Source: Sphingomicrobium arenosum
GTDB lineage: Bacteria; Pseudomonadota; Alphaproteobacteria; Sphingomonadales; Sphingomonadaceae
Length of the DNA stretch: 64,000 nt
Direction of reading: 5' to 3'
Assembly: GCF_026157085.1 (NCBI RefSeq)
Contig: NZ_JANPVN010000001.1
Span: 558,001 to 622,000, forward strand
In this document: piece after piece, positions 1 through 64,000 of the stretch
Layout of the letters: each line of letters starts with the position of its first letter
Numbering within the stretch: the first letter of the stretch is position 1
The notes under the pieces: generated by a model
The model's input: only the letters and a program-made list of their open reading frames with translations
Told to the model about the DNA's origin: nothing
Database searches by the model: none
Position numbers and translations under genes: made by a program

Positions 1-1839
1 CAGCAAACGACCCGATTGCTTCACGCCACCGATCAAGAGGTCGTCGCCTTCTTTGATCGCTCGATGCGCGAGGCGATGCAGCGCTATTCCTTTCCGGGCG
101 GCGCGATCGTCGTCGTGCGCGACGGCGAGATCCTCCTCAAGGAAGGTTATGGGGTAGCCGACCTTGCGACAGGTCGACCCGTCGATCCCGACGGCGACCT
201 CTTCAGGGCCGCTTCCATTTCGAAGCTCCTCGTCTGGACGCTCGTGATGCAGGACGTCGAACGCGGGAAGATCGAGTTAGACCGCGATATCAACGACTAT
301 CTCGATTTCGACATCGAACCGACGTTCGGGCGACCCATCACGATGCGTCACCTGATGACCCATAGTGCGGGGTTCGCCGACCGGTTTCACGGCGTTCTGT
401 CGAGCGATCTTTCCCGGCCATACCCGGCAGTACTGCGCGACAATGTGCCGGACCGCGTCTATTCCCCCGGCACGACCACAGCCTATTCCAATTACGGCAC
501 CGCACTGGCCGGATATATCGTCCAGCGGATCGATGGCCGATCGTGGGATGCGCTGGTGGCCGATCGTCTTTTCCGTCCCTTGGGAATGACTCGCTCGAGT
601 GTCGCGCAGCCCCCGGAACCCAGACTGCGGGACGCATTGGTATCGACTTATCGACCCGGGTCGAACCGGCCGGTCGAGTTCAGAGTGACCCCGCTCCCTC
701 CTATGGGGTCGTTGAGTGCAACCCCCTCCGACATGGGCCAATTATTGGCGATGCTCAGCAGTGATGGTCGAGGGCCGGGCGGACGGGTGATCGACCCCAA
801 GTCTCTTGGCAAGATGACGAGGATCGAGAAGCCCCTCGCTCGAGGTCTCGACGGAGGCTTCGGGCTCGGGCTTCTGGTCGGCGATTATCGCGGGGTGCGT
901 TTTGCCGGGCATGCGGGCAACATGTCCAGCCTTGTCACCGATCTCCAGTTTCTCCCCGAGTATGGGCTTGGCTATTATTTCGTTTTCAACGCGCCCGGTC
1001 CCAACGATGCCGGGCGTGCGATCCGCAACGACCTTCTCATCGACGTGATCGACACGCTGGTCGCGCCCGCGACGCCGGCGCAGCCCGCAGCGGCCGCGGG
1101 AGCAAAGGATCATTCGTTCGAGGGACGTTTCGTGTCCACGCGTCGGCAGCAGCGCGGGCCAATGATGTTCAATGCCCTCATGGACACGCTCGATGTCTAC
1201 CGGGATCGGGGTGGCGGCCTGGCAACGCTCTATAGCGGAAAGGCACTTTACTGGCTGCCTGCCGGAAAGGACCGATGGCGCGAGGAGAAGACGGGGATCG
1301 AACTGCGGGTCGAACGCGATGCAGATGGAGCGGTGCGCCGCGTCGCCAGCTGGCTGATCTACCCGGCCGCCGTCTATGAGCCCGCGCCCGCCTACATCCA
1401 CTGGGTCGAGCCACTGTTAAAGGGTGCGATCGCTTTGCTGCTGCTGGCGATGTTCGCTGCCATGGCGCGGCGCTTGCGACACCGAGCAACAGCGAGAGGC
1501 CAATCGCCCTCGACGGTTACGAGGTCCGACAAGATCGGGCGCCACGCGTTTATCGTCTTCTTCGGTTGCCTGGCGGGCTGGGGGGTGTTCGCGATTTCGA
1601 TCGCGCACAATCCTGCCAACCTGCTCGATGCCCCGGCGGCCCTCAGGGCATTGATGGCAGGGCTTGCGATCGCGACCGCGCCAGCCGCCGGCACGGCGCT
1701 GCTCTCGACCGTCTTCGCGCTCCGGCATCGGGGCAAGCTGTCGGTGCTCGTGACAAAACTGCCAGCCGTCGTGGGAGCCTGCGCCATCGCCTACCTCCTC
1801 TATCGGTTGGACTTCATCAATCCAGCGGCCAACTGGTGA
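1..1839 (+). CDS. Serine hydrolase (beta-lactamase/PBP4* family) with C-terminal membrane domain, 5' partial
   Basis: The reading frame is open to the first base, so the true start and probably a signal peptide lie upstream; the first in-frame start codon visible is TTG at 16. The protein has the class C beta-lactamase-type S-x-x-K motif (SISK, about residue 68 counted from 16), a Y-S-N motif near 160 and an H-A-G motif near 298, so an acyl-serine hydrolase fold is expected. About 140 C-terminal residues contain four hydrophobic segments, an arrangement seen in membrane-tethered members of the family. The substrate is not predictable; peptidoglycan peptides, esters or D-amino-acid peptides are all possible. 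It converges on the two-component genes downstream, with about 30 bases between them. Confidence 0.85.
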   Translation, partial: QQTTRLLHATDQEVVAFFDRSMREAMQRYSFPGGAIVVVRDGEILLKEGYGVADLATGRPVDPDGDLFRAASISKLLVWTLVMQDVERGKIELDRDINDYLDFDIEPTFGRPITMRHLMTHSAGFADRFHGVLSSDLSRPYPAVLRDNVPDRVYSPGTTTAYSNYGTALAGYIVQRIDGRSWDALVADRLFRPLGMTRSSVAQPPEPRLRDALVSTYRPGSNRPVEFRVTPLPPMGSLSATPSDMGQLLAMLSSDGRGPGGRVIDPKSLGKMTRIEKPLARGLDGGFGLGLLVGDYRGVRFAGHAGNMSSLVTDLQFLPEYGLGYYFVFNAPGPNDAGRAIRNDLLIDVIDTLVAPATPAQPAAAAGAKDHSFEGRFVSTRRQQRGPMMFNALMDTLDVYRDRGGGLATLYSGKALYWLPAGKDRWREEKTGIELRVERDADGAVRRVASWLIYPAAVYEPAPAYIHWVEPLLKGAIALLLLAMFAAMARRLRHRATARGQSPSTVTRSDKIGRHAFIVFFGCLAGWGVFAISIAHNPANLLDAPAALRALMAGLAIATAPAAGTALLSTVFALRHRGKLSVLVTKLPAVVGACAIAYLLYRLDFINPAANW

Positions 1840-1869
1840 CGGCGCGCGGGCGCTTCTTTGCAGCCTTGG

Positions 1870-3228
1870 CTAGGGGGCGTCGTCTTCGGTCGGGGCCGGT
1901 CGGAGAAATTCGAGCCGGAAGGTGGCACCGCGCGGCATGGGGACGAAGGTCGCATCGCCGCCGAAAGATCGCATAATCTCGCGCGTGAGGTGGAGGCCGA
2001 GCCCGCAACCGTCCCGGTCCCAGCGCTCGCGGCGAAATGGCTCGAACAGACTGTCATGAAAGTCACGGGGTACACCGGGACCCTCGTCGATGACGTCGAT
2101 CTGTCCACATCCGCTGACGACGACGCTGATCTCGCCGACATTGCCGCCGTGGGCGATGGAATTGCCGATGAGGTTGAGAAGCGCGCGTTTCAATATCAGC
2201 GGGTCGCCACAAACCGCGACATCGGCTTCAGGCGCGACGAACGCGATGTCATAACCCGAGGCACTGGCCAGCGGAGCCATTTCGGACACGGCGTCCCGCG
2301 CCAGTTGAACCAGCGAGGTCGACAGTCGCGCGCTTTGCGCTTCTTGGGAGAGGCGTTCGATGTCGAGCATCTGGGCGACGAGATTTGTCATGCGGGCCAC
2401 CCCGCGTTCGATCTCGGCCTTTTGAGAATTGTCGGGCAACGCGTCGATCTGGAGCGATAGGATGGCAAGGGGCGTGCGCAATTCGTGCGCGACGTCGGAC
2501 ATGAACCGTTTGCGGCGCATGATATCGTTGGCAAGCCGATCAAGAGCGTCATTGAAGCCGCGAACCAGCGGGAGAAGTTCGCTTGGCGTCCTTGCCTCGC
2601 CAATGCGATGTTCCGGTGTGGAAGGCCCCACACGCATCGCATCCTCCACGGCGGGACGCACCGCCGCGGTGATGACGGGAAGCGCGGCAAGCGTGGCCAG
2701 CAGCCCCAGGCCGGCCAGGATCGCGAGGCCCGCGAACAGACCTTCGCCCAGAAAGAAGTAGAGCGCATCGGGGGCGGTCACATCGTCGGGGTCGACGCCT
2801 CCCACCACGAACAAATAATCGCCGCGTCGATCCAATATGGCATCGGACAGCGGCCGTGGCTCTCCCGGGACGTGGAAACGGCCCCCGGAAAAATCGCCTG
2901 CAATTCCATTGATTACCGGACCGAGCGAGGTCGGCGGCGTGCCAAACGTGAAGGTGGTTTCTCCATCATTGGCGACGACCCAAAGTGCCGGATTACGGCT
3001 GGCGAATGCGGCAAAGTCCGATTTGCGAGGAAGACGCAGCTGACCGTCGATAAAGCGAACATCGGGCAGAAGCCGCGCGAGCGCGATCGCGGGGCCGGCA
3101 TGATGGTCCTGGCCCTCGACGGAGAGACTGGTTGTGGTCGCAATCGAGAAGCCGCCGACGATGATGACGGCGTAAATACCGACAAGGACGGCTGCCGCAC
3201 GCCGCTTTAACGAGGGATGACGGGTCAT
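1870..3228 (-). CDS. Sensor histidine kinase (HAMP/HisKA/HATPase)
   Basis: Membrane histidine kinase of 452 residues that should phosphorylate the response regulator encoded immediately upstream. Visible parts in order: a transmembrane helix near 12-32, a periplasmic sensor region of about 120 residues, a second transmembrane helix near 165-190, a HAMP-like linker, the H-box AHELRTPL with the phospho-acceptor His, an N-box (LIGNSIAHGG), a G1 box (DEGPGVP) and a G2 box (GCGLGLHL). Its ATG overlaps the regulator's TGA by four bases (ATGA), so the two are translationally coupled. The stimulus cannot be read from the sequence. The C-terminus is close to the QseC/PmrB type of kinase. Confidence 0.93.
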   Translation of the reverse strand: MTRHPSLKRRAAAVLVGIYAVIIVGGFSIATTTSLSVEGQDHHAGPAIALARLLPDVRFIDGQLRLPRKSDFAAFASRNPALWVVANDGETTFTFGTPPTSLGPVINGIAGDFSGGRFHVPGEPRPLSDAILDRRGDYLFVVGGVDPDDVTAPDALYFFLGEGLFAGLAILAGLGLLATLAALPVITAAVRPAVEDAMRVGPSTPEHRIGEARTPSELLPLVRGFNDALDRLANDIMRRKRFMSDVAHELRTPLAILSLQIDALPDNSQKAEIERGVARMTNLVAQMLDIERLSQEAQSARLSTSLVQLARDAVSEMAPLASASGYDIAFVAPEADVAVCGDPLILKRALLNLIGNSIAHGGNVGEISVVVSGCGQIDVIDEGPGVPRDFHDSLFEPFRRERWDRDGCGLGLHLTREIMRSFGGDATFVPMPRGATFRLEFLRPAPTEDDAP

Positions 3229-3911
3229 AGCGGGCGCAGCATGTAACCGACCCCGCGAACCGTGACGATGGTCGCGCCTGCTTCGAGATCCACCAATCGG
3301 CGACGCAATCTCGAGACATGGGTTTCCAGGGCGTTGGACGAGACGTTCGTTTCAAATCCGTAGATTTCGGCATCGAGACGATCACGCTGCACGACCCGGC
3401 CAGCGCGTGCCGCGAGCAATTCGAGGAGCAGCAATTCGCGCCGTGGCAATCTGATCGGCCGTCCCGCGATTTCGACTTCCCTCGTCGTTGGCACGAAGGC
3501 GAGCCGTCCCACCGTAATTCGATGATCGGCCATGCCCTGCGGTTGACGACGACACGCTGCTCGCACGCGCGCGAGCAATTCATTGAGGGCGAACGGCTTG
3601 ACCAGATAATCCTCGGCACCGGCATCCAGGCCTTCGACCCGATCTTCGATCTGGTCCCTGGCGGTGAGGAATATGATTGCTGGCGGCGAGGGCCGCGACT
3701 TTGCGACCTTCACCAGCGCCAGGCCGTCCCCATCGGGCAGTCTACGATCAAGGAGGATGAGGCGAAAGGACGCCGTCAGAAGGGCTTCGATGGCATCGGA
3801 CAGGCAGCCCACATGATCGACCACCCACGCCTCGCGGCGCAGGCCGGCTGCAATCTGCGTTGCGAGGGTAGGCTCGTCTTCTACGAGCAAGATGCGCGCG
3901 CTTTCGGTCAT
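3225..3911 (-). CDS. OmpR-family response regulator
   Basis: DNA-binding response regulator of 228 residues when started at the ATG at 3911 (MTESARILL). The frame stays open further upstream, but the extension has no homology-like content. The receiver domain shows the acidic pocket in LVEDEP, the phospho-acceptor Asp in LILLDRRLPDG and the conserved Lys in VKPF. The C-terminal winged helix runs from about 130 to 228 (RLPRRELLLLELLAAR, then ALETHVSRLRRRL and VRGVGYML), typical of OmpR/PhoB proteins. It forms a two-gene operon with the histidine kinase. No operator repeats were recognised upstream. Confidence 0.93.
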   Translation of the reverse strand: MTESARILLVEDEPTLATQIAAGLRREAWVVDHVGCLSDAIEALLTASFRLILLDRRLPDGDGLALVKVAKSRPSPPAIIFLTARDQIEDRVEGLDAGAEDYLVKPFALNELLARVRAACRRQPQGMADHRITVGRLAFVPTTREVEIAGRPIRLPRRELLLLELLAARAGRVVQRDRLDAEIYGFETNVSSNALETHVSRLRRRLVDLEAGATIVTVRGVGYMLRPL

Positions 3912-4353
3912 TGCTTCGCCATAAGGCCCCTTCCTTGCCACCGTCTGGCATTGCCGGGGAAAAGCGACAAGGTAGGAGGGCGCCTTCCACAGGGGGGCGG
4001 TCATCGGGCGTTGACGAGCAACGGGCCTCGCTCCGACCGCGCCGAGATGCACGAGATCCGCCTTGCCGTTGGCCGCCGAGATCGGCGGCTGCGGGTGAAC
4101 GGATCCGCGCATATCCGTTGGACACTCACGGAAAGATTGAGAGCATTGTAGGGGTCTTGGCGGATAAAGTCGGCGAACGTCGCCTCTTTGCTCATTTGAT
4201 CTACGACCAATGCTGCTCCGGTGCATTGGCCGAGTGGCAGCTGGTCATGGACTGGACGCGTGCATCGAAGACCGAGCTGCGCGCAAAGTGAGGAAAGTGC
4301 GACTGCGTCTGACAGCACCGCCATTTACTTCACGCACGAATCTCTCTCGGCGA

Positions 4354-4389
4354 CGCCCTAGCGGAAGTCCGCGGACTTGGGCGCTTTTT
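4354..4389 (+). terminator. Possible intrinsic terminator with a 14-bp palindrome
   Basis: A perfect palindrome, AAGTCCGCGGACTT, at 4365-4378 is nested inside an outer CGCCC/GGGCG stem and followed by five T residues at 4385-4389. The shape is that of a rho-independent terminator on the plus strand, but no intact plus-strand gene ends just before it, so it may be a relic or a protein-binding palindrome. Confidence 0.35.
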
Positions 4390-4707
4390 CGAACAGATCT
4401 GGGAGTAACCGCAGCGTCTTTGCGATACCTGTGGGGATAATGCGGCCGAATTGCGCCGGCGCGTCTCCTTCAGTGATGCATTCGGTACCGTTTCCTGCGG
4501 AACAGGGAAAAACGCGCATAAGAACAGGAAAAACAGGCCGCTCCGCCGGCGTCCGCTGGAGCGGACTGGAGATTTTTCAGAGTTTTCCGCCGATCGCCAT
4601 GTCAGGAAGCCCTCCGCCTGTTATTTGGAAGAACAGGGGTCGGATTTGGCATTATCAGGGCATTTGTTCGGCATGATCAGGTGTTTTTGGCTCAAAACAG
4701 GAAGAAG

Positions 4708-4914
4708 CTAGAGTTCCGCCACCATCCTGCGCTGAGCACCCCATTCTAGGGAAGGTGGGGTGCGGATTAGCGCCTCAAGCGTGAGTTTCGGTGACTGCCT
4801 GCCATCGAGAATTTCCTGCTGGATGTCGGGTGCCAAGAAGGCGAGGCGCAAAATCCGTCGGTCATAGCGTCCGGCTGGAAGAGCCTTTAGCACAGGCGCA
4901 CAAGCAAAATGACA
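4708..4914 (-). pseudogene. Remnant of a large serine recombinase, C-terminus only
   Basis: The minus-strand reading frame ends with RRILRLAFLAPDIQQEIL followed by DGRQSPKLTLEALI and a W-x-x-QRR tail. This is the characteristic C-terminal signature of large serine recombinases (resolvase/invertase superfamily) common in alphaproteobacteria. About 60-70 residues are recognisable. Upstream, the frame continues into unrelated sequence, and the catalytic Ser domain and recombinase zinc ribbon are absent. It is therefore a truncated relic of an integrated element rather than a functional gene. Its position just outside the helicase gene fits an island boundary or a former insertion. Confidence 0.65.
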
Positions 4915-4998
4915 CCGAAAGAGAAACAGGTAAAATTCTAGAAATACCCACGTGGCTCCTTAGGAACAGCTATGGCATCAGATCACCACATGAGCCTG

Positions 4999-5027
4999 AT
5001 GTCCGCAATGGGGTCGTTAGCGGACAT
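4999..5027. repeat. 8-bp inverted repeat near the 3' end of the helicase gene
   Basis: Arms ATGTCCGC and GCGGACAT are separated by 13 bases, about 85 bases beyond the stop codon of the helicase gene. No T-run follows on the minus strand, so it is not a clear terminator; it may be a relic of an insertion-element end. Confidence 0.4.
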
Positions 5028-5111
5028 TAGGAATGATGCGGGCTCGAGCGGCTGATTTCTCGGGAACCGCCTCCAAGAACGGACAGTCGGCTATCGGCCC
5101 AAAACGCGACA

Positions 5112-8100
5112 TCAAATCCTCAAAGCGCCCTCGATCCGTCGCCTTGATGGAGCCCGCAAACGAGAAAAGCCGTATGCCTCTGCAATAGCCTTTGCGGGAT
5201 CGTCTTCATCCCCATAATAGCGCCCTGCCACTCGTAGTTCCGCGTCCGGGATTTCCTCAATCGGCCGCTTTTCATCGTCGTCGGTTGGAATGCGCCAGGT
5301 TGAGAGCTGCCCCTCATCACTTTCTCGTGCCCAAATAACCTCCGCACCACTGGCTTCTGTCGTGAGATGAGCGACTGATTTTGCGATCTTCCGGATGCGA
5401 GCCATGATTTGACCGCCCGTGCGCATAAATCCGTGCGCGCGCGCGATACGGGTCGACAGCGACGAAAGCTGAATTGGGGCCTCTACCTCAACAATGGCAG
5501 AGATCATCCCTTTCAAGACCGGTGTATAGAGAACATCATGAAAACGATCGGGCTCCAGCTGGTCGGTAAATGATACGAGGTCTGCCCGGCGATACTCCGT
5601 TCGAACGGCTTCTGAGGGGCTCGATTGAAACTCTGATTCACGGCGAGCGAATAGCGCGTCGTCGTTTAAGGTTGTTTCGACATTTTCTCCTGCGCTTTCC
5701 TCACGGCTTGCTGTCGTGACTGGCTCATCCGAACGCTCTTCGGGATCATCTGCATTCTCGGTTTCAACCAAGGCGCTATCTGTTGCATCTGAGTATTGAC
5801 GCCCATTTAGTTCACTCGCGGCGATCTCACCTTCTCGACCCAGCTCAAGAAGGTCCATGAGTCTTTCGTGAACGCGCTCTATTGCCTTGTCTGCATCAAT
5901 CCAGAAATCGGTCGACCAGATCCTCAAGATCCTCCATCCCAATCCCTCAAGTACAGCCTGTCGAACCTTGTCTCGGTCGCGGGCCGTCAACGCGCTGTGA
6001 TACATAGCCCCATCGCATTCGATTCCAGCCAAGAAGTCCCCGGGTCGATCGGGGTGCACAACCCCCAGGTCGATGCGGTAGCTCGAAACACCAATCTGAG
6101 GACGGGTGATCCAGCCGCGTTTCTCCAGCATCGCTTTCACAGCATCTTCAAACGGCGATTCTGTCGCTCCGACCGAGCCCTGATGTGCTTCAGCGAGCGC
6201 ACGCGGACCTTTATCGGCATATTCGATGAAGTGCTTCAGATCACGAATAGCGGTGGCACTTGTACGGCTCAGATCGATCATACTGGCGTCGAAGCTAGTG
6301 AAGAGGATCATTTCCTGCCGAGCTCGTGTGATTGCAACGTTCAGGCGTCGTTCGCCGCCATCACGGTTGAGCGGTCCGAAGTTCATCGACATTGACTGCG
6401 CCTCGGGCTCGATCGGACCAAAGGTCACGCCAAGAATGATAATGTCGCGCTCGTCACCTTGGACAGTCTCCAGATTTTTTACGAAAATCGGCTCTTCGAG
6501 GTCATCCGAAAAGTGGGCGTCCAACGCCGCGTTGCGAGACCGCTCGGTTTCGAGCAGATCCAGAATGAGTTCCTGCTGCTGGCTGTTAAGCGTTACGACA
6601 CCGAGTGTCTTCGCCCCCGGCTTCACGCCAGAAAGCTGAGATTTTACTTCCTCGACGATGGCCTTGGCCTCGATCGCGTTGGTCTGACCGCGGCCCTTGG
6701 CGTAAATGCCGTCAACCCGACGCCACGATACCGCACTTGCGCGAGTCTCGGGTGCGGGGAAAGTGACGAGATTATTGCCGTAGTAGCGCGAGTTACTGAA
6801 GGCTATCAGGCTGTCGTGGCGGCTCCGATAGTGCCAGTTCAAGCTCCTCGGCGGTATTCCGGCTCCTTGGCATTCTTCCAGAATACTATCGAGATCCCCG
6901 AGATCGTCATCGATCGCAACGGCTGTGCCCTTTGTGAAGAAGTTGGTAGGCGGCATTTGCTTGTCGTCACCGGCCAATACTAGTTGTCGGCCGCGCGCGA
7001 TAGAGCCGACGGCGTCCCAGGGCGTAATCTGCGAGGCTTCATCGAAAATGACGATATCGAAAAGCGCCTGATCGGCCGGTAGGTACTGCGCGATGCTCAG
7101 GGGGCTCATCAGCATGCATGGTGCCAGCTTGGTAAAATCCTCTCCCATCTCTTCCGCCAGCTGGCGTACCGCCTTATGCCTCCGTTTCTTCGCAATCTCA
7201 TGCTTGAGAATGCCGAAACCGGATTTCCGAGCGACGTCGCCTGGTTCAGGCAAATTCGAGCAAAGCCGTGCCCGAACGATCTTCGACGTCAGGTCCTGAA
7301 CGGCGTCTGTCTGCGCTCTAAATCTGTCGATGGCATCTTCATGGATCCGGGCATTGAATTGGCGTAGCAGTGGCTCACCATCGATCGCCCACGTTGCGAA
7401 CCATTTCGCGTAAGCTGTTTCGAACAGCGGCACTGCCACGCCTTCAGGCAAGCCACCTTCAATCAGCTCGACCAACTGCCCCAGACCACTGCTTTCAGCT
7501 TCGCGCTTTGCCTTATTCCAATGGCAAATGCTCTGCAGCGCCCGAGAATTCGAACCGATCGCCTCGAGAATGCTGTCAACATCCGAAAAGGACCGATCGG
7601 CTAACGACGTTCCGCCGATTTCTAGGAATCGCTGTTCCGACGCCGACCAGTTTTGGATCGCTTCGCGAAAGTCGCCAATGATATGTGAGAGATGGCTGCC
7701 CTCATGCAGCAAGTCATTGGCATCAACGATCAGTTTTCGAAGCTGCGTATTCCATCTGGAAAGGTCGTCTGCATTTGATGCGCTGCGCTGAATGGTTTTT
7801 TTGGCAATGCGCGCTAGATCCGCCATCCGGAACAGTTCGCTCGGGTCGCTATTGAGACCGACCGAAATTGAGGCCTTCGCAAGCTTTGCGCCAAATACCT
7901 CCAGCCCCGCGCGCTTCGTTCTCAGTCGTTCAAGGATCGGGAGATCTTTTCCCGGGTCCGGCCTTGCAGAGGTTTTCCCTGCGGCGCCGAGCTCGCGGAT
8001 GATTTTCCTTTTGGCCAGGTCCTCAAAAAACCAAAACCTCTCGCCAGCCTCACCCCACGATCTGGAGAAAGCCGCCGTATCGATGTCGCCTTCGGCTTCA

Positions 8101-11100
8101 AGGCCATACTCTGTGCTCAGCTCAGCTCGAAGGTCCCGATAGTCTTGCAGGCCCGTTGCATAAGCGTTGATCGCCTCGATGATCTCCCGGCTGTTGGGTT
8201 CGAACGCAAACTTCAAGTCGGCGCCCGCCATCGAACCGATATCGGAGATCACCTCCTTTGCATCGGCCGCCTCTGCGAAGCATTCAATGGCGAACGGTAG
8301 ACCACTCGCCTTGCAGAATTGGGGCACGATTTTCGATAGCTCTCTGTTGGCTTTCGTTAATTCTTTCGCGACCGCAACCAAGCTGGCTTGAGCGACATTA
8401 CTCCATTCGGTCAGCTCGACATTCTCGATCACCAACGGATCGACTGCTCTCAGGTCCTGAAAAGTAAGCTCAAGCATCCTAACGGATTGCTTGAAAGCCT
8501 CGACCTCGTGTTGAGAATGCTCTGTCGATGCTGGCCATTCCAGAGCAGGGACCAGCTCATCGTCGTCGCGGATTGAACGCCAGACCGCGTCATGCACGGT
8601 CATTCCGTTGGAATATTGCTTATGAAGGGCGCCCGCGACCACGTTAAGCTGATCGCGAAGTTGCTCAAGTCGTTGGGTTTCGTTCGACCATTCCTCAGGC
8701 GACAAAGCGCCTCGCGCGTTCCAAGCTTCGTCCAACTGGCGAATGACTTCGCTCTTCGCGCTTTTATGCGAGTGAAGTTCGAGGCAAAACTCCCCTAGTC
8801 CAATCGCCTCGAGGCGCCGATAGACAACGTCGAGCGCGGCGCGCTTTTCCGAGACGAAAAGGACTCGTTTGCCCAGCGCGAGATTATGCGCAATCATGTT
8901 CGCAATCGTCTGGGACTTGCCCGTACCCGGGGGGCCGTCGAGAACAAAGTCGTAGCCTTGCCCCGATGCGACGACGGCCGCGAGCTGCGACGAGTCTGCG
9001 GGTAGAGGCGCGAAGAGGTTTTCAGGGCGAACGGCTTTGTCCAAAACCTTGGCTTCGACCATTGGCTCGCGATCCGGACTTAGCGTGGAAGCGAAGCTTT
9101 GCGACCCACCTTCAATCAGATGCCGGACGACGCGGTTTTGTTTCAATTGCTCCGCTCGGTCTCGCAAGTCCTTCCACATAAGATATTTGGAGAAGGAGAA
9201 GATACCGAGAACGATATCGTTTCTGACTTCGAAGCCCGAAGAGTCTTTGATCTTTTGCCGAACGTGGTTCCAAACGCCATGAACATCGATCCCGCTGTCA
9301 TCGGAGGGCAGCTCTCTGTCCAGACCGGGAAGCTCTAGAGCGAAATCCTCCTTCAAAAGCTCGACCAGCGTCATGTTGAAGCGCGCGTCATCGCTATGGG
9401 CGCAAAGTTTCATATCTGCCCGTGCGCTGCGACGCTTTAGGCTGACGGGAAGAAGGATGAGGGGCGCGCGATAGGTTTTCTGCTCGCTCGGGTCTTTCTT
9501 CCATTCAAGAAAACCCATGGCGAGGTACAGCGTATTTGCCCCACCCTCTTCAAGGTCAGACTTCGCAGCGCGATAGAGTTTGATCAGAGCAGCATCGAGT
9601 TTCTTCTTGTCGAGCTCACTGTAGATTTCACCTCTTTCGAGCCCCTGTCGCGCATGCTCGATAAGAAGGTCTTCCTTACTGCGTTGACGATGTAGTTCGA
9701 CATCGCGCCCGCCGATTTCCAGATCTGGCACTGGCCGGATTTTGATGTCCTTCCCATCAGCCAACAGGTCTTCAAGGCGCCCGGGATCGGGGCAGACGAG
9801 CTCGAGTACCGAGCCTTGCTTCGGAAGATTCAGAAGGCGATTGCGAGCAGTCAGGTCGAGGAGTTTTCGCTGCCATTCTATGATTTTGTCGGTGGCTGCG
9901 TCCGCTTCCTCAGCCCCGCCGTCAGCGAGGTCAAATGATTTGGGGAGCGAGCGGGGGGCCAGATCCAGAGCATGCGACCGCTTGCTAACGCTCTCCGAAT
10001 CATCAGGCTTTTCGGAGAACACGGAAAGCGGTCGTAGCTTCTGCATACGGCCGCGATGAATATCGATAAGCGTGAAAAAGTCTGGGGACGTGATTGCCTC
10101 GATTTGGCGGCGGGCCTCGGCAACCGCGTCGCTGAAGCACGCGGGAGGATTGTCGGCGACCAAGGTCGTTTCGAAAACAATCACCTCGTCTAGCTCAATT
10201 CGGTTGCGCACGCTTCCCGCGCTATCGGTGACGAGATCGGCGAATTCAGTGGGCTGGAGCCACAGCCCTGCAAAGGCATGACCCTTCGTAAGCACGATCA
10301 GCGGATGGAGACCCGCCTGTTCTAGCGCAGACGTGAAAAGGAGCGCAGTGTCGAGACAGGTCGCGAGCCGTCCGCGCATCACCGAGCCAGGCGTGCGTAC
10401 CTTCTGGCCCTGCTCCTCGAAACTCGCGGGGGGAACCGCATAGCTCAGCTCGAGATCGCATACGGCAGTCCAGATAGCTGATGCGAGTTCGTAGATGCGC
10501 CGGCGATCACCGGACTTATACCCGTCGATCGATCCATCTTTGCCAGCTCGGCGCAGGATTTCCGAGGCGGACTTGAGAAGGCGATCAATCGACGGATCAT
10601 TCGGCATCGAGAACGCCGCCAGGAGTTCGGGCATTGCAGTTGCCCCGCCCCACTCATCATAGGCCAGAAGCTCAACCGGGAACTTCTCCTGGGCGACCTG
10701 CTCACCATCTTCATCGGTGAGTTCCAATATGAGCTGTCCTCGCTCACTTTCGCTTAGACCGCGGGTATAGGAACCGTTTATCTCGACGCGGCGATCGTTG
10801 ATGTGAAGCGTATCGTTCGGCCCGATGCGATCGATTTTCCATTCGCGCTTTTCTAGGAAGTCCGGTTCCGATCGAAGGGAAAGCCTAAGATTCTCGAGTG
10901 TGACGTCTTGATCGTTCGTCAGAGCGATGGACCTTAGGGGAGGCACAGAATTCTGGTGCGAAACAAACCCAATCTTTTCTGCCACGTCGGCGGCTATTGA
11001 AACCGAGCATTGCACGCTGTCGCTCTTGATTTCAGGAGTTGTTTGAACTTCGTCGGGCGTCGAACCAATTTTCAATGCCGCTAGACGCGCCTCGACCTCG

Positions 11101-11240
11101 CCTCTGAGAGCTCTCGCAGACTTGGAATCACGCCTCTTAAGCTCAAAGGAAATCAGGTCGAGTTCCGCAGCATTATCGGACAGCTCATTCGCCATCCGCG
11201 ATAAATCTGCATTGGACTTGTTCATAAGCGGACGCGACAT
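5112..11240 (-). CDS. DUF4011 superfamily 1 helicase with Vsr/DUF559-type nuclease (HheA-like defence protein)
   Basis: Giant protein of 2042 residues from the ATG at 11240, which has a GAGGTG ribosome-binding site; an upstream in-frame TTG at 11264 is less likely. Order of parts: an N-terminal region with a transglutaminase-like patch (Cys295 in ATCLDTALLF, His321 in KGHAFAG); DUF4011-like region at about 453-700; Walker A GPPGTGKS at 769-776; a long insert rich in charged helices; Walker B IVIFDEAS at 1396-1403; motif VI LNVAITRAR near 1633-1641; a Vsr/DUF559-like PD-(D/E)xK nuclease at about 1697-1790 (Asp1724, Glu1741, CDGAMYHS); and a DUF3320-like tail near 1905-1960. DUF4011-helicase-Vsr proteins are known as single-gene antiphage systems (Hhe). 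The defence role here is inferred from architecture and island context. Confidence 0.85.
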   Translation of the reverse strand: MSRPLMNKSNADLSRMANELSDNAAELDLISFELKRRDSKSARALRGEVEARLAALKIGSTPDEVQTTPEIKSDSVQCSVSIAADVAEKIGFVSHQNSVPPLRSIALTNDQDVTLENLRLSLRSEPDFLEKREWKIDRIGPNDTLHINDRRVEINGSYTRGLSESERGQLILELTDEDGEQVAQEKFPVELLAYDEWGGATAMPELLAAFSMPNDPSIDRLLKSASEILRRAGKDGSIDGYKSGDRRRIYELASAIWTAVCDLELSYAVPPASFEEQGQKVRTPGSVMRGRLATCLDTALLFTSALEQAGLHPLIVLTKGHAFAGLWLQPTEFADLVTDSAGSVRNRIELDEVIVFETTLVADNPPACFSDAVAEARRQIEAITSPDFFTLIDIHRGRMQKLRPLSVFSEKPDDSESVSKRSHALDLAPRSLPKSFDLADGGAEEADAATDKIIEWQRKLLDLTARNRLLNLPKQGSVLELVCPDPGRLEDLLADGKDIKIRPVPDLEIGGRDVELHRQRSKEDLLIEHARQGLERGEIYSELDKKKLDAALIKLYRAAKSDLEEGGANTLYLAMGFLEWKKDPSEQKTYRAPLILLPVSLKRRSARADMKLCAHSDDARFNMTLVELLKEDFALELPGLDRELPSDDSGIDVHGVWNHVRQKIKDSSGFEVRNDIVLGIFSFSKYLMWKDLRDRAEQLKQNRVVRHLIEGGSQSFASTLSPDREPMVEAKVLDKAVRPENLFAPLPADSSQLAAVVASGQGYDFVLDGPPGTGKSQTIANMIAHNLALGKRVLFVSEKRAALDVVYRRLEAIGLGEFCLELHSHKSAKSEVIRQLDEAWNARGALSPEEWSNETQRLEQLRDQLNVVAGALHKQYSNGMTVHDAVWRSIRDDDELVPALEWPASTEHSQHEVEAFKQSVRMLELTFQDLRAVDPLVIENVELTEWSNVAQASLVAVAKELTKANRELSKIVPQFCKASGLPFAIECFAEAADAKEVISDIGSMAGADLKFAFEPNSREIIEAINAYATGLQDYRDLRAELSTEYGLEAEGDIDTAAFSRSWGEAGERFWFFEDLAKRKIIRELGAAGKTSARPDPGKDLPILERLRTKRAGLEVFGAKLAKASISVGLNSDPSELFRMADLARIAKKTIQRSASNADDLSRWNTQLRKLIVDANDLLHEGSHLSHIIGDFREAIQNWSASEQRFLEIGGTSLADRSFSDVDSILEAIGSNSRALQSICHWNKAKREAESSGLGQLVELIEGGLPEGVAVPLFETAYAKWFATWAIDGEPLLRQFNARIHEDAIDRFRAQTDAVQDLTSKIVRARLCSNLPEPGDVARKSGFGILKHEIAKKRRHKAVRQLAEEMGEDFTKLAPCMLMSPLSIAQYLPADQALFDIVIFDEASQITPWDAVGSIARGRQLVLAGDDKQMPPTNFFTKGTAVAIDDDLGDLDSILEECQGAGIPPRSLNWHYRSRHDSLIAFSNSRYYGNNLVTFPAPETRASAVSWRRVDGIYAKGRGQTNAIEAKAIVEEVKSQLSGVKPGAKTLGVVTLNSQQQELILDLLETERSRNAALDAHFSDDLEEPIFVKNLETVQGDERDIIILGVTFGPIEPEAQSMSMNFGPLNRDGGERRLNVAITRARQEMILFTSFDASMIDLSRTSATAIRDLKHFIEYADKGPRALAEAHQGSVGATESPFEDAVKAMLEKRGWITRPQIGVSSYRIDLGVVHPDRPGDFLAGIECDGAMYHSALTARDRDKVRQAVLEGLGWRILRIWSTDFWIDADKAIERVHERLMDLLELGREGEIAASELNGRQYSDATDSALVETENADDPEERSDEPVTTASREESAGENVETTLNDDALFARRESEFQSSPSEAVRTEYRRADLVSFTDQLEPDRFHDVLYTPVLKGMISAIVEVEAPIQLSSLSTRIARAHGFMRTGGQIMARIRKIAKSVAHLTTEASGAEVIWARESDEGQLSTWRIPTDDDEKRPIEEIPDAELRVAGRYYGDEDDPAKAIAEAYGFSRLRAPSRRRIEGALRI

Positions 11241-11844
11241 TTTCACCTCGTGAGACGAATACAAGTATAACCGCGCCGCGAATCGAAAATTCGCGGTCGG
11301 TCGATCGCATGTAACTTCAGAGACTCCCCCCGATCGCCGATAACGATGCGCAAAGAGTCAGCCGTAGTAGATGTCATACTTCCCCCGGTTCGGCACCAGT
11401 ATCAAAGTCGGAATGCAAACCTACGTCAAGGCAAGCGATCGGAGAGCGACGCTCCTTCTAGAGGCCTCCCACTCCCCCGGCGAAGGTCCGTCAGCGCAGA
11501 TGCAGCACACCCGAGCGTAAGAAATATAAGTCGTCGGAGAATTGGTGAAGAAGCCGAAATGGCCTCCTTTGCCCTAAAATTTCTGCCAGGTTGAGGATTC
11601 GGTTGTTAGCCGACAGTGGCGGCCGAACGTATTCGGAGGCTAGTTTCCAATCCCCCCGCCGAAAGAGGATGATCCGCTGTCGGCGCAAAGTCGGCCGATC
11701 CATGAGATTGTCAATTCAACGGGAAGCGGTCGGCCTTGCGGCCTCAAATCGAGGGAAGGACTCACGTAGCTGAGCCAATTGAATGAAAATATGCACTCGC
11801 GGCCAATGGCTTGGCTGTCGCGAGCAAGAAGAAGGAACTTGCAA
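11241..11844. other. 600-bp intergenic region with helicase promoter and no gene seen
   Basis: Besides the promoter/operator of the helicase gene at the left edge, I see only an imperfect inverted repeat (GCCGACAG at 11609-11616 and CTGTCGGC at 11677-11684). No reading frame here has convincing codon use or a ribosome-binding site. Confidence 0.5.
11263..11296 (-). promoter_or_regulatory. Helicase-gene promoter with overlapping palindromic operator
   Basis: On the minus strand a TATACT -10 element lies at 11268-11263, about 23 bases before the ATG at 11240. Just upstream, at 11276-11296, is a perfect inverted repeat (CCGCGAAT, five-base spacer, ATTCGCGG) covering the spacer and -35 position. 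No good -35 hexamer is present. This layout suggests control by a DNA-binding regulator, though none is encoded next door. Confidence 0.45.
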
Positions 11845-12381
11845 ATGCAAGCCCAAGCCGATTTCGTCGCCCGTCTCGCCCTCGACCCGATCCCCGAACC
11901 GCGCGCCAAGGTGAAGTGGCTGATGTATGCCACGACAATGCTCGTCGACGGTCACGTCGACCTCGAACCACAGCACTGGTTTCCTTATCTCGAGAATAGC
12001 TTCTTCCTCGGAGAAGCGAACCTCGTGATCATCGGAACGGGCTGTCAGCGCCCTCTAGTGCTGCGCGAAGCGATGGCGGTCGCTGCAGCGGTCACTGGCG
12101 ACCTCCTCATCGTCAGATCACATGAAGGGCCCCGACAGGCGTCGTTTGACGTCAAGGTCATCGGAGATGATCGCCTGTTCTGCGCGTACCAGCTGTGGAT
12201 CCCGCGGCCGACCGGCACGGCGTGGCTCATCCCGACGGTCGGGGAGGGGCCCTGCATCCGTCTCGAACAGTCTGGGCTCAGGGTCGAGCAGGAACCGCCC
12301 TATCTCGACTGGGCCGATCGCTGGCGAGGGATCGAGCACGGCGCTGAGTTTCTCAGCGTGGCCGTTCAGGGGTGGTTCTAA
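11845..12381 (+). CDS. Hypothetical protein, accessory
   Basis: Protein of 178 residues when started at the ATG at 11845, which has an AAGGA ribosome-binding site eight bases upstream; an in-frame ATG at 11779 lacks one. I do not recognise a family. The sequence is soluble, rich in Trp and Pro, with no signal peptide and no membrane helix. Its stop lies two bases before the ATG of the next gene, which indicates an operon with the HxH-motif protein. The pair sits between the antiviral helicase and the unknown 460-residue gene within the mobile-element-like region. Confidence 0.6.
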   Translation: MQAQADFVARLALDPIPEPRAKVKWLMYATTMLVDGHVDLEPQHWFPYLENSFFLGEANLVIIGTGCQRPLVLREAMAVAAAVTGDLLIVRSHEGPRQASFDVKVIGDDRLFCAYQLWIPRPTGTAWLIPTVGEGPCIRLEQSGLRVEQEPPYLDWADRWRGIEHGAEFLSVAVQGWF

Positions 12382-12383
12382 GC

Positions 12384-12971
12384 ATGGGCACGAAGACCAA
12401 GCCCGCCGCTTCGTTCGACGAGCCGATCGAACTCGCAGTATTCTGGAAAGGAAAACCGGAAGACGCCTTCACCTACGCCCGCTTCTACTGGCCTCCCGGG
12501 TCAGGAGAGCGGGAGAGCCTCGCTCCACGCTTTATCGCCAAGCGCCGCCCTGGCGCGAAGGAGGGCGATGTCGACACCGCTGCGCGTGTGGAGGTGTTAC
12601 TGCCCGAGGACGCGCCGGAGGAATATCTCGACCCCGACTTCCTCGTCCGCAACTACGACGCGCAGGCGGCTGCCGATGAGGGAACGGTGCTCGTTCAGGT
12701 CACGATGCGGTTCCCCGAAGCCTTCAATCTACACGGCCCCTACGAGCGTTGTAGGCGCTGGTTGTGGAAGCACTACGTCGAGAAGCGGCGGCTTCCGATC
12801 ATGGTCGTGCTCCATGCCCCGCACCTCAAGGGAAGTTCAAACCCGCCTCATGTCCACGCGCTGGTGCTGGCGCGATCGCTTGGTCGATTTGGCTGGGGTG
12901 AGAAGGATCTGAAGCTCGGCACTGATCGCGATCGAAAGGCCTCTGTCTCATCGTGGGATAATTTTCTGTGA
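12384..12971 (+). CDS. Hypothetical protein with HxH (HUH-like) motif
   Basis: Protein of 195 residues from the ATG at 12384, starting two bases after the upstream gene's stop. No full-length family is recognised. The segment VVLHAPHLKG followed by NPPHVHALVLAR (about residues 139-160) resembles motif III of MobA/MobL-type relaxases or other HUH-fold enzymes, where two His in an HxH array bind a metal. No clear catalytic Tyr or helicase-like domain accompanies it, and the protein is shorter than known relaxases. It may be a single-domain nuclease, a degenerate relaxase or a chance resemblance. The complete MobV relaxase further downstream makes an accessory mobilization role conceivable. Confidence 0.6.
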   Translation: MGTKTKPAASFDEPIELAVFWKGKPEDAFTYARFYWPPGSGERESLAPRFIAKRRPGAKEGDVDTAARVEVLLPEDAPEEYLDPDFLVRNYDAQAAADEGTVLVQVTMRFPEAFNLHGPYERCRRWLWKHYVEKRRLPIMVVLHAPHLKGSSNPPHVHALVLARSLGRFGWGEKDLKLGTDRDRKASVSSWDNFL

Positions 12972-13002
12972 ATTGCATTGCCTGACTTAAGCCGATCGAG
13001 GG

Positions 13003-13034
13003 TTCGGCCTCCGTAATCATACGGAATTGCCGAA
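13003..13034. repeat. Nested inverted repeat upstream of the 460-residue gene
   Basis: Outer arms TTCGGC and GCCGAA enclose inner arms TCCGT and ACGGA around a six-base loop. It lies 57 bases before the ATG at 13091 and 32 bases after the preceding stop. It could be an operator for the downstream gene or a weak terminator; there is no T-tract. Confidence 0.4.
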
Positions 13035-13090
13035 TTCTCGATTGCGCATCATGAATCTCCTCAGACTTTCAGAGTATAGAGGAGTATTTA

Positions 13091-14473
13091 ATGCCAACCA
13101 AAGGAACACGTGGGCGAACGCAATGGAATTATAGGGGGTTCACTCTGTCAAAGGGCTTTCGCCCAGAAGCGGTAGAGCAGGCTTTCAGCGAAACCTTCCG
13201 AAATTATCGATATGGCTCGTCAGGAAAGAGAGCTGCTCATGAGCAACTCTTCGACGTCCGCATCGATGACTTGGCGAAGGTGCCGTTGGGTGCCTTCGAA
13301 AAACGCCCTTCTGTAGCGCCGACTTACGTGATCCCGGCTCAGGAGGAGCATCTCGGCGATTACTGCCGGCACTTGCTCGATGCCGGGGGCGATCGGGACT
13401 ATATCGAACTGCTCACGCCAAGTTTCTCGTTGTCAGAGCACGTGGAAGAACTCTGGGAGATTCGGAGCCTCAGCCTGGAAATCTATCGTGAGATCGTACG
13501 CGGCCGCTTCTGGAAGGCGGTCGAACTCTGGTTCGCGCTGCCGGATAATGCGCGACCGGGGCAGTCGCAGTTTGAGAAGGTGGTTAGCCGCCAACTCCTT
13601 CTTTTCTGCGCTTTTGAACTCCAGCTGGCTGCCTGCGCCATTCGTGCGAGTTTCGAAGCGCCCCTAGGTGAGCTATTCTCCTCCACGCAGAAGGAGGTCA
13701 AGGAAGGGACCATCCGCCGCGAAAGTTCATCAGCGGAGGACATCCTTAAAGTTGTCTCATCTGCCTTTGATCCGACTGCCGGTCATAGTGATAAGATTGA
13801 GATCAAAGGAATACCTAGGGCGCTCCGCCAGAAAGCGAAGAAAATCGCGGAATCGATGAGCGATGAAGAACTGAAATCTGCGAATTTCCAGCTCGGCAAA
13901 TACGTGCCCCGTCTTTCTGACTGCTGGAGCCACGCGCCCGGCGAGGAGTACCAATCCTCTGGTAAGCTTAACGCCCACTTTTTCGCTGGTTGGACTGGCG
14001 GCATCAACCATGTCGAAGGCTTGGCGATCACGGTAATCCGCTTTGTGCAGGCCGAGCAACACGTCGCCGATATGGTCGCTACTGCATTCGAAGCCGTTTT
14101 GAACGACGAGCCTGCAGAGCGCCTAGGGCCGCTGCCGTCCCTTGGTGCTGATGGTCTCAGTGACGAGCAGAAAAACCGCGCGTTTGAGATTCTGCATCAC
14201 GTTCGGCGCGTGCACCTCCGTGATACCCGCTGGCGCTCTCGCACCACCTCCGCTGACCTTCGTCGCTTCGGAAAGGACGCGGATTATGAGGCTCGGCATT
14301 TCGACCTTCAGGATCGCGCGGGGCTGGCTCCAATGAGAAAAGCAACAAAGCGCCTCATGGCATGGGGTCAACGTTATCGCCCCGGCTCCTCTGATTGGAA
14401 GGCCGAACATGGCGTCTATTGGACCTTAGATGTGCTTCCCGAAGAACGATTGTCCCGGCCAACCCGCACATAG
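13091..14473 (+). CDS. Hypothetical protein, 460 residues, accessory
   Basis: Start ATG at 13091 has a strong AGAGGAG ribosome-binding site nine bases upstream. The product is soluble, with no signal peptide or membrane helices, a mixed charged composition and many long predicted helices. I recognise no catalytic motif or named domain. The opening segment (TQWNYRGFTLSKGFRPEAV) and the Trp/Arg-rich end (RYRPGSSDWK) are distinctive. It stands alone between the HxH-motif pair and the relaxase locus. Its stop codon forms the first bases of a 20-bp repeat that recurs after the relaxase gene. Defence, regulation or element maintenance are all possible; function unknown. Confidence 0.7.
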   Translation: MPTKGTRGRTQWNYRGFTLSKGFRPEAVEQAFSETFRNYRYGSSGKRAAHEQLFDVRIDDLAKVPLGAFEKRPSVAPTYVIPAQEEHLGDYCRHLLDAGGDRDYIELLTPSFSLSEHVEELWEIRSLSLEIYREIVRGRFWKAVELWFALPDNARPGQSQFEKVVSRQLLLFCAFELQLAACAIRASFEAPLGELFSSTQKEVKEGTIRRESSSAEDILKVVSSAFDPTAGHSDKIEIKGIPRALRQKAKKIAESMSDEELKSANFQLGKYVPRLSDCWSHAPGEEYQSSGKLNAHFFAGWTGGINHVEGLAITVIRFVQAEQHVADMVATAFEAVLNDEPAERLGPLPSLGADGLSDEQKNRAFEILHHVRRVHLRDTRWRSRTTSADLRRFGKDADYEARHFDLQDRAGLAPMRKATKRLMAWGQRYRPGSSDWKAEHGVYWTLDVLPEERLSRPTRT

Positions 14474-14490
14474 TTGCGGGGTAAGTGGCG
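14471..14490 (+). repeat. Direct repeat copy 1 flanking the relaxase cassette
   Basis: TAGTTGCGGGGTAAGTGGCG here matches TAGTAGCGGGGTAAGTGGCG at 16593-16612 at 19 of 20 positions. The two copies bracket the hairpin region plus the relaxase gene, and each sits just upstream of the next gene set. Confidence 0.7.
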
Positions 14491-14506
14491 GGCTTCCTGC
14501 CCACCT

Positions 14507-14832
14507 TTGATCCAACCCGAAAGCGATCGCGATCAGACGCCCGATGACGGGCCGTCCTCGCGATCGCTTTCGGAGGTTGATCATGAAACACCCTGTCAAT
14601 TCGCATCGGCTAGAGCCTCATCCACAAGCTCGTTTTCAGGCGCCTCATCGAGGCGCCCGCCGGCCCGCAGGAGCGGGCCGGGAGTGCCCCCGCATGGGGG
14701 CAATTGGCTGCGCCAATAAAACTGTAGTGACCGACTACAGGATCATTGGTCCCGGCGTTGCCACCCATGATCCCGTCGGTTGGGGCGATCCCCAAGCCCC
14801 CTTGTCCGAACAGGGCCGCTCGTCATGAGCGG
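14507..14832 (+). promoter_or_regulatory. Serial stem-loop region upstream of the relaxase gene (candidate oriT/structured leader)
   Basis: Perfect or near-perfect inverted repeats follow one another. They include 14517-14573 (16-bp perfect arms), 14639-14657 (8 bp, 3-base loop), 14660-14681 (9 bp), 14685-14702 (7 bp), 14703-14717 (6 bp), 14722-14740 (7 bp), 14741-14772 (10 bp, one mismatch), 14780-14795 (6 bp) and 14816-14832 (6 bp, with the relaxase ATG in the loop). The first contains two GCGATCGC palindromes. MobV relaxases nick at inverted repeats upstream of their own gene, so oriT is expected here. The series could also be a structured mRNA leader that limits relaxase translation. Confidence 0.6.
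14583..14828 (+). CDS. Small hypothetical protein coupled to the relaxase gene
   Basis: Possible protein of 81 residues starting at the ATG at 14583, with a GGAGG ribosome-binding site about six bases upstream. Its TGA overlaps the relaxase ATG (ATGA at 14825-14828), the usual sign of translational coupling. The product is Arg/Pro/Gly-rich and resembles no family I know. The composition is partly forced by the serial stem-loops in the same DNA. It may be a leader peptide whose translation opens the hairpins ahead of the relaxase gene, or simply an open frame through a structured region. Confidence 0.45.
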   Translation: MKHPVNSHRLEPHPQARFQAPHRGARRPAGAGRECPRMGAIGCANKTVVTDYRIIGPGVATHDPVGWGDPQAPLSEQGRSS

Positions 14833-16579
14833 ACCACAGTTCGTGCACATGGAAACCTACGCAATGTCGGTTTCCAGCCTTCGCCAAAAGCGCGAGATCG
14901 CGATGGCTAAGGAAGGCAAAGTCAAATTCGATCGCAGGCTCAATGTGGAGGAAATCTGCCACGAGGCCGCCCGTACGCCGGGCTCTCATCCGCATGTCGA
15001 TGAACCCTTGGAACCGCGCCTGTTATTCGGGGTCGATCCGGTCGAGGTCCCTGATATCATCCAGTCCCGTCTCGACGAGCATAAGGTGCGTCAGCGCGAA
15101 CGTCGACGCGCGCTGCCAAGAGGCCAACGGCGAGGGGTCGCATCAGCGCTCCGAAAGGATGCGCAGGTGCTCGTGGCCATGGTCGCATCATACCCTGTGC
15201 CTTGGGTAGAGGAAAAGAACGGAGAACTCGTCGCGAACTTCCAGTCCGAGGAAGAAAAGGCGCTCCTCCAAAAATGGAACGAGCTGACTATCGCGTGGGG
15301 CCATCAGCAGTGCCGTGAGCTCGGTTTAGAGCTCGTTAGCGTGGTCGAGCATTTCGACGAGGGGCATCCGCATCTCCATCTTCTTGCCGTCGCTGCCGGC
15401 GAAAACCCTGATGTGAGGTCGTGTCATCCGGGACGGCTCGCCAAGGACGCCGTCGAGCGAAACGAGGGCGAAACAGACAGGGAGCATCGGGCGCGAGGAG
15501 ATCGCGCATACAAGGATGCGATGCAGGCTTTCCAGCAGCGCTATTACGATGATGTGTCGCAAGAAGTCGGTCTTCTTCGACATGGCCCGAAGCGCTTTCG
15601 GTTGGGACATAACGAGTACAAGGAATATAGGCAGGCACAGAAGGCCGCCGCGGCTGCGAAACTGAAAAGAGACCAGGCAGAGGCTGGGCTGGCTCAGGCG
15701 CAGGTGGAGCGGAAGAGGCTCGAGAGGCGATTGGCGGACGTGAAGATCGACTTGGAGATTGTCTCTGAGGGGCTAGCTGCAAAAAGAGAAGAGAAGGGTC
15801 AGCAGGAAAGACTCAGGCAGCAACTGCTTTCATCGGTGAGCCGGCTTCAGGGAATTCTTGAGGAAGACGGGCGAATGCGGGATCGGATGATCCAAGAACT
15901 CGATGAGCTTAAGGAAGCGCGAGAAATCGAGGAACGCTCCCGGGACGAGGCAGAGGCTGAGAAGGAGCGGGCGCTTGCGGAAATCCAGAGTGAGCGGGCT
16001 CGGCTCCACTGTGAGCGGGAAAGCGTGGAACTCGAAAAGAAGAAACTCGATCGAGAGAAGCGTAGAGTCGCCAGCATCTTCGAAGGATTGAGGGCCTATG
16101 CGGCCAAAACTCTCAAATATGTCGAGAAGGAGGGCGGGGAAGCGGCCCTCGTTTACGAGGGTAAGGACGCGGGTGCTCAGAAGCGGCTTGATGCGGTGGC
16201 GTCTGATCTGCGTCCGATCATTGGTGAAATCCACAATGGGCTGATGGCGCAAGTCACGAAAGCCATTCGCCGCGTAAGAAGGGCCATGGGGGTCGCACTT
16301 AAAGCATGGGGCCAGGGCATGCTTTCCGTCGATAAAAGCCAAGCCGATGGGCCGAGACTGGTTGTCGGGAATAGTGCCGAGGCCAAGGCACTAACCGATC
16401 AGATCAAGCCCTATACTACCGAGGCTGCCACCGTGGTCGCAGCACTCCCCGATCCCGGGAAGCTTGTCGAAATATATGACCGAATGGCGGCTGTGAAGAA
16501 CATCCTGACAGAAGCGGAATACCGTCAATACGTGCAACTCAACGATGCCATTCAACAGAGTAGTCACAAAGGTCGGTAG
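14825..16579 (+). CDS. mobV: MobV-family (Mob/Pre) relaxase
   Basis: Relaxase of 584 residues from the ATG at 14825, expected to nick oriT and pilot single-stranded transfer of the element through a conjugation apparatus supplied in trans. The metal-binding motif HFDEGHPHLHLL at about 176-187 matches the HxDExxPHxH signature of Mob_Pre proteins. Residues about 285-440 form a long charged coiled coil rich in Glu, Arg and Lys, as in other MobV proteins. The start codon lies in the loop of a CCGCTC/GAGCGG hairpin. An upstream in-frame alternative at 14780 is not needed. No type IV secretion genes are in the window, so the element would be mobilizable rather than self-transmissible. Confidence 0.85.
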   Translation: MSGPQFVHMETYAMSVSSLRQKREIAMAKEGKVKFDRRLNVEEICHEAARTPGSHPHVDEPLEPRLLFGVDPVEVPDIIQSRLDEHKVRQRERRRALPRGQRRGVASALRKDAQVLVAMVASYPVPWVEEKNGELVANFQSEEEKALLQKWNELTIAWGHQQCRELGLELVSVVEHFDEGHPHLHLLAVAAGENPDVRSCHPGRLAKDAVERNEGETDREHRARGDRAYKDAMQAFQQRYYDDVSQEVGLLRHGPKRFRLGHNEYKEYRQAQKAAAAAKLKRDQAEAGLAQAQVERKRLERRLADVKIDLEIVSEGLAAKREEKGQQERLRQQLLSSVSRLQGILEEDGRMRDRMIQELDELKEAREIEERSRDEAEAEKERALAEIQSERARLHCERESVELEKKKLDREKRRVASIFEGLRAYAAKTLKYVEKEGGEAALVYEGKDAGAQKRLDAVASDLRPIIGEIHNGLMAQVTKAIRRVRRAMGVALKAWGQGMLSVDKSQADGPRLVVGNSAEAKALTDQIKPYTTEAATVVAALPDPGKLVEIYDRMAAVKNILTEAEYRQYVQLNDAIQQSSHKGR

Positions 16580-16592
16580 CAGCTCGAAGTCT

Positions 16593-16612
16593 TAGTAGCG
16601 GGGTAAGTGGCG
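16593..16612 (+). repeat. Direct repeat copy 2 flanking the relaxase cassette
   Basis: Second copy of the 20-bp word described at 14471-14490 (19 of 20 identical), 14 bases after the relaxase stop and 35 bases before the excisionase-like gene. Confidence 0.7.
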
Positions 16613-16646
16613 AGACAATTGGCCCCGGGGCGGTAGCCAGGAGGCC

Positions 16647-17042
16647 ATGACGCAACTGCCGCTCTTCGATGTCCAACCCGAACTCACCGCCCGAGGCGCA
16701 TGCCCGGGCGGTGGGCAAGGGGAGGGGATGAAGTCCGAGGACGATGTACAATCGTCTGAGGAAAAAGAGATGAGCGAAGGGCTCAGCGCCACCATCACGA
16801 CGGCGCATGACGTTCCGCACTATGTCACTGCGTGGCCCATGGGGCTCACCTACGACCAGGCGCTCGCTTACACATCCGCATCGCCATCGCAGATGCGGCG
16901 CTGGCAGCAAGATGGTCGGGTGGTCTTTCACCGTGTCGGTCGTAACGGCCGACGGGTCGCCTATCGACCTCATCTCGATGCGCTTTTGGAAGAACGCTTC
17001 AAAGGCGCCACCAGGATCGAAGAGGATTTCGATTTTGGCTAA
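16647..17042 (+). CDS. Excisionase-like helix-turn-helix protein
   Basis: Protein of up to 131 residues whose C-terminal half (GLTYDQALAYTSASPSQMRR, a WQQDGRVVFHRVGR stretch, then RRVAYRPHLDALL) has the winged-helix pattern of HTH_17/excisionase proteins. These bind attachment-site DNA and steer the integrase towards excision. The ATG at 16647 has AGGAGG only two bases away. In-frame ATGs at 16729 and 16770 also have purine-rich leaders, so the N-terminal 27-41 residues, which are low-complexity, may not be translated. The gene overlaps the integrase start by eight bases, supporting a paired xis-int function. Confidence 0.75.
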   Translation: MTQLPLFDVQPELTARGACPGGGQGEGMKSEDDVQSSEEKEMSEGLSATITTAHDVPHYVTAWPMGLTYDQALAYTSASPSQMRRWQQDGRVVFHRVGRNGRRVAYRPHLDALLEERFKGATRIEEDFDFG

Positions 17043-18285
17043 GCTGAACGCGCCTCGCTATTTCCGCGTCAAGCAGACCAAGAATGGGCCTGCCTATTAT
17101 TGGGAGCCGCCTTACTGGGCTCGTAAGGGTGCCGTGCGGCATGGTGTCGCATGCCCAGTCGTCGCCACCGCGCTGGGTCGCGACCTAGCGGCTGCATTCG
17201 AGAAGGCCGAGCGGCTGAACCAAGCGCTCGACGAATGGCGAAACGGTGAGGCCAAGACCGACCTCTTTCCTGGCACCGTAGCATGGCTATTCCGATGGTA
17301 TCAGCAATCCGAATGGTTTCTCAAACTCGCCCCTAAGACGAAGTCTGATTACCGAAAGCTGATGAAGGCCATCGCCGACACGCCCATGAAGCGCGGCGTG
17401 TTCGGGGAGCGCAACGCCGGCAGCGTCACGGCAACGGCTGCGGACAACCTCTATAAGATCTTCAAGGAGAGGGGGCGGCGGCAGGCTACCTACGCCATGA
17501 CGGTATGCCGTGCGATCTGGAACCGGGCGAACCGCTACCCCGAGACCACTGGCATTGCTGATGGTTCAAACCCCTTCAAGGGCATGGCGCTCGATCATCG
17601 AGTCAAAAAGGGCAACCTCGCGGCGACGCGAGAGCAATACGATCGATATCGAGCTGCGGCGAAGGAGCTCGGCTTCCAGTCGATGGCCGCCGCCGCTGCG
17701 CTTGCCTTCGAGCTCGTGCAGCGCGCCTCCGACTGCTTCGGTTTCGAGGATCCAGAAGACCCAGATGGAAATGAAGTTGAGCCTGAAGAGCGCGGGATCC
17801 GCTGGGTGGATTACCAGGCCGAGGAATGGATCCTGGTTCGTCAACACAAAACGGGCAAGCTGATCGACATTCCGCTCACAGACTTCAGCGGCTCGGATCG
17901 AATGCGCCTATATCCGGAGCTTGAGAGCGAACTGAAGATCGTTGCCGACGCTGCTCCAACCAAAGACGGCCTGATCATTCTCGAGGAGCGAAACGGGCAG
18001 CCGTACAAGCCCCGGAGGATGAGCACCGTTCACCGTCGCATCTGTGAGCATGCCGGCCTTCCCAAGAGCCTGACATTCACGAGCTTCCGGCACGGTGGCG
18101 CTACCGAGCTAGGGAACGCCGGCGAGGTCGATATCCGGTCGATCAGTGGCCACAGCCAGGTCAGCACGACGCTTCTCTACAACAAAACGAACCCGGAGAA
18201 AGCGCGGCGACTGGCTCGCAGCCGGCGCGCTCACATCGAGCGCATTGCCGGCGCGAGCGAATCCTCGGGAGGCAGCGATGGGTGA
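17035..18285 (+). CDS. int: Tyrosine-type site-specific recombinase (integrase)
   Basis: Phage-type integrase of 416 residues. I place the start at the TTG at 17035, overlapping the excisionase stop, because the frame upstream runs inside the excisionase gene and an AAGAGGA-like site precedes it. Catalytic residues visible: first Arg in ELVQRASD, the HxxR-type box as TSFRHGGATEL, the later His in ISGHSQVST and the nucleophilic Tyr in LLYNKT. The N-terminal part (RYFRVKQTKNGPAYYWEPP) resembles the arm-binding domain of alphaproteobacterial integrases. It should integrate or excise the surrounding element; the tRNA-Lys gene about 2.4 kb downstream is the obvious candidate target. Confidence 0.9.
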   Translation: MAKLNAPRYFRVKQTKNGPAYYWEPPYWARKGAVRHGVACPVVATALGRDLAAAFEKAERLNQALDEWRNGEAKTDLFPGTVAWLFRWYQQSEWFLKLAPKTKSDYRKLMKAIADTPMKRGVFGERNAGSVTATAADNLYKIFKERGRRQATYAMTVCRAIWNRANRYPETTGIADGSNPFKGMALDHRVKKGNLAATREQYDRYRAAAKELGFQSMAAAAALAFELVQRASDCFGFEDPEDPDGNEVEPEERGIRWVDYQAEEWILVRQHKTGKLIDIPLTDFSGSDRMRLYPELESELKIVADAAPTKDGLIILEERNGQPYKPRRMSTVHRRICEHAGLPKSLTFTSFRHGGATELGNAGEVDIRSISGHSQVSTTLLYNKTNPEKARRLARSRRAHIERIAGASESSGGSDG

Positions 18286-18363
18286 CTGGTGGACCTGTGG
18301 ATTGGCGCGGGGGCCTCCGCCGCGCCCTCCCGCCAACATTGTCCAATCTTGAAAGGAAATCCT

Positions 18364-18639
18364 ATGTACGACCCGAAAATGGTGAAGCCGCAGCTTGCTG
18401 CTCGAATGATGTCTCTCGCCCGTGAGGCGGCTGCGGCCGGCATGTCGATCGGCTCAACAACGGAACAGATCGTTGGGGCGCTGCTCAACGATCGCGCCGA
18501 TTGGCTGCCCCCTGATTATCCGTTGCCGCTGGAGGCAATCATGCGACTGCATAGTGGCGGATCAGACTGGTGGCATACAATGCTCTACGTCTACGAGCGC
18601 GGCTGGAAGTCAGTCGAGATGCACGAGGAGCGGCTGTAG
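18364..18639 (+). CDS. Small hypothetical protein
   Basis: Protein of 91 residues from the ATG at 18364, with an AAAGGAAA ribosome-binding site. It is helical and Met/Ala-rich at the N-terminus (KPQLAARMMSLAREAAAAG), then WLPPDYPLPLEAIMRLHSG and a Trp/Tyr-rich end. No family is recognised and no membrane segment is evident. It lies 78 bases after the integrase and in the same direction, so it is probably part of the same accessory element. Confidence 0.55.
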   Translation: MYDPKMVKPQLAARMMSLAREAAAAGMSIGSTTEQIVGALLNDRADWLPPDYPLPLEAIMRLHSGGSDWWHTMLYVYERGWKSVEMHEERL

Positions 18640-18783
18640 TAGTCTAGGGGCGCGCTCCCGAGAAGGAGTGCGCCCCAGCTAGTTGCCGGGACACGACTTC
18701 AATGGGATAGGTCGATGCAACGGACGAGAGTTGAGCAGACAGCCCAGGCTTGACCGTTGAGGGCGGTCGACAACACACTCCAC

Positions 18784-19017
18784 CTAATGTCCGCGTGGCT
18801 TGCCGATCGGCGGCAGGATGGTCGTAGCAGCATCGCGAGCGCCGCAACGCTGACAGCGCATCCGTCGCTCAAGCGCACACAGGCTACCTGTGCCCCCGTA
18901 ACGGGCCATCTCGAAGCCGTCTACCGTCCGCGCAGCACCGCAGCTCCGGCACTCGATCTTTAAACCCGCGCCGAATCGGACAAGGTCTGCGACTGTCCTG
19001 ACATGCTTGGTCGACAT
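18784..19017 (-). CDS. Small zinc-ribbon protein
   Basis: Protein of 77 residues with two CxxC knuckles, ECRSCGA near 23-27 and RCQRCGA near 54-57, spaced as in a zinc ribbon. The N-terminus (VRTVADLVRFGAGL) resembles small uncharacterised zinc-ribbon proteins often seen in Sphingomonadales genomes. It may bind nucleic acid or a protein partner. It is transcribed against the integrase and reads away from the neighbouring membrane-protein gene. Confidence 0.6.
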   Translation of the reverse strand: MSTKHVRTVADLVRFGAGLKIECRSCGAARTVDGFEMARYGGTGSLCALERRMRCQRCGARDAATTILPPIGKPRGH

Positions 19018-19095
19018 GGGAAGGAACTTGCGCTGCCACCACGGAACATTGCAAGAACACGGGATGGCTTTTTCTGTGGATAATTATCCGCCTCA

Positions 19096-19443
19096 TTAGC
19101 AGGCGAGGATCTCAGCCTGCGTGTTGGCCTCGCGCATGCACTCGTAAAAAGCATCGTCTATCGAAGACGAGTAGCTTGTCGTGGAATTAAAGGCCTCGCC
19201 CTGATTAAGCAGCCATGCCGCGAAGCCGAGTGCGCCGACGATCGACAAGCCGCCGGCCCATTGCATATTGGCGAGCCCTGGAATTGACTCCACTTCGATC
19301 TCAGTCTGGCCGCCGTCCTCGTAAACGATCTCCTTAACTGCGCCACGAAGCGGATCCTCTTTCCACCGCGCTGCAAGACCCAGCAATTCGATACCCTTAA
19401 TGAATAGATAGAGGCACCCCAGCCAACCGATAATCTGCAACAT
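19096..19443 (-). CDS. Small membrane protein
   Basis: Protein of 115 residues from the ATG at 19443, which has an AGGGGG ribosome-binding site. It has two hydrophobic stretches (IIGWLGCLYLFIKGIELLGL at the N-terminus and GGLSIVGALGFAAWLL near 66-81) and a short polar tail with two Cys. The N-terminal part resembles small membrane proteins of unknown role in related bacteria. It is divergent from the SNase-like gene, with 77 bases between start codons. Confidence 0.6.
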   Translation of the reverse strand: MLQIIGWLGCLYLFIKGIELLGLAARWKEDPLRGAVKEIVYEDGGQTEIEVESIPGLANMQWAGGLSIVGALGFAAWLLNQGEAFNSTTSYSSSIDDAFYECMREANTQAEILAC

Positions 19444-19520
19444 GATTTTTCCCCCTTGAACGCGAACCAGATATTGCCGCAGGTTAAGCAGAGGCTGGCT
19501 GTTGCTGGCAAGGAGTGATG

Positions 19521-19904
19521 ATGAGTATTGCTTTGTTTGCCGCCGCCATGGTCTGTCACGACCCGCGCGTCGTGGATGGCGACACGATCCGCTGCCGCGA
19601 TCAAGGTCTCGTCCGCATGCTTGCCATCGATGCGCCCGATCGCACCAGCTCCCGCCCGTGCAGGCAGGGTCGCTCCCACTATGTATGCGACGATGCGGCC
19701 GCGCGCGCATCGACCCAGAGCCTCGACCGAATGCTTGTCGGCCGGGTCACTATTCATCCCGTCACGCGAGATCGCTACGGACGAATGGTCGCGAGGGTCG
19801 AGGCCAATGGTCGCGACCTCAGCTGTGCGCAAATTGTCGCGGGCCATGCCCGCTACGTTGAACGGTTCGACAATAGCGGCCTGATCGCCGCGCGATGCTT
19901 TTAA
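19521..19904 (+). CDS. SNase-like (thermonuclease family) protein
   Basis: Protein of 127 residues from the ATG at 19521, five bases after AAGGAG. The N-terminus may be a short export signal (MSIALFAAAMVCH). It carries the staphylococcal nuclease pattern: VVDGDTIRC, then VRMLAIDAPD (equivalents of Arg35 and Asp40) and DRYGRMVARV (Arg87). The residue corresponding to catalytic Glu43 is Asp here. The protein is shorter than Staphylococcus nuclease but normal for the small alphaproteobacterial forms. Four Cys could form disulfides outside the cytoplasm. Likely a calcium-dependent DNA/RNA nuclease, possibly weakened by the Glu-to-Asp change. Confidence 0.8.
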   Translation: MSIALFAAAMVCHDPRVVDGDTIRCRDQGLVRMLAIDAPDRTSSRPCRQGRSHYVCDDAAARASTQSLDRMLVGRVTIHPVTRDRYGRMVARVEANGRDLSCAQIVAGHARYVERFDNSGLIAARCF

Positions 19905-19919
19905 GTAGTAGGGGGCCTT

Positions 19920-20501
19920 ATGCTAGTTGGGATCGGTATAGTCATCGTCGGCATCATCATTGCCGTCATCATCAGTTCGAACATGGACGCCAACGAGAAG
20001 ATTGAGTCGGACACGAATGCGCTTGCGACATTGCCGGATTTCAGTGCCAGCTTGGTTCATCACGCTGTCACGGGCTCGAAAAACTCGTTAGCGCTGTCGG
20101 TGGATCAGCAGAAGTTCGCCATACTCCCTTGCGAAGGCGAGCCGCGAGTGTTCGATTTTGATCAGCTTGTTGCTGTCGAAGTCGAGCAAAACGGTTCGAC
20201 ATTGACCAAGACTAATCGGGGTAGCCAAGCAGCAGGGGCAGCGATAGGCGGCGCCCTTCTCGGACCCGCAGGCCTCATTGTGGGCGGTCTTAGTGGCTCG
20301 TCTCGCCAAGTCGAAAAGGTAAGCAGCTTGGCCTTGAAGATCTACACGAACGACCTCATGAAGCCGGTCTACACCGTGAGCTTCATTGATCTCGGTACCG
20401 CGAGCCTCGACGCAAACAACGCTCTGCTGAAAGAGCACTATCAGAACCTCGATGAATGGTATGGCCGGTTCCGCACAATTCTGGCGATGCGGCCCGCATA
20501 G
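19920..20501 (+). CDS. Hypothetical membrane-anchored protein with glycine-zipper segment
   Basis: Protein of 193 residues with an N-terminal transmembrane helix (GIGIVIVGIIIAVIISS). A PH-like or beta-rich soluble part follows (KFAILPCEGEPRVFDFDQLV), then a glycine-rich hydrophobic segment near 100-122 (AAGAAIGGALLGPAGLIVGG). The pattern resembles bacterial PH-domain-like proteins that contain a glycine zipper, but the match is loose. It begins 15 bases after the nuclease gene and is probably cotranscribed with it. Function unknown. Confidence 0.65.
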   Translation: MLVGIGIVIVGIIIAVIISSNMDANEKIESDTNALATLPDFSASLVHHAVTGSKNSLALSVDQQKFAILPCEGEPRVFDFDQLVAVEVEQNGSTLTKTNRGSQAAGAAIGGALLGPAGLIVGGLSGSSRQVEKVSSLALKIYTNDLMKPVYTVSFIDLGTASLDANNALLKEHYQNLDEWYGRFRTILAMRPA

Positions 20502-20616
20502 CCGAACATTCGAGCCAAGCCGTCCCCGCGCCGCCTCCCGTACTGCTTCGCGCTGGCGAGCTTAGCAAGCATCGAGGACAGCCAACACCGCCCGACAGAT
20601 TCATTCTACATCGTGC

Positions 20617-20648
20617 CCGTCAGGCAACCACAATTAGTGCCCTGACGG
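20617..20648. repeat. 8-bp inverted repeat before tRNA-Lys
   Basis: Arms CCGTCAGG and CCTGACGG are separated by 16 bases in the non-coding stretch between the membrane-protein gene and tRNA-Lys. Two copies of TGTCGGAA follow near 20663 and 20685. This may be the inner edge of the integrated element or a relic insertion-sequence end. Confidence 0.35.
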
Positions 20649-20730
20649 ACTATGAGGGATTTTGTCGGAATGACCGCGGCTGAAATGTCGGAACGGAGCT
20701 TCCGCGTCGGCGCTAAGTCATTGAGAAAAA

Positions 20731-20806
<76 letters not shown>

Positions 20807-20951
20807 ACACTTTTCGAAATGCATCGCGGAGCCAAAAGCTCCGTCCGGTGCGGTGAGGGGCGTCTAGTCGGCATCGGCACGGAATGCAACAGGAAAAATC
20901 TCGCTTCGCATTCTTGCTTGCGAACGACTGGTAGCGCTGATTCGAGCGGCC

Positions 20952-22079
20952 TTAGCTGTTGAGTCCGCCGCGCCGCGCGCGGGCGGCGCTCTTGGCCTGC
21001 CGGTCGAAGGCGATGAGGAGGCCGATCATGAGCATGATGGTCATCACCGCCGAGCCGCCGAAACTGACAAGCGGGAGCGGAATGCCGACCACGGGCGCGA
21101 GCCCCATCACCATCATCAGGTTGATGCAAACATAGAAGAAAATCGTCATGGTCAGGCCGGCGGCGGCAAGCTGGGCGAACCGCCCCTTGGCGCGGCGTGC
21201 GACACGCATGCCCCACAGGATGACCCCTGCGAAGGCGAGGATCAGTACGACCCCCCCGACAAGACCCCATTCTTCGACGATGGCCGAGAAAGCGAAGTCG
21301 GTGTGGCCTTCGGGGAGATATTGGAGGTGGCTTTGCGAGCCGTTCATATAGCCCTTGCCCCACAATCCGCCCGACCCGATCGCGATTTTCGATTGGGTGA
21401 GGTTGTAGCCGGCACCCAGCGGATCGGCCTCGGGCTCGAGGAAGATGAGGATGCGGCGCTGCTGATAGGGTTCGAGGAACTGGATGGCGATGGGGATGAC
21501 CGCGGCCATGGCGGCGAGGCCCCCGGCGAAATACCACCATGGAAGGCCAGCGAGAAACATGACCATCACGCCGCCAAAGGCGAGCGCGAGCGCGGTGCCG
21601 AGGTCGGGCTGGATGAGGGTGAGGCCCACGGGAAGCCCGATGAGGATCGCGGCGGGCCAGATGGCGCGCCACTTGCGGATGTCACCCGTCGGCAGGAGTT
21701 CGTAGAAGCGGGCGAGCATGAGGACGATGACGGGCTTCATGAATTCCGATGGCTGGAGTTTCATGAACCCGAGGTCGATCCAGCGCTGCGCGCCCATGCC
21801 GACATGGCCCGCCACCTCGACGAGGACCAGCAGACCAAGGACGGTAACGTAACCGATCGGGGTCAGCAGCTTGACCCAGCTTTCGGGGACGTAGCTGATC
21901 CCGAGCGCGACCAAGAGCAGCGCAAAGAAGATGACGCCTTGGCGCAGCGCCCAGGGCTGCACCGAACCGCCGGCGGCCGAATAGAGGTGGGCTATGCCGA
22001 AACACCCGATCAGGAGGACGAGCGTGATGAGCGTCCATGGCAGCCTCGCCAGCGGCTGGGGGATCATGGAGAGCATCAT
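20952..22079 (-). CDS. rodA: Rod-shape peptidoglycan glycosyltransferase RodA
   Basis: SEDS-family polymerase of 375 residues that builds glycan strands for lateral-wall growth together with PBP2. Ten or so hydrophobic helices span the protein. Typical SEDS sequence is visible (VGMGAQRWIDLGFMKLQPSE, LIQPDLGTALAL, GSGGLWGKGY, PEGHTDFAFS). The start is the ATG at 22079, overlapping the mrdA stop by four bases (ATGA). It is the last gene of the mreBCD-mrdA-rodA operon. Confidence 0.95.
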   Translation of the reverse strand: MMLSMIPQPLARLPWTLITLVLLIGCFGIAHLYSAAGGSVQPWALRQGVIFFALLLVALGISYVPESWVKLLTPIGYVTVLGLLVLVEVAGHVGMGAQRWIDLGFMKLQPSEFMKPVIVLMLARFYELLPTGDIRKWRAIWPAAILIGLPVGLTLIQPDLGTALALAFGGVMVMFLAGLPWWYFAGGLAAMAAVIPIAIQFLEPYQQRRILIFLEPEADPLGAGYNLTQSKIAIGSGGLWGKGYMNGSQSHLQYLPEGHTDFAFSAIVEEWGLVGGVVLILAFAGVILWGMRVARRAKGRFAQLAAAGLTMTIFFYVCINLMMVMGLAPVVGIPLPLVSFGGSAVMTIMLMIGLLIAFDRQAKSAARARRGGLNS

Positions 22080-24010
22080 GCGGTCGACCCCGCGGCGCGC
22101 GCGGCGGCGTTGGATTCGGCGATTTCGCGGACGCGGCGCTGGAAGGCGGCTTCGCGCTCGGCGAGCGAGCCGCCGAACTGCTCCTGTTCGTAGGCGGCGA
22201 GGCGCTCCATCGCTTTTTGCTGGTCGAACAGGAAGGTCATGACGTCGCGCGCGACCGGGGTCGCGGCGCCCGAGGTGCCGCCATGTTCGATCGAGACGCA
22301 CATCGCATAGCGCGGATTGTCATAGGGCGCATAACAGACGAAATGGCCGTGATCCTTATATTTCCACGGTACGTTCTTGCCGTCGCCATATTGGAGCCCG
22401 CGCACCTGGCTGGTGCCGGTCTTCCCCGCGACCTCCACGCCCTCGACGGGAATGCGCGCGGTGCCCGCCGTGCCGGCGTCGTTGACGACCTTCCACATCG
22501 CCTCGCGGCTGACGGCGAGATGCTCGGCAGGAATATCGAGCAGGGCGGCCGGCTCGTCATGTTTGCCCAACAGGCGTGGCAGGACGGCGCGGCCCGACGC
22601 CATGCGCGCGGTATGCACCGCCAGCTGCAGCGGGTTGAGAATGACATAGCCCTGCCCGATCGAGGCGTTGAGGCTGTCGGCGGCGGTCCAGCGCTGGTCG
22701 TATTTGCTGAGCTTCCATTCGCTGTCGGGAATGGTGCCATAGCTCTGGCTGACGAGTGGCAGGTCATATTTCATGCCGAGCGTGAGCTTGCGCGCCATGT
22801 CGGCGACGACGTCATAGCCGACCCGATGCGCCATGGCGTAGAAGTAGGCGTTGCAGCTCTTCATCACCGCATCGCGCATGTTCATTGAACCATGACGCTT
22901 GAGGCAGCGGAAGAAGCGGCTGCCGAGCTGATAACCGCCGTTGCAATAGACGCGCTCGCCGGGGTCGACGCCCGCCGCTTGGAAGGCGAGCGTATTCATC
23001 GGTTTGAGGGTCGAGCCCGGCGGGTAGAGCGAGTTGACGGTCTTGTTGACGAGCGGGCGGCGCTCATTCTCGCTGAGCAGCTTCCATTCGGTCTGGCCGA
23101 TGCCGTCGGAGAAACTGTTGGGGTCGTAGGCGGGCATGCTCGCCATGCACAGGATGTCGCCCGTGAGAACGTCGACGACGACGACCGCACCGCTTTCGAG
23201 GCCGAGGCGGCGGGCGGCATATTCCTGCAGGTCGACGTCGATCGACAGCTGGACCGTGTTGCCCGAACTGTCGGGCTTGGGTTCGAGTTCGCGCACCAGC
23301 TTGCCGCGCGCGGTCAGTTCGACGCGCTGGCCGCCGGGCTGTCCGCGCAACTGCTGCTCGAGGACCTCTTCCAAGCCTTCCTTGCCGATCTTGAAGCCGG
23401 GGGTGACGAGCAGCGGGTTCTTGTCCTCGGCGACATATTCCTCGCGGTTGGCGATGCCGACATAGCCGATGAGGTGGCCGACCGCGCTGCCGGCCGGATA
23501 ATAGCGCGAGAAGCCGCGCTGGGGCAGCACGCCTTCGAGATCGGGAAGGCGCACCGTCACGGCGGCATAATTCTCGTAAGGCACGTTCTCGGCGAGTTGG
23601 ACCGGCTGGTACCCCGACTTGGTGGTCAGCTCGCTGCTGATGCGATCGACTTGCTCGGAGTCGAGATCGAGCAGGCTGGCAGCCTGCTTCAGCGTGACCT
23701 CCAAGCGGCCCTCGGGAACCTGGTCGGCGACCATGTCGACACGAAAGTCTGACCGGTTGATGGCGATCGGCTTGCCGTTGCGGTCGATGATCCAGCCGCG
23801 CCGTGGGGGCACGATAATCATCTGGACGCGATTGTCCTCGGCCATCGTCTGATAATATTGGTTCTGGCTGATCGAGAGATAGCCCAAGCGTGCAATCAGT
23901 GCCCCGCCGAAGAGGGTCTGGATGCCGCCGATGAGCAACGAGCGGCGGCCAAATGCGTCGTCGCGCTGGGCCTCGGTGAACCGGGCAGGTTTCTTGGGCG
24001 GCTTTGCCAT
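22076..24010 (-). CDS. mrdA: Penicillin-binding protein 2 (transpeptidase)
   Basis: Class B PBP of 644 residues that cross-links peptidoglycan in the elongasome. A single N-terminal transmembrane helix (LLIGGIQTLFGGALIARLGY) leads into the PBP dimerisation domain (RRGWIIDRNGKPIAINR). The transpeptidase domain follows, with S-T-L-K in PPGSTLKPMN, S-C-N in KSCNAYFY and KTG in AGKTGTSQ. The start is taken at the ATG at 24010 (MAKPPKKPARF), matching usual PBP2 length. It sits directly after mreD and is coupled to rodA. Confidence 0.95.
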   Translation of the reverse strand: MAKPPKKPARFTEAQRDDAFGRRSLLIGGIQTLFGGALIARLGYLSISQNQYYQTMAEDNRVQMIIVPPRRGWIIDRNGKPIAINRSDFRVDMVADQVPEGRLEVTLKQAASLLDLDSEQVDRISSELTTKSGYQPVQLAENVPYENYAAVTVRLPDLEGVLPQRGFSRYYPAGSAVGHLIGYVGIANREEYVAEDKNPLLVTPGFKIGKEGLEEVLEQQLRGQPGGQRVELTARGKLVRELEPKPDSSGNTVQLSIDVDLQEYAARRLGLESGAVVVVDVLTGDILCMASMPAYDPNSFSDGIGQTEWKLLSENERRPLVNKTVNSLYPPGSTLKPMNTLAFQAAGVDPGERVYCNGGYQLGSRFFRCLKRHGSMNMRDAVMKSCNAYFYAMAHRVGYDVVADMARKLTLGMKYDLPLVSQSYGTIPDSEWKLSKYDQRWTAADSLNASIGQGYVILNPLQLAVHTARMASGRAVLPRLLGKHDEPAALLDIPAEHLAVSREAMWKVVNDAGTAGTARIPVEGVEVAGKTGTSQVRGLQYGDGKNVPWKYKDHGHFVCYAPYDNPRYAMCVSIEHGGTSGAATPVARDVMTFLFDQQKAMERLAAYEQEQFGGSLAEREAAFQRRVREIAESNAAARAAGSTA

Positions 24011-24021
24011 CGTCTCGTCGC

Positions 24022-24561
24022 TTATACCCCAGTCTTGCGCAATCGGTAACGATCGAGCAGCGCCACCAGTTCGGCGATGAGCGGAAAGGCGAGGATGGTG
24101 ATGACGATCGGCGGCCATAGTGCCGCAAGCGGCATTGCCGCGCCCTGAATGGCCGCCACCCACCATTGGATGAATTCGGCGGCGAGGACGAGCAGCGCTG
24201 CGAGCAGCCATTCGGTCAGCCAGTTACGCCCCATCTTGCGCGCGTCGACCACGTCGATGGCGAGCAGCGCAAGGCAGAAAGTGACGACCGACAGGCCGAT
24301 GGGGTGCATCGACAGGAGATCGTTGATGAGGCCCAGCGGGATCGCCCACCAGTTGGGAAAGGGGTCGGAGCGGTGCATCCGCCAGGCAAGCAGGACGAGG
24401 AAGCCCGCATCGGGCCACCAGCCTTTGAGACTGACGATCGGCAGCATGGCGACGAGCAGGCTGGCGATGGCGATGCTCGCGGCGGGAACCCATTCGGCGA
24501 AGGGACGCGGGCCCTGGTCGAAGCCCGCGGGCCGGGGGCGGGGCTTGGCGCGGCGCGCCAT
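24022..24561 (-). CDS. mreD: Rod shape-determining membrane protein MreD
   Basis: Small integral membrane protein of 179 residues with about five hydrophobic helices after a basic, Pro/Arg-rich N-terminus. It contains an MreD-like stretch (NWWAIPLGLINDLLSMHPIG). MreD links the MreB filament to the periplasmic synthesis machinery. Its ATG overlaps the mreC stop by one base (TAATG on the coding strand). Confidence 0.9.
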   Translation of the reverse strand: MARRAKPRPRPAGFDQGPRPFAEWVPAASIAIASLLVAMLPIVSLKGWWPDAGFLVLLAWRMHRSDPFPNWWAIPLGLINDLLSMHPIGLSVVTFCLALLAIDVVDARKMGRNWLTEWLLAALLVLAAEFIQWWVAAIQGAAMPLAALWPPIVITILAFPLIAELVALLDRYRLRKTGV

Positions 24562-25472
24562 TATTGCGCGACGTCCGGCGCGACCGCACCCTCGGCCTCG
24601 TCGAGCGGTGCCTCATAGGGGGCCAAGGCGGCGGGTTCGAACGGCGACATGACGATGGCGATGCTCGACTGGGCGGGGGTGGCCATCGGGACGGCAACCG
24701 CGCCGTCATCGTCGAGCCGCACGACGCGGGCCACGGGGACGCGCGGGGGGTAGAGGCCGCCAGTCCCCGAGGTGACGATGATGTCGCCCGGCTCGAACGG
24801 ATTTCGCCCCACCTCGAGCGGCCTCAAGTCGACATTGCCGTCACCAAGGCCGCGCGAGATGATCGGCTCGCCCGAGCGCAGGATCCGCGCCGGCACGATG
24901 GCGGATCGGTCCGAGATGAGAAGGATGCGGCTCGAATAGCTGCCGGAAGCGACGACGCGGCCGATCAGACCGTCGGGACTGCGCACCGGCATGCCATTGC
25001 GCACGCCATTCGAACGGCCCGCCGACAGAACGGCGAAGCGGCGCACGCTGTCGTGCGAGGAGCCGATGATGCGGCCGGTGGCGACGGTGTCGACGGTGCG
25101 CTCGCGCAATTCGAGCGCGGCCTTCAGCTGTTCGTTCTCGCGTTCGAGCGCCATTGCGGCGAGCGCCTGGCGGCGTAGCCGGTCGCGCTGTTCCTTCAAG
25201 GTGGCATTCTGGTTGGCGGCGTCCCAATAATTGCCCGCGCCGGTGAAGATGCCGCCCACCGTGGCGCCGATCGAGGCCAGTCCTTCGGCAGCGGGGCGGG
25301 TCGCATCGGTGGCAGCGCCGCGCAACCCGTCGAAGGTGCGCGGCGCGACCACCGAAATGGCGAGCAGCACGAAGCCTAGCGCCAGCCCCGCGGCAAGCGC
25401 CACGAAGCTGAAAAACAGGCTATATTGTGCGCGCCGCGACCATCCGGGGCGACGGAACTTGCTCGCCGCCAT
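24561..25472 (-). CDS. mreC: Rod shape-determining protein MreC
   Basis: Protein of 303 residues with an N-terminal transmembrane helix (YSLFFSFVALAAGLALGFVL), a coiled coil at about 75-115 (LKEQRDRLRRQALAAMALER) and the beta-barrel MreC domain. The latter shows GMPVRSPDGLIGRVVASGSY and FEPGDIIVTSGTGGLYP. MreC scaffolds the PBP2-RodA complex in the periplasm. The C-terminal 25 residues are Pro/Glu/Ala-rich, common in alphaproteobacterial forms. It sits 18 bases after mreB. Confidence 0.95.
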   Translation of the reverse strand: MAASKFRRPGWSRRAQYSLFFSFVALAAGLALGFVLLAISVVAPRTFDGLRGAATDATRPAAEGLASIGATVGGIFTGAGNYWDAANQNATLKEQRDRLRRQALAAMALERENEQLKAALELRERTVDTVATGRIIGSSHDSVRRFAVLSAGRSNGVRNGMPVRSPDGLIGRVVASGSYSSRILLISDRSAIVPARILRSGEPIISRGLGDGNVDLRPLEVGRNPFEPGDIIVTSGTGGLYPPRVPVARVVRLDDDGAVAVPMATPAQSSIAIVMSPFEPAALAPYEAPLDEAEGAVAPDVAQ

Positions 25473-25490
25473 ATCAGAAACGCCCCCCGA

Positions 25491-26600
<1,110 letters not shown>

Positions 26601-26687
26601 TTAAACAAATATCGTTGAAAGCTTATTGAATTTCGGCGGAAATCCGGGCTCCCAGGCGCGGGGAACAAGTGGGCGAATATAGTTGAT

Positions 26688-28526
26688 ATGTCAATAAGAA
26701 GGCTGCCGAATTCCCTCATCGACCGGATCGCGGCAGGCGAGGTCGTCGAACGGCCCGCGAGCGCGTTGAAGGAACTGGTCGAGAATGGACTGGACGCGGG
26801 CGCGAAGCGCATCCGGGTCCAGCTCGAAGGCGGCGGCACCACCCGCATTCTCGTCGAGGACGACGGCCATGGCATGACAAGCGCGGACATGGCGCTGGCC
26901 CTCGAGCGCCATGCAACGAGCAAGCTGCCCGACGAGGCGATCGAGGAAGTGGCGAGCTTCGGCTTTCGCGGCGAGGCCTTGCCCTCGATCGCCAGCGTGT
27001 CGCGCTTCACGCTCGAAAGCCGCTCGGCAGAAGGCGGCGATGGGTGGCGCATCGTCACCGACCATGGCCAGCGCATCGAGACCGGTCCTGCGAGCCTTCC
27101 GCAAGGGACGCGGGTCACGGTCGAGGATCTCTTCGCCAAGGTGCCGGCGCGGCGCAAGTTCATGCGGAGCCCGCGCGCCGAATATCAGGCGGCATTGGAC
27201 ACCATGCGCCGGCTGGCCATGGCGCGGCCCGATGTCGCCTTTCGCTTCGAGCATGACGGGCGCACGATCATCGCCGTCCAGCCGCAGACTGCGCCCGAGC
27301 GCGTCGCGGCGCTGCTGACCCCCGATCTCGCGCGCAACGCCGTGGGCGTCGAGCATCAGCGCGGCGACCTCAGGCTGGAAGGCGTGGTCAGCCTGCCGAC
27401 CTTCAATCGCGGCATGGGCGACCAGCAATATCTGTTCGTCAACGGGCGTCCGGTGAAAGACAAGCTGCTCGTCGGTGCGCTGCGCGGCGCCTATCGCGAC
27501 CTCATCGCGCGTGACCGCCATCCGATCGCGGCGCTGTTCGTCAGCTGTCCGACGAGCGAAGTGGACATCAACGTCCATCCCGCCAAGACCGAGGTGCGCT
27601 TTCGCGATCCGCAAGGCGTTCGCGGACTGATCGTCGGCGGGGTGCGGCGCGCGCTGGAAGAGGCGGGGCATTTGTCGGCAGCGCGCGAACAGCATGCCCA
27701 GCCTGCCAACTGGCAGGTGGAGGGGCAGGGGCCGGCGGCGGGGCAGGGCGACCTTGCCATGCCGCCGTCCGCGCCCATGGCGCAGCCCTTGCCGCAAGGG
27801 ACGGGGCTCCCCTCGGGCGTGCGCGAGATGCCGGCGCCTTATGTCGCGCCAGCGGGGCGGAGCGACGGTTTCGCCGCGGTGATGGCCGCCGCGCCGCTCG
27901 CCCGCGCCGAGGCGGCTGTTGCGCCCGTGCCCGAGGCGAGCCGTCACCCGCTGGGTGCTGCTCGCGGTCAGATCGCCGCCACCTATGTCGTCGCCGAGGC
28001 CGAAGACGGACTGGTCATCGTCGACCAGCATGCCGCGCACGAGCGGCTCGTGCTCGAGGCGATGCGTAGCGCGCGCGAGGGACAAGGGGTGGCCAGCCAA
28101 CCCTTGCTGATCGCCGAGCCGGTCGAATTGGACGAGGCCGATTGCGAGCGACTGGAGGAGGCCGCTACCGAGCTCTTGAAGTTCGGGTTGGAAATCGAGC
28201 GCTTCGGGCCTTCGACGATGCTGGTGCGCGCCACCCCCGCGCCGCTCGGCGACAAGGTGCGCGCACCGCAGCTTCTCGCCGACATTGCCGCCGAACTGGC
28301 CGAATTGGGCAGCGCGCCGACATTGCAGGACCGGCTAGACCTGGTGGCGGGCACCATGGCCTGCCACGGATCGGTCCGCGCCGGTCGTATCCTGTCGGTG
28401 GCGGAAATGAACGCGCTTTTGCGCCAGATCGAGACCACGCCGCATTCGGGGCAGTGCAACCACGGCCGACCGACCTGGGTGAAGCTCGCGCTAGGCGATG
28501 TCGAGAAGCTGTTCGGGCGCCATTAG
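26688..28526 (+). CDS. mutL: DNA mismatch repair protein MutL
   Basis: Protein of 612 residues. The N-terminal GHKL ATPase has VENGLDAGA, DDGHGM and FGFRGEALPS. A transducer domain follows with FVNGRPVKDKLL and NVHPAKTEVRFRD, then a Pro/Ala/Gln-rich linker at about 335-410 and a C-terminal dimerisation domain. The latter contains DQHAAHERLVLE (from Asp446) and GQCNHGRPTW, the latent endonuclease signature found in bacteria lacking MutH. It should nick the new strand after MutS recognition. Its stop codon overlaps the stop of the convergent serine hydrolase gene. Confidence 0.95.
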   Translation: MSIRRLPNSLIDRIAAGEVVERPASALKELVENGLDAGAKRIRVQLEGGGTTRILVEDDGHGMTSADMALALERHATSKLPDEAIEEVASFGFRGEALPSIASVSRFTLESRSAEGGDGWRIVTDHGQRIETGPASLPQGTRVTVEDLFAKVPARRKFMRSPRAEYQAALDTMRRLAMARPDVAFRFEHDGRTIIAVQPQTAPERVAALLTPDLARNAVGVEHQRGDLRLEGVVSLPTFNRGMGDQQYLFVNGRPVKDKLLVGALRGAYRDLIARDRHPIAALFVSCPTSEVDINVHPAKTEVRFRDPQGVRGLIVGGVRRALEEAGHLSAAREQHAQPANWQVEGQGPAAGQGDLAMPPSAPMAQPLPQGTGLPSGVREMPAPYVAPAGRSDGFAAVMAAAPLARAEAAVAPVPEASRHPLGAARGQIAATYVVAEAEDGLVIVDQHAAHERLVLEAMRSAREGQGVASQPLLIAEPVELDEADCERLEEAATELLKFGLEIERFGPSTMLVRATPAPLGDKVRAPQLLADIAAELAELGSAPTLQDRLDLVAGTMACHGSVRAGRILSVAEMNALLRQIETTPHSGQCNHGRPTWVKLALGDVEKLFGRH

Positions 28527-29761
28527 TCGTCGAGGGGCTTGCTGTTCGACAGGAATTCCTCGTCGATCAGCAGGTCGTAGACCTGCCAGTAGAGCTCGTC
28601 GCCAGCTTGACCGTTGGTGAGCACGACGACGCCGCGCCCGGTATCGGGGTGGCCGAACATGAAGCTCTTGAAGGCATTGCCGTTATTGCCGCTGTGATAG
28701 AAATAGCGGGTGTCTCCCTTGCGCTCGATGCCGAGGCCGAAGCCGCCTGGCAGGTTGTCGTGCCAGCGCTCGCCATGGGCGCTGAGCATCCAGTGACGCG
28801 ACTGGGGCGAAATCTTCCATTCTGCGGCGGGCGTCGTGTCCATCAGGAGCGTCATGAAGCGGGCGTAATCCTCGGCGCTGGCGCGGATCGAGCCGGGGAC
28901 CCCGGCATCGATATCGGTCGGCTGGCTCATCTGGGTGAAGGACAAATCAGCCACCCTCGGCGACACCGGATGTGCGACCCGTAAGGCGTTGAACCAGTCC
29001 CACATCGTCCAGCTGTCGATGTCGCGATCCCAGCGCTCCGCGACGGCCTGTATCGCCGGCCCCCAAGCATCGCCAAATTCGCGATGGGCTTTTACCTCTC
29101 CGGTATCACGATCGATGTAGTGACCGGTGGCCGTTCGAGCGCCGATTTCGGGGCGCCACCCCAGGCTGGCGTCGATCTGGCCCGGCTCGAAGATATATTC
29201 GTCCAAGAGCTCGGTGGTCGATTTCTGCGTGACGGTTTCGAGCACTTGCTGGAGCCACATGAAGGCTTCGCCCGAATAACTTTCGCAGGTGCCGGGTTTG
29301 CATTTGGGGACCATCGCGGCGGCCGCATCGGGGGCGGCTGGACGCCAATTCTGGAGCCCGGTGCGATGCGTCATGACATGGCGCACGGTGATCTCGCGGT
29401 TCCATTCATGTTCGGGCATGTCGAAGGGCACGACATAATCGACGAGCTTGTCGTCGAGCCCGATCCGGCCCTCCTCGAGCATGCGCAGCACGAGATAGGC
29501 GAAGATCGGTTTGGAGAGCGAGGCGACCTGGAAGAGCGTTTCATCGGTGACGGGCTGACGGGTCTCGACGTTCATGACGCCGTAATTGGCGTGCCAGCGG
29601 ACCTCACCATCATCGATCACCGCGATCTGCATGCCGGGGACGCCCGACGCGGCGTGCAGCGCTTCCAGTGCCGTCTGTTCTGCGGCGTCGGGAACCCAAC
29701 TGGTCGGAGCGGACTGGGAGAGCGTGGCAGCCGCGACGAGCGTGAACGAGATCGACATCAT
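28523..29761 (-). CDS. Exported serine hydrolase (class C beta-lactamase-like)
   Basis: Protein of 412 residues with a short N-terminal signal-like segment (SISFTLVAAATLSQSA). Family motifs are S-x-x-K as SLSK near 82-85, a Tyr-Ser-Gly segment at the second-motif position (CESYSGEAF) and H-S-G near the C-terminus (YHSGNNGN). These fit esterase or D-aminopeptidase type members rather than a true cephalosporinase. It is convergent with mutL, overlapping by four bases. A second, unrelated member of the same fold opens the window. Confidence 0.85.
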   Translation of the reverse strand: MMSISFTLVAAATLSQSAPTSWVPDAAEQTALEALHAASGVPGMQIAVIDDGEVRWHANYGVMNVETRQPVTDETLFQVASLSKPIFAYLVLRMLEEGRIGLDDKLVDYVVPFDMPEHEWNREITVRHVMTHRTGLQNWRPAAPDAAAAMVPKCKPGTCESYSGEAFMWLQQVLETVTQKSTTELLDEYIFEPGQIDASLGWRPEIGARTATGHYIDRDTGEVKAHREFGDAWGPAIQAVAERWDRDIDSWTMWDWFNALRVAHPVSPRVADLSFTQMSQPTDIDAGVPGSIRASAEDYARFMTLLMDTTPAAEWKISPQSRHWMLSAHGERWHDNLPGGFGLGIERKGDTRYFYHSGNNGNAFKSFMFGHPDTGRGVVVLTNGQAGDELYWQVYDLLIDEEFLSNSKPLDD

Positions 29762-29973
29762 CTTGGTCCCCTTAGGATCGTGACCGAGAGCCTAGGGGGG
29801 ACGGGCGGTCGGGACCAATCGTTTCGTCGATAGAACGACCGCTCTGGTCGAAACCCTCACTCGCCCTCGAGCGCGCCTTTCATGTCGATGAACCGGCGTC
29901 TCACCACTCGTTCAGGACGGGCTCGCAATGAACCCCGTCAGGGAGAATTTCATCGGCATCCAGAGGAGTATCC

Positions 29974-30576
29974 ATGCTGAAAACAAGTCTAGCCGCCGCC
30001 ACCGCATTGGGGGCATTGGCCACGGCCACGCCTGCGGCCGCGCAATTTGCCCCTTCGGGGCCGCGCGTCGAACTGCAACTCGGCAGCGAGACCGACCTCG
30101 TCGATTTGGGTACCGAAGACTATGATCTGTCGGGCACGTATCTGGGCTTTGGCGCAGGCTACGACTTCTCGCTCGGTGTGGTCGCGCTCGGCATCGATGT
30201 CGAGGCTGGCCAGAGCAATATCGAGGAAGATGTCGCCTTCGAGGATGTCGATGGTTTCGTGACTGGCGTCATCGAGAATGACACCGACCTCTATATCGGC
30301 GGTCGTCTTACCGTGCCGGTCGGTCGGCTGTTCGATCTCTATGCAAAGGCGGGCTACACCAACCTCAAGACCGTTTACGATCTAGCGATCGACGATGGCG
30401 AGACGGTGACCTACGAGCTGATCGAGGACAATGAAGGCGGCTATCGCCTCGGTGCCGGCGGTCGTTACTATATCGGTCGCGGCACCTATCTCGGCGGCGA
30501 ATATCGCTATTCGCGCTATGAAGACAGCGAGATCAACAAGCACCAGGCCGTGGCCACGCTCGGGATCCGCTTCTAA
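29974..30576 (+). CDS. Outer membrane beta-barrel protein (opacity/OmpW-like)
   Basis: Protein of 200 residues with a GAGGAG ribosome-binding site and a clear signal peptide ending ATPAAA-QF near residue 25. The mature part has alternating hydrophobic strands of an eight-stranded barrel (DLYIGGRLTVPVGRLFDLYA, YLGGEYRYSRYEDS) and ends in IRF, a C-terminal Phe recognised by the BAM machinery. It is highly acidic. Possibly a porin-like or adhesion protein. A strong terminator follows. Confidence 0.85.
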   Translation: MLKTSLAAATALGALATATPAAAQFAPSGPRVELQLGSETDLVDLGTEDYDLSGTYLGFGAGYDFSLGVVALGIDVEAGQSNIEEDVAFEDVDGFVTGVIENDTDLYIGGRLTVPVGRLFDLYAKAGYTNLKTVYDLAIDDGETVTYELIEDNEGGYRLGAGGRYYIGRGTYLGGEYRYSRYEDSEINKHQAVATLGIRF

Positions 30577-30598
30577 CAATTGTCAGACCGAAAAAGGA

Positions 30599-30637
30599 CG
30601 CCTCCTTCGCGCTTTGACGCGGGGGAGGCGACTTTTT
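30599..30637 (+). terminator. Rho-independent terminator after the barrel gene
   Basis: Stem CGCCTCC/GGAGGCG, extended by further pairing inside, is followed by ACTTTTT. It sits 22 bases after the barrel stop codon. Confidence 0.8.
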
Positions 30638-30651
30638 GTCGGGAGGCTGCT

Positions 30652-30885
30652 ATGAGCCGTGCCATCACGTCCCGGGAGGCGAGCATGGCAGAACAGGATC
30701 GTATCTATTTCGCGCAGCGCGCCGCCGAGGAAATGGAGCGCGCGCAAGGCGCTCACGATCCCGCGGTCAGTGACGTGCATCGCCGCATGACCCGACGGTA
30801 CCTGGAGCGCGCGCTGGTCGGCGATCGCCCCGGTCAGTCGCTCGACGAGGACGGACTGGTCGGCGAGATGTCGTCGAGCCGCTGA
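30652..30885 (+). CDS. Small hypothetical protein
   Basis: Protein of 77 residues from the ATG at 30652 with a GGGAGG ribosome-binding site; an in-frame ATG at 30685 is an alternative. The helical, charged core (YFAQRAAEEMERAQGAHDPA, then HRRMTRRYLERAL) resembles short uncharacterised proteins common in Sphingomonadales. Its last 52 bases overlap the 3' end of the reductoisomerase gene on the other strand, so one of the two C-termini may be free to vary. Confidence 0.6.
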   Translation: MSRAITSREASMAEQDRIYFAQRAAEEMERAQGAHDPAVSDVHRRMTRRYLERALVGDRPGQSLDEDGLVGEMSSSR

Positions 30886-31832
30886 CGCGCCGCCTCGGCG
30901 GGATGCGCACGCGCCCGGTCGCGGGCCTTCGACAAAAGCGGGTAGCCCTCGGCCGCTTCTTCGGCGAGCTGGGCGGCGAATTCGCCTTCACGCACGCTCT
31001 TCATGATGTCGCGCATGCGGGTGCGGACATGATGATCGACGATGGCCGGTCCGCCGAGCACCGCGCCAAGCTCGGCGGTGTTGGAAATGACCTCGCGCAT
31101 GGCGGCAATCCCGCGCTCGTCGACGAGATCGGCGAGGAGTTTCAGTTCCTTGACGCATTCGAAATAGGCGACCTCTTCGGAATAGCCCGCCTCGACGAGG
31201 GTTTCATAACCGGCCAGCAGGAGCGCGGGGACGCCGCCCCAGACGACCGCTTGCTCGTTGAACAGGTCGGCGACGCATTCTTCCTCGAAGCTCGAGGCGA
31301 TGAGCCCGGCGCGCGCGCAGCCGATGGCGCGGCCATAGGCGAAGGCGATGTTGCGGGCATGGCCGCTGCGATCCTGCGCGACGGCCCAGAGCGCGGGCAT
31401 GCCCTTGCCCTCGGTGTGGAGCTGGCGAAGCGCCGTGCCGGGACCCTTGGGCGCGATGAGCAGGAGGTCCAAGTCCTCACGCGGGCGAATGTGGTTGAAG
31501 TGCACGGCGAGGCCGTGGCTGAAACCCAGCGCGCTGCCCGGTTCGAGCGCGGGTTCGATCACGCCGTAAATGCCGGTCATGAGTTCGTCGGGCACGAGCA
31601 TCATGGTGAGGGCCGCACCCTTTGGCGCCTTATCGAGGGCGAGGGGGGTGAGGCCGTCGGCGCGCACCCTGTCGAACGTGTCGCTGCCCTCGCGAAGACC
31701 GACGACAACGTCGATCCCGCTGTCGGCGAGGTTGAGCGCCTGGGCGCGACCCTGGTTGCCATAGCCGATGATGGCGACGCGCTTACCCGCCAGCGGAGCG
31801 GGGTCGATGGCCTGTTCGGTGACGATCTGCAT
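30834..31832 (-). CDS. Divergent ketol-acid reductoisomerase homologue
   Basis: Protein of 332 residues related to IlvC, the second enzyme of branched-chain amino acid synthesis. The Rossmann motif is present (IIGYGNQGRAQALNL), as is IAPKGPGTALRQL. The metal-binding region appears as ADLFNEQAVVWGG. Where most IlvC have GYGSQGHAHA, this protein has GNQGRAQA, and other conserved positions differ too. No ilvB/ilvH neighbours are in the window. It may be a second KARI with a different cofactor or substrate preference, or the only copy in a divergent lineage. It ends inside the 3' end of the opposing small gene. Confidence 0.8.
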   Translation of the reverse strand: MQIVTEQAIDPAPLAGKRVAIIGYGNQGRAQALNLADSGIDVVVGLREGSDTFDRVRADGLTPLALDKAPKGAALTMMLVPDELMTGIYGVIEPALEPGSALGFSHGLAVHFNHIRPREDLDLLLIAPKGPGTALRQLHTEGKGMPALWAVAQDRSGHARNIAFAYGRAIGCARAGLIASSFEEECVADLFNEQAVVWGGVPALLLAGYETLVEAGYSEEVAYFECVKELKLLADLVDERGIAAMREVISNTAELGAVLGGPAIVDHHVRTRMRDIMKSVREGEFAAQLAEEAAEGYPLLSKARDRARAHPAEAARQRLDDISPTSPSSSSD

Positions 31833-31841
31833 GAGACGACC

Positions 31842-32765
31842 TTAGGCGGGGGGATCGAGCAGGGCTAGGGCGGCGATGATGGCGGCCTCGCTGTCGAGCG
31901 GATCGGTGTAGCGCGGCCAATCGTCGGGGGTCTGGCCGCGAAACCAGGTATATTGGCGCTTCATATATTGGCGCGTGGCGAGCTGACCCGCGGCGATGGC
32001 GTCGGCGAGGCTGGTCTCGCCCGACAGATGCGCGATGAGTTCGGGCACGCCGATGGCGCGCATCACGGGAAGAATGGGGTCGAGGTCACGGGCCAGCAGC
32101 GCGCGCGCTTCGTCGAGGGCGCCATGCTCGACCATGGTCTCGAAGCGTCGGTTGCAGCGCTTCGCGAGCCAGTCGCGCGGTGGCAGAAGGAGCAGCGGGC
32201 GAAGCTGGACATCATCGCCGATGCCGCCTTCCTTGCGCGCTTGCCAATAGCTGAGCGGCTGGCCGGTCGAGCGAATGACCTCGAGCGCGCGGGCGACGCG
32301 CAGCGTGTCGCCGGCATTGAGCCGTGCGGCTGCCTCGGGATCCTCCTGCTGGAGCGCTGCATAATTGTCGGCGGTCGGGGCCTTGCGGATCGCGGTTCGA
32401 ATAGCCGGGTCGATGTCAGGGACCGGGGCGATGCCCTGGAGCAGACTGCGAAGATAAAGGCCGGTGCCGCCGACGAGGATGGGGAGCTTGCCCGCCGCAT
32501 GGGCAGAAGCGATCTCGTCCCTCGCGAGCCGCACCCAATCGCCCGCCGAACAGGGGTGCGCGCCATCGCGCACGCCATAGAGGCGGTGGGGCGCGCGCGC
32601 TTGTTCGGCGGCGGCGGGGCTGGCGGCGAGGATCGACAGGTCGGCATAAATTTGCGCGCTGTCGGCATTGATGACGATCCCTCCATCGGCCTCGGCGAGG
32701 CGCAGCGCGAGTTCGGACTTGCCGCTGGCGGTCGGACCCGCGATGAGGGCGAGAGGAGGCTTCAT
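31842..32765 (-). CDS. miaA: tRNA dimethylallyltransferase
   Basis: Enzyme of 307 residues that prenylates A37 of tRNAs reading UNN codons. The P-loop GPTASGKS is near residue 10, followed by VINADSAQIYADL, the substrate-binding LVGGTGLYL and the C-terminal RQYMKRQYTWFR. The start is taken at the ATG at 32765 (MKPPLALIAGP); an in-frame ATG two codons earlier is an alternative. Its start codon overlaps that of serB on the other strand, so the two share a promoter region embedded in coding DNA. Confidence 0.92.
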   Translation of the reverse strand: MKPPLALIAGPTASGKSELALRLAEADGGIVINADSAQIYADLSILAASPAAAEQARAPHRLYGVRDGAHPCSAGDWVRLARDEIASAHAAGKLPILVGGTGLYLRSLLQGIAPVPDIDPAIRTAIRKAPTADNYAALQQEDPEAAARLNAGDTLRVARALEVIRSTGQPLSYWQARKEGGIGDDVQLRPLLLLPPRDWLAKRCNRRFETMVEHGALDEARALLARDLDPILPVMRAIGVPELIAHLSGETSLADAIAAGQLATRQYMKRQYTWFRGQTPDDWPRYTDPLDSEAAIIAALALLDPPA

Positions 32766-33597
32766 GACCATTGCCACGCTGATAGCAGCCGATCCGCTCA
32801 ATGCCAGCCATGTCGAGGCGCTCGCCCGGCGGCACGGTGCCGAACTCCACTGGCATGACGAGCGCGCGGCGCGGTTGCGCGGGGTCGGCGATCGGCTGCG
32901 CGCTGATATGGATGGGATGGCGGCAGACGTCATCTTTCATGCCGGCGGGCGACCCGCTCTATTTCTTGCCGACATGGACAGCACCATGATCGGGCAGGAG
33001 TGTATCGACGAGCTCGCCGCCGAGGCGGGGGTAGGGGAGCGCGTCGCCGACATCACCGAGCGGGCGATGCGCGGCGAGCTCGACTTCGAGGGCGCGCTCA
33101 AGGAGCGACTGGCACTGCTAGAAGGCCTCGAAGACGCGGTGATCGACAGGCTGCTCGCGACCCGTATCAAGCCCAATGACGGCGCGCGGCGATTGGTTCG
33201 CACGCTCCAGCACCATGGCGTGCGCACCGTGCTGGTCTCGGGCGGCTTCACCGCTTTTGCCGACCGTATCGGGGCGCAGCTCGGATTCGACCGGGTCGTC
33301 GCCAACCGGCTCGGCACTGTTAACGGCAAGCTGACGGGGGCAGTCGACGGGGCGATCGTCGATGGCGCGGTCAAGCAGGCGACGCTCGAAGCGGAGCGGG
33401 CGAAAGTGGGCGGGCCGGTGATCGCGATCGGCGACGGGGCGAATGACCTGCCGATGCTCGGCGCGGCCGATCTGGGCATCGCCTACCGTGCCAAGCCCAA
33501 GGTCGCGGCGGCGGCCGATGCGCGGCTCGATCACGCCCCGCTCGACGCGCTCCTGTGGATTTTCGACATTGCACGCGAGGATTGGCTCACCGACTAG
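32764..33597 (+). CDS. serB: Phosphoserine phosphatase
   Basis: HAD-superfamily phosphatase of 277 residues for the last step of serine synthesis. Motif I is DMDSTMIGQE, motif II VSGGF, then the Lys in VDGAVKQA and motif IV GDGANDLPML. The N-terminal 70 residues are the short ACT-like extension seen in proteobacterial SerB. The start ATG at 32764 has AGAGGAGG upstream; those bases lie inside miaA. The stop overlaps the stop of the next, convergent gene by four bases. Confidence 0.93.
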   Translation: MTIATLIAADPLNASHVEALARRHGAELHWHDERAARLRGVGDRLRADMDGMAADVIFHAGGRPALFLADMDSTMIGQECIDELAAEAGVGERVADITERAMRGELDFEGALKERLALLEGLEDAVIDRLLATRIKPNDGARRLVRTLQHHGVRTVLVSGGFTAFADRIGAQLGFDRVVANRLGTVNGKLTGAVDGAIVDGAVKQATLEAERAKVGGPVIAIGDGANDLPMLGAADLGIAYRAKPKVAAAADARLDHAPLDALLWIFDIAREDWLTD

Positions 33598-34544
33598 GGC
33601 CGGATCGTGAAGCAGGAGCGCCCGCTGGCCTCGAGTGCAGCGCAGGCGCGTTCGGCGCTTGCCGCATCAGCAAACCCGGTGATTCGCAGCCGGGTGATGC
33701 CGCCGCCATCGACATAGAGCGGCGACTTGCCGGCAAGCGCGGGCATGTCCTGCAGTTCCGCGTAGAGCCCTTCCGCCGCACCTTCTTGCGTAAAGGCGCC
33801 GAGCTGGATCGAATAGGTCCCGCTGCTCATCGCCGACATGCGCTGGGCTGCGGACCTGGCATCCACCCCGGCCTCCACTGACGGTTCCAGACGGGGCGGA
33901 GGCCTGGTTACGGGCGGTGTCGGTCGCGGCGCTGCCGCGGCCTCGCGCCGATCCTCGAGAATGGTCGCCAGCTGTTCCTGCCCGGTGGCGAGCGACTGGG
34001 CGAGGGCAACGCCCCGGCGGCGGGTCTCGACCGGAAGGAGTCGGTCCATTTCGGCCAGCGTGGTCTTGGCAGGCGCAAGGTCCCTGGCGGCGGCGCGGCT
34101 GACGAGCGCATAGCCGGTGACCATGTCGCGGGTGAGCGTCTCCCCGTTGAACAAGGCCGTGCCGTAGACGAGCATGGCACGCGGTTCGCCGGCATCGGCG
34201 GCGTCGCGCAGCCAGCGCAGTCCCTCCGCCCGCTCGCCCTGACCGAACAGCATGAGCCCGAGATTGGTGCGCGCGCCCATGTGGCCCTGCCGCGCGGCGC
34301 GTTCGAACAGGCCGCGGGCGCGATTCTTGTCGACCGCCACTCCGCGCCCCAGTCGATAGGCCTGGCCGAGGTTGAACAGCGCATCGCGGTCCCCCGCCTC
34401 GGCGAGCGGCGCCCAGATGGCGACGGCGCGTTCATGCTCGCCGCCGCGCCACGCCGCGATGCCCTGTGCGACCTCGCTGGAGGGCGGGGCCGGGGCGAGG
34501 GCGAGGAGGAGGGCGGAAAAAATCGGCGTCGACATGCTTACCAT
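33594..34544 (-). CDS. Sel1-repeat and SPOR-domain protein
   Basis: Secreted or periplasmic protein of about 316 residues; a second in-frame ATG three codons in is an equally good start. A signal-like N-terminus (PIFSALLLALAPAPP) precedes Sel1/TPR-type repeats at about 45-165 (LFNLGQAYRLGRGVAVDKNR, ARTNLGLMLFGQGE). A Pro-rich linker follows, then a SPOR domain at about 240-316 (YSIQLGAFTQEGAAEGLYAE). SPOR domains bind denuded septal peptidoglycan. It diverges from the ParA cassette that encodes a second SPOR protein. Confidence 0.85.
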   Translation of the reverse strand: MVSMSTPIFSALLLALAPAPPSSEVAQGIAAWRGGEHERAVAIWAPLAEAGDRDALFNLGQAYRLGRGVAVDKNRARGLFERAARQGHMGARTNLGLMLFGQGERAEGLRWLRDAADAGEPRAMLVYGTALFNGETLTRDMVTGYALVSRAAARDLAPAKTTLAEMDRLLPVETRRRGVALAQSLATGQEQLATILEDRREAAAAPRPTPPVTRPPPRLEPSVEAGVDARSAAQRMSAMSSGTYSIQLGAFTQEGAAEGLYAELQDMPALAGKSPLYVDGGGITRLRITGFADAASAERACAALEASGRSCFTIRP

Positions 34545-34674
34545 TTCGCTACCATATCCGTTTGAAATGCCGTCACTAAGTTGCGTGTCCTACAGTGCCA
34601 CATTCGCCCCGCGATGCAAGCAGGGGCACATCCCCCAAAAAGCGTTAACCAGATTTTAGTGCCCTTCAGGCCAA

Positions 34675-34721
34675 TTGGCAGGGATACGAAATATTCGTCC
34701 AATTCCGGCGAGGGGAAAATA
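34675..34721 (+). promoter_or_regulatory. Possible promoter of the ParA cassette
   Basis: TTGGCA at 34675-34680 and TCCAAT at 34698-34703 are 17 bases apart, and a GAGGGGA ribosome-binding site follows before the ATG at 34722. The -10 match is poor. Confidence 0.25.
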
Positions 34722-35456
34722 ATGCGCGTTCTGGCTATGGCATCGCAGAAGGGTGGCTCGGGCAAGACCACCGTTTCGGGCCACCTGGCGGTTCAGGCTC
34801 AACGGGCCGGCCACGGTCCGGTCTGTCTTATCGACATCGATCCGCAGGGCTCGCTCGCCGACTGGTGGAACGAGCGCGAGGATGAAATGCCCGCGTTCGC
34901 CCAGACCACGGTTGCGCGTCTCGCGTCCGACCTCGAAGTGCTGCGCCAGCAGGGCTTCAAGCTGGCCGTGATCGATACGCCGCCGGCCATCACCATGGCC
35001 ATTCAGTCGGTCATCGCGGTGGCCGAGCTCGTCATCATCCCGACCCGTCCGAGCCCGCACGATCTGCGCGCCGTCGGCGCCACGGTCGACCTGTGCGACC
35101 GCGCCGGCAAACCCGCCATCTTCGTCGTCAACGCCGCGACCCCCAAGGCCAAGATCACCTATGAAGCGGCGGTCGCGCTGTCGCAGCATGGCACGGTCGC
35201 GCCGGTCACGGTCCATCACCGCACCGACTTCGCCGCCTCGATGATCGATGGCCGCACCGTCATGGAAATCGATCCCGAGGGTCGTAGCGCGCAGGAGATC
35301 ACCGAGCTGTGGTCCTATGTCGCCGATCGCCTCGAGAAGAATTTCCGTCGCACCGTCTTTGCCGCTCCCAACGTGGGGGGCAGCGCGCCGGCGCAGGGCG
35401 GGCAGCCCGCCGCGCCGCGTCCGGTCGGTGGCTTCGGTCGCCGGGTCGTCGGTTAA
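34722..35456 (+). CDS. ParA-family ATPase
   Basis: Protein of 244 residues from the ATG at 34722. It has the deviant Walker A motif KGGSGKTT near residue 10, IDIDPQGSLADWW and DTPPAIT, all diagnostic of ParA/MinD ATPases that form dynamic dimers on DNA. There is no N-terminal helix-turn-helix, so it resembles small chromosomal or type Ib ParA proteins. The last 35 residues are Gly/Pro/Ala-rich. No ParB is encoded here. The next gene encodes an acidic protein with a ribbon-helix-helix-like C-terminus that could be its DNA-binding partner. Confidence 0.9.
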   Translation: MRVLAMASQKGGSGKTTVSGHLAVQAQRAGHGPVCLIDIDPQGSLADWWNEREDEMPAFAQTTVARLASDLEVLRQQGFKLAVIDTPPAITMAIQSVIAVAELVIIPTRPSPHDLRAVGATVDLCDRAGKPAIFVVNAATPKAKITYEAAVALSQHGTVAPVTVHHRTDFAASMIDGRTVMEIDPEGRSAQEITELWSYVADRLEKNFRRTVFAAPNVGGSAPAQGGQPAAPRPVGGFGRRVVG

Positions 35457-35480
35457 GCAGCGCTGGGAGGAGCGAGACAG

Positions 35481-36731
35481 ATGAATGCACCAAAGGCATT
35501 CGCGTCGCTCTCCGGAGGCCTCCTTGCTCGCAAGGGATCGGCCCGTCCGGCGATGCGCCGCCAGAATTTCGGCCAGGTCGGCCCGGGGGGTCTCGACGAC
35601 CTCGGCTGGAACGACATGGGTTTCGACACCGCCAACCAGCCCGGCGAGGGCGAGGGCGCGTCGATCGAACATATCAACCGCAACCCGCTGTCGGGCCTGA
35701 GCCCGTCGCAGCCGGTGGTCCACGATCACCAGGCCAAGCTCGCCGCCGAATATGGCGAGGGCGACGAGGATCTGGGCGATTATGCCGACGACGGCGCCGA
35801 TCTCGAGGATAACACGGCCGAGCTGTGGGATCCCGAGGCCGAGGGCGACGACGTCAACATCTTTGCCGGTCATCGCGACGCGAAGAAGGCCGACGCCTTC
35901 ACCGCGAAAGTGCCGCAGGCCGAGGATGCCGACGAGGACGCTGCCGCCGCGCTCGAGGTCCCGACCTCGCGCCCGACCGTCTTCGATGCGCCGCCGGTGT
36001 CGCAGAGCACCTTCTCGGCCAGCCGCGGCGTGCCGGCCGACGAGCCGACCGCTTTCGATCCGCAGCCGGAGACGGCCGAGGACGAGGCCGAAGCGCCCAA
36101 GCTGATGCGCACCGTGGCCGATCTTGCGCCGCTCACGCAGCAGCAGAAGAGCGAGGGCGGTGCCTGGGGCGAAGACGAGGACGCCGAGGCCTATGCGCCC
36201 GCGCCGACCCCGGACATCGCGCAGGGCCTGTCGGGTGCCGACGCTTATGCCGATGACGAAGAGGGCGAGGACGAAGAGGACATCTTCGGTCTCGAGGAAG
36301 AAGCGACTGCCGAGGAAGAGGCAGGCGAAGACTTCGACCCCACCGTCAACAACCGTTTCGCCGCCTTCCTCTCGCGTCCGGCTCCGCAGCCGGTCTTTGA
36401 AGAAGAAGTCGCCGAAGAAGAAGAACTTGTCCTCGGCGCCGACATGCAGGTCGACGCCGACACCGAAACCGCGGCCTATGACGAGGTCGAGGACGATAGC
36501 GATTGCAACGCGCTGTCCAACCTCGACGTCGCCGAAGCCAAGGCCGGTGCCAAGGACAAGGCCGCCTTCACGCTGCGCCTCGATCGGGAGCGCCATCTCA
36601 AACTGCGTCTCGCCTGTGCCCTTACCGGCCAGTCGGCGCAGAAGATGGTGACCGAGGCGCTCGATCGCCTGCTGGGAGAGATGACCGAGCTCGACGAGCT
36701 GGTCGCGCAGGCGAGCGTGGACACCGAATAG
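35481..36731 (+). CDS. Acidic disordered protein with C-terminal ribbon-helix-helix-like domain
   Basis: Protein of 416 residues. After a short basic N-terminus (SGGLLARKGSARPAMRRQNF) comes about 300 residues dominated by Asp, Glu, Ala and Pro, presumably unstructured. The last 60 residues are different: AAFTLRLDRERHLKLRLACA, then LTGQSAQKMVTEALDRLL, which fits the strand-helix-helix pattern of RHH DNA-binding proteins such as partition adaptors. It lies 24 bases after the ParA gene, consistent with an adaptor role. No family is recognised for the long acidic part. Confidence 0.7.
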   Translation: MNAPKAFASLSGGLLARKGSARPAMRRQNFGQVGPGGLDDLGWNDMGFDTANQPGEGEGASIEHINRNPLSGLSPSQPVVHDHQAKLAAEYGEGDEDLGDYADDGADLEDNTAELWDPEAEGDDVNIFAGHRDAKKADAFTAKVPQAEDADEDAAAALEVPTSRPTVFDAPPVSQSTFSASRGVPADEPTAFDPQPETAEDEAEAPKLMRTVADLAPLTQQQKSEGGAWGEDEDAEAYAPAPTPDIAQGLSGADAYADDEEGEDEEDIFGLEEEATAEEEAGEDFDPTVNNRFAAFLSRPAPQPVFEEEVAEEEELVLGADMQVDADTETAAYDEVEDDSDCNALSNLDVAEAKAGAKDKAAFTLRLDRERHLKLRLACALTGQSAQKMVTEALDRLLGEMTELDELVAQASVDTE

Positions 36732-36759
36732 GACCGACGAAACCAGGGAAGGGTAGGTC

Positions 36760-38196
36760 ATGAGCAAGACGATGATGGGACGCACGATCGCGCTCGCCGC
36801 CATGGCGGCAGCGCTCGGTGCCTGCAGCATGTCCGATGGCGGCATGGGCGGCTTTGCCGGCAATGTCGACAAGGAGAATATCGGACTGGCGAGCCGCGCG
36901 CAGGCCGCGCTGATCGAAGGCAATCACGGCGAGGCGATCCAGCTTGCCGAGCGTGCCGTCGAGGCGAGCCCGACCGATGCGGGTTTCCGCACGCTGCTCG
37001 GCAATGTCTATTTCGCCGATGGGCGTTTCGCTTCGGCAGAGGCTGCTTATCGCGATTCGCTGACGCTCATGCCCGCCCAGCCCAAGGTCATCATGAAGAA
37101 GGCCCTCGTGCAGATCGCGCAGGGCAAGCAGCGTGAAGCGCTGTCGGGGCTCGAGCAGGCGCGCGGCTATGTCGATGCCGCCGACCTCGGTCTCGCCGTT
37201 GCCATGGCCGGTCGCCCGCAGGTCGCGCTCGAAATCCTCGAGACCGCTGCGCGCAGTCCCGCCGCCGATGCCCGCACCCGCCAGAACCTCGCGCTCGTCA
37301 ATGCGATGAACGGCAATTGGGAAGCCGCCCGCATCATCGCCGCGCAGGACGTGCCCGCCGACCAGCTCGACGCGCGCCTCCAAGGCTGGATGCAGATGGC
37401 CAACCCCGAACATCCCTCGCATCAGGTCGCCGCGCTGATCGGCGTGACCCCGGCCGCCAGCGATCCGGGCCAGCCCGTTCGTCTCGCGCTCAACGGGAAT
37501 GCCGACCAGCCGCGTTATGCAAGCCTCGCGCCGCAGCAGCAGGCCGCGCCTGCGCCGGTTGCCGCTGCTCCCGTCGTGGCCGCACCTGTTGTTGCCGCCC
37601 CGGTCGCGGTCGCCGAAGCCGCCCCTGCGCCGCAGCCGAGCATCGCGCCCGAGCCGGCGCCGACCGTTCTGGCCGCGAACGTGGATATTCCCGTGCGTGA
37701 CATCGAACTGGTCGACGTGACCGCCGAAGCGGCCGCCGCCGACGAGGCCGAGGCCCGTCCGTCGCTCGATGTCGACCCGATCGCGCCGGTCGCGATGGTG
37801 GCCGCAGCTGCTCGCGCGGCGCGTGACGTCGCTCCGGCGCCGGCGTTGAGCCGCGAGACCACGCGCCTGACCGAATCGGTTCGCTCGATCCGCGCCGAAG
37901 CGGTGGCGTCCGAAAAGGCGAGCCGCTCGGTCGTCCAGCTCGGCAGCTATTCGCAGCGCTCCAGCCTGCAGCGCGGCTGGACCGTGGCGACCGCCAAGTT
38001 CGACCCGATCAATGCCTATCAGCCGATGGCCGCCCGCTTCGAGCATCAGGGCAAGACCTATTATCGTCTCGCCGCGCATGGCTTTGCCAGCGATGCGGCA
38101 GCGCGCGATTTCTGCGTCGATGTCCGTTCGGCCGGCGGCGAGTGCTTCGTCCGCAAGATGGCAGGCGACGCGCCGACCCGTTTCGCCTCGCGCTAA
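36760..38196 (+). CDS. TPR/SPOR-domain lipoprotein
   Basis: Protein of 478 residues with a lipoprotein signal (LAAMAAALGAC, lipobox LGAC near residue 22). Tetratricopeptide-like helices run to about 220 (LIEGNHGEAIQLAERAVEAS, TLLGNVYFADGRFASAEAAY). A long Ala/Pro/Val-rich linker follows, and a SPOR domain near 385-465 (VVQLGSYSQRSSLQRGW). It is the third gene of the ParA cassette and likely sits in the outer membrane, reaching into peptidoglycan. A terminator hairpin follows. Confidence 0.8.
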   Translation: MSKTMMGRTIALAAMAAALGACSMSDGGMGGFAGNVDKENIGLASRAQAALIEGNHGEAIQLAERAVEASPTDAGFRTLLGNVYFADGRFASAEAAYRDSLTLMPAQPKVIMKKALVQIAQGKQREALSGLEQARGYVDAADLGLAVAMAGRPQVALEILETAARSPAADARTRQNLALVNAMNGNWEAARIIAAQDVPADQLDARLQGWMQMANPEHPSHQVAALIGVTPAASDPGQPVRLALNGNADQPRYASLAPQQQAAPAPVAAAPVVAAPVVAAPVAVAEAAPAPQPSIAPEPAPTVLAANVDIPVRDIELVDVTAEAAAADEAEARPSLDVDPIAPVAMVAAAARAARDVAPAPALSRETTRLTESVRSIRAEAVASEKASRSVVQLGSYSQRSSLQRGWTVATAKFDPINAYQPMAARFEHQGKTYYRLAAHGFASDAAARDFCVDVRSAGGECFVRKMAGDAPTRFASR

Positions 38197-38234
38197 GCGA
38201 GCGCGTCAACCGACACCTAGGTGTCCGCATGACC

Positions 38235-38263
38235 AGCCCTCGATCCTCATCGGATCGGGGGCT
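38235..38263 (+). terminator. Terminator after the ParA cassette
   Basis: AGCCC-t-CGATCC pairs with GGATCG-g-GGGCT across a five-base loop and is followed by GTTCTTGT. The T-tract is weak. It lies between the cassette and the convergent pyrB. Confidence 0.6.
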
Positions 38264-38272
38264 GTTCTTGTG

Positions 38273-39178
38273 TCAGCTGGTAACGGCGGCCGGTTCGTTG
38301 ATAGCGAGGTCGAGGACGGCCATGCGCATGGCGACCCCCATCTCGACCTGCGCGGTGATGAGCGAATGTTCGCTGTCGGCCAGCTCGCCGAGGATTTCCA
38401 CGCCGCGGTTCATCGGTCCAGGGTGCATGATCACCGCGCCTGGCGCTGCCGTCGCGAAGCGTTTCTCGGTAAGGCCGTAACGTGCCAGATATTCGCCGGG
38501 TGCGTCGCCGAGATCGGCGGCGAGGCGTTCGCGCTGGATCCGCAGCATCATGACGACGTCGGCACCCGCGACGGCATCGTCGATCCCGTCGGCGCCGTCA
38601 TGCCCCTCCGGCATCAGCGCGGCAGGGCCCGCGAGGGTCACGTCCGCGCCGAGCCGTTCGAGCAGGGCGTGGGTCGAGGACGCCACGCGGCTGTGACGGA
38701 TGTCGCCGCAAATGGCGACCTTGAGCCCGTCGACCCGCCCGAAATGATGGTGGATGGTGGCGACATCGAGCAAGCCTTGCGTGGGATGCTCGCCGGTGCC
38801 GTCGCCCGCATTGACGACCGCCGCGCGGATCGTCTCGGCGACCGTGTCGGGCGCGCCGGGTTCGGGATGGCGCATAACCAGCGCATCGACCTGCATCGCA
38901 TCGATCGTCAGCGCGGTATCGATGAGCGTCTCGCCCTTGGCGAGGCTCGATTGCCCGGCGGGAAGGGTGGTGACCATCGCGCCGAGGCGCTGCGCGGCCA
39001 TGTCGAAGCTCAGGAGGGTGCGGGTCGAATTCTCGAAAAAGGCGAGGACGATGCTGCGCCCCGCCAGCCGGTCGACGCGCTTGTCCGCGCCGCGGTTATG
39101 CTCGAGCCAATGCTCGGCCTCTCGCAGGAGGTGGTCGAGCTGGTCGTCGGACAGGTCGCTGGGGCGAATGATGTGCAT
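38273..39178 (-). CDS. pyrB: Aspartate carbamoyltransferase catalytic subunit
   Basis: Enzyme of 301 residues for the committed step of pyrimidine synthesis. Carbamoyl-phosphate-binding motifs FFENSTRTLLSF (near 49-60) and HPTQGLLD are visible, with RIQRER and HPGPMNRGVE near the end. The start is taken at the ATG at 39178. It follows ruvX with an 11-base gap in the same operon. No regulatory subunit gene or pyrC is seen here. Confidence 0.93.
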   Translation of the reverse strand: MHIIRPSDLSDDQLDHLLREAEHWLEHNRGADKRVDRLAGRSIVLAFFENSTRTLLSFDMAAQRLGAMVTTLPAGQSSLAKGETLIDTALTIDAMQVDALVMRHPEPGAPDTVAETIRAAVVNAGDGTGEHPTQGLLDVATIHHHFGRVDGLKVAICGDIRHSRVASSTHALLERLGADVTLAGPAALMPEGHDGADGIDDAVAGADVVMMLRIQRERLAADLGDAPGEYLARYGLTEKRFATAAPGAVIMHPGPMNRGVEILGELADSEHSLITAQVEMGVAMRMAVLDLAINEPAAVTS

Positions 39179-39189
39179 GGCCCCGCTCC

Positions 39190-39660
39190 CTAGTCGCGAT
39201 GCGCGATGTTGACCAGCGCGTCGATCGCGCCCTGGAGGATGTGCGCGGCGGCCATGGCATCGACCTTGTCGGCGCGCTTGGCGCGGCTCACGTCGGCGTC
39301 GATCATGGCGCGCTCGACCGCCTGCGTCGACCAGCGTTCGTCCCACAGGAGAACGGGCAGGCCGAGCGGGGCGATGTTGCGCGCGAAGGCACGGGTCGAC
39401 TGGGTGCGCGGACTGTCGGTCCCGTCCATGTTGAGCGGCAGGCCTAGGACGAGGCCGGATATGCCCTGTGCTTCGACGAACGCAGTCAGCTGGGCAAGGT
39501 CCTTCTGAAACTTGGTGCGGCGGATCGTCTCGGCGGGCCCTGCAAAGCTCCATGCCGCATCGCAGGTCGCCAGCCCGATTGTCTTCGTGCCGACGTCGAG
39601 GCCGGCGAGCTTGCCGCCCGGGCAGGCCTCGTAAAAGTCGATAGCATTGTCATGGATCAT
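39190..39660 (-). CDS. ruvX: Putative pre-16S rRNA nuclease YqgF/RuvX
   Basis: Protein of 156 residues from the ATG at 39660. RNase H-like fold motifs are [15 protein letters not shown] (first Asp), [15 protein letters not shown] and WDERWST with a final [11 protein letters not shown]. The family processes the 5' end of 16S rRNA precursors. Its ATG overlaps the stop of the DUF3089 gene (ATGA), and it is followed closely by pyrB. Confidence 0.9.
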
Positions 39661-40859
39661 GCAGCGTCGTCCCGCGCCTCGGCCGACGTGCCCCACGTCG
39701 CATGGCGGCGGTAAAGGTCCTCGCGGATCGCGCCCCAGAAGAGCGCATAGTCGAAGACGTGGTAATTGTTGCCGGGCAGGACATAGGGGCCGAGCGCGGG
39801 CAACTCGCCGTTGAGGATGAGGAGGCCGCGCTCGCAGCGGGCCCCCACCGATCCGGGCAGGAGTTGCGCGGTCGTCAGCCTCTCGTCGGGCACGAGCAGT
39901 CCGGGGTTCTCGGCGGGCGCGGCCTCGCGCGGCTCGCCGCCGGTCAGCGGATTGGTGCAGACCAGCCGCTCGCGCTCGCGATCGAGACCGGCATAGCCGT
40001 CGGCCTTGAGCCAGTCGCGCAGCACCAGATTGGCATTGGGCGGATCGCCAAAAGTGAGCCAGCTCATGAGGCAGGCGCTCTGGTCGGGATCAGAGCAGGC
40101 GGGCAGGCCGGTGGCGGGGAGGTCGGCCTCGGCATCGACGGGCCATCCGACGATGTAGGCGGCGACGAGCCGGTCGCCGAGCGTTTCGCGCTGGTCGGCG
40201 AGCAGCCGCAGGGCATGGAGCGCGCCCTGGCTGTGCCCAGCGATCACCAGCGGGCCATCGGGATTGTTCTCGACGAAGACGGAAAAGGCGTCGACGAGAT
40301 CGCCATAGGCGACATCGAGCGCGGCTTGCGCATTGGCCGATTGCGACAGGAAGGTGCCGAAGGTGGCCTGCCGATAGCGGGGCGCCCACACTTCACCGAT
40401 ATTGTTGAACGCGCTCGCCTGGCTGCGCACGAACAATTCGGCGCGGGTCTTGGCCATGCCGGTGAGCGCCATGTCGGCGTTCCAGCGGTCGGTCAGGAGA
40501 TAGGTTGTCGGGTGGATGAAGAAGACGGCGACAGGGCGCTCGCCATTGCCCTCGACAGTTTCGGCATCGGTCGCGGTCGCTTCCACGTCACCGCCTTCCG
40601 CGGAGATTTCGACCTGTGCGGCGCCCTGATAGGGATCGGGCTGCCAGTCGGCGAGGCTGCCTTCCATGTCGGGGCGCGCCCACCAGGCGTCGAGGCTCGC
40701 ATAGATCGACTCCTCCTGTTCGGGCGGCGCGACGAACTCGACCTTCGGCATCGCCTGGTCGGCAAGGATGCGGTCGCCATATTGGAAGAAGATGAAGGCG
40801 CCGGCCACCACGAGCAGGGTGCAAAGCGCGACGATCCAGAGAAAGATGCGAGCTAACAT
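39657..40859 (-). CDS. DUF3089 alpha/beta-hydrolase-like membrane-anchored protein
   Basis: Protein of 400 residues from the ATG at 40859, with an N-terminal transmembrane helix ([20 protein letters not shown]). The periplasmic part has the DUF3089 hallmarks [20 protein letters not shown] and a nucleophile elbow GHSQGALH, so serine hydrolase activity is likely. An insert at about 85-100 is Glu/Ala/Thr-rich. The substrate is unknown. First gene of the ruvX-pyrB operon by spacing. Confidence 0.85.
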
Positions 40860-40957
40860 GATTGCTGAGGTAGCGATGGCCTTGCCGCGCTGCAACATCG
40901 CTTGAAGACTGGGTTCTGCTGGGGCAGGGTCGGCGCAACTTGTGGGGGACGGAAAAG

Positions 40958-42652
40958 ATGACGACAGATCAGGAGGCCGCGTGGCCGGAACGTCCGTGGA
41001 TTCTCGCGGCGATCGGTGCGTTGGGAGCGCTGATCTTCTCCATCCTGATCGACCATGATTACGAGACGCCGCTGAGCATCGCCGAGCGCGCCGGGGCGAC
41101 TTTCACGGCGGTGACGACGGCCGCCTTGCTCTTCACGCTCGAACGGCGCCGGTGGAGCTGGAGCCTCGGTTTCGCGCTCGTCGCGGGCGTGGTCATGGCG
41201 CTCGTCGGGTGGAGCACGGCGTCCTATAACGACGGACGCTCGATCTTCGATTATCCTTATTTCTCGGGACTGTTTGCGGTGCTGGTCGCGGCGCCCTTCT
41301 TCCAGGCCGCGCGTGACGAAGGGCGATTGGTCCGCGATTTCGCACCGCTGCATCATTATGGCTGGACCGATGCCGTCATCGGCTTTTCGGCGCTGCTTTT
41401 CACGGGCCTGACCTTCGCGCTGCTGTGGATGCTCGCGGCCTTGTTCGATTCGATCGGCATCGACGTGCTGCGAGACCTGCTCGAAAACGAACAGGCGGCC
41501 TGGGCCATCGCGGGTTTTGCGTTTGGCGGGGCGGTCGGGATGCTTCGCGAGCGCGATCGCCTGTTTGGGGGCTTGCTCAAACTGGTGATGGTCGTGCTCG
41601 CGGTGCTGGCGCCCTTGATGGCGATCACGCTCGCCCTGTTTCTCGTTGCGTTGCCGATCACCGGCTTTGCCAGGCTGTGGGAATCGGGCCTGCCCGAAAC
41701 GCCTCTCCTGCTCGCCTCGGCGGCATGGGGTCTTCTTCTCGCCAATGCGGTCTTCGGGACGGGGGAGGGCGATGAGCCCGCGCGCCCCTCGCTCAAGTGG
41801 AGCGCCTTTACACTGACGCTGGTCATCCTGCCGCTCGCGCTGCTGGCAGCGGTCAGCATGGGGCTGCGCATCGAGCAATATGGCTGGACGCCCGACCGCC
41901 TGTGGGGCGCGATCGTGATCGCGCTGGCGCTGGCATATGGGTTTGCGGCGGCGTGGGCGGCGTGGAAGGGTCGGGGCGATTTCGCGCCGTTCCGCCGCGC
42001 GCAGGTGTCGCTCGGCTTCGTCGTCGTCGGGCTTGCACTGTTCCTTGCGCTGCCGATCCTCGACTTCGGCGCGATCAGCACGCGCAGCCAGCTGGCGCGG
42101 CTGGAGTCGGGCGAGGTGACGCCGGCGCGCTTCGACTATCGCGCCATGGCGTTCGACTTCGGTCCGGAGGGGCGCGCCGCGCTCGAACGGCTCAAGAGCG
42201 ACGATCGGGCGCTGGTCGCGGAGCTCGCGACCAAGGCGCTCCAATCGGACAATCGCTGGGAGCTCGAGCAGGAGATCGAGGTGGCTGCGGGCGATGCACA
42301 GCTCGACGAGACGCTCATTCTCGTCCCGGAAAATCTGGAGCTCAGTCGCGACGAGCGCCGGGCGGTGGCGCGTGAACGTTTTTGCAGCGAACGGCCCTGC
42401 ATCGTCACGCGGCTCGAAGATGGCGGCCTCTTGATCGTCGGGCGGCGTTGGTCACGCGGGGGACTGGTGCGGGAGGTCGTCACCCCCGAACAGCTCGCCG
42501 AGACCGACGGTCCTGTTCGTCCGTCGAGCGTTCCCGTCCCGGAGCCGAAGCTGAGCGATGAGGAGATGCGCAGCGCGACGGTCGAAGTGCGCGAGGAAGT
42601 GGTGCGCCGCGTCTATGTGAACGGCGAACCAGTGGGCGCGACCTTCGAATAG
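40958..42652 (+). CDS. DUF4153-like multi-pass membrane protein
   Basis: Protein of 564 residues from the ATG at 40958. The first 390 residues contain about eleven hydrophobic helices, and a soluble C-terminal domain of about 170 residues follows ([20 protein letters not shown]). The helix arrangement and segments such as [17 protein letters not shown] and [19 protein letters not shown] resemble DUF4153 membrane proteins. The role is unknown. It is divergent from the DUF3089 gene, with 98 bases between starts. Confidence 0.75.
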
Positions 42653-42689
42653 CTTGAAGCGCGGGCGCGTGCTGGCTAGGGAAGCGTCC

Positions 42690-42977
42690 ATGTCTGTCAC
42701 CATCGAACAGGTGCGTCACATCGCCAATCTGGCGCGCATCGACCTTTCCGACGAGCAGGCGGAAACGCTGCTCCCCGAACTCAACAACATCCTCGGCTGG
42801 GTCGAACAGCTGGGCGAGGTCGACACCAGCGGCGTCGAACCGCTCGCCACGGTGGTCGACCAGCAGATGCGGCTGCGCGAGGACGGCGTCACCGATGGCG
42901 ACATCCGTGACAAGGTGCTGTCCAACGCGCCCGAGGCCCAGCACGGCTTCTTCGCCGTCCCGAAGGTGATCGAATAG
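42690..42977 (+). CDS. gatC: Asp-tRNA(Asn)/Glu-tRNA(Gln) amidotransferase subunit C
   Basis: Protein of 95 residues ([31 protein letters not shown]) that wraps around GatA and stabilises the GatCAB complex, which converts misacylated Glu-tRNA(Gln) or Asp-tRNA(Asn). Its TAG stop overlaps the GTG start of gatA by one base. Confidence 0.95.
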
Positions 42978-44455
42978 TGAGCGACATTCTCGACCTGACC
43001 ATCGCCCAGCTGCGCGATGGTTTCCGCAAGGGCGATTTTTCGGCGACCGACATTGCCGAGACCTACAATGCCGCAGTGGACGGCGCCGATGCGCTCAACG
43101 CCTATCTGGTGAAGACACCCGAATTGGCGCTCGAAGCCGCCAAGGCCGCCGACGAGGCAAAGGCTTCCGACAGTCTCAAGCCGCTGTCGGGCATTCCGCT
43201 CGGCATGAAGGACCTGTTCGCGACCGAAGGCGTGCTGACCAGCGCGGGCTCGAAGATGCTCGGCAACTTCAAGCCGCCTTATGAGAGCACGGTCTCGGCC
43301 AATTTGAAGGCTGCCGGCGCTGGCATGCTCGGCAAATTGAACATGGACGAATTCGCCATGGGCTCGTCCAACGAGACCTGCGCGCACGGCAATGTGATTT
43401 CGCCGTGGCGCCGCGAAGGCTCGAATGCCGCGATTACGCCGGGCGGCTCGTCGGGCGGTTCGGCCTCGGCGGTCGCCGCGCGCATCGCGCCGGGCGCCAC
43501 CGGTACCGATACCGGCGGTTCGATCCGCCAGCCCGCCGCCTTCACCGGTATCGCGGGGATCAAGCCGACCTATGGCCGCTGCTCGCGCTGGGGCATCGTC
43601 AGCTTCGCCTCCTCGCTCGACCAGGCGGGGCCGATGGCGCGCGACGTGCGCGACTGCGCGATCATGCTCGAGGCGATGGCGGGCTTCGACCCGAAGGACT
43701 CGACCTCGATCGACGCGCCTGTGCCGCAGTGGGAAGCTGGCTTGTCGAGCGATTTGAAGGGCAAGCGCGTGGGTATTCCCAAGGAATATCGCATCGACGG
43801 CACGCCGGAAGAGATCAACAAGCTCTGGGATCAGGGCGTCGAATGGCTGTGCGAGGCGGGTGCCGAGCCGGTCGAGATCTCGCTGCCGCACAGCAAGTAT
43901 GCGTTGCCGACCTATTACATCATCGCCCCGGCGGAAGCCTCGTCCAACCTCGCCCGCTATGACGGCGTGCGTTACGGGCTGCGTGAGACGGTCGAGGGTG
44001 GCGGCCTTCACGACATGTACAAGGCGACCCGCTCGGCAGGCTTCGGTGATGAAGTGAAGCGCCGCATCATGATCGGCACCTATGTGCTGAGCGCGGGCTT
44101 CTACGACGCTTACTTCACACAGGCGCAGCGCGTCCGCGCGCTGATCAAGGAAGATTTCCGCAAGGCCTTCGAGAAGTGCGACATGATCCTTACCCCGACG
44201 GCGCCGAGCGCGGCCTTCGGGCTGGGCGAGAAGTCGGACGATCCGATCGCCATGTATCTCAATGACGTCTTCGCGGTGCCCGCCTCGCTGGCCGGCCTGC
44301 CCGCGATGAGCGTGCCCGGCGGCGTGGACAAGGACGGGCTCCCGCTCGGCCTGCACCTCATCGGCAATGAAATGGACGAACAGGCGGTGCTCAACGCCGG
44401 CCTCGCGATCGAGGAACGCGCTCCGAGCATCGAGCTTCCGGGGAAGTGGTGGTGA
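42977..44455 (+). CDS. gatA: Asp-tRNA(Asn)/Glu-tRNA(Gln) amidotransferase subunit A
   Basis: Amidase-signature enzyme of 492 residues that releases ammonia from glutamine. The catalytic Lys is in [10 protein letters not shown], and the Ser-cis-Ser-Lys region is [11 protein letters not shown] with [11 protein letters not shown]. The start is GTG at 42977. The stop TGA overlaps the GTG start of the inserted nuclease-like gene rather than gatB, an unusual arrangement. Confidence 0.96.
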
Positions 44456-44946
44456 GTAGCGCCAGAGGAAACCTCGGCGAACACGTCATTATGGCGGAAT
44501 TGATGCACCGAGATTTTCACGCGTTCATGGCGGACCGTAATAATCCTGCTTTTGATGCCATGTCTCTTTGGCCTGAGACCGGACGACGGTGCGCGCTTCG
44601 GGTGAAGACCACTTCGAACCATAGCGCTGTTTGGACGGTCAAAAGGAAGACTGGGTCTATTTTCCTCGATCTCCAGGGCGGGGACGATTTTGTCTTGATC
44701 GTTGATATCGGCAGCGGACTTCGAGATCGGGACATCTACGTGGTTCCGACTGGTCATTTACTCGATGTCCTCGAAGCGGATCACACCTTTTACGTGAGTC
44801 ACCCAAAGAAGAATGGTGAGCCCCGAAAGGCGGAACAAGGCATGCGCTGTATCCGGTTTCATGGCGAGAATAAGCCGACTGACCATGGTTGGGGCTATCA
44901 AGATAAATTCGCTGAGTATCGCGAAGCATGGGATTTGTTGAAATGA
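44452..44946 (+). CDS. Unknown protein with nuclease-like (PD-(D/E)xK-like) pattern, inside the gat operon
   Basis: Protein of 164 residues, most likely starting at the GTG at 44452 (GTGA overlap with the gatA stop). It ends in ATGA overlapping the gatB start at 44943. The N-terminal [15 protein letters not shown], then FDAM and LRVKTTSNH, recalls the E-D-xxK arrangement of PD-(D/E)xK nucleases and of Holliday-resolvase-like or restriction-associated proteins that start GxxGE. The residue expected to be Glu/Gln before xK is Arg, so activity is uncertain. Its AT content looks higher than that of the gat genes, suggesting acquisition. I do not recognise a named family. Confidence 0.65.
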
Positions 44947-46409
44947 GCGATTATCGGATCAAGGGCCAGAAGGGCAGCTATGAGGTCGTGATCGGCCTCG
45001 AGGTGCATGCCCAGGTCACTTCGCACGCCAAGCTGTTCAGCGGCGCGGCCACCGCCTTCGGCGCCGAGCCCAACACGCAGGTCAGCCTCGTCGATGCGGC
45101 GATGCCCGGCATGCTGCCCGTGCCCAACCGGGAATGCATCCGCCAAGCGGTGCGTACCGGCATGGCGATCGATGCCGTGATCAACAAATGGTCGCGCTTT
45201 GACCGCAAGAACTATTTCTACGCCGATCTTCCGCAGGGCTATCAGATTTCGCAGCTCTACCACCCGCTGGTGGGCGAGGGCGAGATCGAGGTCGCGCCCG
45301 ACGAGAAGAACCCCGATGCGACCAAGACCATCGGCGTCGAGCGCATCCATGTCGAACAGGATGCGGGCAAGCTGATGCACGACCAGCATCCGACCATGAG
45401 CTATGTCGACCTCAACCGCTGCGGCGTGGCGCTGATGGAAATCGTGTCGAAGCCCGACATGCGTTCGCCCGCCGAGGCTGGCGCGTATCTGCGCAAGCTG
45501 CGCTCGATCCTGCGCTATGTCGGCTCGTGCGACGGTAATATGGAAGAAGGCTCGATGCGCGCCGACGTCAACGTCTCGGTGCGCCTGCCGGGCGAGGAAT
45601 TGGGCACGCGGACCGAGACCAAGAACGTCAACAGCGTTCGCTTCGTCATGCAGGTCATCGAGCATGAGGCCAAGCGGCAGGTGAAGGCGCTCGAGAGCGG
45701 GGAGGGGGTCCAGCAGGAGACCCGCCTGTTCGACGTCGCCAAGGGCATCACCCGTCCGCTCCGCTCGAAGGAAGATGCGCATGACTATCGCTACTTCCCC
45801 GATCCCGACTTGCTTCCGCTCGAACTCGACGATGAATTCCTCGCCGAGTGCCGCGCGAGCCTGCCCGAGCTGCCCGATGCCAAGCTGAAGCGCTACGAAG
45901 CGCTCGGCATCACGCCCTACAACGCTGCAGTGTTGACCGCCGAGGTCGAGACCGCGCGCTGGTTCGATGCGCTGCTCGATGCGGGCGCGGAGCCGGTCGC
46001 CGCCTCCAACTGGGCCAATAGTGTGCTTCCGGGTATCCTCAACGCCAAGGATGTGGGGTTCTCGGACGAGCGCAACACGCCCGAAGCCTCCGCCGCCATC
46101 CTGAAGATGGTCGACGATGGCGACATCTCGAAGGGGCAGGCCAAGGAAGTCATGGAGCTCTATCTCGACGAAGGCGGCACGCCTGCTGACGTGGTCGAGA
46201 AGCATGGCATGAAGCAGACCAGCGACACCGGCGCGATCGAGGCCGAGGTCGACAAGGTGCTCGCCGCCAATGCCGACAAGGTCGAACAATATAAGGGCGG
46301 CAAGGAAGCGCTGTTCGGCTTCTTCGTCGGCCAGACGATGAAGGCGATGCGCGGCCAGGCCAACCCGCAGGTGGTGAACCAGATCCTGCGCGCCAAGCTT
46401 GACGGTTAA
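44943..46409 (+). CDS. gatB: Asp-tRNA(Asn)/Glu-tRNA(Gln) amidotransferase subunit B
   Basis: Protein of 488 residues that binds the misacylated tRNA and channels ammonia from GatA. Motifs are [47 protein letters not shown] and [19 protein letters not shown]-terminal YqeY-like tail extends from about 400 to 488 ([20 protein letters not shown]). The start is at 44943 (MSDYRIKGQ), overlapping the inserted gene's stop by four bases. Confidence 0.96.
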
Positions 46410-46419
46410 GGAGACACAG

Positions 46420-48084
46420 ATGCGTTCGAGGGCCCCGCTACTGGCTGCAACCATGATGGCGGGGCTGTCGGCCTGTGCCTCCACCCCCGAGCCGGTAACG
46501 AGCGCGCCTGTTGCGACCGTCTTGGCCCAACCTGCCGGCGCCCCCGATCTCCTCGTCGTGATTTCGGTCGACCAGCTGTCGAGTCAGCTCATGGCCGAAT
46601 ATCTACCGCTGATGAGCGGCGGCCTGAAGCGCATCGCCTCGCAGGGCACCTATTTCGCCAATGGCTATCAGGCGCAGGCCGCCACCGAGACTTGTCCTGG
46701 ACATTCGACCATTCTCACCGGCAGCCTGCCTGCCCGCACGGGTATCGTCGCTAACGATTGGCTCGAGATGGCGCGCGGCGAGGGGGCCAAGGTCTATTGC
46801 GCCGAGGATCCCGACCGGCGCGGCGAATGGGGCGATCGCGACGTTATCAGCGACCGCCACCTGCTCGTGCCCACGCTCGGCACCTTTCTGAAACGCGCCG
46901 ACGCGCGCAGCCGCAATATCGCGGTGGCGGGCAAGGACCGTGCCGCCGTGATGCTGTCGGGTCATGACGCCGACCAGCGCTGGTGGTGGGGCCCCGACGG
47001 TTGGATGACCGACCTGGCGCCGCCCGCGCCAGCGGTGGTGTCGAGCGCGACCGTCTCGACCCGCAACCTCCTCGATGCCGGATCGGCCGGTCTCCAGATT
47101 CCACCCTATTGCGCGGGCAAGCCCGTGGTCGAGGTCGAGAACCGCGGCCGCGTCGGCAATGACCCGCTCGGCTGGGAGCCCGGTAACTATCGCCAGTTCC
47201 GCGCCAGCCCCGCCTATGACGGCGCTATCCTCGCCTTGGGCGCGCAGTTCATCGACAGCATGGAGCTGGGGCAGGGCGAGGCACCCGACCTCCTCTCGCT
47301 CGGTCTCAGCGCAACCGACTATGTCGGACACAAGTTCGGTCCGCAGGGCGGCGAGATGTGTCTCCAGATGTTCGCGCTCGACCGCAACCTCGAAGGCTTT
47401 CTCTCCTATCTCGACGGTCGCGGGCTCGATTATGCCGTGGTGTTGACCAGCGATCACGGCGGCCAGCCCATCCCCGAACGACTGCGTCTGCAGGGCGTCG
47501 AAGCGAGCCGCATTGCCGAAGGTTTTGTTCGCTCGGTCCATGCCCCGGTCGTCGAGGCGCTCGGCCTCGAGGCCAATCAGATCAAGACCGTGGAGCCGGG
47601 CATCCCGGGCGATATCTATGTCGACCCGACGCTCGATGCGGCTGTCCGCAACGAGGCCATCGCGCGTCTCCAGGCAGGCTATGCCGCCGACCCGCAGGTG
47701 GAGGCCGTCTTTCGCCGCGACCAGATCATGGCCGTGCCGATCCCGCAGGGTGACCCCTCGGGCTGGAGCCTGATCCAGCGAGTCCGAGCTTCATACCATC
47801 CGGCGCGCTCGGGCGACGTCTATGTCGTGCTGAAGCAATTCGTGACGCCCATCGAAGAGCCGATGGAGAGCTATATGGCGACCCACGGCACGGTGTGGGA
47901 CTATGACCGCCGCGTGCCAATGGCTTTCTATCGCCCCGGCGCGGCTGCGTTGGCGCGGCATGACGCAGTGCGCACGGTCGATATCCTACCGACGGTGGCG
48001 CGCCATCTCGGTATATCGCTCGGCGGGGCGCAGATCGACGGCGTTTGCCTCGACGGCGTCCACGGGGTTCGTTGCGTCGACTGA
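46420..48084 (+). CDS. Alkaline phosphatase superfamily lipoprotein (PafA-like)
   Basis: Protein of 554 residues with AAGGAGA before the ATG at 46420 and a lipoprotein signal (AATMMAGLSAC, Cys near 19). Superfamily metal-site motifs are LLVVISVDQL, the nucleophile region ATETCPGHSTILTG (Thr in the PafA manner), LSATDYVGHKFGP and TSDHGGQPIPE. This is consistent with a zinc-dependent phosphomonoesterase that scavenges phosphate at the cell surface, though sulfatase or phosphonate activity cannot be excluded. It begins ten bases after gatB. Confidence 0.88.
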   Translation: MRSRAPLLAATMMAGLSACASTPEPVTSAPVATVLAQPAGAPDLLVVISVDQLSSQLMAEYLPLMSGGLKRIASQGTYFANGYQAQAATETCPGHSTILTGSLPARTGIVANDWLEMARGEGAKVYCAEDPDRRGEWGDRDVISDRHLLVPTLGTFLKRADARSRNIAVAGKDRAAVMLSGHDADQRWWWGPDGWMTDLAPPAPAVVSSATVSTRNLLDAGSAGLQIPPYCAGKPVVEVENRGRVGNDPLGWEPGNYRQFRASPAYDGAILALGAQFIDSMELGQGEAPDLLSLGLSATDYVGHKFGPQGGEMCLQMFALDRNLEGFLSYLDGRGLDYAVVLTSDHGGQPIPERLRLQGVEASRIAEGFVRSVHAPVVEALGLEANQIKTVEPGIPGDIYVDPTLDAAVRNEAIARLQAGYAADPQVEAVFRRDQIMAVPIPQGDPSGWSLIQRVRASYHPARSGDVYVVLKQFVTPIEEPMESYMATHGTVWDYDRRVPMAFYRPGAAALARHDAVRTVDILPTVARHLGISLGGAQIDGVCLDGVHGVRCVD

Positions 48085-48103
48085 TCAGGCGCGGGTCTGC
48101 GAC

Positions 48104-48247
48104 CTAGACCGGGTCGGGCGGCGGCGGCGGCTTGGGCTCGCCCGGCTGCGGCGGCGGTCGGTCGGGGCGGGGCAGCGGGACGGTCCCGCTATCGGGTTCC
48201 GGATCGGGGTCGACGGGCGGGTGCGGACGTGGGGGACGGCTGGCCAT
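48104..48247 (-). CDS. Possible small proline-rich protein
   Basis: Reading frame of 47 residues, about half Pro, with Asp and Arg (PPRPHPPVDPDPEPDSGTVP and a PPPPPDPV end). No convincing ribosome-binding site is seen. Short Pro-rich proteins of this style occur in related genomes, but the composition could also arise from GC-rich non-coding DNA. It lies between the phosphatase and tRNA-Leu. Confidence 0.3.
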   Translation of the reverse strand: MASRPPRPHPPVDPDPEPDSGTVPLPRPDRPPPQPGEPKPPPPPDPV

Positions 48248-48369
48248 GATGCGACGAGAACGCCACAGTCGATAGCGCGGTTGCGCCCCTTGGGCGATTT
48301 TATCGCCGCTATGGCTTGCCCCTCGCTCTTATCTTGCTATAGCGCGGCGCACCTTCGGGCATGTGCCTC

Positions 48370-48454
48370 GCGGGCGTGGCGGAATTGGTAGACGCGCTGG
48401 TTTTAGGTACCAGTATCGCAAGATGTGGGGGTTCGAGTCCCTTCGCCCGCACCA
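48370..48454 (+). tRNA. tRNA-Leu(TAG)
   Basis: Acceptor GCGGGCG/CGCCCGC, anticodon stem CTGGT/ACCAG with loop TTTAGGT (anticodon TAG), the long variable arm expected for tRNA-Leu, T-loop GTTCGAGTC and an encoded CCA. Confidence 0.95.
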
Positions 48455-48516
48455 CCGCCAACGACCGATTGGCGGCATGTGCCCTTCATTCGAATGATGT
48501 GGGACCAGTTGTTGAA

Positions 48517-50094
48517 ATGAAGACCGTTGAAACGGAAAATGACGGCCTGAAGCGGGCCTATGAGCTGACCATCGACGCCAAGGACATCGAGGCCAAAGTC
48601 GACGCCGAAATCAAGCGCGTCGCGCCGCAGGTGAAGATGCCCGGCTTCCGCCCCGGCAAGGTCCCGCCCAACCTCATTCGCAAGATGCACGGCGATGCGC
48701 TCCAGGCGCAGGCGCTGGAAGAAGCCGTCCGCGGCGGCGTCGACAAGCTGATTGCCGACAACAAGCTCAAGCCCGCGATCCAGCCGGCCGTCGAACTCAA
48801 GGACGGCTATGAGCATGGCAAGGATGCCGAGGTGTCGGTCAAGCTCGAAGTGCTGCCCGACGTGCCGACCCCCGAGGTCGACGGCATCAAGCTCGAACGC
48901 CTGACGGTCGATGCCGGCGACAAGGTCGTCGACGAACGCCTCGCCGAACTGGCCAAGAACCAGAAGAGCTGGAAGGACGCGGCCAAGACCAAGAAGGCGG
49001 CCAAGGGCGACCTCGTCGTCATGGACTTCGTCGGTTCGGTCGACGGTGAGGAATTCGAAGGCGGCGCTGCCGAGGACATGGACATCGAACTGGGTTCGGG
49101 TCGCCTGATCCCGGGCTTCGAGGACCAGCTCGAAGGCGCCAAGGCGGGTGACAAGCGCACCGTCGAAGTGACCTTCCCCGAGGATTATCCCGCCGAGAAC
49201 CTCAAGGGCAAGCCGGCCCAGTTCGCCGTCACCGTCAAGAAGGTTCGCGTCGAAGACGAGACCAAGATGGACGACGAGTTCGCCAAGGCGCTCGGCCTCA
49301 AAGACCTCGACCAGCTCAAGGGACTGATAAAGGACCAGGCGCAGCAGGAGCTGAACGGCCTGACGCGCACGCACATGAAGCGTCGCTTGCTCGACCAGCT
49401 TGCCGCCGGCCACGATTTCCCGGTGCCGCCGACGATGGTCGCCGCCGAATATGACAACATCATGCAGCAGCTTCGCCATGAGGCCAGCCATGAGGAAGAT
49501 CCCGAAGCCGCGCTGAAGGAAATCGAGGCCGATGCCGACGATTACCAGGCGATCGCCGAGCGCCGCGTGCGCCTCGGCCTGCTCCTGTCCGAAATCGGCC
49601 AGCAGTACGGTGTCGAGATCACTCAGCCCGAGATGAACCGTCTCATTGCGCAGGCCGCGCAGCGTTACCCGGCCGAGCAGCAGACCCAGTTCCTCGAATA
49701 TGTGCAGAAGAACCCGATGGCCGCCGCGCAGCTGCGTGCCCCGCTCTATGAAGAGAAGGTCGTCGACTTCCTGTTCGAGCGTGCCGAGATTTCGGAGCGT
49801 GAGGTGACTCGCGAGGAGCTCGAGGAAAATCTCGAGCGCGAGGAAGACATCGAAGCCGAAAAGTCGAAGGCGAAGGCCCCGAAGAAGGCTGCGCCGAAGA
49901 AGAAGGCTGCTGCCAAGAAGGCTGACGACAAGAAGCCTGCCGCCAAGAAGGCTCCGGCCAAGAAGGCAGCGGCGAAAAAGGACGAGGCCAAGCCGGCCGC
50001 CAAGAAGGCGCCCGCCAAGAAGGCGCCCGCGAAGAAGGCTCCGGCCAAGAAGCCTGCGGCCAAGAAGCCTGCGGCCAAGAAGAAGGCCGACTAG
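48517..50094 (+). CDS. tig: Trigger factor with lysine/alanine-rich tail
   Basis: Ribosome-associated chaperone of 525 residues from the ATG at 48517. The N-terminal ribosome-binding domain contains the signature loop [10 protein letters not shown]. An FKBP-type PPIase domain spans about 145-240 ([20 protein letters not shown]). The C-terminal chaperone domain runs to about 445. Beyond the normal end (E. coli Tig is 432 residues) is a 77-residue tail of [13 protein letters not shown] repeats, like histone H1 or AlgP. It follows tRNA-Leu, and clpP lies one gene downstream. Confidence 0.93.
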
Positions 50095-50097
50095 ACC

Positions 50098-51069
50098 ATG
50101 GTGGGGGCAGCAGCGCCGCGGGTAGCCGTGCTGCTGCCCTGCTATAATGAGGAAGCCGCGATCGGCGAGACGATCGCGGGTTTCCGCAAGGTCCTTCCCG
50201 ACGCCACCGTCTATGTCTTCGACAATAATTCGAAGGATCGAACGGTCGAGATCGCGCGTGAAGCCGGCGCCGTCGTCCGTTCGGTCAACCAGCAGGGCAA
50301 GGGCAATGTCGTGCGGCGCATGTTCGCCGACATCGAGGCCGACGTCTATCTGATGGCCGACGGCGACCTGACCTATGATCCCGATGCCGCGCCCGAGATG
50401 GTGCGGATGCTCTGGGACGAACAGCTCGATATGGTGGTCGGTACCCGTCACCACGAGGACGCCGAAGCCTATCGCGGCGGCCATGTGCTGGGCAACAAGG
50501 CCTTCACCGCCTTGCTCGCCAGCCTGTTCGGCAAGAGCTTCACCGATATTTTCAGCGGCTATCGCGCCTTTTCGCGGCGCTATGCCAAGAGCTTCCCGGC
50601 GTCCTCGGAAGGGTTCGAGACCGAGACCGAGATGAGCGTCCATGCGCTCGAGCTCCGGATGCCGACAGGCGAGGTGGCCACCAAATATCTGGCGCGTCCC
50701 GAAGGTTCGGAGAGCAAGCTCAACACCTATTCGGACGGCTATCGCATCCTCAAGATGATCGGTACGCTGTTTCGGGTCGAAAAGCCGCGCGCTTTCTATG
50801 GCGGGATCGCGGCGGCGATTCAGCTGCTGGCTGTCGTGCTTGCCATCCCGCTCTTCGTCACTTTTTTCCAGACGGGGCAGGTACCGCGCCTGCCGACCGC
50901 CGTTTTGGTCACCGGCATGACCATCCTTGCCGCCATGATCTTCTTTGCCGGATTGAACATCTCGGCGATCACGCGCGGGCGGCGCGAGATGCGGCGGCTC
51001 GCCTATCTGGCGCAGCCCGCGCCCAATACCATCGACCGCCGCGTCACTTTTCGCGACAAACAGGGTTGA
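50098..51069 (+). CDS. Family 2 glycosyltransferase, membrane-anchored
   Basis: Protein of 323 residues, three bases after trigger factor. The GT-A fold shows [19 protein letters not shown] and the DxD-like [15 protein letters not shown]-terminal pair of transmembrane helices follows ([40 protein letters not shown]). The closest types are polyprenyl-phosphate sugar transferases acting at the inner membrane. It may contribute to surface polysaccharide or lipid modification. Confidence 0.88.
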
Positions 51070-51122
51070 ACCTTCGCCGTCGATGACGATGTTGGGGCAA
51101 GCTTGATTACAAAGGACCCCGC

Positions 51123-51782
51123 ATGAGCATCGACCACGAAGATATCGCCTCCGCCCTCGTTCCCGTCGTCGTGGAACAGTCCAATCGGGGCGAGCGCAGC
51201 TTCGACATCTATTCGCGCCTCTTGCGCGAGAATATCATCTTCGTGACCGGCCCGATCGAGGACAATATGGCCTCGCTCATCACCGCGCAGCTGCTGTTCC
51301 TCGAATCGGAAAATCCGAAGAAGGACATCTACATGTACATCAACTCGCCGGGCGGGGTGGTGACGGCGGGTCTCGCGATCCACGACACCATGCAATATAT
51401 CCGCCCGCGCGTGTCGACCGTGTGCATCGGCCAGGCCGCCTCGATGGGCAGCTTCCTGCTCGCTGCGGGCGAACCGGGCATGCGCGTAGCGTTGTCGAAC
51501 AGCCGCATCATGGTGCACCAGCCCTCGGGCGGCGCGCGTGGCATGGCCGCCGACATCGAGATCCAGGCGCGCGAAATCCTGCGCATGCGCACGCGCCTCA
51601 ACTCGCTTTACGCCAAATATACCGGGCAGGACCTCGAGAAGATCGAGAAGGCGATGGACCGCGACAGCTTCCTCGAAGCCGACGAGGCCAAGGAATTCGG
51701 CATCATCGACCAGGTCTTCGACAAGCGTCCCGAGCCGGGCAAGGACAAGGACACCGGCGCGGGTGACGTGACCCCGAGCTGA
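51123..51782 (+). CDS. clpP: ATP-dependent Clp protease proteolytic subunit
   Basis: Serine protease of 219 residues forming the ClpP tetradecamer. Catalytic Ser107 is in [11 protein letters not shown] and His132 in [10 protein letters not shown]; the [10 protein letters not shown] oxyanion loop is present. The acidic C-terminal extension is slightly longer than in E. coli. A strong terminator follows, so clpX, two genes later, is transcribed separately. Confidence 0.96.
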
Positions 51783-51826
51783 GTGGTCGCTCCGGCCTCG
51801 CAACCGGATTAAATCTGAGTTAAATA

Positions 51827-51862
51827 AATCCCCCGGCACCTATGGGCGTCGGGGGATTTTCG
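51827..51862 (+). terminator. Rho-independent terminator after clpP
   Basis: AATCCCCCG pairs with CGGGGGATT across a short loop and is followed by TT. It sits 45 bases after the clpP stop codon. Confidence 0.85.
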
Positions 51863-51903
51863 TGATAGGGGCGTATCGGTTTCGAGGGGAGCAGATCGGT
51901 GCG

Positions 51904-52296
51904 ATGAAACAAAGCCATTATGCCTTGCTCGGCGTGGCCGAGGATGCCGATTACGAAACCATCCGCGGAGCCTATCACGCCAAGATGCGGTCAAGCCATC
52001 CCGACGTGGCATCGAGCAGCACCGATCATGCCTACCAACTCAACGCCGCTTATTCGATCCTGTCCAACCGGGAAAAGCGCAAGCATTACGACCGCGAACT
52101 GGCGAGCGAGCGGACCCGCACGCGCGTCGTCATCCCCAATACGCAGGGGCGGCGCACCCAGCGGCACGACGGCCCGGTAAACACGGCCGAGCGGATCTAC
52201 GAACGACCGCCGACGATCGTCTGGCTGGTGCTATTGGCGATTTTCCTCAATCTTGTCCTGCTCGTCGGCATCTATCTCAACGGCGGGTTCGAATAG
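51904..52296 (+). CDS. J-domain protein with C-terminal membrane anchor
   Basis: Protein of 130 residues from the ATG at 51904; an in-frame ATG at 51862 is possible but lies inside the terminator's shadow. The J domain covers about 4-65, with the essential HPD in SSHPDVAS and NAAYSILSNREKRKHYD. A basic linker follows, and the protein ends with a transmembrane helix (TIVWLVLLAIFLNLVLLVGI), a tail-anchored topology. It should stimulate DnaK at the membrane. Its place between clpP and clpX suggests a link to proteolysis. Confidence 0.85.
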   Translation: MKQSHYALLGVAEDADYETIRGAYHAKMRSSHPDVASSSTDHAYQLNAAYSILSNREKRKHYDRELASERTRTRVVIPNTQGRRTQRHDGPVNTAERIYERPPTIVWLVLLAIFLNLVLLVGIYLNGGFE

Positions 52297-52514
52297 GCGC
52301 GGCCGTTATGGCGTCGAAGCCTATGAAAAACGGTCGCTTTTCGCTGCATGGTCCGAGGTCGGCCTTGCAGGGCGGGGGGGATAGCTCCATATCGGGACAG
52401 AAGGAGCCTGCACGAAGGTGCAGCGTTAATGATTTTCTGCGCTTGTCTGTGGCATGATATGCCCTAGCATGGGACCTTCCCACCGACGCGCGTTACGAAG
52501 GATGTGACAAGAAC

Positions 52515-53801
52515 ATGACCAAGCTTTCCGGCGGCAGCACTGACGGCAAGTCGACGCTCTACTGCAGCTTTTGCGGTAAGTCGCAGCATGAGGTGCGCAA
52601 GCTTATCGCCGGGCCGACCGTGTTCATCTGCGACGAATGCGTCGAGTTGTGCAACGACATCATCCGCGAGGAAACCAAGTCGAGCCTCGTCAAGACCCGC
52701 GATGGCGTGCCGACGCCGACCGAGATCAACGAAGTGCTCGACGATTATGTCATCGGCCAGAAGCAGGCCAAGCGCGTGCTCTCGGTGGCGGTGCATAATC
52801 ATTACAAGCGCCTCAACCATGGCGCCAAGGCGAGCGGCGACGTCGAACTCGCCAAGTCGAACATCCTGCTCGTCGGGCCGACCGGTTGCGGCAAGACCCT
52901 GCTCGCCCAGACGCTGGCGCGTATCCTCGACGTGCCCTTTACCATGGCTGATGCGACCACGCTGACCGAGGCGGGTTACGTGGGCGAGGATGTCGAGAAC
53001 ATCATTCTGAAGCTGCTTCAGGCTTCCGACTACAATGTCGAAAAGGCGCAGCGCGGCATCGTCTATATCGACGAGATCGACAAGATCAGCCGCAAGGCGG
53101 ACAATCCCTCGATTACCCGCGACGTGTCGGGCGAGGGCGTCCAGCAGGCGCTGCTGAAGCTGATGGAAGGCACCACCGCTTCGGTCCCGCCGCAGGGCGG
53201 GCGCAAGCATCCGCAGCAGGAATTCCTGCAGGTCGACACGACCAACATCCTGTTCATCTGCGGCGGCGCCTTCGCGGGCCTCGAGAAGGTCATCGGCGAT
53301 CGCCTCCAAAAGAAGTCGATCGGCTTTGGCGCGCATGTCGCCGCGCCCGAGGAAAAGCGTGTCGGCGAGACGCTGAAGCATACCGAGCCCGAAGATCTCA
53401 TGAAATTCGGCCTCATCCCCGAATTCATCGGCCGTATGCCGGTCATCGCGACGCTCGAGGACCTGGACGAGGATGCGCTCGTCAAGATCCTGAAGGAGCC
53501 GAAGAACGCGCTGGTCAAGCAATATGCCAAGCTGTTCGAGATGGAGAATGTCGAGCTCGTCTTCACCGACGATGCGCTGCTCGCGGTCGCCAAGAAGGCG
53601 ATCGAGCGCAAGACCGGTGCGCGTGGCCTGCGCTCGATCCTCGAGGGCATGCTGCTCGACACCATGTTCGACCTGCCTTCCATGGAGGGCGTCGACGAGG
53701 TGCATATCGACGCCGATGTCGTCGAAGGCCGCAAGGAGCCGGTGCGCGTCTATGCCAAGAAGGGCAAGGACAAGGCCGCGGCGAGCGATAGCGCGGCCTA
53801 A
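52515..53801 (+). CDS. clpX: ATP-dependent Clp protease ATP-binding subunit
   Basis: AAA+ unfoldase of 428 residues. The N-terminal zinc finger is [10 protein letters not shown] with ICDECVELC. Walker A is GPTGCGKT, Walker B YIDEIDKI, the pore loop GYVGEDVEN, and the IGF-type ClpP-binding loop lies near KKSIGFGAH. The Lys/Ala/Ser-rich C-terminal tail is short. It is separated from clpP by the J-domain gene and followed closely by the CPBP-like gene. Confidence 0.96.
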
Positions 53802-53814
53802 GGAGGCACAGGAA

Positions 53815-54357
53815 ATGAGCGAGGCAGGAACGGCCGGCGCGCCGACGGTTCGGGGCGCGGTCGAACTGCCCGCCATCGTGCCTTCCTTCCTCGCGCGTCC
53901 GACCCGGCCCGCACTCACCATCCTGCTCGCCTATCTGACAACGATCCTCGGCTCGCTGATGCTTGCGGCGATCATCCAATCGGTAGCGCCGCAATCTGAA
54001 AGCCCCGATTTCTCGCAATTGTCGGGCGGGGCGGCGCTGTTCGCGCTGATCATCTTCGCGCCCGTCGTCGAGACGCTGATCATGGCGGCCGTTCTCTCAC
54101 TGCTGTTGCGCTTCGTCGGCGCGGTTCCGGCGATCCTCCTGTCATCGGTGGGATGGGGCGTCGCGCACAGTGTCCAGGCCGCCACTTGGGGGCTCGTCAT
54201 CTGGTGGCCGTTCCTCATCTTCTCGACGCTGTTCGTCGTGTGGCGCCAGCGCTCGCTCGCCTGGGGGCTGTTCATGCCCTTCATCGTGCATGCCTTGCAA
54301 AACACTCTGCCAGCGCTGGCGGTAGCCTATCCCGATCGCTTCGGCGGGCTGGTGTAG
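53815..54357 (+). CDS. CPBP-like intramembrane protein
   Basis: Protein of 180 residues from the ATG at 53815 (AGGAGG upstream), with about five hydrophobic helices. Residues expected in CPBP (Abi) intramembrane proteases are partly present: a single Glu in PVVETLIMA where most have EExxxR, His in WGVAHSVQ, and HALQN near the end. The second Glu and Arg of motif 1 are missing, so catalysis is doubtful. It lies 13 bases after clpX and precedes lon, so it may be a quality-control accessory. Confidence 0.7.
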   Translation: MSEAGTAGAPTVRGAVELPAIVPSFLARPTRPALTILLAYLTTILGSLMLAAIIQSVAPQSESPDFSQLSGGAALFALIIFAPVVETLIMAAVLSLLLRFVGAVPAILLSSVGWGVAHSVQAATWGLVIWWPFLIFSTLFVVWRQRSLAWGLFMPFIVHALQNTLPALAVAYPDRFGGLV

Positions 54358-54381
54358 GCAGGACTTAAGTCCCTCGCCCTG

Positions 54382-54412
54382 CTTGTGGTTGCGGGTCCCC
54401 GAGCCCATATAA
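54382..54412 (+). promoter_or_regulatory. Heat-shock (sigma-32-type) promoter of lon
   Basis: CTTGTGG at 54382-54388 and CCCATATA at 54404-54411 are separated by 15 bases, close to the RpoH consensus. The -10 element ends about six bases before the lon ATG, so transcription should start at or next to the start codon. Confidence 0.65.
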
Positions 54413-54417
54413 GCAGG

Positions 54418-56820
<2,403 letters not shown>

Positions 56821-56829
56821 TCTATTTTG

Positions 56830-56873
56830 GGGTGAATCGTCTTTTTCTGTCGAAAAACGGCGGTTCACCCTTT
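56830..56873 (+). terminator. Terminator after lon
   Basis: GGGTGAA pairs with TTCACCC around a loop containing TTTTTCTGTCGAAAAA and is followed by TTT. It lies about ten bases after the lon stop. Confidence 0.6.
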
Positions 56874-56900
56874 GACACTTCTTGTCAGAGACGGTCTAAC
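56872..56900 (+). promoter_or_regulatory. Vegetative promoter of the HU gene with internal palindrome
   Basis: TTGACA at 56872-56877 and TCTAAC at 56895-56900 are spaced by 17 bases. TGACA, five bases, TGTCA (56873-56887) forms an inverted repeat overlapping the -35 box, a possible operator. Confidence 0.6.
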
Positions 56901-56968
56901 AGGGGCTTGTGATCATCAGCGCTCGGCGAGTCCCTTCGTCCGCGGCGCTCCGTTGGGAGGCGAAACGC

Positions 56969-57244
56969 ATGAACAAGCAGGAGCTGATTGGGGAAGTGGC
57001 CGAGCGCGCAGGACTCAACCGAAGCGATGCCAGCCGCGCCGTCGAAACCATGCTCGAGGTCATCACCTCGACCCTCAAGCGCGGCGATGAAGTGCGTCTC
57101 GTCGGGTTCGGCAATTTCTCGGTGACCGAGCGCAAGGCCTCGACGGGTCGCAATCCGCGCACCGGCGAACCGATGCAGATCAAGGCCAGCCAGCAGCCCA
57201 AATTCCGTCCGGGCAAGGTGCTCAAGGACGCGGTCCAGAAATAA
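56969..57244 (+). CDS. hup: DNA-binding protein HU
   Basis: Protein of 91 residues from the ATG at 56969 with GGGAGG upstream. The whole HU/IHF fold is visible, including the signature VRLVGFGNFSVTERKA and the DNA-clasping arm with RNPRTGEPMQI. It is the nucleoid-organising HU homodimer type and the last gene of the proteolysis block. The clpX-lon-hup order is shared by many proteobacteria. Confidence 0.95.
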   Translation: MNKQELIGEVAERAGLNRSDASRAVETMLEVITSTLKRGDEVRLVGFGNFSVTERKASTGRNPRTGEPMQIKASQQPKFRPGKVLKDAVQK

Positions 57245-57318
57245 ATCCTCGCCGCCTTCACGAAGGGGCTGGACAGGTCGGGCGGGCTTTCCTAAACGCC
57301 CGCCACCGACCAGGCGAT

Positions 57319-57393
57319 GGGCGCGTAGCTCAGTGGTAGAGCACACCCTTCACACGGGTGGGGTCGCAAGTTCAATCCTTGCCGCGCCCACCA
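57319..57393 (+). tRNA. tRNA-Val(CAC)
   Basis: Acceptor GGGCGCG/CGCGCCC, D-arm TAGCTCAGTGGTAGAGC, anticodon stem CACCC/GGGTG with loop TTCACAC (anticodon CAC), T-loop AGTTCAATCC and encoded CCA. Confidence 0.95.
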
Positions 57394-57418
57394 TCCTCGC
57401 CTCGGATCGACCATGAGC

Positions 57419-57457
57419 GGGCGCCCTTCCGATGCGGAAGTGGCGCCCGATCTTTTT
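57419..57457 (+). terminator. Terminator after tRNA-Val
   Basis: GGGCGCC pairs with GGCGCCC, with inner TTCCG/CGGAA pairing, followed by GATCTTTTT. Confidence 0.8.
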
Positions 57458-57544
57458 GGAAGGTGGCGCAGGGGCGGTCGGGTGAAGCCCGATGAGTGCG
57501 CATGACGCATTTGGCGGGCGACCATAATGCTGGTCGCACCCACG

Positions 57545-57585
57545 AAAAAGCCCGGCGATCCCTCTCAAGATGCCGGGCTTAAAAA
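57545..57585. terminator. Bidirectional terminator before the Crp/Fnr gene
   Basis: AAGCCCGGC and GCCGGGCTT are flanked by A- and T-runs on both strands. It lies 20 bases past the stop of the minus-strand regulator gene and ends that transcript. Confidence 0.85.
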
Positions 57586-57604
57586 GCGCCATGGGCGCGG
57601 ACGT

Positions 57605-58315
57605 TTATTGCAGATAGTCGCTGTGGAAGCTCGCGACACGGCGCAGTTCGCCGGGCTCTTCGAAGAAGATACGGCGACCTTCGCGGCGGATCAGCCCCTG
57701 GCGCTCGAGGTCGGCGAAGACGCGGTTGACGTTGACCGACGTCTGACCAGTGATGTCGGCGATCTGCTGCTGGGTGAAGGGGTTGGGCATGCCGTCCGTC
57801 TCCGGATTGGCATTGGCCCGCGCGGCGGTCTCGAGCAGCAGGTGGGCGACACGCGCGGTGCTGTCGCGGCGACCGCAATTGACCAGCCACTCGTAATTGA
57901 TCGCGGTTTCGCGCTGGACGAGATGGAACAGGAATTCAGCGACTTCGGGATGCGCCTTGATGACCGTCTGGAGATCGGCCTGGCTGCCGACCATCACCTT
58001 GGAGCGGACGATGGCCTGGATGCCGTAATCGAGACTGCCGGGGCCCGGGAGAATGCCTTCGCCGGGGAACCGGAGGCCGACGATCTGGCGGCGGCCGGCA
58101 CCGTCCGACTTGAACTTGCACAAAAGGCCCTGCGTCACGAACATCACTTCATCGCGCGGGCTGCCCGACTCGCGGAACGGGCGACGCGGTTCGACGTCCA
58201 TGATTCGGTGGGGAATATTCGCGAGAGCCTTCGCCGCCTTTTGCGACAATCCCGCTTTACCGAGCGTTTCTAGCAGGTCGATCCCATCGCCATTGCGCAT
58301 CGTCATCGACGACAT
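57605..58315 (-). CDS. Crp/Fnr-family transcription regulator
   Basis: Protein of 236 residues. The N-terminal cyclic-nucleotide-binding-like barrel covers about 30-150 (VMFVTQGLLCKFKSDGAG). The C-terminal winged helix is about 165-225 (FTQQQIADITGQTSVNVNRV as recognition region, then GLIRREGRRIFF). No N-terminal Cys cluster is present, so it is not an oxygen-sensing Fnr, and the residues that bind cAMP in Crp are not obvious. It is the CRP-type widespread in Sphingomonadales, where targets are poorly known. Confidence 0.9.
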   Translation of the reverse strand: MSSMTMRNGDGIDLLETLGKAGLSQKAAKALANIPHRIMDVEPRRPFRESGSPRDEVMFVTQGLLCKFKSDGAGRRQIVGLRFPGEGILPGPGSLDYGIQAIVRSKVMVGSQADLQTVIKAHPEVAEFLFHLVQRETAINYEWLVNCGRRDSTARVAHLLLETAARANANPETDGMPNPFTQQQIADITGQTSVNVNRVFADLERQGLIRREGRRIFFEEPGELRRVASFHSDYLQ

Positions 58316-58552
58316 CCTTCCAAATTAGTTCGTTACGCGGGTGCCTATAATATAGGTGTATAACCATCCGCAACAACTTGCAGAGTAGATACATACGTAT
58401 TCTGGGCAGCGCTCGCACTACGGGCGTAGGGCCTTATGACGATCCCAAGACAGATTTCAACAGGAATGTTAAAAGCGACACGAAACGGGCGCTTGCATCC
58501 CGGTCCATCCCTGCCTAAAGGGTCGGCGCGTCCGGGAGGGCGCATCCCTTGT

Positions 58553-58630
58553 GGCGATCGTAGCTCAGTTGGTTAGAGCACCGGTTTGTGGTACCGGATG
58601 TCGCGGGTTCAAGTCCCGTCGATCGCCCCA
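58553..58630 (+). tRNA. tRNA-His(GTG)
   Basis: Includes the extra G at position -1 (58553) opposite C73. Acceptor GCGATCG/CGATCGC, anticodon stem CCGGT/ACCGG with loop TTGTGGT (anticodon GTG), T-loop GGTTCAAGTC and encoded CCA. A T-run follows. Confidence 0.95.
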
Positions 58631-58668
58631 TTTTTCTCCATGGCACTGATGAGAGGCGGAGCCGGGCG

Positions 58669-59718
58669 ATGACGACCCCCTGGGGCAACCCCCATTTCGA
58701 CGAGCATGAAGCGGTGCATTTCGTCACCGACCGCGCGAGTGGCCTGAAGGCGATCATCGCGCTGCATTCGACGGCGCTCGGCCCGGCGGCCGGCGGCACG
58801 CGTTTCTGGCATTATGCCGACGAGGGCATGGCCCTGTCCGACGTGCTGCGCCTGTCGCGCGGGATGAGCTACAAGAATGCGATGGCCGGCCTGCCGCTGG
58901 GTGGCGGCAAGGCGGTCATTCTCGCCGACAAGGATCGCAGCAAGTCCGACGCGATGATCGCGGCCTTCGGACGCGCGGTGAACCGTCTTGGCGGACATTA
59001 TGTCACCGCCGAGGATGTCGGCATCACCGTCGAAGACATGATCCTCGTGAACCGCGAAACCGACCATGTCGCGGGCCTGCCCGTCGAGGATGGCGCCGAA
59101 GTCGGTGGCGATCCCGGTCCGCATACGGCGCGCGGCGTCTATCTCGGGCTCAAGTCCGCGGTGAAACGCGCGCTCGGCCGTGAGGATCTGTCAGGTGTCC
59201 ATGTCGCGATCCAAGGGGCAGGCAGCGTGGCAAGTCATCTCGCCCGCCGCCTCGCCGCCGATGGCGCCAAGCTGTCCATCGCCGACGTCAATGTCGAGCG
59301 GGTCGAGGCCGTCGCGGCGGAAACAGGCGCGACCATCGTCGATCCGGCCCACATCCTGTTCATCGACGCCGACGTGGTCAGCCCCTGCGCGTTGGGCGCG
59401 ATCCTCACCGAGGACAGCATTGCCAACCTCAACACCGGCATCATCGCGGGCGCGGCCAACAACCAGCTCGCCACCCCCGGCGACGGGCAGCGGCTCGCCG
59501 CGCGCGGTATCCTCTATGCCCCCGACTATGTCATCAACGCGGGCGGCATCATCAACGTTTCGACCGAATATCTCGCCGATGGCGGCGCCGACCTCGTGCG
59601 CCAGCGCATCGATGCCATCCCGGGCCGCCTCGAGCGGATCTGGAACGAAGCCGCGAGCAGCGGTCGTGATCCCGCCAGTGTCGCCGATGCCATGGCGCAG
59701 GCGCTCATCGGGCGCTGA
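58669..59718 (+). CDS. Glu/Leu/Phe/Val dehydrogenase family enzyme (leucine dehydrogenase-like)
   Basis: Enzyme of 349 residues from the ATG at 58669 that should catalyse NAD-dependent oxidative deamination of a branched-chain amino acid. The substrate Lys is in LPLGGGKAVI near residue 80, the catalytic Asp region is YVTAEDVGIT, and the Rossmann motif is IQGAGSVASHLA. The length suits leucine or valine dehydrogenase rather than glutamate dehydrogenase. It stands alone between tRNA-His and the ccm operon; the exact substrate is uncertain. Confidence 0.85.
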   Translation: MTTPWGNPHFDEHEAVHFVTDRASGLKAIIALHSTALGPAAGGTRFWHYADEGMALSDVLRLSRGMSYKNAMAGLPLGGGKAVILADKDRSKSDAMIAAFGRAVNRLGGHYVTAEDVGITVEDMILVNRETDHVAGLPVEDGAEVGGDPGPHTARGVYLGLKSAVKRALGREDLSGVHVAIQGAGSVASHLARRLAADGAKLSIADVNVERVEAVAAETGATIVDPAHILFIDADVVSPCALGAILTEDSIANLNTGIIAGAANNQLATPGDGQRLAARGILYAPDYVINAGGIINVSTEYLADGGADLVRQRIDAIPGRLERIWNEAASSGRDPASVADAMAQALIGR

Positions 59719-59771
59719 TAGGGCGCGGTCGAGGCTGGCAAGCAGGCGAGGGGAAGGCTAGACAGGCCGCG

Positions 59772-60503
59772 ATGCATCGTTTCGCCAATCCCGCCCGCTT
59801 CCTGAAATTCGCGCGTCCCGCCACCATGTGGACGTTATGGCCGGGCCTTGCCCTGACGTTGGCGGGGTTCATCGGCGGGCTGTTTCTGGTGCCGCCCGAC
59901 TATCTTCAGGGTGATAATTTCCGCATTCTTTACCTCCACGCCCCGAGCGCCTGGCTTGGCATGGCAGGATGGAGCGGTATCGCCGTGTCGGCCATCGCCA
60001 CGCTGGTGTGGCGCCACCCGCTCGCCAGCCTCGCGGGCCGCGCGGTTGCCCCCGTGGGCGCGACCTTTGCCGCTCTCTGCCTCGTCACCGGCTCGATCTG
60101 GGGGCGGCCGGCATGGGGCACGTGGTGGGAATGGGACGGTCGGCTGACCAGCATGCTGGTGCTCTTCTTCCTCTATCTCGCCTATATCGCGCTGGCCGAT
60201 GCCGAACGCGTGCGCGGTCCCGACAGCGAAGGGCGGATCGCCGCCATTTTCGGGCTGGTCGGTGCGGTCAACCTGCCGATCATCCATTATAGCGTGAAAT
60301 GGTGGAACAGCCTGCACCAGGCCAGTTCGATCAGCCTTATCGAAGGCAAGAGTACGATCGACGGATCAATGCTCTGGCCTCTCGCGCTCGCCTTTGTCGG
60401 CATGACGCTCCTGTTCATCGCCGTCACCTTGATGCGGATGCGTGCCGAAATCGCACGGGTCAAACTCGCCATGCGCCAACAGCGCCGCGCCACGGAGGCC
60501 TGA
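59772..60503 (+). CDS. ccmC: Heme exporter/lyase component CcmC
   Basis: Membrane protein of 243 residues with six helices that loads heme onto CcmE during cytochrome c maturation. The tryptophan-rich WWD signature is WGTWWEWDGR, with flanking His in LHAPSAWLG and PIIHYSVKWW. It is the first gene of the ccm operon; its TGA overlaps the ccmD ATG by one base. No ccmA or ccmB lies just upstream. Confidence 0.95.
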   Translation: MHRFANPARFLKFARPATMWTLWPGLALTLAGFIGGLFLVPPDYLQGDNFRILYLHAPSAWLGMAGWSGIAVSAIATLVWRHPLASLAGRAVAPVGATFAALCLVTGSIWGRPAWGTWWEWDGRLTSMLVLFFLYLAYIALADAERVRGPDSEGRIAAIFGLVGAVNLPIIHYSVKWWNSLHQASSISLIEGKSTIDGSMLWPLALAFVGMTLLFIAVTLMRMRAEIARVKLAMRQQRRATEA

Positions 60504-60631
60504 TGTACTTCAGCGCTTATGTCATCGCCGCTTATGGCATTGGCATCGCCGCCATGGCGATCCTCACCGTGCAGTCGTGGCGCGCCATGCGCCGCGCCGA
60601 AGATGCCGCCGACAAGGAGCGCCGCCGATGA
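60503..60631 (+). CDS. ccmD: Heme exporter protein CcmD
   Basis: Small membrane protein of 42 residues with one transmembrane helix (FSAYVIAAYGIGIAAMAILT) and a basic cytoplasmic tail ending KERRR. It releases holo-CcmE from the ABC module. The gene is overlapped by ccmC (TGATG) and ccmE (ATGA). Confidence 0.9.
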   Translation: MYFSAYVIAAYGIGIAAMAILTVQSWRAMRRAEDAADKERRR

Positions 60632-61083
60632 ATGTAGCGCCCAAGAACCAGCGGCTGCTGTTGGTCATCCTCGCGATTGTCGCATTGGGCGGCGCGGCGC
60701 TGCTCGCGCTGTGGGGGCTGCAGGACCGCGCGGCCTATTTCGTCACACCGACCGATATCGCCGAGGGCGGGGTCGAAGCGGGGGTGCCATTGCGGCTCGG
60801 CGGGATGGTTGTCGAGGGGTCGATCGAGCAGGTCGCGGCCGCCGACACCGTGCGCACTGCCTTTCGCCTCGGGGATGGGGCGCATGAAGTGGCGGTGGCG
60901 CATACCGGTATCCTGCCCGATCTGTTCGTCGAGGGCTCGGGCGCGGTGGCCGAAGGTCGCCTGACGCCCGATGGCAGCTTCGAGGCGACGCGCATCCTCG
61001 CCAAGCATGACGAAAATTACATGCCGCCAGAACTGACCGAAAGCGCGAAGCGCGCCACTGGCAAGACGGTTTCAGGCGAATGA
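60628..61083 (+). CDS. ccmE: Heme chaperone CcmE
   Basis: Protein of 151 residues with an N-terminal transmembrane helix and a periplasmic OB-fold. The heme-binding His127 lies in AKHDENY, with Tyr131 downstream. It carries heme covalently from CcmC to CcmF. The gene overlaps ccmD and ccmF by four bases each. Confidence 0.95.
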   Translation: MNVAPKNQRLLLVILAIVALGGAALLALWGLQDRAAYFVTPTDIAEGGVEAGVPLRLGGMVVEGSIEQVAAADTVRTAFRLGDGAHEVAVAHTGILPDLFVEGSGAVAEGRLTPDGSFEATRILAKHDENYMPPELTESAKRATGKTVSGE

Positions 61084-63017
61084 TCGCCGAGCTGGGCCAT
61101 GCCGCCTTGTGGCTGGCGATGGCGCTCGCAGGGTGCCAGGTGGCGCTTGCGCTGCTGCCCGGGGAGATGGCCGGACGCCTACGCGCAATCCGCCTCGTGG
61201 CCGTGGCCCAGGCACTCTTGGCGCTGCTGGCCTTTGGCGCACTGCTACGCGTTTTCTGGGTGACCGATCTGTCGGTCGAGCTGGTCGCAGCCAACAGTCA
61301 TTCGGACAAGCCGCCCTTCTACAAGCTCGCCGCCGCTTGGGGAAACCATGAAGGCTCGATGCTTTTGTGGGTACTGCTTCTCTCCTTGTTCGGTGCAGCG
61401 ATGGCCCGTTTCTCGCGCGGACTCGATGGCAAGGTGCTGCGCGGCGCGCTGGGGATGCAGGGCGGATTGGGGCTCGGTTTCTATGCCTTCCTCCTCCTCT
61501 CCTCCAATCCGTTTGCGCGGCTCGACCCGCCCGCGATCGAGGGCAGGGGACTCAATCCCTTGCTCCAAGACCCCGGCCTCGTCTTCCACCCGCCGATGCT
61601 CTACGTCGGTTATGTCGGCCTGTCGGCGGCATTCAGCCTCGCCATCGGTGCCATGCTCGGCGGCAAGGTCGATGCGGCATTGGCGCGCGCGATGCGGCCG
61701 TGGGTGCTCATCGCCTGGACGTTCCTGACCGCGGGGATCCTTGCGGGCTCCTATTGGGCCTATTACGAGCTGGGCTGGGGCGGTTACTGGTTCTGGGACC
61801 CGGTCGAAAATGCCTCTCTCCTGCCGTGGCTGGCCGCGACCGCGCTGTTGCACTCGGTCTCGGTGCTAGCCGCGCGCGAGGCGCTGCGCGCCTGGACGAT
61901 GGTGCTCGCCCTCATCGGCTTCGCCATGTCGATGCTCGGCACCTTCCTCGTTCGGTCGGGGCTCCTGACCTCGGTTCACGCCTTTGCCGTCGATCCCGAG
62001 CGCGGCACTTTCATCCTTATCCTCATGGCGATCTATGTCGGTGGCGCCTTGGCGCTGTTCGGGGCGCGCATCGCCCATGTGCGCGAAGGTGCGCCGTTCG
62101 AGCCGGTCAGCCGTGAAGGCGCGCTGGTCGCAAACAATCTCCTCCTTTCGGTCATCCTCGCGCTGGTGCTGTTCGGTACCTTTTATCCGTTGGTGGCACA
62201 GGCGTTCGGGGCGTCCATCTCGGTCGGGCCGCCTTATTTCAACCTCGTCGCAGGCCCCTTGGCGCTACTACTCGTGACGCTCCTCTTCGTCGGCCCGCTG
62301 CTGACATGGAAGCGCCAGTCCAAGCGCCTGTCGAAAGGCGTCCCCGTCGCGCTTTGCGCCAGTGTGGCGATGCTCGTGGCGACTTTCGTCTTTGGCTGGT
62401 CGATGAGCCTGCTCGAGCGGCTGGGGCTTGTGCTCGGCGTTGGGCTCGTCATCGCGAGCCTGCTGCCGCTGGTCCGCCGCCGTCCGTGGCGCACGCCGGC
62501 GCCGGTCTGGGGGATGGTGCTGGCGCATCTTGGGGTCGGCATCCTCACCATCGGCATCGCCAGCGAAAGCGCCTTTACCAAGGAACGGCTTGCCGTCGCC
62601 CGCGTCGGCGAGCGGACAGAGGTTGGGCCCTATCTCGTCGAATTTCGCGGCGTCATGCCGGTGACCGGTCCCAACTGGACCGCGATCGAGGCCGATCTGC
62701 TCGCCACGCGCGGGAAGGGCGCGATACGCATGGCGCCCCAGCAGCGCCTCTTCAACGAGCCGCCGACCAATACCAGCGAAAGCGCGCTGCTGACCGACTG
62801 GGATGGGCAGCTTTACGCCACCGTGGGGCGCGGCAGCGCGGCCGAGGGATGGCAGCTCAGACTATGGTGGAAGCCGCTCGTGACCTTCATCTGGGGCGGC
62901 GGGCTGCTGATCGCGCTGGGCGGGCTGGTCGCCTTGCTTGGCCGCTCTTTGCGAAATGTCCGCTTGCGACGCGATCCGAGCGACGTGGATGGCTATCGGG
63001 AGAAGCGCACATGGTGA
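61080..63017 (+). CDS. ccmF: Cytochrome c heme lyase CcmF
   Basis: Membrane protein of 645 residues with about fifteen hydrophobic helices. Conserved loops are AAWGNHEGSMLLW and the WWD-type region GGYWFWDPVENASLLPW. It attaches heme to apocytochromes with CcmH. Its stop lies inside the first codons of ccmG (seven-base overlap). Confidence 0.95.
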   Translation: MIAELGHAALWLAMALAGCQVALALLPGEMAGRLRAIRLVAVAQALLALLAFGALLRVFWVTDLSVELVAANSHSDKPPFYKLAAAWGNHEGSMLLWVLLLSLFGAAMARFSRGLDGKVLRGALGMQGGLGLGFYAFLLLSSNPFARLDPPAIEGRGLNPLLQDPGLVFHPPMLYVGYVGLSAAFSLAIGAMLGGKVDAALARAMRPWVLIAWTFLTAGILAGSYWAYYELGWGGYWFWDPVENASLLPWLAATALLHSVSVLAAREALRAWTMVLALIGFAMSMLGTFLVRSGLLTSVHAFAVDPERGTFILILMAIYVGGALALFGARIAHVREGAPFEPVSREGALVANNLLLSVILALVLFGTFYPLVAQAFGASISVGPPYFNLVAGPLALLLVTLLFVGPLLTWKRQSKRLSKGVPVALCASVAMLVATFVFGWSMSLLERLGLVLGVGLVIASLLPLVRRRPWRTPAPVWGMVLAHLGVGILTIGIASESAFTKERLAVARVGERTEVGPYLVEFRGVMPVTGPNWTAIEADLLATRGKGAIRMAPQQRLFNEPPTNTSESALLTDWDGQLYATVGRGSAAEGWQLRLWWKPLVTFIWGGGLLIALGGLVALLGRSLRNVRLRRDPSDVDGYREKRTW

Positions 63018-63532
63018 AACGCTACCTGCCGCTGATCCTCGTTCTTGCCGTCTTCGCCTTCATCGGATGGCGTCTGGCCGCCCCCAGCGACAAGCCCGAC
63101 ATTTCGAGCCGTCTCGTGGGACAGGCCGCGCCCGAGATTTGGCTTGAGCCGATGCTGGACGACAAGCCCGGGATCGCCTCGCTCGCGACCGGAGAGCCGC
63201 ACCTCGTCAACCTGTTCGGCAGCTGGTGTAATCCGTGCATCGCCGAGGCGCCGCTGCTCGAGGGGCTCGCCATCCAAGGCGTACCGATCACCGGGATCGC
63301 GGTGCGCGACGAGGCGGGCGCGGTCCGCCGCTTTCTCGAGGATCATGGCGATCCCTTCACCGCGATCGGCAGCGACCCGCGCAGCGAAGCTGTTTTCGCG
63401 CTGGGGGCGACGGGGGTGCCCGAAACCTTCCTCGTCGATGGGGAAGGGATCGTGCGCGACCATGTCCAAGGGCCGCTGACGCGCGCGGACGTGGCTCGGT
63501 TGAAACAGCTCGTCGAGGAGTATCGCCGATGA
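63011..63532 (+). CDS. ccmG: Thiol:disulfide interchange protein CcmG/DsbE
   Basis: Membrane-anchored thioredoxin-fold protein of 173 residues. The N-terminal helix is LPLILVLAVFAFIGW, the active site FGSWCNPCIAE near 75-80, and the cis-Pro region TGVPETFLVDG. It keeps the CxxCH cysteines of apocytochrome reduced. Its end overlaps ccmH by four bases. Confidence 0.95.
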   Translation: MVKRYLPLILVLAVFAFIGWRLAAPSDKPDISSRLVGQAAPEIWLEPMLDDKPGIASLATGEPHLVNLFGSWCNPCIAEAPLLEGLAIQGVPITGIAVRDEAGAVRRFLEDHGDPFTAIGSDPRSEAVFALGATGVPETFLVDGEGIVRDHVQGPLTRADVARLKQLVEEYRR

Positions 63533-63915
63533 GCCTTGCGCTACTACCCCTGCTGCTGGCGGCAGCCACGCCCGATTATGCGCATGTCCAGATCGAGGAC
63601 CCCCGCGCCGAGGCGGAAGCCCATGCACTGATGCGCGAGTTGCGCTGCCTGACCTGCGAGGGCCAGTCGATCGCCGAGAGCGATGCCGACATGGCCGCCG
63701 ACATGCGCCGCCTCGTGCGCGAGCGCATCGCGGCGGGCGAGCAGCCCGAAGAAGTGCGGGGCTGGCTGGTCGACCGCTATGGCGGCGCGGTGAGCTATCG
63801 CCCGGTGACGAGCGACCCGGTCGCCTGGCCGCTGTTCATCGTGCCGCTGTTGCTGCTGCTGCTCGCGGGATGGATGGTGCGCGGGCGGTTCAAGCGCGGG
63901 AGCGAGGACCGATGA
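63529..63915 (+). CDS. ccmH: Cytochrome c maturation protein CcmH (CcmL type)
   Basis: Protein of 128 residues with a signal or anchor N-terminus, the redox motif LRCLTCEGQSIAES and a C-terminal transmembrane helix (WPLFIVPLLLLLLAGWMV). It delivers reduced apocytochrome to CcmF. It is the short, CcmI-less form, so a separate ccmI is expected next. Confidence 0.93.
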   Translation: MSLALLPLLLAAATPDYAHVQIEDPRAEAEAHALMRELRCLTCEGQSIAESDADMAADMRRLVRERIAAGEQPEEVRGWLVDRYGGAVSYRPVTSDPVAWPLFIVPLLLLLLAGWMVRGRFKRGSEDR

Positions 63916-64000
63916 CAGGCCTGCTTCTCCTGCTGCTCCTCGCCCTGCTCGTGATGGCCGCGCTTTTCGTCGCGAAAGTGCGGGGCCCCGCGCTCAGCCT
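63912..64000 (+). CDS. ccmI: Probable CcmI/CycH, 3' cut by window end
   Basis: The ATG at 63912 overlaps the ccmH stop (ATGA). The 29 visible residues form a Leu-rich transmembrane helix (MTGLLLLLLLALLVMAALFV) followed by a basic turn. Position and topology fit CcmI, the TPR apocytochrome chaperone; the TPR region is outside the window. Confidence 0.6.
   Translation, partial: MTGLLLLLLLALLVMAALFVAKVRGPALS

Follow-up and report, generated by a model that had tools for sequence, protein, structure and literature searches.

Introduction

The closest described systems to the locus reported here are the origins of transfer served by MobV-type relaxases, for which we draw on those sections of the cited papers that were available to us. 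In pMV158, an inverted repeat lies 8 nt before the G^T cut, and the known cuts read TAGTGTG^TTA in this plasmid and TAGTGCG^TTA in IMESag-rpsI (PMC5863519, PMC5090054). The pMV158 origin can adopt mutually exclusive hairpins, in one of which the arm terminating at the cut has a 3-nt bulge; the MobM relaxase shifts one to another (PMC5863519). IMESag-rpsI resembles the present locus in being chromosomal and in carrying a tyrosine recombinase and a MobV relaxase with the origin in front, but it is an element of about 9 kb from Streptococcus agalactiae and is cut at GTGCG^T on the coding strand (PMC5090054). A possible further likeness is to the Frpo/ssi single-strand promoters, which have hairpins on the first-entering strand (PMC11541004, PMC10085688); they differ from the present locus in their position relative to the leading genes, and no promoter elements were found here.

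In the present study, we analyzed a window of 64,000 nucleotides from Sphingomicrobium arenosum (contig NZ_JANPVN010000001.1, positions 558,001 to 622,000), in which a row of hairpins precedes a relaxase gene. Most likely, this row contains a known type of start site for DNA transfer whose cutting signal is inverted relative to the gene. Compared with pMV158 and its relaxase MobM (MOBV1), the putative cut site reads AGTCGG^T instead of GTGTG^T and would lie on the strand opposite to the gene, an extra hairpin array is present, and the relaxase lacks a Pfam match and does not have motifs I and II among its invariant residues. The MobV-type plasmid origins of proteobacteria (Pseudosulfitobacter, Sulfitobacter, Aeromonas, Pseudomonas, Citrobacter, and others) show, in most cases, the same core and repeat spacing and, in several, gene-distal hairpin rows like that of the window, whereas their upstream core lies on the coding strand.

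Results

Hairpin array upstream of the relaxase gene

A first-pass annotation of this DNA had described a chain of nine stem-loops leading into a relaxase gene, and the chain is indeed there, with the relaxase ATG at 14825; the number is about nine, depending on how the weak ones (14575-14631) are counted. The perfect 16-bp arm pair with which it was said to start consists of 14517-14532 and 14558-14573, and the hairpin said to hold the ATG in its loop is likewise present at 14813-14835 (8 of 9 pairs). The array comprises the following elements.

14517..14573, no strand assigned: perfect inverted repeat with 16-bp arms, which contains GCGATCGC and encloses a nested hairpin (14536-14556)
14639..14657, no strand assigned: perfect 8-bp hairpin, array member (hairpin scan)
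14660..14681, no strand assigned: perfect 9-bp GC-rich hairpin, array member (hairpin scan)
14685..14702, no strand assigned: perfect 7-bp GC-rich hairpin, array member (hairpin scan)
14703..14717, minus strand: perfect 6-bp hairpin, a C-GCA-G triloop in the minus-strand reading (hairpin and triloop scans)
14780..14795, no strand assigned: 6-bp hairpin with the oriT repeat on one side and the relaxase start on the other (hairpin scan)
14813..14835, plus strand: imperfect hairpin whose loop contains the relaxase ATG; that it has a role is doubtful

With arms of at least 6 and loops of 3-8, six perfect hairpins were found in 14474-14824 (14639-14657, 14660-14681, 14685-14702, 14703-14717, 14722-14740, and 14780-14795), compared with a shuffle mean of 0.68, and none of 1000 dinucleotide shuffles reached six. 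When the whole 64 kb was scanned in 351-nt segments at a step of 25, the 13 densest segments held 5 to 7 hairpins and all started within 14376-14676, the next densest holding 4. The fold of 14474-14860 has a z of -8.3 as RNA and of -9.1 as single-stranded DNA, and an imperfect repeat is present at 14737-14750/14763-14776.

No second copy of the array was found in its own genome, and no homologous copy of hairpins 14517-14717 in 396 genomes of the order (own included), which yielded, besides the array itself, only matches of 22-33 nt; on these grounds a repeat family was rejected. A coding reading was also set aside, the 94-aa ORF at 14544-14828, whose stop overlaps the relaxase ATG, being without a homologue and having a non-coding-like G+C by position. 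So were intrinsic terminators, of which a single T-run site occurs, on the minus strand only and at chance level.

The relaxase and its relatives

14825..16579, plus strand: relaxase of 584 aa, with a MobM-like domain at 3-252 and the motif H-DE--PH-H

The window relaxase is predicted to adopt the MobM-like HUH relaxase fold. Its motif III, HxDExxPHxH, is formed by H176, D178, E179, P182, H183, and H185, all invariant in the 16 of 16 members of alignment A1; motif I (HxxR) and motif II (NYD/EL) of MOBV1, as defined in the available sections of PMC5090054, are not among the invariant residues of these 16. No Pfam or NCBIfam match was obtained at E 0.001; the protein gives no hit to Pfam Mob_Pre (PF01076), to which 5 of the 16 A1 members have weak matches (best E 0.0026). 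Foldseek alone returned no match below E 0.001, and a relaxase profile matched PDB sequences only at E 0.079 or worse, mostly coiled coils judging by names and ranges.

Among the matches listed, 40 plasmid relaxases show 26-35% identity to the window's over 39-46% of its length. An orthologue search gave four distant loci in genome contigs and none in viral contigs, and in 298, 385, 396, and 71 genomes searched for closer orthologues only weaker matches (E 6e-8 to 9e-4) appeared besides the window and a remnant in G386, a genome of the same family, where an ORF of 150 aa is related to the window's clade. The genome itself carries a second MobV-type relaxase (L049 5090-6975; G000:C1:1817089-1818974), which exceeds the Mob_Pre cut-off. 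In Paracoccus ferrooxidans pFER4 (L043 4974-8878), a related relaxase is followed by an annotated reverse transcriptase, with a nic-type core beyond.

A conserved core hairpin and the putative nick

14722..14740, minus strand: nic hairpin CTGTAGTCGG^TCACTACAG, the putative nick being placed by analogy with pMV158 (available sections of PMC5863519, PMC5090054)
14725-14737, plus-strand reading: core TAGTGACCGACTA

The core was first noticed in the window and G386, which have the 13-mer TAGTGACCGACTA in common, and was then sought in the remaining loci. In both, the putative cut lies 93 nt before the ATG, and the stem in G386 is of other sequence. The reverse complement of TAGTGACCGACTA precedes the MobV-like relaxases of two roseobacter plasmids, and variants of it precede relaxases of Aeromonas, Pseudomonas, and Citrobacter plasmids. 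Overall, AGTC[G/T/A]GT occurs within 270 nt upstream of the relaxase in 21 of 25 loci (window, L035, L023-L026, L041-L047, and L050-L061), the 21 comprising 16 from a first set with L023-L026 and L056 added. As for the others, the core lies about 700 nt upstream in L055 and 2.7-3.9 kb downstream of the relaxase start in L042 and L043, and the L051 stretch starts at the ATG and so falls outside the upstream test. Plasmids were represented by 19 taken from 62 and 68 plasmid records found, and since several loci are near relatives (L054-L056; L047 and L058; L057 and L061; L041 and L044; L023-L025) these are not independent. The pattern TAGTC[G/T/A]GTNNCTA had no match in 355,822 bases of other loci, and no core was found in six loci with more distant relaxases outside the 25 (L036-L040 and L049). 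The MOBV2 origin of pZM3H1 has a different core (available sections of PMC3606827), so the core is not a mark of all MobV origins.

The covariation analysis proposed in the first-pass annotation was run on this hairpin (alignment A2, without L044, whose 35-nt piece is identical to that of L041), and the stem covaries across 16 distinct hairpins: 93% of 128 cells pair, 6 of the 8 pairs change on both sides, and the covariation score is 0.474, against 0.029-0.111 with the partner slid. By analogy with pMV158, the cut would be AGTCGG^T, which would place it on the minus strand between G14731 and T14730.

The inverted repeat and an alternative pairing

14740..14773, minus strand: oriT inverted repeat in which 14740-14750 pairs with 14763-14773 at 10 of 11 positions, stopping 9 nt short of the putative nick on its 5' side
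14730..14779, minus strand: alternative longer hairpin, in which the core GTCGG is paired to a CCGAC that flanks the far arm of the repeat on its outer side, with a small bulge, to the exclusion of the nic hairpin

Repeat ends were sought no further than 8 nt from the core. In 13 of 16 loci, the best inverted repeat stops 2 or 3 nt short of AGTCGG and hence 8-9 nt short of the G-T step; the exceptions are L044, L052 (whose repeat is at chance level, p 0.15), and L053. The score of the window repeat was equaled by 11 of 2000 shuffles and at 28 of 3000 random positions. The locus thus has the layout of a MobV-type oriT, with an inverted repeat about 8 nt to the 5' side of a G^T step, both close in front of the relaxase gene, and with the cut itself placed by analogy.

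The minimum-energy DNA fold of 14720-14812 on the minus strand is the alternative GTCGG/CCGAC pairing and not the nic hairpin (z -2.4). CCGAC directly precedes the far arm in 9 of 21 loci (window, L035, L042, L050, L053, L057, L059, L060, and L061) and this layout is absent from the other 12; CCGAC as such occurs in 8% of 76-nt stretches drawn at random from these loci. Judged from sequence, the locus thus also has the mutually exclusive hairpins that would hide or expose the cut in a MobV-type oriT.

Hairpin rows at related origins

The first-pass annotation had called such a series unusual. The strength of the window stems bears this out, as they are among the strongest, but rows as such do not stand apart: gene-distal of the core they reach p<=0.05 in 9 of 21 loci, window included, with a sum of 65 against about 27 in shuffles (single-base shuffles; where the polarity is ordinary, the oriT repeat is part of the count, and in the window it is not). 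By this count, the Comamonas plasmid L050 has 7 hairpins, and the window, L054, and L056 have 5 apiece. Hairpin rows upstream of these relaxases are common, and that of the window lies 3' of the putative cut because its core is inverted.

Among the loci whose relaxase lacks the core, judged against single-base shuffles, L039 has 8 hairpins (arms of at least 5) in 360 nt, reached by 0 of 300 shuffles, and L038 has 5 (arms of at least 5; 13 of 300); L036, L037, and L040 have 1, 1, and 0, the last over 145 nt only. L049 has 7 hairpins of other sequence in 358 nt (0 of 500 shuffles), and its 5090-5480 folds with z -7.1.

Loop type near the cores

Hairpins of the type d(C-GNA-G) are unusually stable in DNA. 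Across loci L041-L061, GNA-loop hairpins are concentrated within 300 nt of the MobV-type cores, on the presumed transferred strand. Among the 35 three-base-loop hairpins within 300 nt of the 21 cores, 13 are GNA on the AGTCGG strand, some of them being the oriT repeat itself, and 2 are TNC; elsewhere in the same loci, 12 are GNA and 21 TNC out of 224. One-sided Fisher tests, with related plasmids counted separately, gave a p of about 1e-6 when GNA near the core was compared with elsewhere and of 0.004 for the 13 GNA versus 2 TNC. The window has two such hairpins near its core, one GNA (14703-14717, minus) and one neither GNA nor TNC. This triloop bias favors single-stranded DNA as the working form, in agreement with the polarity of the core.

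The surrounding island

13091..14473, plus strand: gene for a 460-aa protein, its end separated by 43 nt from the first array arm
16807..18285, plus strand: tyrosine recombinase (domain scan)
20723..20777, no strand assigned: right copy of a 55-bp perfect direct repeat, the 3' part of a tRNA-Lys gene

The left copy of the 55-bp repeat lies outside the window (G000:C1:534690-534744), and the stretch bounded by the two copies measures 44,088 bp. Tyrosine recombinases are encoded beside the left repeat, at a more internal site, and downstream of the relaxase. Among 18 scanned proteins of the stretch, none has a mating-channel or type IV secretion domain, and the island looks mobilizable, not self-transmissible. 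No empty site was found; the DNA left of the tRNA-Lys gene of G399 has no match to the 16.7 kb left of the left repeat. Two islands may have been joined in the 44-kb stretch, since one tyrosine recombinase gene (L118 16758-17624) has its start 14 bp within the left repeat.

A protein search with the 460-aa protein returned only itself, and a 23%-identical relative is encoded elsewhere in the same genome (L109 12010-13305). At 11779-12971 lies a two-gene module, encoding a 200-aa and then a 199-aa protein, the latter with a weak MobQ/MobA_MobL likeness. Of 249 genomes of the same family, 41 have a match to the second gene; in 20 the matching frame is of similar size (197-284 aa), and in most others it is much longer. 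The first gene adjoins the second in 12 of 21 other loci. The array was rejected as a companion of this module: the densest 300-nt windows at 20 second-gene loci hold at most 5 hairpins against 7 here, some of those with 5 lying at or near the module (L096, L098, and L110). On the minus strand, 5112-11264 encodes a 2050-aa DUF4011/helicase/nuclease protein that matches the candidate defense family PDC-S37 (PADLOC, 1186 bits).

Discussion

A MobV-type origin of transfer at this locus is well supported, because a MobM-like predicted fold, a covarying nic-type hairpin, a fixed-distance repeat, and two exclusive pairings of the core as in pMV158 come together. The multi-hairpin oriT that had been among the first suggestions for this DNA has gained in the same way, from the conserved core, the inverted repeat at 8-9 nt from the putative nick, and the covariation of the core stem. 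We consider it very probable that the stretch is the MobV-relaxase-type origin of a chromosomal, probably mobilizable tRNA-Lys island.

Where the window departs from its relatives is in the direction of the core, which, in the 21 loci where it lies upstream, is read on the relaxase-coding strand in 19 and on the opposite strand in two, the window and G386. The cores of L042 and L043 are opposite to the relaxase too, but downstream of the gene. Because the core is nearly palindromic, its polarity was judged from the invariant AGTC.GT columns and from the side on which the repeat and CCGAC lie; these all point to the minus strand in the window, and the sequence supports a core apparently inverted relative to the relaxase gene. 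A core of usual polarity, read on the plus strand and only seemingly inverted through its near-palindrome, is very improbable: hairpin 14703-14717 does lie 5' of the core on the plus strand as well, but AGTC.GT is among the invariant columns, a loop reading of CGGTC is obtained on the minus strand alone, and the fixed-distance repeat and its CCGAC partner are found on that strand as well, both here and in L035. In the literature on MobV origins, leading-region promoters, and mobilizable-element origins, covered through titles and abstract openings with few subscription journals, this core with inverted polarity was not found, and a text search for the core letters, figures apart, gave no match on an oriT.

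What the hairpins themselves do is a matter of weak guesses, among which we favor that 14517-14717 act as single-stranded DNA structures near the nick. They might constitute a leading-region single-strand element, the first 200 nt or so to reach the recipient, which primes the second strand or serves as a single-strand promoter in the manner of Frpo/ssi. The array does lie just 3' of the putative nick on the presumed transferred (minus) strand, with z of -6.9 to -9.3, the minus strand folds better than the plus, and the plus-strand genes at 11779-14473 would be templated by the minus strand, like the leading genes in the available sections of PMC11541004 and PMC10085688. For the fold 3' of the core, z is -6.9 in the window, and none of the other 19 origins has a strong fold there (-2.7 to +1.7); the comparison is uneven because in loci of ordinary polarity this side is largely relaxase gene. 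However, related loci have their rows gene-distal, and the array may lie 3' here simply as a consequence of the inverted core; the array is downstream of the would-be leading genes, not upstream; no array was found in G386 (fold z 0.4, gene-distal hairpin count 0); and no sigma-70-like promoter appeared in 14300-15000 in a scan made neither for this host nor for folded DNA. On this balance, a leading-region element is rather unlikely.

Hairpins without any role in transfer, as insulators, terminators, or leftovers of repeated inverted duplications near a nicking site, are likewise rather unlikely, though slightly less so. Rows near these cores are common but variable in sequence and number (0 to 7), which would suit this reading, as would the single copy of the array in its genome and the short matches in the order; six perfect stems argue, on the contrary, for selection or recent origin, and neither decay nor termination explains why GNA triloops favor one strand, although only one window hairpin is GNA. 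Improbable, in our view, is an RNA leader controlling relaxase output by start-codon sequestration or attenuation, which the first-pass annotation had also proposed. The array stands between a plus-strand gene and the relaxase, as rows stand upstream of the relaxase in many related loci, it folds well as RNA, and it ends with the ATG in a loop. The proposal nevertheless fares poorly: no Rfam match exceeds the gathering score; the RNA fold of 14474-14824 is better on the minus strand (-194.1 kcal/mol) than on the plus (-179.7 kcal/mol), and the minus strand is better in DNA terms too; the plus strand has no T-run terminator; the conserved core stem contains one G-U in 128 cells; and a hairpin comparable to that at the start codon, in itself weak evidence, occurs at 17 of the 1075 plus-strand ATGs of the window.

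For the MobV-type origin, the following course may be envisaged. The relaxase would bind the repeat 14740-14773, the fold would switch and expose the core, and the minus strand would be cut between G14731 and T14730; because the core is inverted, transfer would then lead leftwards through 14717-14517 and the genes to the left of the array, with the relaxase gene entering last and a helper element supplying the export channel. Unlikely, yet worth stating, is the wider proposal of a new arm of the MobV type, in which the inverted nic core makes the array the first DNA into the recipient and a single-strand entry signal for priming or early expression, with GNA-triloop hairpins among its working parts.

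The combination of an AGTCGG^T core, a repeat at 8-9 nt, and a CCGAC partner offers a simple rule for recognizing MobV-like origins in proteobacteria and their direction, and the direction of an origin tells which genes enter the recipient first. To these origins the window adds a relaxase clade that is missed by current family models, together with an apparently inverted origin. Should the array prove to act on single strands, it would provide a compact entry signal in elements other than the F-type plasmids.
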